Positions 1 to 37,474 of a stretch of DNA of 37,474 bases are shown here, in pieces (position 1 is the first letter of the stretch; every line of letters starts with the position of its first letter). Location of the stretch: NCBI GenBank assembly GCA_026705345.1, contig JAPPAV010000053.1, forward strand, positions 1 through 37,474, read 5' to 3'. Under the pieces are notes generated by a model. The model saw nothing but the letters and a program-made list of their open reading frames with translations. It did not search any database and was not told the origin of the DNA. Made by a program: the position numbers and the translations under genes. Source of the stretch: Gammaproteobacteria bacterium. Its GTDB lineage: Bacteria; Pseudomonadota; Gammaproteobacteria; Pseudomonadales; Azotimanducaceae.

Positions 1-357
1 ACGGGGATCGTCATCTGCATCCTGATCGCGACGTTCATCCTCGGCTTCTTCCTCGACTGGCTCGAACTCACGCTCATCATCCTGCCGCTGATCGAACCCG
101 TGGTTCGCACGTTGGGGTTCGATCCGGTGTGGTTCACGGTGATGTTCGCCGTCTGCCTGCAGACCAGTTTCCTGACGCCGCCAGTGGGTGGCGCGCTGTT
201 CTACTTGAAGGGCATTGCGCCGGCGGGCGTCGATCTCCCGGTGATCTACCGGGGCGTGGTGCCGTTCATCGTCATCCAGCTAGTCGGACTCGCGATCATC
301 TTCGGATGGGAAGAACTCGCGACCTGGCTGCCGGCGCAGGCCTACGGGTTCAGGTGA
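1..357 (+). CDS. TRAP transporter large permease subunit (DctM family), C-terminal part
   Basis: The open frame enters from the left edge, so the start is outside the window. The visible 118 residues are mostly hydrophobic, with membrane segments near residues 1-20, 45-65 and 85-105. They carry the C-terminal DctM pattern: FFLDWLE, then a conserved LTPPVGGALFYLKG stretch, then a last helix. The family forms the 12-helix inner-membrane channel of sodium-driven tripartite (TRAP) importers that work with a periplasmic binding protein and a small membrane subunit. The partners must lie to the left. The substrate cannot be told from this fragment. It ends in TGA and is followed by a hairpin repeat. 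Confidence 0.9.
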   Translation, partial: TGIVICILIATFILGFFLDWLELTLIILPLIEPVVRTLGFDPVWFTVMFAVCLQTSFLTPPVGGALFYLKGIAPAGVDLPVIYRGVVPFIVIQLVGLAIIFGWEELATWLPAQAYGFR

Positions 358-365
358 TGGCAGAC

Positions 366-391
366 GTAGGGGACGGGCTTGTCCCGTCCCG
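366..391 (+). repeat. GTAGGGG hairpin repeat, GGGACGGG stem type
   Basis: The element starts GTAGGGG and forms a perfect 8-bp stem, GGGACGGG with CCCGTCCC, around a CTTGT loop. It lies just after the TRAP gene. The following 70 bases hold ACCGATGCCG at 402-411, a motif shared with other copies, and a weaker hairpin (CGTGC/GCACG) near 431-448. No T-tract follows, so it is not a canonical terminator. Confidence 0.85.
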
Positions 392-460
392 TGCTCGGTA
401 GACCGATGCCGTGCCGAAGTCGAACGCGGGGCGTGCCCTTCGAGCACGATAGCCCCACCG

Positions 461-1810
461 CTACGAACGCATCCAATCGTTGGCACGGGATGTAACGCGC
501 CAGGTTCCGTCGCCGCTGTACTCCGCGATATCCGACAATGGCACGGCAGGTGTGCCCCCGGTACCGCGCGGCATGCCACCGGTTGGCAGTAGAGGCAGGT
601 TGTACTTCTCCCACCAGGCGGGTTCGTCCACGACATTGCCTTCCACCGGGTAGCGGCCCATGTTCCACTCCCGGAACATGTCGTCGAAGGGTTCCGACCG
701 CGCTAGGACGAATTCGTTGGAATCCATGATCCACTGGTTCGTCACCTCCCGATAGCCGTCGGCCGGGTCGTCGTCGGACTCCTCGGAGAAACGGAACACG
801 CCGTCCATGTCGCAGTTGATCCGGGGTCCGCCGTTCTTGCCGGCCGCGGTCCAGCGCATGTGGCTGCGCTCGCGCACCTTGTTGAAGTCCTGCACCGCCG
901 CCATGCGGATGCGGTTGGTCTCGTGGATGCCCGCGGAATGAACGATCCAGCCGTGGCAGAAGATCACGTCACCGGCTTTGCCCGTGAATTCAAGCGGTTG
1001 GATGTTGGTTTTGATGTGGTCCATCACGCCCGCCGACCGTTTCGTAGCCACCCAGTTGAGGGCTTGTGCGGATGTCGGATAGAGCAGCTGCGGCGAGGTT
1101 GGATAGATCGTGAAGCCGCCGGAGTTGGGCGGTACGTCCTCTAGGTAGGTGACTGCCGACAGCTCCGTCATGCTCTGATCCATGTGCGGGCCGAGTCTCG
1201 GCGCCGCTGCCTCGGGATCTCGCGGAAACACCGCGTAGATGCCGCGGTTGCGGCGCGGACGCTTGACGGGGCCGCCCAGCAGGGTCTCCAGCATGTAGAG
1301 CATGCGCGGATGCGCGGAGGTCGCGGCAACGAACGCCGGGTCGTGGCCGATGCCGTGCCAGCGCCAGACGTCGTTGCTCATGTCCCGGGTCAGCTTGTAC
1401 GGGAGACGTCCAACGCGTTCCCCGACAGTGGCGCCAGGGCGCTCGTCCTCCGGCGACGGCCAGGCGACGCCGCCCATCCAGTTGTTGGCGAGGCCCCAGC
1501 GGTTCTCCTTGGGCCAATGTTCGCCGGGTGCGGGCCAACCACCTTGATCCCGCGACAGCCTGGCCGCGGTCACCGGCGGCTGTTGCCACCAGAGATCGAC
1601 GAACGGCTTGAAGGCACCCCTCGGAATCAGGCCGCGCTTGACGACGAATCCCTGGGTTCTGAACTGCTCGATCTCGGCGCCGCTCAATCCCAGCCGGTCG
1701 GCACCTGGCGGGTCGAGGTCGGCTGTGATCGGCACCGACCGCATAGCCGGTGGCAACTTGGTCGACAGGGCCATCTCCGGATCTCTCGGCGGCGGTACCT
1801 GCTTGACCAT
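461..1810 (-). CDS. Phytanoyl-CoA dioxygenase (PhyH) family protein
   Basis: A 449-residue protein of the Fe(II)/2-oxoglutarate-dependent PhyH family, which hydroxylates small or lipid-like substrates in the cytoplasm. The iron facial triad is visible as H209-x-D211 (PHMDQS) and a distal His at 291 (IVHSAG), with Arg300/302 placed to bind 2-oxoglutarate. At about 450 residues it is longer than the usual 270-320. The open frame runs further upstream, but ATG at 1810 is preferred because GGGGAAG lies 8 bases before it and the P450 stop is 14 bases away. It is the last gene of the PhyH-P450-PhyH operon. The substrate is unknown. Confidence 0.9.
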   Translation of the reverse strand: MVKQVPPPRDPEMALSTKLPPAMRSVPITADLDPPGADRLGLSGAEIEQFRTQGFVVKRGLIPRGAFKPFVDLWWQQPPVTAARLSRDQGGWPAPGEHWPKENRWGLANNWMGGVAWPSPEDERPGATVGERVGRLPYKLTRDMSNDVWRWHGIGHDPAFVAATSAHPRMLYMLETLLGGPVKRPRRNRGIYAVFPRDPEAAAPRLGPHMDQSMTELSAVTYLEDVPPNSGGFTIYPTSPQLLYPTSAQALNWVATKRSAGVMDHIKTNIQPLEFTGKAGDVIFCHGWIVHSAGIHETNRIRMAAVQDFNKVRERSHMRWTAAGKNGGPRINCDMDGVFRFSEESDDDPADGYREVTNQWIMDSNEFVLARSEPFDDMFREWNMGRYPVEGNVVDEPAWWEKYNLPLLPTGGMPRGTGGTPAVPLSDIAEYSGDGTWRVTSRANDWMRS

Positions 1811-1824
1811 CGACACTTCCCCGC

Positions 1825-3084
1825 CTATTTCATCCGGTAGCGGATCGGCAGGCTCTTCAGACCGCCGACGAACGTGGACCGGGTGTACGCCGGCTCGCCG
1901 TTCAATTCGAGACGATCGACGCGATTGAGCAGTTCGCGATACAACGCTGCCAACTCCATCCTCGCCAGGTGCTGGCCAAGGCAGACGTGGGGCCCGTAGC
2001 CGAACGCCAGATGGTTGGCACGTCGGTCGACGCGGAACGAGAACGGTTCTTCGAACACGGCCTCGTCCCGGTTCGCGGATACGTACCACAGCGCGCAGGC
2101 TTGGCCCTTCGCCACATCGACGCCACCGACACGGCAATCGTCCGTCGCCGTCCGCATGAACTGCCGGACGGGTGTTACCCAGCGAATGACCTCGTCGATC
2201 GCGGGTCCCAGGTAGCGGCCGGGATTCCCGCGCAGCTTGGCCAGCTCGCCGGGATTCTCGATGAGCGCCAGCAGGCCGCCGGCCGCCGAGGAACTCGTGG
2301 TGTCGTGGCCGGCAGTGGCGATGATGATGTAGTAGCCGTTGGTCTCGAGTTCGGGCACGGGCTCGCCGTCGATGCGGGCGTTCGCGATCAGGCTTGCGAC
2401 GTCGTCGGTCGGCTTCGCGCGGCGGTCGGCCGTCAAAGCCTCGAAGTACGCCTCGAAGTCCGCCACGACGTCCATCAGCGACTCGGGTTCGAAGGACCGT
2501 TGGACATCCGGATCGGCGCTTCCGAAGAGCTCTTGGGTAAGCTTCAGCATCAGCGGCTCGTCCTCGTCGGGAACGCCGAGAATCGACATGATCACGCGCA
2601 GCGGATACCACATCGCGACATCCTTGACGAAGTCGCACTCGCCGCCGAGATCCGCCAGGCGGTTCACGTACTCGGTCGCCAACTCGGCGATCCGGCCCTC
2701 GAGCCGCTTCAGGTTGGATCCCATGAACCAGCGCTGGGTAAGCGCCCGGTAGCGCGTGTGGTCCGGATCGTCCATGGTCACCAGGGAACGGACGAGGTGG
2801 CGCCGTCCGGCGAGATAGCGCGTCATGGCCTCCAGGATCTTCCCGGAGAGGATGGGCCGCGGATCGTTGACAAACAGCTTCTTGTCGCTCTCGATGGCCT
2901 TGATGTCCGCGTGACGCGTGACGGAGAAGAACGGATCGAAACCGTTTGGGGACATCCATCGAACGGGGTCGTTCTCGCGCAGCCAGGCGAATTGGGCGTG
3001 CACCCATGCTTCGTCCGCCCAGCGCCTCGTGCTGACGAGTGCGTCGTCGAGGTCGGGCGACTCGGTGACGACTTCAAGCGTCAT
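1825..3084 (-). CDS. Cytochrome P450
   Basis: A 419-residue soluble bacterial P450. Visible marks are DPDHTRYR (106-113), the oxygen-activating I-helix AGHDTT (258-263), the K-helix ExxR (E298, R301) and the heme loop FGYGPHVCLG with Cys368 as thiolate ligand. The length is normal for a class I enzyme, which would need ferredoxin and ferredoxin reductase; neither is next to it. The general look is that of the P450 groups acting on terpenes, fatty acids or steroids, but the substrate cannot be fixed. ATG at 3084 overlaps the end of the upstream PhyH gene by 11 bases, which implies translational coupling. The in-frame extension to 3294 is antisense-like low-complexity sequence and was not used. 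Confidence 0.95.
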   Translation of the reverse strand: MTLEVVTESPDLDDALVSTRRWADEAWVHAQFAWLRENDPVRWMSPNGFDPFFSVTRHADIKAIESDKKLFVNDPRPILSGKILEAMTRYLAGRRHLVRSLVTMDDPDHTRYRALTQRWFMGSNLKRLEGRIAELATEYVNRLADLGGECDFVKDVAMWYPLRVIMSILGVPDEDEPLMLKLTQELFGSADPDVQRSFEPESLMDVVADFEAYFEALTADRRAKPTDDVASLIANARIDGEPVPELETNGYYIIIATAGHDTTSSSAAGGLLALIENPGELAKLRGNPGRYLGPAIDEVIRWVTPVRQFMRTATDDCRVGGVDVAKGQACALWYVSANRDEAVFEEPFSFRVDRRANHLAFGYGPHVCLGQHLARMELAALYRELLNRVDRLELNGEPAYTRSTFVGGLKSLPIRYRMK

Positions 3085-4465
3085 GTGGCACTTCCACCGG
3101 CGGCAGCCGGCCCGATGCATATTCGGGGCTGACCGGGAAGGTGAGCCGCGCCGGGTAGCGGCCCCCTTGCTCCGCACGCTCCCGCTCGACGGTCTCCTGC
3201 ATGCCGTCCCATTCCGACCACATGTCGCATAGGTGATCGATGGTTGTCTGGTACGGGTTGTAGCTCTCGTAGTCGAACTCGACCGCCGTCGCATCCGCGA
3301 GGCGGTCGTTTTGGTCCCGGGTTCCGTGAAGCCACCGGGGGTCCCCCTCGTAGGGGTTGTTGGGGCGAAAACGGCGCACCCGGAAGAATGCGCCGTAGCG
3401 CGTGTGTCGGGAGTGGTTGGCGGTGCCGGCGTGGGGCAAGCCGTGCAGGGCGACGAACGCGTCGCCTTCCTCCAGCAGAACCGGCGTGATCCAGGAATAA
3501 GGTTTGCCGCGACTGTCGCGCCACCCCTTGATGTCGACTAAACCGCCGTGGCGGGCCTGCGGTGGCCGCAGAAGGGGGGCGGGCATTCCCATCCGCGGGG
3601 TGCCGCTTGCCACGGATGCGGGATCCACGCGGGGCCAGCCCGGTCCCTCGTAGCCTATGGGGCCACCGGCCTCGCGCTGCATCCGGAAGAACTGCTCCAT
3701 GTCGTGGTGGAAGCCCCGGCGCACACCCGTTTGCCCGCAGCCCATCCGCGTCTGGTCGCTGAAGGCGATACCGACGAACGCCGTGAAGGTCCCGAGCGTA
3801 AGCGTTCGTTCCGGGTCCATGTAGAACGGCGTTCCCATCGGGTTCTGGACGGTGTGGTCGAGGTGGCTCATGTAACGGTGCATCGCCTCGGGGTCGTTCG
3901 GATCCTTGCCGAGAGCCACGATGTCATCGACGCTTTGGGGGTAGTACTGCGGCGGCGGGGCCATCATGCCGTCGATATGACCCATCTCGCCTTGGTCGCC
4001 GCCGACGAATCCACTGTCGTCGGCACCGGGCGTGTTGTGGGCATCGCAGGCAATGATGGGCGAGAACGGCCCGATGAGCTCCCTCAAGGCACCCCCCAGC
4101 CAGCTGCCCTCGAACATGTTCACGAATCCCTGCTGGCACGCCGGCGTGGTCGCGAAGAACTGGAACCCCCGCTGGAAGTCGGTCGTGCCGCCGCTGGCAC
4201 GCAAACCCTGGACCCGCTCACGCGCGTCACGGGTCAGTTCCAAGGGCACGGCGTGCTTGATGACGAGGAATCCATCCCGGTAGAGCCGCGTCTTCTGCGC
4301 CTCGTTGATCTCGAGTCGACGGCCGGTAGGCGAGGGTAGCGGTTTGGCGTTGACTCCGGCGCGAACCTCCGGAAAGTGCTCGTAGTCGCGCGGCGGGCCG
4401 TTCGTCGCCAACTCCCAGCTCACGGAACCGGCGACGGCCGGGTTGGTCTCAACACTGTCGTTCAT
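3074..4465 (-). CDS. PhyH-like dioxygenase, long form
   Basis: A 463-residue protein with PhyH features: an N-terminal YRDGFLVIK segment (62-70) typical of the family, an H163-x-D165 iron motif (GHIDGM) and a His-rich C-terminal block (LHGLPHAGTANHSRHTRYG) likely to hold the distal His and the 2-oxoglutarate Arg. It is much longer than phytanoyl-CoA hydroxylase, with about 90 residues inserted between the iron motif and the C-terminal block. It is the first gene of the operon with the P450 and the second PhyH. ATG at 4465 has a GGGG stretch shortly upstream (CAGGGGCACC). The three oxygenases probably act in sequence on one substrate; this is an inference from gene order. Confidence 0.85.
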   Translation of the reverse strand: MNDSVETNPAVAGSVSWELATNGPPRDYEHFPEVRAGVNAKPLPSPTGRRLEINEAQKTRLYRDGFLVIKHAVPLELTRDARERVQGLRASGGTTDFQRGFQFFATTPACQQGFVNMFEGSWLGGALRELIGPFSPIIACDAHNTPGADDSGFVGGDQGEMGHIDGMMAPPPQYYPQSVDDIVALGKDPNDPEAMHRYMSHLDHTVQNPMGTPFYMDPERTLTLGTFTAFVGIAFSDQTRMGCGQTGVRRGFHHDMEQFFRMQREAGGPIGYEGPGWPRVDPASVASGTPRMGMPAPLLRPPQARHGGLVDIKGWRDSRGKPYSWITPVLLEEGDAFVALHGLPHAGTANHSRHTRYGAFFRVRRFRPNNPYEGDPRWLHGTRDQNDRLADATAVEFDYESYNPYQTTIDHLCDMWSEWDGMQETVERERAEQGGRYPARLTFPVSPEYASGRLPPVEVPHDA

Positions 4466-4546
4466 GGTGCCCCTGCGTATTCAATCTAAGGCGACTACCC
4501 AGCCATTGAGTTCGATGTCGATTATCGGCGTTTTCGGGGGTTCAAA

Positions 4547-5359
4547 TCACCGGATCTCGATCTGCACTTCGGTGATGTGCTGCTGAGTCTGGTGGTCGAA
4601 GGCATGGTAGAGCTCGCGGTAGAGCCGTTCTGTGTAGACGAGGCCCTTTTCCTTGGCGCGTTCCTCCCAGCGAAGCTGTTGCCAGCCGCTGTTGGGCTCG
4701 TGGGGGAAAGGACCCTCGTAGATCAGGCTCGAGAACCTCATCGCCGGGTAACGCTTGATCTGGAAACCGCTCGCCGGGTCGACCTCGGTCCCGTCTTCCA
4801 CGATGACGCCGGCGTCGAAGACCATCGGTCCCTGGGCGCCTTCGATCCAGTTGTAGAGGTAGACCTCGCTCGGCGTATCCGCCTGTAACGCCACGCCGGC
4901 GGTTCTCACGAAGTCCCACAAGCCAGCGGTATCCATGTAAGGAAGCATGTCTCGACCGAGGTTGATCGGTTCGTCGCTGGACTGCACGAGGAAAGTGGTT
5001 GGTGGGTACTCCTTGACGCCGACGTCATAGATGGCGAAATGCTCGCCCTGTTCAACGGGTTGGAGCAGTCCGCCGCGAACCGCGGAGACGATGCGGGCCG
5101 TTTCCATGCCGCTCGTCTGCTCGGTGTCGGTGTCCACCTGGCCGCAACCCGCCAGCAAGGCGAATGCCGTCGCAACGAGACCGTAGGGGCGACCCTTGTG
5201 GTCGCCCGCTCGACCCTTGTGGTCGCCCGCTCGGCCCTTGTGGTCGCCCGCTCGGCCGTTGTGGGCGCCCGTGCCGCCGAACCGGCGCGGTTCTTCGTAC
5301 GTGGACGGGCGAGGGTGTGCCCGCCAGGCTCGACACCACGATGTCGATGGACGTGTCAT
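4547..5359 (-). CDS. Putative lipoprotein with GyrI/SOUL-like domain; repeat-derived leader
   Basis: The last 199 residues start at a lipobox Cys (LLAGC, Cys codon 5146-5144) and would form an outer- or inner-membrane lipoprotein. The body has paired strand-rich halves and a stretch around FSSLIYEGPFPHEPNSGW that resembles GyrI-like/SOUL small-molecule-binding folds; that call is weak. The 5' end is odd. There is no ATG, GTG or TTG close to the lipobox. The nearest in-frame ATG (5359) gives a 71-residue leader containing the heptapeptide GRAGDHK three times, translated from a tandem DNA repeat. Either the leader has been rebuilt from repeat DNA or the original start was lost. It lies divergent to the prenyl synthase. 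Confidence 0.6.
   Translation of the reverse strand: MTRPSTSWCRAWRAHPRPSTYEEPRRFGGTGAHNGRAGDHKGRAGDHKGRAGDHKGRPYGLVATAFALLAGCGQVDTDTEQTSGMETARIVSAVRGGLLQPVEQGEHFAIYDVGVKEYPPTTFLVQSSDEPINLGRDMLPYMDTAGLWDFVRTAGVALQADTPSEVYLYNWIEGAQGPMVFDAGVIVEDGTEVDPASGFQIKRYPAMRFSSLIYEGPFPHEPNSGWQQLRWEERAKEKGLVYTERLYRELYHAFDHQTQQHITEVQIEIR
5183..5271 (+). repeat. Tandem array of GTAGGGG-family hairpins, GGGCGACC type
   Basis: One full 26-bp copy (5183-5208) is followed by three 21-bp partial units (5209-5229, 5230-5250, 5251-5271) built on CCCTTGTGGTCGCCCG. The 21-bp period is a multiple of three, so on the minus strand it reads through without a stop as GRAGDHK repeats. It sits across the leader of the lipoprotein gene. 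Confidence 0.85.
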
Positions 5360-5441
5360 GGGCTGATAGGTTGACAGATGCGGCCGTATTGCGCGACGTT
5401 GGGGCCTCGTTTTTGAGGCTTGATGCCATTCCCATCGCACG

Positions 5442-6323
5442 ATGCGCCCCGAAACAGCCCCGACGACCACCCCTCGGCAACGCGTCGACCTCGTCTTGGA
5501 GCGAGTGCTCTCAACGACGACCGATGTTCCGCCAAGACTTGCGGATGCCATGCGCTATGCCGTACTCGGCGGCGGCAAGCGCATCCGCCCCCGACTGGTC
5601 TACGCCTCGGGGCGACTGGCGGGTGCGCCGATCGGGGTGCTGGATCACGCTGCGGCCGCCGTCGAGATGATTCACGCCTACTCGCTCATACACGACGACC
5701 TGCCGGCAATGGACGACGACGAGCTGCGCCGGGGTCGCCCCACGGTCCACGTCGCGTTCGACGAAGCCACGGCGATACTCGCCGGCGACGCCCTGCAGGC
5801 GCTGGCGTTCGAGACGGTTTGCGACGGGGGTGTCGACGCTGCCGTTTCCTTGCTATGGGTTCGACTCCTCGCCCGGGCGGCGGGCGCCGAGGGCATGGTG
5901 GGCGGCCAGGTCCTCGATCTCGAGGGAGAGACCCGGCGTCTCGATGCGGCCGAACTTGAACGATTGCATCGCCGCAAGACCGGCGCCCTGTTGCACGCCG
6001 CGGTGGCAATGGGCGTCGTGGCCGGAAACCTGCCGAGTGCGAAGGCCGACGCCCTTGACCGGTTCGGCAGGGAGATCGGTCTGGCGTTTCAGATTCACGA
6101 CGACGTGCTCGATGCGACGGTTGCGACGGAGTCCCTCGGCAAGCGCCAAGGTGCGGACGCTGACCGGGGCAAGTCGACCTACGTCACGGTTCTCGGCCTC
6201 GAAACCGCGCGCCAGGAAGCTGATCGCCGAATGACAGGTGCACTCCAGGAGTTGGCGTGCTTCGGAACCGAGGCGGAAGAGCTCGCCGAGCTCGCGAAGT
6301 TCATCGTGTTGCGGCGGCGGTAG
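5442..6323 (+). CDS. ispA: Polyprenyl synthetase, farnesyl-diphosphate synthase type
   Basis: A 293-residue trans-prenyltransferase that condenses IPP with DMAPP and GPP to give FPP in the cytoplasm. Visible motifs are GGGKRIRP (43-50, IPP binding), the first Asp-rich motif DDLPAMDDD (85-93, in the HAYSLIHDD context typical of bacterial FPP synthases) and the second Asp-rich motif FQIHDDVLD (216-224). The length is normal. ATG at 5442 has no strong ribosome site. The stop TAG lies inside a degenerate hairpin repeat (6320-6345). The next gene uses FPP, and the IPP isomerase and mevalonate genes lie in the same region, so its role in isoprenoid supply is well supported. The exact chain length is not proved. 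Confidence 0.93.
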   Translation: MRPETAPTTTPRQRVDLVLERVLSTTTDVPPRLADAMRYAVLGGGKRIRPRLVYASGRLAGAPIGVLDHAAAAVEMIHAYSLIHDDLPAMDDDELRRGRPTVHVAFDEATAILAGDALQALAFETVCDGGVDAAVSLLWVRLLARAAGAEGMVGGQVLDLEGETRRLDAAELERLHRRKTGALLHAAVAMGVVAGNLPSAKADALDRFGREIGLAFQIHDDVLDATVATESLGKRQGADADRGKSTYVTVLGLETARQEADRRMTGALQELACFGTEAEELAELAKFIVLRRR

Positions 6324-6345
6324 GCGGGGTCCTTGCGGTGGCCCG
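6320..6345 (+). repeat. Degenerate GTAGGGG-family repeat overlapping a stop codon
   Basis: GTAGGCGGGG then TCCTTGCGGTGGCCCG matches the GGGCGACC-type element with about five differences. The TAG of the repeat (6321-6323) is the stop codon of the prenyl synthase gene. Confidence 0.55.
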
Positions 6346-6392
6346 TTCGTGAAACCGGTATTTGAACGGTCGCGACGGATCGGCGGTGGATC

Positions 6393-6418
6393 CGGGACGG
6401 GACAAGCCCCGTCCCCAC
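6393..6418 (-). repeat. GTAGGGG-family hairpin repeat, minus orientation
   Basis: A GGGACGGG-type hairpin with ACAAG loop, read on the minus strand, ending CCCCAC in place of CCCCTAC. It is in the 192-base gap between the prenyl synthase and the squalene synthase genes, which holds nothing else I can identify. Confidence 0.75.
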
Positions 6419-6515
6419 GGGCAACTTTCAAACTGATACATTTCCAATGGTTTGATTTTCCAACCGTAACCGGCCATGGTGAAGTCCGGTTGTGGAACGA
6501 CGTATTAGGTACCCG

Positions 6516-7547
6516 ATGGCTGTTAGCGCGGATCCCTTGACGTACCAGTCCGAGGTCTTGCCGGGTGTGTCCCGGACGTTTGCGCTGACCATCCCCCAGC
6601 TTCCCGAGCCGTTGCGCCACGCTGTCGGAAACAACTATCTGCTGTGTCGAATCGCCGACACCGTCGAAGACGAACCAACCCTTTCCCTCGAAGAGAAGGG
6701 CATCTACCTGGATCGGTTCGTGGACGTCGTCGAGGGCCACTCATCCGCTCGGTCGTTCGCGGCGGATCTCCATCCACGGCTGTCCGAAGGGACGATCGAG
6801 GCGGAACGGAATCTCGTCGCCAATGTCGACACGGTCGTCGGCGTCACCCACGGGCTTCGGCAGGCGCAACGGCGCGCAATCGAGCGCTGCATCCGAATCA
6901 TGGCGCCCGGAATGGCCGAGTTTCAATCCGAGTTGACGGTGCGCGGGCTCCAAGACATGCGCCAATTGGATCGCTATTGCTACCATGTCGCCGGCGTGGT
7001 CGGCGAGACAATCACGGAACTGCTGTGCGACTACTCACCCGTCATACGGGGTCGGCGGGACCAGTTGCTCGGGTTGTCCCGTTCGTTCGGCCAGGGACTG
7101 CAGATGGTGAACATACTCAAGGACTTCTGGGAAGACCGGGAGCGGGGTGCCTGCTGGCTGCCAAGGGACGTGTTCGCGGACGCCGGCGTGGACCTGTCGT
7201 CCGTCCGTGCAGGCCAGACCAGCGCCCGGTTCGTCGTTGCCTTGTGCCGGCTGATCGAAGTGGCGGTGCGGCACCTGGCCTCCGCGTACCGGTATACGAT
7301 GCTGATTCCCGCCCGGGAGACCGGCATTCGCCGATTCCTGCTGTGGGCCTTGGGCATGGCGGTGCAAACCCTGCGCCGGATCCGCGAGAACCCCACCTTC
7401 AGTGGCGGCGACCAGGTCAAAATCTCACGCAACGAGGTACGTGCCATCGTCTTGGCGACCAGCGCGCTCGTGCGCTCGGACCGGGCTCTGCGGTGGCTCT
7501 TCGAGAGCGCCGTCGACCGAATACCGCGTCCTGCCAACGCAACGTGA
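6516..7547 (+). CDS. Squalene/phytoene synthase family protein (likely squalene synthase)
   Basis: A 343-residue head-to-head prenyl transferase. It has the SRTFALTIP segment (19-27) and two Asp-rich motifs: DTVED (48-52) and DFWED (203-207, in MVNILKDFWEDRERG). It also has YCYHVAGVVGE (154-164), typical of the family. These motifs bind Mg-diphosphate and join two FPP (or GGPP) molecules. The FPP-type synthase directly upstream favours squalene over phytoene. ATG at 6516 is chosen (AGG about 8 bases upstream); GTG at 6492 is an alternative that adds 8 residues. Its stop overlaps the GTG start of the next gene by 4 bases, so the two are probably co-translated. No squalene cyclase or epoxidase is in the window. 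Confidence 0.9.
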   Translation: MAVSADPLTYQSEVLPGVSRTFALTIPQLPEPLRHAVGNNYLLCRIADTVEDEPTLSLEEKGIYLDRFVDVVEGHSSARSFAADLHPRLSEGTIEAERNLVANVDTVVGVTHGLRQAQRRAIERCIRIMAPGMAEFQSELTVRGLQDMRQLDRYCYHVAGVVGETITELLCDYSPVIRGRRDQLLGLSRSFGQGLQMVNILKDFWEDRERGACWLPRDVFADAGVDLSSVRAGQTSARFVVALCRLIEVAVRHLASAYRYTMLIPARETGIRRFLLWALGMAVQTLRRIRENPTFSGGDQVKISRNEVRAIVLATSALVRSDRALRWLFESAVDRIPRPANAT

Positions 7548-8335
7548 CGGTGACCAACCTCGCCGAGAGAACTTACCGAAGTCGGCGATCACACCGGCAA
7601 GGCGCGCGGCTGGCAGCGTCCCTCGCCGTCGCGACTCTCGCCGTCTCCGCCGCGCACGCGGAGCCGTCGATCGATTCGGCGCGCACGGCCTTTGACGAGG
7701 GGCGCTATCTTGAGGCCGCTGACATGGCGGAGTCGCTGGATAGCTCGGAAGGTTACGCGTTGGCGGCTGAAGCGTTGGCGGTGCACGGGCACTACATTGC
7801 CGCGGATGCTGACAAGCAACCGCTTCTGCAACGCGCCCGCAGCCTGGCAGACAAAGCCGTTGCGCTCGACGAAACAAGCGCCGAGGCCCGGTTTCAGGTC
7901 GCTCACGCCATGGGGCGCTACGCGCAGAGCATCGGGCCAACGCAGGCCCTGCGACAGGGCTTTGTGGGTGGGTCGCGCGAGGCGATCGAGGCCGCACTCG
8001 AGATCGATCCCGACATGGCCGAGGCCCGGTTGAGCTTGGCGTCCTGGCACGCCGACGTGGTGGACGGCTTCGGTCGGATGCTCGGCAGAATGACCTACGG
8101 CGCGACCGTGCAGGCCGCGATGGACAACTACGAGCGGACCCTCGAACTCGCCCCGGACGAGAAGGTTGCCTACGTCGAATTCGCTCGCGGGCTAGCGGCA
8201 ATCGGGGGCCGCAAGGACCGCGCCCGGGTCCGGGAGCTCCTCGCCCAGGCACTGGAGCTACCGGTGCGCAACGACTTCGACCGAATCATCCACGAACGCG
8301 CCACGGCGCACCTGGAGAGCCTCGACGCACCGTAG
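7544..8335 (+). CDS. Secreted alpha-helical repeat (TPR-like) protein
   Basis: A 263-residue protein with a signal peptide: Arg-rich start, hydrophobic stretch AASLAVATLAVS and a probable cleavage after AHA. The mature part is nearly all helix with TPR-like spacing (EARFQVAHAMGRYAQ, EARLSLASWHAD, and a later ALxLAPDEKVAYVEFARGLA unit), so it probably acts as a periplasmic scaffold or binding protein. GTG at 7544 overlaps the squalene synthase stop (GTGA); GTG at 7550 is an alternative. Coupling to the squalene synthase suggests a role in handling its product, which is an inference. The stop TAG at 8333-8335 lies inside a GTAGGGG repeat, so the C-terminus may have been set by repeat insertion. 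Confidence 0.75.
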   Translation: MTVTNLAERTYRSRRSHRQGARLAASLAVATLAVSAAHAEPSIDSARTAFDEGRYLEAADMAESLDSSEGYALAAEALAVHGHYIAADADKQPLLQRARSLADKAVALDETSAEARFQVAHAMGRYAQSIGPTQALRQGFVGGSREAIEAALEIDPDMAEARLSLASWHADVVDGFGRMLGRMTYGATVQAAMDNYERTLELAPDEKVAYVEFARGLAAIGGRKDRARVRELLAQALELPVRNDFDRIIHERATAHLESLDAP

Positions 8336-8403
8336 GGGACGGGCTTGTCCCGTCCCGTTTCTTTGCCACCGATGCCGGCGCGGGCGACCACAAGGGTTGC
8401 CCC
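8332..8403. repeat. Inverted pair of GTAGGGG hairpins
   Basis: A forward GGGACGGG-type copy (8332-8357) faces a degenerate reverse GGGCGACC-type copy (8381-8403). The spacer contains ACCGATGCCGG (8368-8378) and TTTCTTTGCC, both found in inverse form near 32115-32236. The forward copy supplies the stop codon of the preceding gene. Confidence 0.8.
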
Positions 8404-8669
8404 GACGAGGTCCCGGACATCGAACGCGCCCGGGTCCGTCCGTAGGGGACGGGCTTGTCCCGTCCCGTGTTGCGTGTCTCGAAGCGAGTGCGGAAACCCG
8501 GCGCGGGCGGGGACAAGCCCCGCCCCTACGGGGTCTCCGCCGCGTGACGGGGCAGTCCGTTGGGGCCCCGTCCCGCCAGCCCAGCCCGAGGTGCGTTCAG
8601 GACGGACGGCGGCACCCCAGCGAGGACAAGCCGCCCCTAAGGCCCCGTCGGTATTCCGCGCCGACTCCA
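8336..8669. other. Repeat-filled gap between converging genes
   Basis: This 334-base stretch between the 3' ends of converging genes holds two hairpin pairs and, at 8621-8640, a degenerate reverse copy (GAGGACAAGCCGCCCCTAA). The open frames crossing it are low-complexity readings of the repeats. I see no gene and no T-tract terminator. Confidence 0.7.
8442..8529. repeat. Inverted pair of GTAGGGG hairpins
   Basis: A forward GGGACGGG-type copy (8442-8467) faces a reverse GGGCGGGG-type copy (8504-8529), so the pair is bounded by GTAGGGG and CCCCTAC. The two members have different stem sequences. Confidence 0.85.
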
Positions 8670-9941
8670 CTAGAAACTGTAAACGACCCCGACCTCCACG
8701 AAACTGTCCCGGCGTGTCTCGTACAGAATGTCCGTGGGATCCAGTTCGCGCAACGCAATGGCCTCGAGCCTTAGCGACCAGCGATCCGCCAACCGGCGGT
8801 TCAATTCGGCCGAAAACACCCGTGAGTCGTGGTCCGCCCCCTGCAATGTGCTGACCAGCAGTTCCGTTCCCTGGACATCGTTGAACGCCAGTCTTGCCCC
8901 TAGGAAAAGGTCGTTCTCGAATTTCGTGGTCGACCGGATGCCGCGGTCGTCGTAGGACCACTCCGTTAGCACGGTGATGTCCAACGCGGATCCAAACACC
9001 GAATAGAACGAGTACTCGCCCCCCAGCACGAACGACGAGTACGGTTCTTCGCGACCGAGTCGATTGAACATCCCGGACCTTTGGATGGCTTCGAGCTTCA
9101 ACAGCCACGCGCCCAGGGTGAGCTGGCCATCGAGCCCTAGCTGGCGAATTTGTCGGTAGTGCGGGGCCAGCGCGATGTCACCGTCGGCCCGGAACGCGGG
9201 GATCAAGAACGGCTCCCGGCTCGTGCCGTCGAAGGCGCTAATACCGAAGTCCAGCGCGCCGACCGTGTGGCTGTATCGCGCAGCCACGTCGACGTGTCGT
9301 TCCTCGGCACCGCTCTCGTAGGTAGCGAGGTCGGCATCCACGAGCCATGGAAACCGAAGCCGGCCGGACCGTCCGGGAAAGGTTCGTTGCCGGTGAAACG
9401 GCATTCCGAGCAGTTCGACGACGCCCCAGGTTGCCGCGTACGTGAAGTGACCCATGAACTGGCCCAGCTTGGACTTCTCGTCGGGGTGTTCCACCAAGTC
9501 GATCTGATTGACGATGTCGACGAGGTTGTTCGACTCCACGACACCCCAGAAGACGCGGTCAACGCCGACGCGCAACTCCCACTGTGCGTCGCCCGCTTCG
9601 CCGAGAAACAATGCGTAGGCCTCGTGCACATCGGCGTGGGTCCGACGGGGATCCTCGCCATCGAACCGGTAGAACGGCGATAGCGTGAAGCTCCATCCCG
9701 TCTGACTCTCCACGTACAGGCTCGGCATCGCGACCAGACTGCTTGGCTGCGAACCCTGCCCCGGGTGGGCGGGAGATTCCGGAAAGCGCCGCGCCTCCAC
9801 ACCGAGGCTGCCGGAGAACTCGACGTGGGCGATGCCGCTGGCGGCGGCTGGGTCGCAGAGCGTTAACGCCAAGAGGAGTGCAATGACCCGACCGAAGGTG
9901 ACGGTTTGTTGTCCGCCGACCCCGGCGATGCCGCGAACCAT
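8670..9941 (-). CDS. Predicted outer-membrane beta-barrel protein
   Basis: A 423-residue protein with a signal peptide (VIALLLALTLCDPAAAS) and alternating polar/apolar strands throughout, ending VGVVYSF; a C-terminal aromatic residue is the usual signal for BAM-mediated outer-membrane insertion. There are Tyr/Trp-rich strand ends (SLYVESQTGWSFTLSPFYRF). It has no motif I can tie to a named family; it may be related to DUF1302- or alginate-export-like barrels. The ATG start directly follows the stop of the LolA-like gene (TAGATG). It is the last gene of the exporter operon, and its place suggests it is the outer-membrane end of the same transport route. Substrate unknown. Confidence 0.75.
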   Translation of the reverse strand: MVRGIAGVGGQQTVTFGRVIALLLALTLCDPAAASGIAHVEFSGSLGVEARRFPESPAHPGQGSQPSSLVAMPSLYVESQTGWSFTLSPFYRFDGEDPRRTHADVHEAYALFLGEAGDAQWELRVGVDRVFWGVVESNNLVDIVNQIDLVEHPDEKSKLGQFMGHFTYAATWGVVELLGMPFHRQRTFPGRSGRLRFPWLVDADLATYESGAEERHVDVAARYSHTVGALDFGISAFDGTSREPFLIPAFRADGDIALAPHYRQIRQLGLDGQLTLGAWLLKLEAIQRSGMFNRLGREEPYSSFVLGGEYSFYSVFGSALDITVLTEWSYDDRGIRSTTKFENDLFLGARLAFNDVQGTELLVSTLQGADHDSRVFSAELNRRLADRWSLRLEAIALRELDPTDILYETRRDSFVEVGVVYSF

Positions 9942-10760
9942 CTAGCGTGCGCGTCTTAAGCCGGTCTGCGTGAACTCCATGGCAGCCAGATCCGTCTGAA
10001 ACTGGTAGTCGGTCCAGGTCAGGACCGTGCTTTTCCCGGTCAGGTGGTTGACCATGTTCATGTTGCTCGCCTGCCAATAGCGATCCAGGTAGCGCTCGTA
10101 GCCGTCGACGGTCAGGGTTTTCAGGTGCGCGTTCTTGCGGTCGAAGTACTCGACTTTCCAGAGCCGAAGCTCCTCGGTGTCCTGCCAGACGACTTGCCGG
10201 CTGTAGCCGGACTTGCCGTCCACCGGAAAGCGTTCCACGACGGTGCAGGTCAACTCGCCGCAGGGCTCGTCGTGCAGGTAGCGGTAGGTGAACCGCTCGA
10301 CTTCCGGCGGGCTCATGTCTTCGTAGGCGAACTCGCTGCCCATGAACGAACCGGACCGGTTCGCGGAGCTGATCCGCTTGACCCGTTTCAGGGCCGGCAG
10401 GTAGAGCCATTGATCGTCGGGCTTGTCCGTGTGGCCGTGAATGAGAAAGGCCGTGCCTTGGACATCTCGCGGCTCGTCGAAAACGAACAAGCTCCGGTCC
10501 CCGTCGGCATCGACTTCCATCACCTTGACGCGCAATGCCCGGCGGCTCTCGCGTCCCTGCTTGTTGCGCAGCACCATGACCTGGCTTGCCGTGAAGTTCT
10601 CGAACCCGTCCTTTTTGGCCCTCGCCTCAAGGGCGATATCGAGACCCTTCTGCTCGGCTTCGGTGAGTTCCGAAGCCCCCGTGCTTAGGGCTAGCAGTAT
10701 GGGGATGATTGCGGCCAGGCCGTGCGCAATGCGTTGGAGCGCAAAGGGATTCGACGTCAT
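9942..10760 (-). CDS. LolA-like outer-membrane lipoprotein-sorting family protein
   Basis: A 272-residue exported protein with signal peptide (HGLAAIIPILLALSTGAS). The mature region carries DDQWLYLPALKRVKRI then a GSFMGSEFAYEDM stretch, the hallmark of the LolA-like family (PF17131) that accompanies MMPL/RND exporters. Such proteins have a half-barrel that can carry lipid in the periplasm. ATG at 10760 has a strong GGAGA ribosome site within the end of the RND gene and overlaps its stop by 4 bases (ATGA). Flanked by the exporter and a beta-barrel, it probably shuttles the exported lipid between membranes. It is not the canonical LolA of lipoprotein sorting. Confidence 0.88.
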   Translation of the reverse strand: MTSNPFALQRIAHGLAAIIPILLALSTGASELTEAEQKGLDIALEARAKKDGFENFTASQVMVLRNKQGRESRRALRVKVMEVDADGDRSLFVFDEPRDVQGTAFLIHGHTDKPDDQWLYLPALKRVKRISSANRSGSFMGSEFAYEDMSPPEVERFTYRYLHDEPCGELTCTVVERFPVDGKSGYSRQVVWQDTEELRLWKVEYFDRKNAHLKTLTVDGYERYLDRYWQASNMNMVNHLTGKSTVLTWTDYQFQTDLAAMEFTQTGLRRAR

Positions 10761-13054
10761 GTTTTTCTCCGGTCGAGGGCCAGGAGCAGCGGCGGCAGCA
10801 GCAGGAAGTCGGCGACCAGTGCCAGCACGAGGGTGTTGGCCACCAATATGCCGAGCGTCCAGCTGACCTCGAAACCCGACGATGCAAACACCAGGAAGCC
10901 GGCCACAAGAATCGCCGTGGTCGTCCAAAGGGCTCGTCCCGTCGCCTGGAACGTCGCGCGTATGGCATCGGCCGGAGAACGCCCCTCGTTCCGGACACGC
11001 CGGTACTTGGTGAGGAAGTGCGTCGTATCGTCAACGACGATCCCGAAGGCGATGGCGGTCATCACCGAGCCGGCAAGGCCGACTTGGCCGACGAGATAGC
11101 CCCAGACCCCGAAGCTCATGGCCGCGGGTAGGTAGTTGGGGATCAGGCTGATCACGCCGAGGCGCCAGCTTCGCAGCACCAGGAGCAAGACGATCGAGAT
11201 GCCGCCCATGGCCAGGATCGTGGCTTGCAGCATGCTCTCGATGTTGCGCTGCGACAGGTGTGCAAAAGTGATCGTGAATCCGGTCGCCGGCGTGACGAGG
11301 TCCGGCGTGTTGTCCTCCAGCCAGTCCTGTGCCCGCGCATCGAAATCGCGTTGCTGGCGTGCGGTCAGCCCGCCGCGTGCCATCGCGGTCAACCGGGTCG
11401 CCGACTTGGCGATGTCGATACGGTTGTTCAGGTCGCTGCCGAAGGGCAGAGACAACTCGTAGATCAGGAGATACTGCGCGGCCAGCGCCCCGTCCTCGGG
11501 AATTCGATAGTACGAGTCATCGTCGCCGTGCATGTTCTTGTTCAAGCGCTTCATGATGTCGGGGAACGCCTGGACGTGGCTGACCTCGTCTTGGGCGCGC
11601 AGCCATTGGGCGAAGCCCTCCACGTCGCGCAGGTAGTCCGGGTCGGTGATGCCGCCCTCTTCGCCCGAGTCCAGGGAATACTCCCAGGATTCGAGGCCGG
11701 TCAGGTTTTCGACGATGAAGTCCGTGTCGCGCCGGAACTCGTAGCGGTCGTCGAAGTACTTGGTCCAATTGTCGGTGAACTCGAGCTGTGAGATTCCGGC
11801 GATCAAACCGACGGTCACCAGCGACATCACCCAGATGAGCGTCGTGCGGCGCGCGATGACGAAACTCGCCAGGCGGTCGAGGAACACCCATTTGCCGCCG
11901 CCGCGACCGGGGCGCAGGGGCAGGATCGCGAGCAGCGCCGGCAACAGGGTCATCGAATAGACGAACGCGCACATCACGCCGAACGCCACCAGGTTGCCCA
12001 GTACCCGGAACGGCGGCGCCTCCGACGCGTTCAGGGTCAGGAACGCAATCGCCGTCGTGACGGATGTGAGGAACACCGGGTAGGCGTTTTCGCGCATCGA
12101 TTGCATGATCGCGTCGCGTTTAGCGAGGCCTTTTCCTAGGCCCGCCATGGCCCCCGAGACGATGTGAATGGAGTCGGCGACCGCAATGGTCAGGACGATG
12201 AGCGGGACCCCGGCGTTGACCGGATTGAACACGGTGCCGACCCAACCCGCGAATCCCAAAGTCGTGTTGATCGTGAACATGAGCACCGCGACGACGGCGA
12301 CCGTCGCGAGGGCCGAACGCAGAACGGCGATCGTGACCAGGACGATGACCAGGAAGGCGAAGGGCGTCAGCTTCTCCATGTCGTCCTTCGTGGCGTCCGC
12401 GAACGCGCGATTCAGCGGCACGTCGCCGGTGACGTGGAAGCCCACCTCCGGGTGCTCGCTGCGATACTCGTCGAGAACCTCGTTCAAGTGATCGGTGATC
12501 TCGATCACCGCGGCGTCGGCGTCCTCGGGCAGGGCGAAGGTGATCGCCAGTGCCGCTACGCGCGCGTCGGCCGACACGAGGCGACCGGCGATCTCGGGCG
12601 CGTTCATGGCGATTTGCTCGACACGCGCCAGGGCGTCGTCGGTGAGAGTCTCCGCACCTTCGACCAGCGGTCCGACGGCGAGGTCGTCCTCGACGGACTC
12701 GCTGTGGTTGTAGTTGGTCAGCGAATCGACGCGGATCGAGTGCGGCGTCAGCCAGGCGGCCTGTGTCAACGACTCCAAGAGGGCAAGCGTCTCCCGGGTG
12801 AAGACCGATGCGCCGGGGTCCACGGCGATCAATGCCGTGTCGGACTCGGTGTACGTTTCCTCCAACGCCTCGTAGGCGAGCAGTTGGGGGTTGTGCTCGT
12901 CGAACAGCACGCGGTGGTCGTTCGTGACGCCGATGAACACGGCACCCGCCGTCAGCGCGAGCATGGCGAGCCCCGCCACGCCGACCACGGGCCAACGTCG
13001 GTCCAGGACCGCCGATGTGTAGCGGTCCCACGACACCCGACCCGCTTCAGCCAT
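10757..13054 (-). CDS. RND/MMPL superfamily exporter
   Basis: A 765-residue inner-membrane protein with the MMPL layout: one N-terminal helix, a large periplasmic domain, five helices, then the same again. Each half has the conserved acidic motif in a membrane helix: VADSIHIVSG in the first and VVDDTTHFLTKYR in the second. Length and layout fit exporters such as HpnN-type hopanoid transporters and other lipid RND pumps. They work from the proton gradient. ATG at 13054 is preferred (TGGG just upstream); GTG at 13063 would add three residues. It is followed by a LolA-like carrier and a beta-barrel, and preceded by isoprenoid genes, so a hydrophobic isoprenoid substrate is a fair guess, not shown. 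Confidence 0.92.
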   Translation of the reverse strand: MAEAGRVSWDRYTSAVLDRRWPVVGVAGLAMLALTAGAVFIGVTNDHRVLFDEHNPQLLAYEALEETYTESDTALIAVDPGASVFTRETLALLESLTQAAWLTPHSIRVDSLTNYNHSESVEDDLAVGPLVEGAETLTDDALARVEQIAMNAPEIAGRLVSADARVAALAITFALPEDADAAVIEITDHLNEVLDEYRSEHPEVGFHVTGDVPLNRAFADATKDDMEKLTPFAFLVIVLVTIAVLRSALATVAVVAVLMFTINTTLGFAGWVGTVFNPVNAGVPLIVLTIAVADSIHIVSGAMAGLGKGLAKRDAIMQSMRENAYPVFLTSVTTAIAFLTLNASEAPPFRVLGNLVAFGVMCAFVYSMTLLPALLAILPLRPGRGGGKWVFLDRLASFVIARRTTLIWVMSLVTVGLIAGISQLEFTDNWTKYFDDRYEFRRDTDFIVENLTGLESWEYSLDSGEEGGITDPDYLRDVEGFAQWLRAQDEVSHVQAFPDIMKRLNKNMHGDDDSYYRIPEDGALAAQYLLIYELSLPFGSDLNNRIDIAKSATRLTAMARGGLTARQQRDFDARAQDWLEDNTPDLVTPATGFTITFAHLSQRNIESMLQATILAMGGISIVLLLVLRSWRLGVISLIPNYLPAAMSFGVWGYLVGQVGLAGSVMTAIAFGIVVDDTTHFLTKYRRVRNEGRSPADAIRATFQATGRALWTTTAILVAGFLVFASSGFEVSWTLGILVANTLVLALVADFLLLPPLLLALDRRKT

Positions 13055-13086
13055 GCAACCCACGCATCATTGGGAAACGCGCGGAC

Positions 13087-14259
13087 CTACCACGGATTGG
13101 AGCGGGCCGACAGATAGTGATCCGGCATTCGGTAGCGATCATCGGGTCTATCGTAGACGGAAATGTCCAACAGCTGCGAAAAGTTGGTCAACCGCACCTT
13201 CTGCCTTCCTTGGACAAACCGCTGGAGTCGCTGACGGACCCGAAAGGCGGCCAACGAGCCCATCGTGTTCATTTTCGGAAACGCGAGCTGGTCGGCGAGT
13301 TCGTTGCCAATCAGCGAACGCGAAAGCCGGTAGGCGAGTTTCATGACTTTCCGTTGCTCGCGCTCCCCCTCGATACCTGCCGTCAAGGGAATCGCCCCGA
13401 TCAAGGCGTTCGCCATGCTGGCCGCGTCCGAATCGGGCGCTGGCTCGCACAGATGGGCGATTTCGAATATCCGCCGCGCATGGTCCCGGTCGACGAACAG
13501 GATGCCCTCCGGGACTCCCATGACCACCCCGGCGTAGCGCCAGACCTGCATGACGCTGGCCTCTTCGTTTTCGTTGAACACCGCCCCGACCAGCTTGGCG
13601 TGTTCCAGCAGGCGCATGGAAAACACCGTGGTCGCGAGGCCCAAATGGGCCGCGCTGATCGGCGTGCCGTAGTGCTCGACATCCCAAGCGCCGGAATTCG
13701 CCAACAGGTGACGGACGCGCGCGTGCACGAACCTGAGACGCGTCGACAGTTTCCAGCCGTCGCCATCCCGCTCCATGCCGCCCGGGAAGAACACCTCCAT
13801 GAGATGCCGATTGTTCTGCATCAAGCGCCGACGGGCGGATTCGGGGTTCAAGACCCGACCGGTCGTGGCGAACGACTTCGAGATGAGCGTGGAGAACCCC
13901 TCGATCAGGACACCGCAGACGAACGCGACGAGTACATTGGCGGCGTTGACGTTGAAAGCCCGCACCGCCGGCACATGCGCCTCGAAGTCGAGCCACGGCG
14001 GCGGACCCACCTTGTCTTCGAAGAAATGCCGAAGCGTCGTCGGCGCTTGGCGAAGTGCCTCGGCATCCTGCTCGATGCCGGCGCGGATGGCACGCTGCAA
14101 CTGATCGCTGGCAAGGTCCGCCACGTCCTCGATGACGGGATCCAGATCGGGATCGCCGATTCGCGTATGACGTATGTACGCATCTGCCAGCGCAGCATCG
14201 ACGCCCCTAGCCGTGGCGTACCCCTCCACATAGGCGCCTGGGGTTTGCAGCGCAGTCAC
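13087..14259 (-). CDS. DUF2236 (MpaB / rubber-oxygenase catalytic domain) protein
   Basis: A 390-residue, mainly helical protein of the PF09995 family, which includes fungal MpaB and latex-clearing Lcp, heme enzymes that cut or oxidise isoprenoid chains. The family signature is seen at RLRFVHARVRHLL (174-186; R176, H179, R183), with further conserved His at 205 and 220. GTG at 14259 overlaps the HMGR-MVK stop by 4 bases (GTGA), a strong sign of coupling, and the RND gene follows about 30 bases after its stop. The context of isoprenoid synthesis upstream and an exporter downstream makes oxidation of a polyprenyl or squalene-type product a reasonable hypothesis. Longer in-frame readings to 14790 were rejected as antisense of the kinase domain. 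Confidence 0.85.
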   Translation of the reverse strand: MTALQTPGAYVEGYATARGVDAALADAYIRHTRIGDPDLDPVIEDVADLASDQLQRAIRAGIEQDAEALRQAPTTLRHFFEDKVGPPPWLDFEAHVPAVRAFNVNAANVLVAFVCGVLIEGFSTLISKSFATTGRVLNPESARRRLMQNNRHLMEVFFPGGMERDGDGWKLSTRLRFVHARVRHLLANSGAWDVEHYGTPISAAHLGLATTVFSMRLLEHAKLVGAVFNENEEASVMQVWRYAGVVMGVPEGILFVDRDHARRIFEIAHLCEPAPDSDAASMANALIGAIPLTAGIEGEREQRKVMKLAYRLSRSLIGNELADQLAFPKMNTMGSLAAFRVRQRLQRFVQGRQKVRLTNFSQLLDISVYDRPDDRYRMPDHYLSARSNPW

Positions 14260-16541
14260 GACACCTCGAACGCCAAGGCGTCGTAGCCTGCATTCTTGAT
14301 GCCGGCGAGCACCGAGTCCGTGCCGTCCGGACACAGCGCCACGATGGACCCGCCGCCGCCGCCGCCGGTCAGCTTGGCCCCGACCGCACCGTGCCGCCGC
14401 GAGATTTCGACGAGTTCCTCGAGTTCCCGGGTCGAGATCTGCAAGGCGTTGAGAAAACCGTGGCAGAGGTTCATCAACTCGCCTAGGTCGGACAGCGCGC
14501 CGTCGCGCGCGGCGTCCGCACCGGCACTCGTGAGCATCTCGATCTGATCGAAGATGCCGTCGTAGCGCGATGCGTTCCGGCGCCGGGCCTGCGCCACGCC
14601 GGCAACCGTCTTGGCGGTGAGGCACTCCTTGCCGGTCATGCCGATCACCAACGGCAGGGGACGCTTTAGCTCGATCCCGGCGAACGAGGCATCGCGACCG
14701 TTCGAGGCCGCTCGGAACAATAAGGTGGTGCCGAACGTGGCCACCGTGTTGTCGACGCCGGAAGGCGTGCCGTGGGCCTCCCGCTCGCACTCCAGGGCGA
14801 AGTCGTTGATCTCCGGATCGGACAAATCCAACGCGAAGTGCCGATCCAACGCCCTGATCACGCTGACGGCGAGCGCCGCCGACCCCCCGAGCCCCACGGC
14901 CCGCGGAACATTCGGGAACACTTCGATGGTCATCGACCGGTCGCCGAGGTCGAGTCGTTCAAGCAACACCGCGAGAATGCCCGCCGCGCCCGTGGGGTGT
15001 TCGCGAACCGGCGCGACCCGCTGCTCGACGCCCCACCGGGGGATCAGCAGTTGCACGCCGTCGCCGGTGTCGACCACGCGCGACTCGACGGCCAAGGGGA
15101 TGGGGGCCGCCAATGCCGACCGGCCATACACCACCGCATGTTCCCCGAGCAGGATGACCTTTCCGCACGCCGAACTCCGGGGTTCGGTGTCCTCGTCCGG
15201 CGCATGGTCGGTCTTTCGGGTTAGCCGACGGACGATCTCCTCCGCCTTCCACACCTTGATCTCGCCGCTCTCGATCAGCCCGTCGACGACCTCGTCGAAG
15301 TATTCCTCGGGAACCCCGGCAGCGGAGGCTACGCTGCGCGCATGCAGAGTCATGTGATTCTGCTGGATGCCCGCCGTCGCCAGAGAACGCAATGCCGCAT
15401 AGTTCTGCGCCAATCCAACGGCGCCGATGACCCCGGCGAGTTCGGCGGCGTTGGGATTGCCGAGCAGCCGGTGGCTCAGCCGCACAGTCGGATTGGTCTC
15501 CAGCGAACCGCCCACGGTACCGACCTTCATGGGCATCTCGATGTGGCCTTCGAGGTCGCCGTCGTCGTTGGCGAACCAGCGCGTTAGCGCGCGATACTGG
15601 CCGCTGCGCGCCGCGTAGGCGTGGGCTGCCGCTTCGATGGCGCGGAAGTCGTTTCCGGTGGCGATGGCGATCGCGTCGACACCGTTCATGATGCCTTTGT
15701 TGTGGGTGGTTGCCCGGTACGGATCCACCAAGGCCAGATCGTTGGCCAAGATGATCCCATCGCGAACGGCCGTGCCCGCGTAGTCCTTCATCGCCAGGTT
15801 TTCTACGGGAATACGCACCCTCGCCCGCACCAGGGCACGATCGGTCAGGTTCGACAGGATGCGCAGGAAGACCCTTCCGCCGGTGATCGCCTCGACGAGG
15901 CTTGCGACGCCCTCGCACATGCCGTTGACGATATTGGCGCCCATGGCTTCGCGCGTATCCACAAGTAGGTGCACGACGATCATGTCCCGTTCCGGACCCT
16001 CGGGATCCCCGCCCTCCGGCGCCCGGTGATGGAATACCTCCACGTCGCGCACGCCGCCTCCCCTCGCCACCATCTTGGGGTGCAGGCTGTTGGCCAGGTT
16101 GAGAATGTCCTCTTTGCGTGCCAGCAGGGTCTCGCGGGCCCGTGGAACATCCGCCACGTCGACGACCTGCACCTGGCCGATCAGCACCGGGTCGGTGACC
16201 TCCGTGCTGTAGCCGCCAGACAGCCGAGCGGTCCGGGCCGCTCCGGAAAGGCCGGCGACGATGGAAGGCTCCTCCACTGAAAGCGGCACGATCACCTCCC
16301 GACCGTCGACCAGGAAATTGAGGCCGACGCCCATGGGTAGTCCGAACACCCCGACGACGTTCTCGATCATCTTGTCGGCCACGTGGAGCTTCAACGTGTG
16401 CGAGCCCGCGTCTAGCGCGGCCAGGTCTTCTTCGGTCAGGGCCGTACGGTCGCGAAGTGCTTCGATGCGCGCCCCTACGCTCAGCTTGAAGAAGTTGGGA
16501 ATCCGCGATCCCGAGTTGGCGGGCGCGTTGTCGGCCGTCAT
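14256..16541 (-). CDS. Fused class II HMG-CoA reductase - mevalonate kinase
   Basis: A 761-residue bifunctional protein of the mevalonate pathway. Residues 1-440 are HMG-CoA reductase, class II (bacterial) type: EEPSIVAG with catalytic Glu91, AMGANIVN (199-206), HNKG with Lys282, GNDF with Asp298, and the late catalytic His396 in QNHMTLHAR. Residues about 457-761 are a GHMP mevalonate kinase: GKVILLGEHAVVYG (460-473), the ATP loop GLGGSAAL (550-557), GTPSGVDNTVA with catalytic Asp597, and KLTGGGGGGS near the end. A short charged linker (441-456) joins them. All catalytic residues appear present, so both activities are expected: HMG-CoA to mevalonate to mevalonate-5-phosphate. ATG at 16541 has a GGGGG site. 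It leads into the DUF2236 gene. Confidence 0.95.
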   Translation of the reverse strand: MTADNAPANSGSRIPNFFKLSVGARIEALRDRTALTEEDLAALDAGSHTLKLHVADKMIENVVGVFGLPMGVGLNFLVDGREVIVPLSVEEPSIVAGLSGAARTARLSGGYSTEVTDPVLIGQVQVVDVADVPRARETLLARKEDILNLANSLHPKMVARGGGVRDVEVFHHRAPEGGDPEGPERDMIVVHLLVDTREAMGANIVNGMCEGVASLVEAITGGRVFLRILSNLTDRALVRARVRIPVENLAMKDYAGTAVRDGIILANDLALVDPYRATTHNKGIMNGVDAIAIATGNDFRAIEAAAHAYAARSGQYRALTRWFANDDGDLEGHIEMPMKVGTVGGSLETNPTVRLSHRLLGNPNAAELAGVIGAVGLAQNYAALRSLATAGIQQNHMTLHARSVASAAGVPEEYFDEVVDGLIESGEIKVWKAEEIVRRLTRKTDHAPDEDTEPRSSACGKVILLGEHAVVYGRSALAAPIPLAVESRVVDTGDGVQLLIPRWGVEQRVAPVREHPTGAAGILAVLLERLDLGDRSMTIEVFPNVPRAVGLGGSAALAVSVIRALDRHFALDLSDPEINDFALECEREAHGTPSGVDNTVATFGTTLLFRAASNGRDASFAGIELKRPLPLVIGMTGKECLTAKTVAGVAQARRRNASRYDGIFDQIEMLTSAGADAARDGALSDLGELMNLCHGFLNALQISTRELEELVEISRRHGAVGAKLTGGGGGGSIVALCPDGTDSVLAGIKNAGYDALAFEVS

Positions 16542-16634
16542 GGATGAAACCCCCTTGTTGTGCGAGTTCTACCGCATCGGACAACGTCCCTACATCGTAA
16601 CACGCTGTCCTTGCGGTGGTTTCTCCCGCGAGCG

Positions 16635-16660
16635 GTAGGGGCGGGGCTTGTCCCCGCCCG
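16635..16660 (+). repeat. GTAGGGG hairpin repeat, GGGCGGGG stem type
   Basis: A perfect stem, GGGCGGGG with CCCCGCCC, around CTTGT, sits in the 126-base gap between the IPP isomerase and HMGR-MVK genes. If the two are one transcript, this hairpin lies inside it. Confidence 0.85.
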
Positions 16661-16667
16661 AAGCCGC

Positions 16668-17237
16668 TCAGGACGGTTGAATGCGAGTAAGGAACTCCTT
16701 CGTCAGCCGTTGCCATTCGATCTTCAGCCACGGCGTGAAATGCCCAGGCGCAGCTTCCATTTCCTGGTCCAGTTCGCGCCGCGAGATCCACCGCCACTCG
16801 GCGATCTCCGACGAATTCACCTGCGGTACCTCACCGCCGTGGCTCACGAATACGGAACACAGTTCGAACTCGCTGCCGAGGTCGCCAAACGACGCCTGGT
16901 ACTGGAACTTGAACAGGAACTCGGGCGCAACGGAGAGCCCCAGTTCCTGGCCGGCGCGGCGCACCACGGCTTCCTCAAGGTCCTCGCCGAGCCGAGGATG
17001 GGAGCAACAGCCGTTCGACCAGTACCCCGGCCACAACCGCTTGCTCGCGTGCCGTCTCTGCAAGAGGGTGTCGCCGTTGCCGTTGAAGACGAACAGCGAA
17101 AACGCCCGGTGGAGCGCACCCGCGCCGTCGTGACACGATTTCTTGTCAAGCGTGCCTACCTCGCGATCCTGCTCGTCGACGAGGATCAGCGGTTCGTCGT
17201 CGCTGGATACGACCTCGAATCGTGCTCCGGGCTCCAT
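16668..17237 (-). CDS. idi: Isopentenyl-diphosphate delta-isomerase, type I
   Basis: A 189-residue Nudix-fold enzyme that interconverts IPP and DMAPP. The type I pattern is clear: NGCCSHPR with catalytic Cys78 and metal ligand His80, metal ligands His36 and His43, the Nudix-like segment GEDLEEAVVRRAGQELG (84-100) and SEFELCSVF with Glu123/Glu125 for metal binding and proton transfer. ATG at 17237 begins the conserved part; no good ribosome site is seen, and the in-frame upstream sequence is repeat-derived and was not used. It is first in the minus-strand isoprenoid series. Idi is essential where IPP comes only from mevalonate, which agrees with the adjacent HMGR-MVK. Confidence 0.93.
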   Translation of the reverse strand: MEPGARFEVVSSDDEPLILVDEQDREVGTLDKKSCHDGAGALHRAFSLFVFNGNGDTLLQRRHASKRLWPGYWSNGCCSHPRLGEDLEEAVVRRAGQELGLSVAPEFLFKFQYQASFGDLGSEFELCSVFVSHGGEVPQVNSSEIAEWRWISRRELDQEMEAAPGHFTPWLKIEWQRLTKEFLTRIQPS

Positions 17238-17291
17238 GGCAAGGAGTCTAGCCACCCCAACGAACGAACGCACGTTGCCCGCGCGTGTGCC

Positions 17292-17368
17292 GTGGGGGCG
17301 ACCCTCGTGATCGCCGTGACCGCGACCGGCGGTGGTTCGGCGCGGGACGGGACAAGCCCGTCCCCTAC
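17292..17368. repeat. Inverted pair of GTAGGGG-family hairpins
   Basis: A degenerate forward GGGCGACC-type copy (17292-17316) faces an intact reverse GGGACGGG-type copy (17343-17368). Confidence 0.75.
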
Positions 17369-17395
17369 GGACTGCCCGTCGCGGGGCGGACCCCC

Positions 17396-17421
17396 GTAGG
17401 GGCGGGGCTTGTCCCCGCCCG
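17396..17421 (+). repeat. GTAGGGG hairpin repeat, GGGCGGGG stem type
   Basis: An intact copy with 8-bp stem and CTTGT loop, 10 bases beyond the 3' end of the crotonase gene. Confidence 0.85.
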
Positions 17422-17431
17422 CGACTCGGTA

Positions 17432-18370
17432 TCAGGAACGGCTGTAGTCGGCATCTCCCGGCTTCGCTTGCCCGGGTGTGGATCCGGCCAGCGGCCGGCT
17501 CTTCGGTGCCGACTCGTACTCGCCCCGGAAGTCCCCGAACGGGCCGTCCCGCCACTCCAGCGCTGCCTTCAGGCCGAATTCGCGTACCCGGCGACCGAAT
17601 TCGGAGGCGGCGGGGCGGTGCTTGGACATGGCTTCCACGTCGGTGCCGGACATGAGGCCGGTGCGGATACCCATGATCTCGTACTGTCGGTTGACGGCCC
17701 GCTTGTTGTAGTTCAACTGGTCGTTGTCGATGTGCCCGAGGCGGCGGGCGAAGCGGACGGTGAAATCCTCGAGTTCATCCTTCGGCTTGCAGAAAGTCGC
17801 CCAGCCGAAATCCGCCATCTCCTCGCCGCTGAACCAGTCGCCGGTGTAGGCGAAGGCGCGGGCCTTGCCGGGTTTCATGAACCAGGGCGCCCACATCATG
17901 TCCATGGTGCCCATGGCGCGAACCGGCGGGTAACCGACGCGCGCATCGTCGGCGATCATGCGCATGTCGCACATGGACGACAGTTCCGTGGCACCGGCTA
18001 GGCACCAGCCGTGGATCTGGGCAATGACCGGCTTGGCGAGTTCCCAGATGAGCCAATGGCCCATCAGGGCATGGCGCGACCAGTCGTAGTGTTGCGGATG
18101 GGTGGAGCCGGTGTCGGGCATCCTCGAGCGGTGGCTGACGTAGTCGCTCTGCTCGTCCGGGTTGGGAGCGAGATCGTAGCCGGCGGAGAAGGCGCGACCG
18201 GCGCCTTTCAAGATGATGACGCCGATCGCGGGATCGGCCTCCGCCTCCTTCATGGCGTCGTAGACCTCGCCGCGCAGCGCATGGCTCAAGGCGTTGAGCT
18301 TCTCCGGGCGGTTCATGGTGATGAACGCCAAGCGGTCGTCGGTCTCGTAGATGATGTTGTTGTAGCTCAT
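17432..18370 (-). CDS. Enoyl-CoA hydratase/isomerase (crotonase) family protein, atypical active site
   Basis: A 312-residue crotonase-fold protein. The CoA/oxyanion segment AFSAGYDL (60-67) and the second oxyanion helix WCLAGATELSSMCD (122-135) are clear. The first catalytic Glu of hydratases is kept (Glu129), but the second, normally in FGQPE, is Pro149 (VGYPPVRAMG). The C-terminal 80 residues are longer than in standard 260-residue hydratases. It may therefore do another crotonase reaction (hydrolysis, isomerisation or ring cleavage) on a CoA ester. It lies 26 bases downstream of the epoxide-hydrolase-like gene and is probably co-transcribed with it. Confidence 0.88.
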   Translation of the reverse strand: MSYNNIIYETDDRLAFITMNRPEKLNALSHALRGEVYDAMKEAEADPAIGVIILKGAGRAFSAGYDLAPNPDEQSDYVSHRSRMPDTGSTHPQHYDWSRHALMGHWLIWELAKPVIAQIHGWCLAGATELSSMCDMRMIADDARVGYPPVRAMGTMDMMWAPWFMKPGKARAFAYTGDWFSGEEMADFGWATFCKPKDELEDFTVRFARRLGHIDNDQLNYNKRAVNRQYEIMGIRTGLMSGTDVEAMSKHRPAASEFGRRVREFGLKAALEWRDGPFGDFRGEYESAPKSRPLAGSTPGQAKPGDADYSRS

Positions 18371-18396
18371 AGTGTCTCCGTGGATGGACGCGTTGA

Positions 18397-19347
18397 TTAG
18401 TCGAGGGAGTCGAGGAACTTGACGAGCGCCTCGTTGGTGCCCTGGGGATTCTCCTGCTGTGTCCAGTGCCCGATGCCCGGGAAGGTCACGACCTCGGTGA
18501 GATTGGGCACGGTGTCGCGCAGTTGGTCCCCACTTAGGAAGCCGCGCGTCACGTCCCGCTCGCCGATGATGTAGAGGGCAGGCTGGGTGACCTTCATGCC
18601 TTGGAACGGGGCCGACAAGACCCAGTTGTGGTCGAGGTTCCGATACCAGTTGAGGCCGCCGCGAAACCCGGCGCGCTGGAACTCCTTCGTGAAATAGTCG
18701 AGATCACCCTCGCTCAGCCAATCGGGCAGTTCTGCCGGATCGGTCATCGAGTCGAGGAACCCGGCACTCTTCGGTAGCGACCCGCCGCCCCGGGTGGTGT
18801 TGTTTCCGGATGCGGAATACAACAGCATGCGCAGGCTGCGCTTGACGTCCTTTTGCAGCTCGTGTTCGGCAACGCCGGGCGTCTGGAAGTGCAGGATGTA
18901 GAAGAAATTGTCGCCGAACCTTGCCTTCATGCCGGCGGTCGGTGGGTACGGCGGCCGGTCGGTTAGGGGCACGCTCATCGCCACGACGCCCCGGAAGATG
19001 TCGGGGCGCCACATGGCGGCATTCCAGGCGACCGGCGCTCCCCAGTCGTGGCCCACGATGACGGCGGTCTCCTCGCCAAGGGCATGGACCAATCCCACGA
19101 TGTCGCCGACGAGGTGGAAAAGCGAGTACGCGGCGATGTCATCCGGCGCATCCGTACGACCATAGCCGCGCTGATCGGGCGCCACTGCGCGGTAGCCGCT
19201 GGCGGCCAGGGCGAGGATCTGATGCCGCCAGGAGTACCACGACTCCGGGAAACCGTGGCAGAGGACGACCAGCGGTCCCTCGCCTGCTTCGACGTAGTGC
19301 ATCTTGATGCCGTTGGTGTCAACGACGCGGTGGGCGATATCCGTCAT
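18397..19347 (-). CDS. Alpha/beta hydrolase, epoxide hydrolase-like
   Basis: A 316-residue alpha/beta hydrolase. HGFPESWYSW (31-40) is the HGxP oxyanion motif of epoxide hydrolases and the nucleophile elbow VGHDWGAP carries Asp101 instead of Ser, which is diagnostic of epoxide hydrolases and haloalkane dehalogenases. The late His is in GIGHWTQQE near residue 294. The HGFP form and the cap-domain Tyr residues favour epoxide hydrolysis to a diol. ATG at 19347 has AAGGGG about 8 bases upstream; an upstream in-frame start would add six residues. It pairs with the crotonase gene and could follow P450-type epoxidation elsewhere in the window, which is speculative. Confidence 0.88.
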   Translation of the reverse strand: MTDIAHRVVDTNGIKMHYVEAGEGPLVVLCHGFPESWYSWRHQILALAASGYRAVAPDQRGYGRTDAPDDIAAYSLFHLVGDIVGLVHALGEETAVIVGHDWGAPVAWNAAMWRPDIFRGVVAMSVPLTDRPPYPPTAGMKARFGDNFFYILHFQTPGVAEHELQKDVKRSLRMLLYSASGNNTTRGGGSLPKSAGFLDSMTDPAELPDWLSEGDLDYFTKEFQRAGFRGGLNWYRNLDHNWVLSAPFQGMKVTQPALYIIGERDVTRGFLSGDQLRDTVPNLTEVVTFPGIGHWTQQENPQGTNEALVKFLDSLD

Positions 19348-19532
19348 GCGGCACCCCTTGCGCAAAGCTCGCCATCATACCAATTGACGCACCTCGACCG
19401 GCGTGCAACGGCCAGCCCAAAGCAGGAGCTTGTTCGACTTGGGCGGGCTCGCGAGTTCGGCTCCTCCCACGGTGTTAATCTTCGCCGCTTGCAGCGGGCG
19501 GTATGCCCAGAGGGATCAACGAGGAGGCCTAA

Positions 19533-19697
19533 ATGAGAAAGTGGCAGTGCATGACCTGCGGGTTCATCTACGACGAGGAACTGGGTTCCCCGGACGAGGG
19601 CATCGACCCCGGCACGCGATGGGAGGACGTCCCCGAGGACTGGGTATGCCCGGAGTGCGCGACACCGAAGTCGGACTTCGAAATGGTGGAGATCTGA
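19533..19697 (+). CDS. Rubredoxin
   Basis: A 54-residue iron protein: [10 protein letters not shown] at residues 6-15 and [15 protein letters not shown] near the end give the two CxxC knuckles that bind one Fe. The central Pro/Asp/Gly-rich part ([17 protein letters not shown]) is classical. Rubredoxins pass electrons to oxygenases, for example alkane hydroxylases, or to oxygen-defence proteins. The second knuckle has CPECA where most have CPxCG. A strong GAGGAGG site precedes ATG 19533. The gene stands alone between a divergent hydrolase and a co-directed dehydrogenase; no rubredoxin reductase is in the window. Confidence 0.95.
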
Positions 19698-19767
19698 CAC
19701 GGCCAGTGGAACGGCGCTGCGGCCCGGGTCGTGGTGCTAGCATGATCGTTCGTCAGGGGAGGGCGAT

Positions 19768-20583
19768 ATGGTTGATCTAAGTGGCCGAGTGGCCATCGTT
19801 ACGGGCTCGACACGCGGCATCGGGGAGGCGATCGCGAGACGCTTTGCCATCGCTGGAGCGAAAGTGGTGGTCACGGCGCGCACCGTGGAGGTGCGCGACG
19901 AACGTCTGCCGGGGACCGTCCATACCGTCGCGGAGGCGATCCGTGCCGCCGGCGGGGACGCCACGGCAGCGCCGGCGAACCTCCAGAAGAAGCCCGAACG
20001 CGAGCAACTCGTGCAGGCGGCGCAGGCCGCCTACGGCCGAGTCGACATTCTGGTCAACAATGCCGCGATCCTGGTGCCAGGGGCCACGGTGGACTTTCCG
20101 GAGCGGTACTACGACCGCATGTTCGAGATCCTCGTCAAGGCACCCCACCACCTTTGCCAGCTGACGCTCCCCGGAATGATCGAGCGTGGCAGCGGTTCCG
20201 TACTGAACATCTCGTCGAAAGCCGCCATTCATCCGAAGCCCGGTCAACGATCCTACGACGGAGCCGTCTACGGGATGACCAAGGCGGCCATCGAGCGATT
20301 CACCACTGGGCTTGCGGCGGAAATGTACGAACACGGTATCTCCGTCAACGCCCTGTCGCCGGACAAGGTGGTGGCGACGCCGGGCCAGATGTTCGGCCGC
20401 AGGTATACGCAGGAAATGCTCGATGCCGCGGAGCCGGTCGAAGCCATGGCCGAAGCGGCGCTGGCCTTGGTGAGCGGCGATCCCAAGGTCGTGACCGGGG
20501 GCATTCGCTACTCGGCGGAGGTTCTCGAGGAATTCGGGCTCGCGCCGGCGGACATCGGGATGGCGGCACCGACGCCGAACTGA
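19768..20583 (+). CDS. Short-chain dehydrogenase/reductase (SDR)
   Basis: A 271-residue Rossmann oxidoreductase. TGSTRGIGEAIA (12-23) is the nucleotide loop, NNAA (97-100) the structural motif, with catalytic Ser149/150 (NISSKAAI), Tyr168 and Lys172 (YGMTK). The Arg at 39 after the second strand suggests NADP(H) preference. It is a classical SDR of normal length, acting on an alcohol or ketone that I cannot name. ATG 19768 has GGAGGG about 6 bases upstream. It runs into the Nramp-like transporter gene after 60 bases. Confidence 0.92.
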   Translation: MVDLSGRVAIVTGSTRGIGEAIARRFAIAGAKVVVTARTVEVRDERLPGTVHTVAEAIRAAGGDATAAPANLQKKPEREQLVQAAQAAYGRVDILVNNAAILVPGATVDFPERYYDRMFEILVKAPHHLCQLTLPGMIERGSGSVLNISSKAAIHPKPGQRSYDGAVYGMTKAAIERFTTGLAAEMYEHGISVNALSPDKVVATPGQMFGRRYTQEMLDAAEPVEAMAEAALALVSGDPKVVTGGIRYSAEVLEEFGLAPADIGMAAPTPN

Positions 20584-20643
20584 CCGTGTGCCGACAAGGC
20601 TTCCGATGTCTTGCCCGATGTTGAACCGCGGCGAGCTCCGAAC

Positions 20644-22080
20644 ATGAGCGACGATCCGTACACCATCCAGCCGGGCCGTACGCGCGAGCCGCCCACGACG
20701 CTGTTCGGCAGGCTCCGTTACCTGGGACCCGGCATCATCGTGTCCGGATCCATCGTCGGATCCGGTGAAATTCTCCTCACGGCCGGTCTCGGCGCCGCAG
20801 CCGGCTTCACCCTTCTCTGGTTCGTACTCTTCTCGTGCTGGATCAAATCGTTGGTCCAGGCAGAGCTCGCGCGCTACGTCGTGACGACGGGCGACACCTA
20901 TCTGCGAGCCCTCAACCGTATGCCGGGAAGGACACCCGCGCGTGCGCGGCCATTGCGTTGGTTGCGGCCCTGGCGTGCGTTGCAGCCCAAGGTCGAAGTA
21001 TCCTGGCCCATCTGGTTGGGGTTGATCGGCTTCTTCCCGGGACTCGTCACGGCGGGCGGGATTATCGGCGGGGCCGGGCAGGCACTCAGCCTGTTGATCG
21101 ACGCGGTGCCGGCTGTTCCCGAGGTGGACGGCAAGATGGCCACGGGCATTGCGGCGATCCTTGTGATGCTGCTGCTCTGGACTGGCCGCTACGGTCGCAT
21201 CGAGAAAATCCTGGTGGTGATGGTGATGAGCTTCAGTTTCACCACCATCGTCTGCGCGGCATTGATGCAGACCACGGAGTTCCAGGTGACCGCTGACGAC
21301 ATCGTCCGTGGACTGCAGTTCGATTTTCCCTTGGAGTTCCTGTTCCTGGCGGTGGGCATGTACGGGGCGACCGGCGTCGCGTCCGGAGAAATCGCCGGCT
21401 ATACGTACTGGTGCGTCGAGAAAGGCTATCCGAGTTTCGTCGGCGGCGACCGCGAGGATCCCCGTTGGGTGGCCAGGGCCAAAGGGTGGGTTCGGGTCGT
21501 GCAGGTGGACGTCTTGGTCACGTTGGTGATCCTGACGTTCGCGACACTCTCGTTCTACTTCCTGGGGGCTGGTGTCCTGCACAGCCAGGGTCTCGTGCCC
21601 GAGCGGGAAGAGACCGTGGCCATTCTCGCGAACATGTACTCCCTGACGCTCGGAGACTGGTCGACCTACCTGTTCATTTTCGGCGCGTTCTTCATCCTGT
21701 TCTCCACGGTACTGTCGGGTCTTGGGGCTGGGTCGCGTTCGTTTCCCGATCTCCTGGTCACGTTTGGGTTCTTTCCACGCAAGCACCTGGAGACCCGACT
21801 GAAGTGGACCCGGGGTTACATCATCGGCATGCCCATCCTGAGCTTTCTGCTCTACATGCTCATCGAACGACCGATCGCCATGGTAATCGTGGGTGCCACC
21901 TTCGGGGCGTTCATGCTGCCCATACAGGCCGTCGTAACCGTTTACATGCAGCGCAAACGCATGGACCCACGGGTGCGACCGAAGAACTGGGTGACCTGGT
22001 GCATCGTCGGCGTATTCTTGGCGATGGCGACGCTCTGCGTGTTCTACATCTACGGGGTTTACCTGGACAACTTCGGATGA
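20644..22080 (+). CDS. Nramp-related transporter lacking the DPGN motif
   Basis: A 478-residue inner-membrane protein with about 11 helices and the Nramp/APC-fold layout. The first helix reads GPGIIVSGSIVGSGEILL (28-45): the metal-binding DPGN of true Nramp is replaced by GSGE. The sixth-helix MPH motif also appears to be missing, replaced by a GMYGATGVASGE segment. It is thus unlikely to bind Mn/Fe in the usual way. ATG 20644 is preferred to TTG 20611, which would add an 11-residue poorly conserved tail. It is followed closely by the frameshifted membrane protein gene. Substrate unknown. Confidence 0.85.
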   Translation: MSDDPYTIQPGRTREPPTTLFGRLRYLGPGIIVSGSIVGSGEILLTAGLGAAAGFTLLWFVLFSCWIKSLVQAELARYVVTTGDTYLRALNRMPGRTPARARPLRWLRPWRALQPKVEVSWPIWLGLIGFFPGLVTAGGIIGGAGQALSLLIDAVPAVPEVDGKMATGIAAILVMLLLWTGRYGRIEKILVVMVMSFSFTTIVCAALMQTTEFQVTADDIVRGLQFDFPLEFLFLAVGMYGATGVASGEIAGYTYWCVEKGYPSFVGGDREDPRWVARAKGWVRVVQVDVLVTLVILTFATLSFYFLGAGVLHSQGLVPEREETVAILANMYSLTLGDWSTYLFIFGAFFILFSTVLSGLGAGSRSFPDLLVTFGFFPRKHLETRLKWTRGYIIGMPILSFLLYMLIERPIAMVIVGATFGAFMLPIQAVVTVYMQRKRMDPRVRPKNWVTWCIVGVFLAMATLCVFYIYGVYLDNFG

Positions 22081-22102
22081 TCGCGGCCGTTCGGGAGTCG
22101 GC

Positions 22103-22806
22103 GTGTCTACGGAAAGCCAGTTTCAGCCGCTGAGCGCATCGCATATCGCGGTGCTGTGCCTCGTCGTCATCGTGCCGGTCGCCCTGAGTATCGCCGCGCG
22201 ACGCGGCGGCGAGCGGACCACCAAGATAATCTGTGTCAGCTTCGCCACGCTGATGTTCGTCAACGTGGTTGTCCACTGGATCTACCGACTCGCCGAGGTG
22301 GGGATCGAGGAGTTCGTGCAGCGGCACCTTCCCTTGCACTCTGCGGCATCGCGGCGCTTGCCCTCGTGGTGACGTTGCTCTTGCGCAATCGCTACACGTT
22401 CGAGATCGTCTACTTCTGGGGGCTCGCCGGGACCCTGAACGCCTTGGCGACACCCCAACTCGAGGTGGTCTTTCCGCACTACCGGTTCTTCCAGTTCTTC
22501 ATCGCCCACGGCGGCATCGTTGCCGGGGCGCTGTTCGCAGTCTGGGGGTTGGGAATGCGACCGACATTCGCCTCGCTTGGACGGGCCTTCGGATGGCTCT
22601 TCCTGCTGACGTGCGCGTTGCTCGTGGTCAACCCGCTCCTAGGCAGCAACTACATGTTCCTGCAGGAGCCGCCCGTTTCCGCCTCGCCGTTCTTCTTCGC
22701 CCCGTGGCCCTACTACATTCCCATTCTCGCCGGGGTCGGATTGGTGTTCTTCTTGCTGCTGCTGGCGCCGTTCGAAGTCGCCAAACGGTGGCCAAGACGG
22801 CCCTAA
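22103..22806 (+). pseudogene. TIGR02206/YwaF-like integral membrane protein, one-base frameshift
   Basis: Two adjacent frames together encode one membrane protein of about 234 residues. The first (GTG 22103, with GGGAG upstream) runs to EEFVQRHLPLH and then leaves frame. The second continues as LCGIAALALVVTLLL and includes HYRFFQFFIAHGGI, SNYMFL and PWPYYIP, all typical of the YwaF/TIGR02206 family of about six helices. Adding one base after 22339 joins them as HLPLHLCGIAALA, the expected family sequence. So a single-base deletion, or a sequencing error, splits the gene. The rest shows no decay. It follows the Nramp-like gene by 22 bases. Its function is unknown. Confidence 0.85.
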
Positions 22807-23402
22807 CGTCGTTTGCGCAGGTTGTAGGAGACCTTTTCCTGGTTGACGACGATGTGGCCCTTGGCCTGAAGCTGGGCGATCACGGATTGCACCTCGTCGT
22901 CGCTCAGTCCGTCTTTGAACAGCGATCCGATGGTGCTGGCGAGCGTCCGTAGCTTGCGCGGTTTCGAGGAACCCCGACCGGCGAGATTCTTGACCACGTC
23001 GTCGACGATGCCGTCGTCGCCGACCGTTTTCGGAAGGCGCAGCGCGCGGATCTCGAAGAGGTCGCCGACCCGGCTGGCCTTGATGTTGTTCGCCTTTAGG
23101 TAGGTGATCAGCGGATCGAACCCCCGGTCCTTGGAGACGATGTGGAACGACGCGTCGGGTTCCCGTTCGGCGAGGCGACCGATCATGTAGGCGATATGGA
23201 AGTCGAGCGCGTTGTGGCCGTTGCCGGAAATGCGGACGTATTCCGCAGCCTTGAGACTTTGCACCTGCATGGCGAAGTCGGTGGAGATCTTGTGCTGGCT
23301 GGCACCCACGAACACCATCAGGTGGTAGGCCTTGTCGGTAATCGGCCCGAGATCGATGGCCTTGACGTTCTCGTAGTCGATCAGGATGTAGTCTTTGGCC
23401 AC
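22803..23402 (-). CDS. PIN/NYN-like domain protein with C-terminal helical region
   Basis: A 199-residue protein. Residues 4-110 look like a PIN-like/NYN nuclease domain: DYILIDYENVKAIDL puts Asp9 at the end of the first strand, then ISGNGHNALDFHIAY with Asp67, then IVSKDRGFDPLI with Asp92 and Asp96. These acidic residues match metal-dependent RNA nuclease sites. Residues 130-199 resemble a small winged-helix-like tail (SDDEVQSVIAQLQAKGHIVV). The start is taken as GTG 23402, 8 bases after the crotonase stop; no good ribosome site is seen, so coupling to that gene is likely. It converges on and overlaps the end of the frameshifted membrane gene. The target is unknown. Confidence 0.78.
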   Translation of the reverse strand: MAKDYILIDYENVKAIDLGPITDKAYHLMVFVGASQHKISTDFAMQVQSLKAAEYVRISGNGHNALDFHIAYMIGRLAEREPDASFHIVSKDRGFDPLITYLKANNIKASRVGDLFEIRALRLPKTVGDDGIVDDVVKNLAGRGSSKPRKLRTLASTIGSLFKDGLSDDEVQSVIAQLQAKGHIVVNQEKVSYNLRKRR

Positions 23403-23410
23403 GGTGCGGC

Positions 23411-24199
23411 TCAACGGTTGAAGTTGGGGTCGCGCTTCTCGAGGAACGCGGCGACCGCCTCGGCATGGTCGGGGAGACGTCGGGCGATCTGGTCGCGCAG
23501 CCCTTCGCGCTCCATCACCGCGTCGAGATCGTCCTCCATCGGGTTCTTGCGCAGCAGTTCCTTGATCATCATGACCGCGCGGGTCGGGTTGTTGGCGATC
23601 TCCTCCGCCTTGGCGAGCGCCGTGGGCAGCAGGTCCTCGGGTTCGGTGACCGCACTCACCAGGCCCATGCGCATGGCCTCGTCCGCAGGCACCATGCGAC
23701 CGGTCAGGCACATCTCGGTGGCGTTGCCGAGGCCGATGAGTTGGGCGAGGAGGTGGGTTGAACCGAGTTCCGGCATCAGGCCCATCTTGATGAAACGGAT
23801 GCTCAAGTTGGCGCTCGTGGACGCAATGCGCACGTCGCAGGGCAGGATCATCGTCAGGCCGACCCCCACCGCGTACCCGTTGATGGCCGCGATGGTGGGT
23901 TTCGACTGACGGATGAACTGGGTCACGTTGGCACCGCCCCGGCGCAGTTGTTCGCCCTGGCCTTGCCGGTTCGTCTCGACGCGCTCGGCGAAGTTGCCGA
24001 CATCGGCCCCGGCGCAGAACGCTCGGCCTTCGCCCGTCAGGACGATGGCGCCGATGCCGTCGTCGGAATTCCAGGCGGTCATCGCGTCGATGATCTCGCC
24101 GGACATGGTGGCCGTCCAGGCATTGAGCTTGCGCGGGCGGTTCAGTCGGATGATGCCGACCCGGTCCCGGGTCTCGGTGAGGATTTCTTCGTAGGCCAT
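23411..24199 (-). CDS. Crotonase family protein, enoyl-CoA isomerase type
   Basis: A 262-residue protein of normal crotonase length. AFCAGADV (60-67) and GYAVGVGLTMILPCD (108-122) form the oxyanion hole. Both Glu of true hydratases are missing (Thr116 and Phe136 in their places), but GLMPELGST carries Glu144 where PaaG-like and delta3-delta2-enoyl-CoA isomerases have their single acid. I therefore read it as an isomerase, not a hydratase; this is inferred from motif alignment by eye. It follows the CoA-transferase gene by 17 bases. Confidence 0.88.
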   Translation of the reverse strand: MAYEEILTETRDRVGIIRLNRPRKLNAWTATMSGEIIDAMTAWNSDDGIGAIVLTGEGRAFCAGADVGNFAERVETNRQGQGEQLRRGGANVTQFIRQSKPTIAAINGYAVGVGLTMILPCDVRIASTSANLSIRFIKMGLMPELGSTHLLAQLIGLGNATEMCLTGRMVPADEAMRMGLVSAVTEPEDLLPTALAKAEEIANNPTRAVMMIKELLRKNPMEDDLDAVMEREGLRDQIARRLPDHAEAVAAFLEKRDPNFNR

Positions 24200-24216
24200 T
24201 GATCTACCCCTTTGTT

Positions 24217-25404
24217 TCAGATCGTTTTCTGTTCGCGTAAAACCGCGAGTTCGGCGTCGACGATGCCGATCTCGCGCAGTACTTCCTCGGTGTGGGCACC
24301 GAGTTCCGGCGCGGCCGCTCCCGGTGTGAGCGGCGTTCCGCTCATCCGGATCGGCGCTCCCACTACCTGCATCGGTCCGCCTTCCGCATTGCCCGTCTCG
24401 GCGAAATAGCCATTGTCCCAGGCGCCGGAATCCTCGAGCACCTCTCGATGATCCCTAACGGGAGCGTAGCGGACTCCGGCTTCCCGCAGTACCCGGCACC
24501 AGTGTTCGGTGGGATGTGTCTTGAACGCCGCCACGAGTTGGTCCATTAGCCAGTCGAACGCGCCATGGACCGCGACTCCCTGCAATCGGTCGTCCAGGGT
24601 GAGGTCCGGTCGGCCGAGGGCGATGAAGAAGGCGTCACGGACGTGCGGCGGCACGCCGGGAATCGCGATCCAGCCGTCGGCCGTCTCGAAGATCCCGTAG
24701 ACCCCCTTGATCAGCGAATGCCCGTCGTTGGCCCGCTTTGCGGGCTCGTTGGTCAACATGAGATGGGTGAACTCGGTGGCCTGCGCCCAGATTTGTCCGC
24801 CGAGCAAGGACGCTTCGACGCGTTGACCGCGACCCGTCACCGTACGGGCGTGCAGGGCGGCCAGGATGCCCGCCGCGAGGTTCAGCGATGCGATGTGGTC
24901 GGCGATGAAGACCCCGACGGGGGAGGGTGGATCTTCGTCGCGCCCGATCGTGCTGATGAGCCCGCCGGCCGCCTGTCCCGCAAGGTCGGCGCCCTCCCGC
25001 TCGGCGTCGGGTCCGACCGGTCCGAAGGTGCTGCCCTGGGCGCAGATGATGCCGGGGTTGATTTCGGCCAGGTCGTCGTAGCCGATACCCCAGGTTTCCA
25101 GGGTGCCGGGCTTGAAGTTGCTGACGAAGACATCCGCGTCCCTGGCGAGCGTCTTGAAGATTTCGCCGCCGCGCGGATGCCGAAGATCCAGCGCGACGCT
25201 GCGTTTGCCGCGGTTGCACGCGGTGTAGACGGCGCTGCGTGGATCGTCGGGGCCGACATGGATGTATCGTCCCTGGTCTCCGAGGCCCGGCAGCTCGATC
25301 TTGATCACGTCGGCGCCCATGTCGGCGAGCAGCGCTGCCGCCTGCGGGCCTTGGATGAGGAGACCGGCTTCGAGAACCCGGATGCCGTCGAGTGGGCCTG
25401 GCAA
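24217..25404 (-). CDS. CaiB/BaiF family (class III) CoA-transferase
   Basis: A 395-residue cytoplasmic enzyme that moves CoA between carboxylic acids. The N-terminus GPLDGIRVLEAG, then LLADMGADVIKIE and NRGKRSVALDL are family landmarks; GADLAGQAAGG carries the Asp (about residue 140) that forms the aspartyl-CoA intermediate. The start is TTG at 25404, which gives the usual family N-terminus; GAGG and GGAG lie upstream. It is next to a PhyH gene upstream and a crotonase downstream, so the set may activate, isomerise and oxidise one acid. The substrate is unknown. Confidence 0.93.
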   Translation of the reverse strand: MPGPLDGIRVLEAGLLIQGPQAAALLADMGADVIKIELPGLGDQGRYIHVGPDDPRSAVYTACNRGKRSVALDLRHPRGGEIFKTLARDADVFVSNFKPGTLETWGIGYDDLAEINPGIICAQGSTFGPVGPDAEREGADLAGQAAGGLISTIGRDEDPPSPVGVFIADHIASLNLAAGILAALHARTVTGRGQRVEASLLGGQIWAQATEFTHLMLTNEPAKRANDGHSLIKGVYGIFETADGWIAIPGVPPHVRDAFFIALGRPDLTLDDRLQGVAVHGAFDWLMDQLVAAFKTHPTEHWCRVLREAGVRYAPVRDHREVLEDSGAWDNGYFAETGNAEGGPMQVVGAPIRMSGTPLTPGAAAPELGAHTEEVLREIGIVDAELAVLREQKTI

Positions 25405-25424
25405 CTCCGAATCCTCGCTCGCGG

Positions 25425-26657
25425 TCAGTAGACAGACCGCGATCCGGCGGACTGCTGGCGAACCCGTTCGGTAAGTTCCTGGTCGATCCCGATCGCGAAC
25501 GCCCCGGCGGGGCCGACGATCTTGTGGACCATGAGCTTTTCGACTTCCTTGCGTTCCCGCTCCGTGATCTGCTGGTACGCGTCGCTGTCGAGGAACGCCT
25601 TGTAGGTGCCGCTCGTATCCATGAACGGCACGATGAATCCGGGAATGAGCGCCTGGATGATGGCGCCGCGCTTCTTGTCAGTCTGGTTCATGCCGGCCCG
25701 GTGCCAGGTTCGTGCGTCGTAGAGGACGATCGTGCCGGCAGGGGCTTCGATGACGTCGGCTTCGGGACCGGCATAGGGCAGTCCGAACTCGGCGCGGTGG
25801 CCCCGCCGGTAGGTATTGGTCGAAATGCCCCACTCCCTGGGCGGTGGCGTGTTGGACGTGTGGCTGCCGAGTTTGAACAGGGTCGCGCCGTTTTCCTTGG
25901 TGAAGTCGGAGACGCAGACATTGCGCTGCATGCCGAGCACGAGGTCCCCCGATGGCACGGGAATCCGGTCGCCGGTGCCCCACAGGTAGGGAAAGTCGTT
26001 GTGCCAGCCCTGGACTTCCCGTTTGCCGTCGTCGCGGGTCAGGGCCGAGACGCCCGGAGAGTGTCCGAGGCGGATATCCCGCGTGTGCATGTACTCCCGG
26101 GTGAGCCACAGGGACACGGGTTCGACGCTGACCTTGGCGACCGCGGGATCCTGGGCAAGCGGCGCCTGGCGCACGGGATCGCGCTCGGCGTAGGCGTCCA
26201 CGCAGCCGACCCGTTGCAGGCCGTCCACGACGCTCGGCGGCAAGATGCACGCGAGGGCGACCCAACCCTGTCTGTCGAGCATGTCGAGGTACTCGGATGG
26301 CAGCTTCTCCGGTCCATGGTCAATGTGAAAGGTACCCGGGGATACGCCGTTTCCCGACGTGCCGTCCGCGGCAACGTTGGATTCGTCGAGCCGCAGCTGC
26401 GTCGCGGAATCCAACGTGGTGGTGTCTGACTGCAGGCGTAGGCCCGTTGCGACGTGCTCGAAACCTCCGTCCGAGACCTCCCAGATCGCGGCATCGTCGA
26501 CGTGGCCCTGTACGCCAAGGGTCCTGCCGTCGGCGGTGGCCAGCCAGTCGCCGTTGTCGTCGGTCAAGTAGCGGAAATGGTGCTTGGGCCTGGCGACGGC
26601 GGTCACGCGCGGGTTGTATTCGTCTGCCGTGGTTGTCGGTTCGCTACTCGCTAGCAC
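25425..26657 (-). CDS. PhyH-like dioxygenase with an extra N-terminal domain
   Basis: A 410-residue protein. The C-terminal two-thirds are a PhyH-type Fe(II)/2-oxoglutarate oxygenase with H219-x-D221 (GWHNDFPY), distal His319 (TWHRAGMN) and Arg330. The first 115 residues are not part of that fold: YLTDDNGDWLATADG, then AIWEVSDGG, then GLRLQSD look like short beta repeats of a trefoil (fascin or ricin-like) kind, an inference from pattern only. The start is GTG 26657 with AGGGGGCGG upstream; GTG 26606 is an alternative that would trim the first 17 residues. It is first in the operon with CoA-transferase, crotonase and PIN-like protein. Confidence 0.87.
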   Translation of the reverse strand: MLASSEPTTTADEYNPRVTAVARPKHHFRYLTDDNGDWLATADGRTLGVQGHVDDAAIWEVSDGGFEHVATGLRLQSDTTTLDSATQLRLDESNVAADGTSGNGVSPGTFHIDHGPEKLPSEYLDMLDRQGWVALACILPPSVVDGLQRVGCVDAYAERDPVRQAPLAQDPAVAKVSVEPVSLWLTREYMHTRDIRLGHSPGVSALTRDDGKREVQGWHNDFPYLWGTGDRIPVPSGDLVLGMQRNVCVSDFTKENGATLFKLGSHTSNTPPPREWGISTNTYRRGHRAEFGLPYAGPEADVIEAPAGTIVLYDARTWHRAGMNQTDKKRGAIIQALIPGFIVPFMDTSGTYKAFLDSDAYQQITERERKEVEKLMVHKIVGPAGAFAIGIDQELTERVRQQSAGSRSVY

Positions 26658-26744
26658 TCTGCCGCCCCCTCATGGCCGTAGCACGCCAGTATACCCGCGA
26701 TGTCGGGGCGGCCCTGCGTTCCCGGCATCGCGGCTGTTCGGGGA

Positions 26745-26770
26745 CGGAACGGGACAAGCCCGTCCCCTAC
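26745..26770 (-). repeat. GTAGGGG hairpin repeat, minus orientation
   Basis: A reverse GGGACGGG-type copy with one stem mismatch (CGGAACGG), in the 217-base gap between two minus-strand genes. Confidence 0.8.
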
Positions 26771-26795
26771 GGCCTGCCCAACGTCGGTCCCCATC

Positions 26796-26878
26796 GTAGG
26801 GGCGACCCCCAGTGGTCGCCCTTCGCCAGTATCCTCGAGCGTTTGCAAAGGACGGGCGAGGACAAGCCTCGCCCCTAC
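26796..26878. repeat. Inverted pair of GTAGGGG hairpins, two stem types
   Basis: A forward GGGCGACC-type copy with changed loop (26796-26821) faces a reverse copy with a fourth stem type, GGGCGAGG with CCTCGCCC (26853-26878). The CTA at 26875-26877 of the reverse copy is the stop codon (TAG) of the amidohydrolase. Confidence 0.85.
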
Positions 26879-27879
26879 AGACGGTAAACCCGCGCTGCCG
26901 TGCCGTAGAACATGGCGTGCTTCTCGTCCTCGCTGAAGTCGGCGGCGATCTTCTTCATGCCGTTCCACATCACGTGGTAAGAGATCGACAGCCTGTCGAC
27001 GGGGAAGTTGCTCTCGAACATGCAGCGGTCCGGACCGAAGCATTCGATGGTGTGCAGATAGTAGCGCCGCTGGGCTTCGACGAACTCGTCCGAGGTGGGC
27101 GGCATGTCGCGCTTGTCCCAGCCGAAGCCGTTGTCTGGCATCGCGAGCCCGCCGAGCTTCGCGACGACGTTGGGACACTCGGCGATGGCGGCCATGTCCT
27201 TCGTCCACTGCGCGAAGATCTCCTCGCGCTTGTCGGCGTAGGCGCCGACGCCCAGCGGCGTGCCGAAATGGTCGAGGATCATGGTCGTGTCCGGCACTGC
27301 TTGGGCAAGGGCCAGGTAGTCGCGGTTCTGGTGGAAGAAGTGCCAGGTGTCGTAGGTGTAGCCGAGGTGGCCCAGCCGGCGCATGCCGGTGCGGAAGTCC
27401 GCCTCGCCGTAGGGGCAGGGCTGCCCTCGGCCGGTGTTGGTGAGCGTGCCGGTGGTGTCGTGGGGACCGGCGTGGCGGATACCGCGGAAGAGGCCTCTGC
27501 CGGCTTCCTCGTGTGCGGTGAGGACCTCCTCGACCGCGTCGCCCAAGAGCAGGTTGGCGTGACTCACGATTCCCGCGATTCTCGCCGCACCCTCCCGCTT
27601 GGCGCTCTCGGCGGCGACGGCGGCGATGAATTCGGTTTCGCCGACGGGGCGCAAGTGCTCGGGACCGTGGCGCCGGTAGCCGGAGCGGCAGTCGATGAAC
27701 ACCGTCTTGTCGATGTTGTGGCCGGATTCGGTGTCTGCCCAGAGGTCCTCCAAGACGTAGGCGCCCCACATCGACGTCGTTTCCCAGAGGTGGTGGTGGG
27801 GATCGATGATGGGGCGTCCCGGATCGACGATCTCCTCTTGGACGGCCGCGTACCAATCCGGGGTGCGTGGTTCTGGCAT
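26875..27879 (-). CDS. Amidohydrolase family 2 protein with repeat-like insert
   Basis: A 334-residue TIM-barrel metal hydrolase/decarboxylase of the PF04909 group. IDPHHHLWE (25-33) supplies the first metal His pair, ILDHFG the strand-5/6 His and FESNFPVD the late Asp. Such enzymes act on lactones, cyclic amides or aromatic acids; the substrate here is unknown. ATG 27879 has a strong GGAGGGAAC site. Residues 148-158 (NTGRGQPCPYG) are encoded by a stretch (27409-27434) that looks like the dispersed GTAGGGG repeat, and the stop codon also lies in a repeat. It is divergent from the cupin gene. Confidence 0.88.
   Translation of the reverse strand: MPEPRTPDWYAAVQEEIVDPGRPIIDPHHHLWETTSMWGAYVLEDLWADTESGHNIDKTVFIDCRSGYRRHGPEHLRPVGETEFIAAVAAESAKREGAARIAGIVSHANLLLGDAVEEVLTAHEEAGRGLFRGIRHAGPHDTTGTLTNTGRGQPCPYGEADFRTGMRRLGHLGYTYDTWHFFHQNRDYLALAQAVPDTTMILDHFGTPLGVGAYADKREEIFAQWTKDMAAIAECPNVVAKLGGLAMPDNGFGWDKRDMPPTSDEFVEAQRRYYLHTIECFGPDRCMFESNFPVDRLSISYHVMWNGMKKIAADFSEDEKHAMFYGTAARVYRL
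27409..27434 (+). repeat. Degenerate GTAGGGG-family repeat inside a coding region
   Basis: GTAGGGGCAGGG then CTGCCCTCGGCCGG keeps the GTAGGGG start and a GC-rich inverted stem (CAGGG/CCCTG) but lacks the full CTTGT loop. It is read in frame on the minus strand as GRGQPCPYG within the amidohydrolase. Confidence 0.5.
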
Positions 27880-27972
27880 GTTCCCTCCCGCAGATGACTG
27901 CTGCTGTTTACCTCGACAATTGTCACCCATTGGCGCCGGGCACCGCACGTCGCGTGTAGACTCCGCCTGCTG
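27880..27972. promoter_or_regulatory. Divergent intergenic region with 10-bp palindrome
   Basis: This 93-base gap must carry the promoters of the amidohydrolase (minus) and cupin (plus) genes. It contains a perfect palindrome, GACAATTGTC at 27915-27924, that could bind a dimeric regulator. No clear -35/-10 pair stands out. Confidence 0.3.
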
Positions 27973-28389
27973 ATGCCAACTCAGGAGCGTCTGGTGCGCG
28001 TAACCCGCTTCTACACCACCCCGGAAGGCGGCTCGGCCTTCGACGACGTCGACATTCCCATTTCGCTGGTGTCTCCGGATGCCTGGGGCAACGAACTGCG
28101 GACGAGCGAGTCGTTCGTCTCGCCGGCCGTGCGGGTGTTCGAGGCCCCGGTCGGCGCCTTCCAGGATTGGCACAACGCCCCGCGCCGGCAGTTGTGCATC
28201 ATGATGCAGGGGATCTGGGAGATCGGCACCACGGACGGCCAGAAACGCCGCTGGGGACCGGGCGAGCCTTTCCTGCCCGACGATGTAGAGGGCAAGGGCC
28301 ACACCAGCGAGGTCATCGAGGGGCCGGTGCGGATGGTGTTCGTGCCGCTCCCGGACGACTTGGATCTCAAAGCCTGGCGGGTCCGATAG
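27973..28389 (+). CDS. Small cupin-like protein
   Basis: A 138-residue protein rich in beta strands. FQDWHNAPRRQLCIMMQGIWEI (55-76) resembles the first cupin motif, with His59 and a strand leading to a turn, and WGPGEPFLPDDVEGKGHTS (87-105) the second, with a late His. Such single-domain cupins bind a metal or a small ligand; no activity can be named. It begins a plus-strand run with one base before the next gene, so the two are surely co-transcribed. Confidence 0.7.
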   Translation: MPTQERLVRVTRFYTTPEGGSAFDDVDIPISLVSPDAWGNELRTSESFVSPAVRVFEAPVGAFQDWHNAPRRQLCIMMQGIWEIGTTDGQKRRWGPGEPFLPDDVEGKGHTSEVIEGPVRMVFVPLPDDLDLKAWRVR

Positions 28390-28390
28390 C

Positions 28391-28939
28391 GTGTTCGACC
28401 CGGTGGCCTCGCGCATCGATCTGGCGCTCGCGGCGATGAACGCCGAGTTGCCGGCCGACACGCCGGAACTCGACGCGTTGTTTGCCAAGCTGCGCGCGGC
28501 CCGGGAGGACACCGAACGCCTGGCAACGACGCAGCGTATCTGGTCGGTCTGGTGTTTCCACGCGGATGCCGCCGCTGCCGATGCCATGCGTTCGGTGGTC
28601 GAGGCGTTCGACTCCGGCGAACTCGACCACGTCGGGGTCACCCTGGATGGCATGGTGGATCGCTGGCCGGACTGGGCGGAGGCCTGGAACAAGCGGGCCA
28701 CCCTGCGCTTCGTCGAGGATCGCCACACCGAGAGCCTTGACGACATTGCCCGCACGCTCGAGCGGGAACCGCGTCACTTCGGCGCGCTTTCGGGTCTCGG
28801 GCAGATCTGCCTCGGTCACGGCGACCTCATCTCCGCGCTGTTGGCTTTCGAGCGCGTGTTGAGCATCGATCCCGGCGTCCGGGAGGTGCGACAGGCCGTC
28901 GACATGCTCCGAAAGCGTGCCCAACCGACGATTCACTGA
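28391..28939 (+). CDS. TPR-like helical protein
   Basis: A 182-residue all-helical protein from GTG 28391, one base after the cupin stop. Its second half has TPR pattern: WPDWAEAWNKRATLRFVED, then ALSGLGQICLGHGDLISALLAFERVLSIDP, a nearly complete TPR unit. No signal peptide is seen, so it is likely cytoplasmic and used for protein contacts. It is followed by the PhyH-HEAT gene after 40 bases. Confidence 0.75.
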   Translation: MFDPVASRIDLALAAMNAELPADTPELDALFAKLRAAREDTERLATTQRIWSVWCFHADAAAADAMRSVVEAFDSGELDHVGVTLDGMVDRWPDWAEAWNKRATLRFVEDRHTESLDDIARTLEREPRHFGALSGLGQICLGHGDLISALLAFERVLSIDPGVREVRQAVDMLRKRAQPTIH

Positions 28940-28979
28940 GCGGCGTGACGATCGCCTTCGGTTGGCGGATAATCGAGAA

Positions 28980-30431
28980 ATGCGCGCCTATCCCCTCGAG
29001 GCCCGACGACACAACGCTGGCCGTGCCAACGTTCCCCTGACCGCCGAGCAACTGCGCGAGTTCGTCGCCCGCGGTTTCGTGACCTTGAAGTCCTCGTTGC
29101 CCGAGAGCTACCACCGGGTCATCTTCGAACGGTTCGACGAGTTGTCGGAAGGGATCGGGCACTTCGGCAACAACCTGCTCCCGCTCATCCCGGAATTGAA
29201 CGAGTTCTTCGAAGACCCGGTAGTGAAGGGCGCATTGACGAGTGTCGTTGGCGAGCGGTATTCGATGCACCCGCACCGGGCCTTGCACAAGAACCCGCCC
29301 GGCAGCGACGAGCAGGGGTTCCACAAGGACAGCTACTGGGGCTATGTGCGCCGTGTGCGCAACCATCGGCCGTGGTGGGTGATGATCATGTATTTCCCCC
29401 AGGACACCCAGTTGGCCAAGGGACCCACGGCGGTGATGGACGGCAGCCAGCACCTCAACCAACGGCCCGAGGATTTCTGCGACGAGGTGCCCATTGCCGG
29501 TCCGGCGGGTTCGTTCGTGTTGATCCACTACGACATCTGGCACCGCAAGATGAAGAACCACACCGATGCCCGTCGGTATATGTTCAAGTTCGAGTTCGTG
29601 CGCTTGCAGCCGCCGGGGCGAGTCGACGCCGCGATTCGCTGGCGCAAACCCCGCCGCGCGCCCGATCCCGATCTCTCGCCGGTGTGGCGGTCTACCTGGA
29701 ACTGGCTTGCGGGGCAGGGCGCTCCTGCCGCGAACGGCAGGTCGAGCGTGCACGACCTGAACGCGGAAGACGAATCCGTCGGCATCAACGCGGGCTACCA
29801 GTTGGGCCTGCACAACGAGACGCGTGCCCTGCTCGACGCGTTGGACTCGAACCCGGCGACCCACGAGAACAAGCGCCGGTACTCCGACAACGGCCAGATC
29901 TGGCGAGAGGACGCCGTGGTGCGCAACGCGGCCCATGGATTGGTCCAGGCGGGCGACCCGACCGTCCCCGGTCTCGTCGACGTACTCCGCGCCGGCACCC
30001 CGCGTGGCCGTAAGCACGCGGCCTTCGCGCTAGGGGAGATTGGTGCCGCGGACGCTGGCGGTGCCTTGATCGATGCCTTGGCGGACGAAGACGTACACGT
30101 TCGCATCGCCGCGGCGGAAGCCCTTGGCATTGTCGAACCCACGCCAGCGACCCGTGACGGCCTGTTGACGGCATTGGCTGATCCCGCATCCGAGGTGCGT
30201 TTCGATGCGGCCCTGTCACTGGCCCGGGCGGCGGTTTGCGGTCCCACCGAACTGATGGCGGCGACCGTGGCGCCGCTCGAGGAAGCCCTTTTCGACACCA
30301 ATCGCTACGTCAGCGCCTACGCGGCGGAAACCCTGGAACGAATCGGTACGCGCGAGGCGTTCGAAGCCTTGATGCCGTTTCTGCGGACCGCCCGTTGGTG
30401 CCCGCACACGGACAATCGCAGACCGTTCTGA
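28980..30431 (+). CDS. PhyH-like dioxygenase fused to HEAT repeats
   Basis: A 483-residue protein of two parts. Residues 20-215 are a PhyH-type oxygenase with LREFVARGFVTLK at the front, H115-x-D117 (GFHKDSYWG), distal His188 (DIWHRK) and Arg198/199. Residues 310-470 are HEAT-like helical repeats: VRNAAHGLVQAGD, HAAFALGEIG, VRIAAAEALG, VRFDAALSLARA, YAAETLERIG. HEAT arrays normally hold protein partners or mark PBS-lyase-like proteins. ATG 28980 is chosen; GTG 28917 would overlap the previous gene. The fusion suggests the oxygenase acts on, or is tethered to, a protein or large complex. Confidence 0.85.
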   Translation: MRAYPLEARRHNAGRANVPLTAEQLREFVARGFVTLKSSLPESYHRVIFERFDELSEGIGHFGNNLLPLIPELNEFFEDPVVKGALTSVVGERYSMHPHRALHKNPPGSDEQGFHKDSYWGYVRRVRNHRPWWVMIMYFPQDTQLAKGPTAVMDGSQHLNQRPEDFCDEVPIAGPAGSFVLIHYDIWHRKMKNHTDARRYMFKFEFVRLQPPGRVDAAIRWRKPRRAPDPDLSPVWRSTWNWLAGQGAPAANGRSSVHDLNAEDESVGINAGYQLGLHNETRALLDALDSNPATHENKRRYSDNGQIWREDAVVRNAAHGLVQAGDPTVPGLVDVLRAGTPRGRKHAAFALGEIGAADAGGALIDALADEDVHVRIAAAEALGIVEPTPATRDGLLTALADPASEVRFDAALSLARAAVCGPTELMAATVAPLEEALFDTNRYVSAYAAETLERIGTREAFEALMPFLRTARWCPHTDNRRPF

Positions 30432-30459
30432 CCGCGAACCGGTACGCGGGATCCCTCTC

Positions 30460-30954
30460 GTGCTCATCGTCCTAGGTGGCTTGCCCGGCACGGGGAAGTC
30501 GACGTTGGCGAATGCACTGGCGGATAGGCTTGGCGCAATGCATCTCCGCATCGACACGATCGAACAGGCCATGCGCGACGCCGGTCAAGCCGTCGCGGGA
30601 CCGGAGGGCTATCTCGTAGCCCGGAGTGTCGCCCGGGAGAATCTGCGACTCGGGCTGCCGGTCATCGTCGACGCGGTCAATCCCATCGCCTATACACGCA
30701 AACTCTGGCGCGAAACTGCGGCGGCGACGGGCGCGCGGCTGGTCGAGATCGAGCTTGTCTGCGGTGACAGCACGGAACATCGGCAACGCGTCGAGACCCG
30801 AACCTCTGATATCGACGGATTCGGATTGCCGACCTGGCAAGACGTGGTGGACCGGGAATACGAGCCGTGGCGGACGGCTGAAGTCGTGGATACGGCGGGG
30901 ACGAGCATCGAGGAAGTCCTCGCCGAAGTGATTCGCCGTGGGCGGTTAGACTAA
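30460..30954 (+). CDS. Small P-loop kinase-like ATPase (AAA_33 type)
   Basis: A 164-residue P-loop protein: GGLPGTGKST (6-15) is the Walker A loop, LRIDTIEQAM follows where these kinases have the substrate Asp, and VIVDAVNPIAYTRKLW matches the VVDATN-like strand of the polynucleotide/zeta-toxin-like kinase group. It probably phosphorylates a small molecule or nucleic acid. The start is GTG 30460. It lies between the PhyH-HEAT and hotdog genes on the same strand. Confidence 0.82.
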   Translation: MLIVLGGLPGTGKSTLANALADRLGAMHLRIDTIEQAMRDAGQAVAGPEGYLVARSVARENLRLGLPVIVDAVNPIAYTRKLWRETAAATGARLVEIELVCGDSTEHRQRVETRTSDIDGFGLPTWQDVVDREYEPWRTAEVVDTAGTSIEEVLAEVIRRGRLD

Positions 30955-30992
30955 ACGGCTCCATTCTCTTACCCGAAGGAGGACCGGTCGCC

Positions 30993-32093
30993 ATGGCAGA
31001 CCTCGACTTGATCCAGACCATCGACCACTTCCAGACGGAGTACCGCTTGGGCGTCGGCACGGTCCTGCCCCATCGGCCGAGCAAGGAAGCCAATCTGGAC
31101 AACATCCGCCGCTTCGGCGATGGCGTTGGCGACTACAACCCGCTCTGGCGCGACGAGGCGCATGCGGCGGCCAGTCGCTTCGGCATGATCACCGCGCCGC
31201 CGCCTTTCCTCTACGGGGTGACCCTCGGTGTCGTGGCGGGCGAGACGGGCGCCATCGACCGCCGCCGCGTGTCGACCCGGTACCTGCCGGTGAACTACGC
31301 CGGCGCCGAGATCGACTTCGTCCGACCCATCTGGCTCGGCGACCGCATCACTGCGCAGGAGCAGGTCGGGGAGACGGTTCGCAAGCAGAGCCGGCGCATT
31401 GGCCCCATCAACTTCAATACGGGCCATGTGACCTTCACGAATCAGAGGCAGGAAGTCGTCGCCACGATCAACACCCTGATGGTGCGCTACCAGAACACGG
31501 GCCACACGATGGAGTACGACCGGACGGCGAAGAGCGCGGGCGGCGAGCCGGTCGAAGCCGTGCTGGTACCGGCGGATCCCCTCGTCTGGGAGCGCGAACG
31601 TCGCGGTTCGCAAACCCGCTACTGGGAGGACGTGCAGGAAGGCGAGAGCATCCCTTCGCTGCCCAAGGGCACCTATTCGGTCACCGAACTGTTCCTGTTC
31701 ACCCACGGCGTGCTTGGCACCGGTCGCAGTTCCCGGGCTGCCTTGGACGCGGAAGGCTCGGCCGATCTCGGCGGCGGGGGGCGTTTCGACTCGGAGCACG
31801 CCACCAAGCGGCGCAACATGCCCGGACAATTCGACTACGGGCCCCAGCGGGTCTGCTGGCTAAGCCAGATCGTCACCGACTGGATGGGTGACGATGGGAT
31901 CCTTAGGAAACTCCACGCGTCGATCCGCCACCCCAACGTCGTTGGGGACACCAACACGCTGCACGGCGAAGTCGCGAAGAAGTCGATTGTCGACGGCGAA
32001 CACCTAGTGGAACTCCAAGTCCGCAACGAGAACCAGTCGGGATTGCCCACCGCCTACGCCACCGCAACGGTCGCACTGCCGTCGCGCCCGTAG
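30993..32093 (+). CDS. Double hotdog (MaoC-like / FAS1-type) acyl dehydratase
   Basis: A 366-residue protein made of two hotdog halves. The first (about 30-170) has the dehydratase look of PF13452: IRRFGDGVGDYNPLWRDE, FGMITAPPPFLYG and the strand VNYAGAEIDFVRPIWLGDRI. The second half (about 205-366) is a divergent copy with RYWEDVQEGESIPSL at the front. It should add or remove water at an acyl-CoA, but the catalytic Asp/His pair cannot be assigned safely. AAGGAGG precedes ATG 30993. The stop TAG (32091-32093) is the TAG of a GTAGGGG repeat. Confidence 0.85.
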   Translation: MADLDLIQTIDHFQTEYRLGVGTVLPHRPSKEANLDNIRRFGDGVGDYNPLWRDEAHAAASRFGMITAPPPFLYGVTLGVVAGETGAIDRRRVSTRYLPVNYAGAEIDFVRPIWLGDRITAQEQVGETVRKQSRRIGPINFNTGHVTFTNQRQEVVATINTLMVRYQNTGHTMEYDRTAKSAGGEPVEAVLVPADPLVWERERRGSQTRYWEDVQEGESIPSLPKGTYSVTELFLFTHGVLGTGRSSRAALDAEGSADLGGGGRFDSEHATKRRNMPGQFDYGPQRVCWLSQIVTDWMGDDGILRKLHASIRHPNVVGDTNTLHGEVAKKSIVDGEHLVELQVRNENQSGLPTAYATATVALPSRP

Positions 32094-32169
32094 GGGCGAC
32101 CCTTGCGGTCGCCCGCAAAGAAACCGTCGTGGGTGCGTCACACCGGGACGGGACAAGCCCGTCCCCTAC
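32090..32169. repeat. Inverted pair of GTAGGGG hairpins
   Basis: A forward GGGCGACC-type copy (32090-32115) faces a reverse GGGACGGG-type copy (32144-32169). The spacer starts CAAAGAAACC, the inverse of the TTTCTTTG found at 8358-8365. The forward copy supplies the stop codon of the hotdog gene. Confidence 0.88.
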
Positions 32170-32197
32170 GGAACGCCGGGCGCGCCGCGGGAACCGC

Positions 32198-32254
32198 GTA
32201 GGGGCGACCCTTGTGGTCGCCCGCACCGGCATCGGTGGTGAAACCGGCATCAGT
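32198..32254 (+). repeat. GTAGGGG hairpin plus tandem CCGGCATC units
   Basis: A forward GGGCGACC-type copy (32198-32223) is followed by CCGGCATCGGT (32226-32236) and CCGGCATCAGT (32244-32254), an 18-bp tandem pair. This is the inverse of the ACCGATGCCGG spacer seen at 402 and 8368, so the motif belongs to the repeat family. Confidence 0.8.
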
Positions 32255-32268
32255 GGTGAGAAAGCGGA

Positions 32269-33153
32269 CTACGGCGCGCGCGCGTGCTCGAAGAATTGCG
32301 CCGACAACGTCCGCTGGTTCTCGTAGATGGACCCTTGGTAGGGCGCACGCGGTAGGGGCATCTTCACCGGGACGTCCTCCAGCCGAGGGCGCAGCGTCGG
32401 TTCCCCATGCACCATCCGACCGTTGAAGTCCTCCAGGTCGGTTAGGTTCTCGATCCCTGCCAGCGGCCACGCATCGGCGGCCGCGTACTCGAAGAACAGC
32501 ACGCGCCGCTGCCGGTCCGACTGGTTCATGCCCGAGCCGTGGACGAGGCGTGCGTGATGGATGGTGATGGATCCCGCCCGACCGTGGACTTCCCGCGCGC
32601 AGGAGACATCGAGGTCCTCCCGGGCAACGTCGATCGCGCCGCAGAACGCGCCGTAGCTGTGGTGGTCGTAGACGGGTCCCCAGTGCGAACCGGGCAGCAC
32701 CATCAGCGGACCGTTGTCGGGATCCATGTCGTCGAGCAGGATGCCGACGGCCAAGACGTTTTGGTTGGTGTGCGGATAGAACGCCCAGTCCTGGTGCCAT
32801 TCCACGGGAGAGCCGAAGTCGGCGGACTTCATGTTGATCTTGCCGCCCGCGCGCAGGCGGATGTTCTTCCCGATCAGCGGTTCGAGAGCGGCCATGATGC
32901 CCGCATGGGCGGCGAGTTCGCGGTAGAAGGGATCGGCGAGATGGGGCTGTTTGATGCGTCTCACCCGGGGTGCATCCGGGGTGTGCGACGCTTCCAGGTC
33001 GAGGATGTTCGTATGGTCCTCGATGCCGGCGGCGCTGGCGACGATTTCGTCGGTGACCCGGCGGAGGTCGGCCAGAGTCTCGGGTTCGAGCACGTCCTCC
33101 GCGAGCACGTAGCCGTCCTCGCGGTATTGGTCGATCTGCGCCTGGGTCAGCAT
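32269..33153 (-). CDS. Phytanoyl-CoA dioxygenase (PhyH) family protein, standard length
   Basis: A 294-residue enzyme, the most typical PhyH of the window. DGYVLAEDVLEPETL (13-27) is the family N-terminus; iron ligands are H120-x-D122 (EWHQDWAFYPH) and His205 (RLVHGSGMN), with Arg217 for 2-oxoglutarate. MVLPGSHWG (151-159) is also typical. It hydroxylates a small or CoA-linked substrate that cannot be named. The ATG start at 33153 is divergent from the Gfo/Idh-AKR gene, separated by 108 bases that should hold both promoters. Confidence 0.93.
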   Translation of the reverse strand: MLTQAQIDQYREDGYVLAEDVLEPETLADLRRVTDEIVASAAGIEDHTNILDLEASHTPDAPRVRRIKQPHLADPFYRELAAHAGIMAALEPLIGKNIRLRAGGKINMKSADFGSPVEWHQDWAFYPHTNQNVLAVGILLDDMDPDNGPLMVLPGSHWGPVYDHHSYGAFCGAIDVAREDLDVSCAREVHGRAGSITIHHARLVHGSGMNQSDRQRRVLFFEYAAADAWPLAGIENLTDLEDFNGRMVHGEPTLRPRLEDVPVKMPLPRAPYQGSIYENQRTLSAQFFEHARAP

Positions 33154-33261
33154 CGATCGCGCGGCATCGCGTTCATTTGCCCATCATACCCCACGTCCCC
33201 AAGGCGCCTGCCGCGAGCGCGGCGTGCAGTATGATGCGCCGTTTTGCCGGGGGAGCGGAAC

Positions 33262-35280
33262 ATGACAACACGTTGGGGAATCCTGGCCACGGGGAATATC
33301 GCCCACAAGCTCGCCGATGCCGTCGTGGCATCGGACACGTCGGAGTTGACCGCCGTGGGCAGCCGCACCCAGGACGCGGCCGACGAATTCGCGAAGGAGT
33401 ACGGACTCTCGTCGGCGGGTTCCCACGGCAGCTACCAGGCACTGATCGAAGATTCCAACGTGGACGCCATCTACGTCTCGACCCCGCATCCCATGCACGC
33501 CGAGTGGACCATCAAGGCGCTGGAAGCCGGCAAGGCGGTGCTGTGCGAAAAACCGATGGGCGTCAATCATCCCGAAGTCATGGCGATGGTGGAGACCGCT
33601 GCGTTTCACCGCCGCTTCCTGATGGAAGCCTTCATGTACCGCACGCATCCCCAAACGGCCAAGGCCGTGGAACTGATCCGCGACGGTGCGATCGGCGAAG
33701 TGCGGCAGATGAACATGAGCTTCGGCTTCGCCTCGCCGTTCAACCCCCGAGGTCGGCTGCACGCCAACGAACTGGCCGGTGGCGGCATCATGGACGTCGG
33801 GTGCTACCCGGTGTCCATGGCCCGGCTTGTTGCCGGGGAAGAGCCCGACGCCGTGGTCGGTTTCGGGCAACTGAGCCAGACGGGCGTGGATGCCTGGGCC
33901 GCCGCGCTGCTTCGTTTTCCGAGCGGCGCGATCGCGAGGGTCTCGACGGCGGTCCAACTGGGTCTCGACAACGCCGCCGAAGTGTTCGGCTCGGAGGGAT
34001 CCATCCGCATCGCTTCGCCCTGGATGGGATCGCGCCCCGACGGCAACTGGAGTTTCGAACTCCGTCGAGACGGCAAGCGCGAGACCATCGCGGGCAAGAC
34101 CAAGCCGCTCTACGTCCACGAGGTGGACGCCGTCGCCGAGGCCTTGGACGACGGTGCCTTGGAGTCGGCGTGCATGGACTGGGAGGACAGCCTGGGCAAC
34201 GCGCGCGTGCTCGACCTCTGGCGCCGGGAAGCCGGCGTGCAATTCGATCTTGAAAAGCCCGATCGCTGCACGGTGCCGGTCCACGGCAGGCCGCTCGCGG
34301 TCAGACGGAGGACGATCCCCGGCAGCGAAGTTGCCGGCGTCGGCAAACCGGTGTCGAGACTCGTCATGGGCTGCGACAACCAACCGGACATACTTCATGC
34401 GTCGGTGATGTGGGACAACTACTTCGAGTACGGCGGCAATACCTTCGACACGGCCCACATCTACGGCGGGGGTCGCATGGAGCAACTGCTTGGGACGTGG
34501 ATGGCCAATCGGGGCATCCGCGACGACGTGGTCGTGATCGGCAAGGGCGCGCACACGCCGGCGAATTTCCCGGACCGGGTAGGCCCGCAACTCGATGTGA
34601 CCCTGGAACGGCTCGGAACGGATCACATCGATCTCTACTTCCTGCACCGGGACAACACCGAGGTTCCCGTCGGGGAGTGGATCGACGTGCTGAATGCCGA
34701 GCGTTCCGCGGGACGTATTCGGGCGTTCGGCGGGTCCAACTGGTCCCTGTCCCGGGTCCAGGCCGCCAACGCCTACGCCACGGCCAAGGGTCTGACGCCA
34801 TTTGCGGCGGTGTCCAACAACTTCAGCCTGGCTCGGATGGTGGATCCGGTGTGGGCGGGGTGCATCGCCTCGTCGACAGCCGAGTGGCGCGCATGGCTCG
34901 AAGCGGAGCAATTGGCGCTGTTTCCCTGGTCGAGCCAGGCGCGGGGCTTCTTCACGAGCCGGTTCGACGCCATCCGCGCGGCGAGCGGCAAGGGCGCCGA
35001 TGGTCGGTTCTTCAATCAGCCGAGCGATGCCGAACTCGAACGCTGTTGGTTTGCGGACGACAACTTCGAGCGAAGGGCGCGGGCCGTGGCGTTGGCGGAC
35101 GAGCGCGGCGTCGAACCGATCAATGTCGCCCTGGCCTACGTCCTCAGTCAGCCGTTCCCGTGTTTCGCGTTGTTCGGTCCGCGCGTACTCGCCGAGACCC
35201 GCTCGTCCCTGGCGGCGTTGGGCGTCGAACTCAACGAGGCCGAGCGCCGGTGGCTCAATTTGGAAACGGATTCGCGGTAG
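33262..35280 (+). CDS. Fused Gfo/Idh/MocA oxidoreductase - aldo/keto reductase
   Basis: A 672-residue bifunctional redox protein. Residues 1-335 are a Gfo/Idh/MocA dehydrogenase: Rossmann start WGILATGNIA (5-14), CEKPMGVN with the Lys of the EKP motif, and GGGIMDVGCYPV, the family's second-domain landmark. Residues about 350-672 are an aldo/keto reductase: FDTAHIYGGG with Asp/Tyr, VIGKGAH with Lys and YFLHRDN with His form the catalytic tetrad. Both halves appear intact. They act on sugars, polyols or related carbonyls with NAD(P)H, so the fusion may oxidise and reduce the same compound in turn. ATG 33262 has GGGGGAG 7 bases upstream. Confidence 0.93.
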   Translation: MTTRWGILATGNIAHKLADAVVASDTSELTAVGSRTQDAADEFAKEYGLSSAGSHGSYQALIEDSNVDAIYVSTPHPMHAEWTIKALEAGKAVLCEKPMGVNHPEVMAMVETAAFHRRFLMEAFMYRTHPQTAKAVELIRDGAIGEVRQMNMSFGFASPFNPRGRLHANELAGGGIMDVGCYPVSMARLVAGEEPDAVVGFGQLSQTGVDAWAAALLRFPSGAIARVSTAVQLGLDNAAEVFGSEGSIRIASPWMGSRPDGNWSFELRRDGKRETIAGKTKPLYVHEVDAVAEALDDGALESACMDWEDSLGNARVLDLWRREAGVQFDLEKPDRCTVPVHGRPLAVRRRTIPGSEVAGVGKPVSRLVMGCDNQPDILHASVMWDNYFEYGGNTFDTAHIYGGGRMEQLLGTWMANRGIRDDVVVIGKGAHTPANFPDRVGPQLDVTLERLGTDHIDLYFLHRDNTEVPVGEWIDVLNAERSAGRIRAFGGSNWSLSRVQAANAYATAKGLTPFAAVSNNFSLARMVDPVWAGCIASSTAEWRAWLEAEQLALFPWSSQARGFFTSRFDAIRAASGKGADGRFFNQPSDAELERCWFADDNFERRARAVALADERGVEPINVALAYVLSQPFPCFALFGPRVLAETRSSLAALGVELNEAERRWLNLETDSR

Positions 35281-35308
35281 GCCCCGCCTGTGCGTCTGGC
35301 GGCCGCAG

Positions 35309-35899
35309 CTAACGCAGCAAGTCTCCGAAGTACTCGTGCGAAGAGGCCGTGTCCCATCGCGCGCTGCCCACGTGGGCGAACACGACGCGACGCGTCTCGT
35401 CCAGCACGAAGGTCGACGGGATGCCGTTACTCTGGAACACCGGCGGAACCTTTTGGGCCGTGTAGATGGGCAGGCGCCAACCCTTGTCCTCCACGAATGG
35501 CACTACCGTCTCGAGGGGTTCGTTCGACACGATCAAGAACGCGATGTCTTCGTCCTGCAGGTCCCAAGCGAGGCTCTCGATGCTTGGCATCTCCTCGATG
35601 CAGGGGGCACACCAGGTCGCCCAGCGGTTGACGAACACCACCTTCTCGGGGATGTCGGCGAGGTCCGTCTCGTTGCCGTCGAGATCCCGCAACCGCCAGG
35701 TCATCGCCGTCGCCGCGCCGGTCGGGAACGGCGGTGCCTGGAGACCGCCGCCGGCGACGGGGAGTGATCCCAGGGCCGATCCCATTGCCAGGTTTTGAAT
35801 CCAGACTGCAACGAGCAACAGCCCGACAATTCCCACGACCGCGAGCGTTGCGGCCCCGGCGAGCATCCCCACGTAGAAGTGCTTGTTGAAAAAGCTCAC
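35309..35899 (-). CDS. TlpA/ResA-like membrane-anchored thioredoxin
   Basis: A 196-residue protein with one N-terminal membrane helix (MLAGAATLAVVGIVGLLLVAV, with the rest outside) and a thioredoxin domain: VVFVNRWATWCAPCIEEMPSIE has the active CxxC (WCAPC) and GIPSTFVLDE the cis-Pro. It should reduce disulfides in the periplasm, for example in cytochrome c maturation. GTG 35899 has GGAGG 7 bases upstream and begins 2 bases after the stop of the SRAP gene, so the two are one operon. Confidence 0.92.
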   Translation of the reverse strand: MSFFNKHFYVGMLAGAATLAVVGIVGLLLVAVWIQNLAMGSALGSLPVAGGGLQAPPFPTGAATAMTWRLRDLDGNETDLADIPEKVVFVNRWATWCAPCIEEMPSIESLAWDLQDEDIAFLIVSNEPLETVVPFVEDKGWRLPIYTAQKVPPVFQSNGIPSTFVLDETRRVVFAHVGSARWDTASSHEYFGDLLR

Positions 35900-35901
35900 A
35901 G

Positions 35902-36618
35902 TTAGCCTCCGATGTCAGCGATGCGGTCGCGATCGATCCTCAAGGCGGTGGCGACGCCTTCCACGCACCTCGGTTCCTTGTTGCGCGGGTCGCCCACGTA
36001 GGCCGATACCGGCACGACGTCGAGGTCGACGGGGATGTGGGGGGTGAGCAGTGGCTGCATCTCGGAAGGTGGCACGTCCCGGGACATCCACCGGCGCGCG
36101 CCGGCTCTCGAGAGCATCACGGGCTGCCGGTCGTGTAGGAACTCGAGCTTCGCGTTCACCCCTGTCGTCACGATGGAGAAACTCGTGATCTGCTGCGTAC
36201 GGTCCCGGCTCCGCCAGCGGTCCCAGACCCCCGCCAGCAACAAGCCCCCGGTTCGCGGTCGTATGTAGTGCGGAAACCGGTGCCGGCCGTCCTTCTGCCA
36301 CTCGTAGTAGCCGCTGACGGGTACAAGGCACCGGCGTCGCCGGAACGGCTCGCGGAACGAACTCGACGACGCGAGGGTCTCCGCCCGGGCGTTGAAGGTC
36401 GCGTACCTGGGTTTTGGCGTCTTCGACCAATAGGGTGTCAACCACCAGGTTGCCGCAACCGCCTCCAGTTCCTCGCTTGAAGGACCGTCGTGACGCACGA
36501 TCCACGCGGTTTCGGTGGGTGCCGTATTGTGGTTGGTTTCGCCGGGGAAAGGATGCCCGACGAGTTCCTCGAAGACCTGGTTGAGCGGGTCGTCGGCCGC
36601 GTTGAAGCGTCCGCACAT
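35902..36618 (-). CDS. SRAP family protein (YedK/HMCES type)
   Basis: A 238-residue protein that starts MCGRFN, leaving Cys2 as the N-terminal nucleophile after Met removal. Asn77, Glu106 (GYYEW) and His162 (FLHDRQPVMLS) match the other active-site residues of E. coli YedK. This family forms a covalent thiazolidine link with abasic sites in single-stranded DNA and protects them. The length is normal. It is first in a two-gene operon with the TlpA-like protein, which has no obvious link to DNA repair. Confidence 0.95.
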   Translation of the reverse strand: MCGRFNAADDPLNQVFEELVGHPFPGETNHNTAPTETAWIVRHDGPSSEELEAVAATWWLTPYWSKTPKPRYATFNARAETLASSSSFREPFRRRRCLVPVSGYYEWQKDGRHRFPHYIRPRTGGLLLAGVWDRWRSRDRTQQITSFSIVTTGVNAKLEFLHDRQPVMLSRAGARRWMSRDVPPSEMQPLLTPHIPVDLDVVPVSAYVGDPRNKEPRCVEGVATALRIDRDRIADIGG

Positions 36619-36961
36619 CAGCAGTTCGCTCCGATGCCATGGTGTCGCTTCAATGTCGAATACCGCATCACGATTGCCTGACCATACCCCGGTTTGTCAC
36701 GTTCGTGCACTGGTGTTCAGATTCCGCACTGAGTTGACAATGCTGACATCGTCTCGGAAGCCACCGACGCAAGACCAATGGAGGAGTGGGGCCTTGGAAA
36801 CAGGAACATAGGCATGTTTCAAATCAATATGTCGTGTGGAACGCCATGCCTTGTTGTTTCGGAAGCGGCACACAGGTGTGCACTTGCCGTGTTCCGGGTC
36901 GATCCGACAAACTGATCCCACCGGGGCGGTGTGCCGCTCATTCGAGGAGAAATGCGAAGCG
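36619..36961. other. Intergenic region with inverted GTGTGC sites
   Basis: This 343-base divergent gap is less GC-rich than its surroundings and holds no convincing gene. It carries GCACACAGGTGTGC (36868-36881, a near-perfect palindrome) and a 9-bp inverted pair GCGGCACAC (36865-36873) and GTGTGCCGC (36929-36937). A TTGACA at 36734 lacks a good -10 box. These may be operator sites for the LLM gene. Confidence 0.4.
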
Positions 36962-37474
36962 ATGACGGTGCCTAAACGAATTGCCCTCACCTTGCCGGCG
37001 GGACCGGCTGTCGAGGATTCGATCACGCTGGTCAAGTGGGCCGAGGCGAACGGCTTCGACGATGTCTGGTTCAGCGACGCGATGGCACCGGACAGTCTGA
37101 CCATGGTGGCGGCGGTGGCGCCCTATGCACGACGCATGCGGGTGGGGGTGGCGGTGACGCCGGTCTATACGCGCACGCCGGCGGTGTTCGCGGCGACGGC
37201 CAACGTCCTGGCCCAGCTGCTGCCGGGCCGGTTCGTGCTGGGACTCGGGTCGTCGAGCCAGGCCATCATGGAACGGTTCAACGGGATCAAGATGGAGAAG
37301 CCGTTAACGCGGGTGAAGGAGACCGCCATCATGGTTCGCTCCATGCTCGCGGGAGAGCGGTCCGATTTCGACCTCGCGACGCTCCGAAGCAAGGGCTACC
37401 GGCAGGAGCCGCTGGCGTCGCCGCCGCCCATCTACCTGGCCGCGCTGCGCCCGAAGATGATCGAGATGGCGGCG
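36962..37474 (+). CDS. Luciferase-like (LLM class, probably F420-dependent) oxidoreductase, 5' part
   Basis: The first 171 residues of a TIM-barrel flavin/F420 oxidoreductase; the frame is open at the right edge. WAEANGFDDVWFSD (26-39), then RVGVAVTPVYTRTPAVFA and LLPGRFVLGLGSSS are typical LLM-class sequence, and the TPVYTRTP and EKPLTRVKET phrases recall the F420-dependent mycobacterial-type members. ATG 36962 has GAGGAG about 12 bases upstream. The substrate and cofactor cannot be fixed from half a protein. Confidence 0.9.
   Translation, partial: MTVPKRIALTLPAGPAVEDSITLVKWAEANGFDDVWFSDAMAPDSLTMVAAVAPYARRMRVGVAVTPVYTRTPAVFAATANVLAQLLPGRFVLGLGSSSQAIMERFNGIKMEKPLTRVKETAIMVRSMLAGERSDFDLATLRSKGYRQEPLASPPPIYLAALRPKMIEMAA

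Follow-up and report, generated by a model that had tools for sequence, protein, structure and literature searches.

A candidate squalene oxidation and export gene cluster around a DUF2236 gene in bacterial metagenome bins of several phyla

Genes of the locus

The window, the whole 37,474-nucleotide stretch of gammaproteobacterial contig JAPPAV010000053.1 that was analysed, contains six minus-strand genes running from Idi to a beta-barrel gene and three convergent genes on the plus strand. The first-pass annotation had claimed this layout, including the overlapping and abutting junctions, and the open reading frames and strands agree with it for both groups. The features are as follows.

16668 to 17237, minus strand: Idi type 1 (TIGR02150, 142 bits against a cut-off of 105.8)
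14256 to 16541, minus strand: HMGR-MVK fusion (TIGR00532, 371 bits, and TIGR00549, 228 bits, both above cut-off)
13087 to 14259, minus strand: putative DUF2236/MPAB_Lcp oxygenase (390 aa, GTG start), core
10757 to 13063 (GTG start) or 13054 (ATG start), minus strand: RND/MMPL (HAE3-like) inner-membrane transporter (PF03176, 105.7 bits), core
9942 to 10760, minus strand: LolA-like protein (PF17131, 196 bits against a cut-off of 30), core
8670 to 9941, minus strand: outer-membrane-type beta-barrel (423 aa, by structure model), core
5442 to 6323, plus strand: IspA, farnesyl diphosphate synthase (NF045485, 335.9 bits against a cut-off of 275)
6492 to 7547, plus strand: squalene/phytoene synthase, SQS/PSY (PF00494, 190 bits)
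7544 or 7550 (GTG at either) to 8335, plus strand: TPR-like protein (weak TPR matches)

The GTG start of the DUF2236 gene overlaps the TGA stop of HMGR-MVK (GTGA), the RND and LolA-like genes overlap at ATGA, and the LolA-like and barrel genes abut. The gap from DUF2236 to RND is 23 to 32 bases, depending on the choice of RND start, and the gap from Idi to HMGR-MVK is 126 bases with a palindromic repeat inside. On the plus strand, a TPR start at GTG 7544 would overlap the SQS stop. Pfam cut-offs were reached for PF00348, PF00494, PF17131, PF03176, PF09995, PF00368, both GHMP kinase domains, and NUDIX. A sigma-70 promoter scan found 0 sites compared to 1.0 in shuffled sequences, and 4 terminator-like sites were found compared to 7.2 in shuffles. 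An anti-phage role was considered and set aside, there being no PADLOC match for the three proteins scanned.

Conservation of the core and its isoprenoid neighbours

We examined 80 named loci, which are the best 80 of 346 relatives from a DUF2236 profile scan; two peptide patterns were built on aligned relatives of the window itself, which favours close relatives. The DUF2236, RND, LolA-like, and barrel genes were all present in 34 of the 80 loci. These complete loci carried the four genes in the same order and on one strand in 32 cases, across seven phylum labels. Because the order is so constant, the arrangement of the four-gene core is more than chance, and the unit reaches wider than the window itself. 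Of the longer gene order proposed by the first-pass annotation, this core is what recurs across phyla, and HMGR-MVK and Idi are not part of it. Sequence of 5.5 kb or more was available downstream at 65 loci; 13 of these had none of the three exporter genes on the same strand over about 6.5 kb, and four of the 13 (L151, L154, L157, and L163) had an RND match on the opposite strand. At one locus (L119), DUF2236 lay beside unrelated genes.

All 80 records are metagenome bins; for 45 of them a paper, the bin prefix, or the contig name points to a sponge. Between the four core proteins, pairwise distances correlated at 0.81 to 0.90, versus 0.13 to 0.25 with phylum label, where taxa are the submitters' bin titles and misbinning is able to mimic transfer. 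The DUF2236 sequences nevertheless group by phylum (11 label changes versus 25.3 in shuffles). We infer that the lipid cluster was spread over phyla partly by lateral transfer. A plasmid-borne copy was also sought, but the plasmid collection holds only distant relatives, all below 60% identity: DUF2236 relatives occurred in 27 records, always over less than 80% of the protein, and RND relatives in 31, of which 12 reached 80% coverage. On a Sulfitobacter plasmid, an MMPL-LolA pair comes after a polyketide synthase.

A squalene-forming enzyme was found in the available flanks of 26 of the 34 complete loci (SQS in 20 and HpnD plus HpnE in 6, with no overlap), which supports the first-pass proposal of a squalene-like lipid. 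At least one of the eight isoprenoid genes searched was present in the available flanks of 28 of the 34, and the HpnE, HpnD, IspH, and DXS representatives scored over their NCBIfam cut-offs. All 6 complete Nitrospirota loci had none of the eight genes in their available flanks. Neighbour clusters were built from greedy longest open reading frames instead of gene calls, giving 17 clusters, part of them identified.

The six genes as a single conserved operon were rejected, as HMGR-MVK is missing from this position in most other loci and in two genomes that do have the unit (G007 and G008). Among 11 relatives with a DUF2236 orthologue, placed by one relatives search of 58 genomes, HMGR-MVK adjoins DUF2236 in just 6 close genomes; in 2 others some 310 to 350 bp separate the two genes, and in the remaining 3 they are on different contigs. 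Idi, which adjoins DUF2236 in L073 and L074, is a neighbour conserved in some members of the genus. The unit has IspH or DXS nearby, in place of HMGR-MVK, in other phyla. Because the IPP supply genes vary by lineage, HMGR-MVK and Idi are lineage-specific neighbours and not core.

We give about an even chance to HMGR-MVK and Idi being housekeeping genes merely beside the cluster, which is compatible with the function proposed below. The 6 adjoining and 5 separate placements among the relatives favour this, and IspH was absent from the genus (0 of 16 genomes), so the HMGR-MVK route must supply all isoprenoids. However, supply genes recur by the unit in other phyla, and shared regulation is therefore plausible.

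The first-pass annotation proposed a check for the other mevalonate genes elsewhere in the genome, where mvaD and a gene resembling phosphomevalonate kinase (PMK) are present. The diphosphomevalonate decarboxylase gene mvaD is present over cut-off in the window's own genome, as are HMGR and MVK, and adjoins a PMK-like gene (best match TIGR01220, 68 bits against a cut-off of 165.7). In contrast, HMG-CoA synthase was not found: PF01154 had no match in G000, PF08540 had none in the 16 genomes of the genus, and neither did a divergent protein (from G019) used as query. HMG-CoA lyase (NF004283) matched in 38 of 38 genomes at E 0.001, 16 of them over cut-off; the searches for IspH, PF08540, the G019 protein, and the lyase covered these 38 genomes. 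A leucine route to HMG-CoA is not supported, as the lyase match in the window's own genome (184 bits) falls under the cut-off of 246.

The DUF2236 protein and the exporter-type proteins

The DUF2236 protein matched PF09995 (MPAB_Lcp_cat) at 69 bits, compared to a gathering cut-off of 23. Its best PDB match was Lcp, both by profile (E 2e-15) and by fold, and its structure model (pLDDT 91.5) matched Lcp structures at E 8e-7 with TM 0.68/0.71. With the rubber oxygenase LcpK30 (PDB 5O1L/5O1M) it shares the fold (TM 0.65-0.71) and several residues. The proximal haem ligand His198 corresponds to H179 in the window and was kept in 81 of 81 alignment rows, as were the equivalents of Arg195 and Arg202; Arg164 corresponds to R145 (78 of 81), and the equivalents of the Asp56/Asp60 salt bridge were kept in 37 of 37 rows of alignment A2. 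In contrast, the distal ligand Lys167 is replaced by Gln (Q148 in the window; 81 of 81 rows), Thr168 by Asn (N149; 79 of 81), and the base Glu148 by Ser (S129; 79 of 81, by sequence alignment). Changes at these three sites are reported to abolish or strongly reduce Lcp activity. The protein was not filed as an Lcp, because its distal residues differ despite the haem histidine. It also differs from LcpK30 in that no signal peptide is evident by reading, whereas Lcp is described as working outside the cell, and in that its gene adjoins isoprenoid synthesis and transport genes.

The family name MPAB_Lcp also covers MpaB and Gordonia Nro1, which we compared by description and whose substrates are other than here. 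According to the relevant portions of PMC12724181, MpaB cleaves a C=C bond in a farnesyl chain within the mycophenolic acid biosynthetic pathway, and the MpaB-family protein Nro1, like Lcp, degrades C=C-containing polymers. The earlier assignment of the DUF2236 protein to an isoprenoid-oxidising type of family is consistent with what its sequence suggests, a relative of haem oxygenases encoded beside an exporter-type set.

The RND protein scored far below the NCBIfam cut-offs for HpnN (NF052374, 57.9 bits against 1100; TIGR03480, 105.3 bits against 751.85) and BstA (NF045600, 28.3 bits against 1400), so neither name was adopted, and it also fell under the HAE3 cut-off. The LolA-like protein has solved relatives (3bk5, E 6e-79; 9tp6, E 6e-32) and a signal-like N-terminus by reading. 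The barrel had no Pfam match, and a PDB sequence search returned 0 matches. Its AlphaFold model consists of strands (pLDDT 78.3), with Foldseek matches to porins and AlgE (best E 2e-9, TM about 0.4-0.6); as modelled, it is an outer-membrane-type beta-barrel. The TPR protein gave weak TPR matches under Pfam cut-offs and a best PDB match of just E 0.011, and its N-terminus is signal-like by reading. Its gene sits between SQS and DUF2236 in L098, L101, and L148.

Proposed function and alternatives

We think it somewhat probable that the core oxidises, and probably cleaves, squalene by means of a haem DUF2236 protein and exports the product through RND, LolA-like, and barrel proteins. The core would consist of a squalene-forming enzyme, DUF2236, and the RND, LolA-like, and barrel proteins, with the TPR protein in some Gammaproteobacteria. 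IPP and DMAPP would come from the host's own pathway, mevalonate (HMGR-MVK, Idi) here and MEP with IspH/DXS elsewhere, a step that gene content backs. FPP would then be converted to squalene via SQS, or via HpnD/HpnE (HpnC lay outside the search), as judged from the protein families. The HpnD/HpnE route ends at squalene, and the presence of two non-orthologous routes that share an end product suggests that this product is squalene. The predicted haem DUF2236 protein, in which no signal peptide is evident by reading, may oxidise squalene, most likely by C=C cleavage as in the Lcp/MpaB family, which would give a more polar acyclic nor-triterpenoid. The RND protein would lift this product from the inner membrane, the LolA-like protein would ferry it through the periplasm, and at the outer membrane it would be received or released by the barrel. 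Both the chemistry and the direction of transport are inferred. The first-pass reading of an operon for an oxidised isoprenoid lipid is retained as to synteny, squalene genes, and DUF2236 kinship, but not as to HMGR-MVK and Idi being core.

It is unlikely that the exported lipid is a cyclic triterpenoid (a sterol or hopanoid) that DUF2236 modifies after cyclisation. BstABC sterol export uses an RND protein plus periplasmic partners, and both it and HpnN resemble the window in having these beside triterpene genes; the window set differs in its LolA-like protein and barrel. A triterpene cyclase (PF13243) match was present in 31 of the 50 named DUF2236-bearing genomes surveyed, and it was strong in the five of them that carry complete Nitrospirota units. 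However, 19 of the 50 had none, and neither did any of the 11 window relatives with the DUF2236 orthologue; this survey, of the cyclase alone, covered 50 of the 80 named loci. Because these relatives have no PF13243 match and the RND protein falls under the HpnN and BstA cut-offs, the sterol/hopanoid transport parallel drawn in the first-pass annotation holds for layout only. Laterally transferred steroid gene clusters are described in Ircinia symbionts of 10 phyla (Kelly et al. 2022, PMC9531527). They share with the present unit the kind of host, several of the phyla, lateral transfer, and the squalene precursor, but their core consists of ERG24, CYP51, and LSS, and the main text of that paper has 0 words beginning with DUF, LolA, or oxygenase.

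Uptake or detoxification of hydrophobic isoprenoids or hydrocarbons from the sponge environment, with DUF2236 cleaving them and the RND set moving them, is quite unlikely. Polymer degradation by Lcp and Nro1 would fit, as would the DUF2236 genes that occur without the exporter set. In the portions of PMC6304351 on Thalassolituus oleivorans TOL_3187/TOL_3188, an MMPL plus LolA-like protein is up 42-fold on n-C28 alkane and a porin-like neighbour is detected solely on that alkane. The parts and the link to long hydrocarbons are alike, but there MMPL and LolA-like are fused in one protein, the organism is an alkane degrader, and those portions do not mention DUF2236. This response counts equally for the squalene export reading, as does the MMPL-LolA pair of the Sulfitobacter plasmid. 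Against uptake, squalene or IPP synthesis genes at 28 of 34 complete units would be superfluous for catabolism, and Lcp is extracellular whereas the window protein lacks an evident signal peptide.

It is very improbable that the synthase yields phytoene or dehydrosqualene and that DUF2236 cleaves a carotenoid-like product: PF00494 spans both reactions, and the window SQS, the sole squalene/phytoene synthase match in its own genome, scores 117.6 bits, below the squalene synthase equivalog cut-off of 286.75, so that such products are conceivable, but TIGR01559 is nevertheless its best NCBIfam match, six units have HpnD plus HpnE, and the identified neighbour clusters have no carotenoid desaturase besides the HpnE type.

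A further extension of the squalene reading is possible, although we regard it as doubtful: the unit may be a laterally transferred exporter of a cleaved acyclic squalene lipid, carried by unrelated symbionts owing to sponge life. The product would then be a surface lipid or be passed to the host or to neighbours, and sponge nor-terpenoids might have a bacterial source. DUF2236 proteins of this clade, whose distal pocket is Gln/Asn/Ser, would in that case form a new type of squalene oxygenase. Among the matches listed in a search largely confined to open-access papers, preprints excluded, we found no paper on such a cluster. If the proposed function is true, it would give a fate of squalene other than cyclisation and a function both for the DUF2236 clade and for the RND, LolA, and barrel set. 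It would also add to the known steroid clusters a specific lipid route that can be tested and that sponge symbionts from several phyla share, and would bear on which partner makes sponge terpenoids.

Gene order at the locus and the place of HMGR-MVK

The first-pass annotation had described a candidate operon for isoprenoid lipid synthesis, oxidation and export, running from Idi through HMGR-MVK and DUF2236 to the RND, LolA-like and beta-barrel genes. All nine named genes, with families assigned by Pfam and NCBIfam, were located where it had placed them; the observation holds, more strongly than first put, and its borders are different. Reading of the sequence gave a GTGA overlap between HMGR-MVK and DUF2236, an ATGA overlap between RND and LolA, a barrel directly abutting LolA, and 23-32 bases between DUF2236 and RND. 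The gap between Idi and HMGR-MVK is 126 bases and contains a palindromic repeat. SQS and TPR touch on the plus strand: the TPR gene starts either at GTG 7544, overlapping the stop codon of SQS, or at GTG 7550.

Core and repeat features in the window
8670-14259, minus strand: the core unit (DUF2236, RND, LolA-like and barrel genes)
6393-6421, 8330-8535, 16633-16661 and 17343-17423: G+C-rich palindromic repeats (GTAGGGGCGGGGCTTGTCCCCGCCC type) scattered over the gaps flanking Idi, the barrel-TPR gap and the IspA-SQS gap
5169-5273: 21-base tandem units (CGACCCTTGTGGTCGCCCGCT) upstream of IspA, within a minus-strand ORF (4547-5551)

Close relatives were compared with the window's own genome, G000 (5.07 Mb, 151 contigs). 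Of 58 genomes searched, G000 included, 31 had an HMGR-MVK match: 16/16 in the genus (some partial), 12/21 among other family members, and 3 outside the family, which were weak and kinase-only. The DUF2236 protein was matched in 14 of the 58, and 11 of these carried a copy at 60% identity or more, which we term the orthologue. Among these 11 genomes, HMGR-MVK abuts DUF2236 in 6 (G000, G002, G003, G004, G009 and G011), lies approximately 310-350 bp away in 2 (G005 and G014), and is on a separate contig in 3 (G007, G008 and G021). The locus of G007 and G008 runs Idi, DUF2236, RND, LolA, barrel, has TPR and SQS convergent to it, and lacks HMGR-MVK; that of G021 has, of the query genes, only DUF2236, RND and LolA. 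No barrel match was found at the G009 locus, and the G002 locus is interrupted by a contig end. Conversely, G006 groups IspA, HMGR-MVK and Idi with the unit absent. Because placement varies among the 11 relatives, and fusion and unit each occur without the other, the HMGR-MVK fusion is a neighbour, not part of the core. Of the proposed six-gene order, the DUF2236-RND-LolA-barrel part recurs, but HMGR-MVK does not always accompany it.

The core in wider relatives

A single scan of genome contigs with alignment A1 yielded 346 DUF2236 relatives, and the analysis was restricted to the best 80 (51-96% identity). Among the 65 of these with at least 5.5 kb downstream, a same-orientation RND lay near DUF2236 in 50, LolA in 42, barrel in 39, and all three in 35. 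None of the three was present in the same orientation in 13 loci, 4 of which (L151, L154, L157 and L163) had an opposite-strand RND match. Complete loci, defined as a single tblastn piece covering 60% of each of the four proteins with any flank length, numbered 34 of the best 80, and 32 of the 34 kept the order DUF2236-RND-LolA-barrel on a single strand. By NCBI label they were Pseudomonadota (16, all Gammaproteobacteria), Nitrospirota (6), Acidobacteriota (4), Binatota (3), Myxococcota (2, with record titles of Deltaproteobacteria), Verrucomicrobiota (2) and Gemmatimonadota (1).

Protein distances correlated at 0.81-0.90 between the four core families, compared to 0.13-0.25 with phylum label. 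The DUF2236 gene is grouped by phylum, though not cleanly, since its quick tree, in which misbinning and paralogues may inflate the count, required 11 label changes against a minimum of 7 and 25.3 for shuffled labels. We read these sequence comparisons as suggesting that the unit was inherited as a whole and in some cases moved between phyla. SQS, TPR and the four core genes are all on the same strand in L098, L101 and L148; the convergent layout of the window may therefore be a rearranged form, and these loci perhaps the uninverted one.

Several other arrangements were observed. A Nitrospinae bin (bin107, L146) has multiple DUF2236 and RND matches in series. Six Paracoccaceae bins (L110, L115, L116, L117, L119 and L124) have a close DUF2236 relative with exporter genes not found nearby; translations place DUF2236 of L119 beside old-yellow-enzyme-like and glutamate synthase-like genes. 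Near the unit, a periplasmic binding protein was repeatedly encountered (12 loci), as was a sensor histidine kinase (9 loci); L113, L128, L132, L133, L135, L141 and L158 are among the loci concerned. Most of these genes lie on the opposite strand, several are in Nitrospirota, and they might be regulatory.

The titles of all 80 records start with MAG.

Bin prefixes of the best 80 of 346 loci
jk18x 20; SB06xx 15; RHO 12; p16x 10; COS 5; CO36 3
IRC, Plut, APA and CAR 2 each; TsSOB, 287ce, bin107 and MEX2 1 each; UUID 3

Two jk18x7 bins, including that of L129, are given as Ircinia bins in the available text of PMC9531527, and the remaining jk18x bins were counted with them by prefix. Similarly, 287ce is a Petrosia specimen (PMC8941161), and the RHO, COS, IRC, CAR and APA prefixes appear to fit the species list of PMC8163846. 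The TsSOB contig name includes lac_sponge. In total, 45 of the best 80 loci were linked to sponges. The other 35 may be of sponge origin too. The clade is rare in Gammaproteobacteria, because in a draw of 369 genomes only the window's own scored high (645 bits; 5 others, 44-137 bits). The window itself probably comes from a sponge, judging by near relatives such as L091 (RHO3 bin; 97% identical DUF2236).

Isoprenoid supply and candidate substrate

Unguided clustering of neighbours among the best 80 loci recovered IspH (12 loci), DXS (6) and HpnE (6), with representatives over the NCBIfam cut-offs, as was HpnD for L123. A directed count in the 34 complete loci gave SQS 20, IspH 12, HMGR-MVK 10, DXS 7, Idi 6, HpnD 6, HpnE 6 and IspA 4. 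At least one of these eight genes was near 28/34 complete loci compared to 14/46 of the remaining loci; none was in the available flanks of the 6 complete Nitrospirota loci, where the upstream flank of L135 is 99 bases. A squalene-forming enzyme (SQS or HpnD/HpnE) was near 26/34 complete loci, and the two never co-occurred. Mainly because one-step SQS is swapped for HpnD/HpnE beside the same oxygenase and exporter, we infer squalene as the common substrate.

Mevalonate genes expected elsewhere in the genome were found in part: mvaD in 16/16 genus genomes (one a fragment), with a PMK-like gene adjoining it in G000, but a recognisable HMG-CoA synthase in 0/16. IspH was found in 0/16 genus genomes and in 3/9 searched genomes from the rest of the family, where G018 had neither IspH nor HMGR-MVK; in other families of the order it was found in 12/13 over cut-off, with one fragment. 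With no IspH match in the 16 and HMGR-MVK and mvaD matches in all, the genus seems dependent on a mevalonate route, whose HMG-CoA may come from a source other than a recognisable HMG-CoA synthase.

Loci of the genus mevalonate observation (G000-G015)
Window 14256-16541, minus strand: HMGR-MVK
L067:9711-11617

A divergent HMG-CoA synthase-like protein (500 aa, under NCBIfam cut-offs) was observed in G019 at L210:1291-2793, and the same contig carries HMGR-MVK and mvaD and strongly matches a triterpene cyclase.

The cyclase domain PF13243, relevant to a cyclic sterol or hopanoid product, was matched in 7/58 relatives, in none of the 11 carrying the DUF2236 orthologue, and in 31/50 named genomes searched (several weak; 19 none). 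Strong matches include the five Nitrospirota genomes with complete units that were searched. Many strong matches have reading frames of about 1150 aa, consistent with the length of the LSS alignment (3765 positions) for the steroid clusters in the available text of Kelly et al. 2022 (PMC9531527). With 0/11 against 31/50, the lineage of the window is unlikely to make a cyclic product, and other lineages may make one.

The DUF2236 enzyme and the proposed export set

A 37-sequence profile matched Lcp in the PDB (E 2e-15), with no other credible match (next, a designed protein, E 0.087). The predicted model (pLDDT 91.5) aligned to Lcp at TM 0.65-0.71 (E about 1e-6), followed by t-anethole oxygenase (E 4e-3). 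According to the available text of PMC5522427 and PMC6311187, Lcp has proximal ligand His198, distal ligand Lys167, essential or nearly essential Arg164 and Thr168, likely base Glu148, and salt bridges Asp56-Arg195 and Asp60-Arg202. In 81 rows (the best 80 loci plus the window), the equivalents of the haem His, Arg195 and Arg202 were kept in 81/81 and Arg164 in 78/81, and both salt-bridge Asp equivalents were invariant in the 37-row alignment. Position 167 was Gln in 81/81, 168 was Asn in 79/81, and 148 was Ser in 79/81. The scaffold and haem site thus look kept, and the distal pocket is, by alignment, altered in a single consistent way compared to Lcp.

The RND protein belongs to the MMPL group and scores under the HpnN, BstA and HAE3 NCBIfam cut-offs. 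The LolA-like protein has solved structural relatives, and the barrel model is similar to porins and AlgE. On a Sulfitobacter plasmid, an MMPL-LolA pair follows a type I polyketide synthase, and a second pair is on a Pseudoalteromonas plasmid. In Thalassolituus oleivorans, an MMPL and LolA-like protein with a porin-like neighbour responds to n-C28 alkane and is interpreted as part of alkane transport in the available text of PMC6304351. Given the polyketide synthase neighbour and the alkane response, such sets recur with long hydrophobic molecules; export is the proposed direction of transport for the unit.

The individual parts of the cluster are already known; literature searches aimed at their combination, with most subscription journals and preprints outside their scope, gave no match. 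The mechanism we suggest draws on gene company and fold. MpaB and Nro1 are MpaB-family enzymes that cleave C=C bonds (available text of PMC12724181). The DUF2236 protein would likewise cleave squalene, perhaps at a terminal isoprene as MpaB does.
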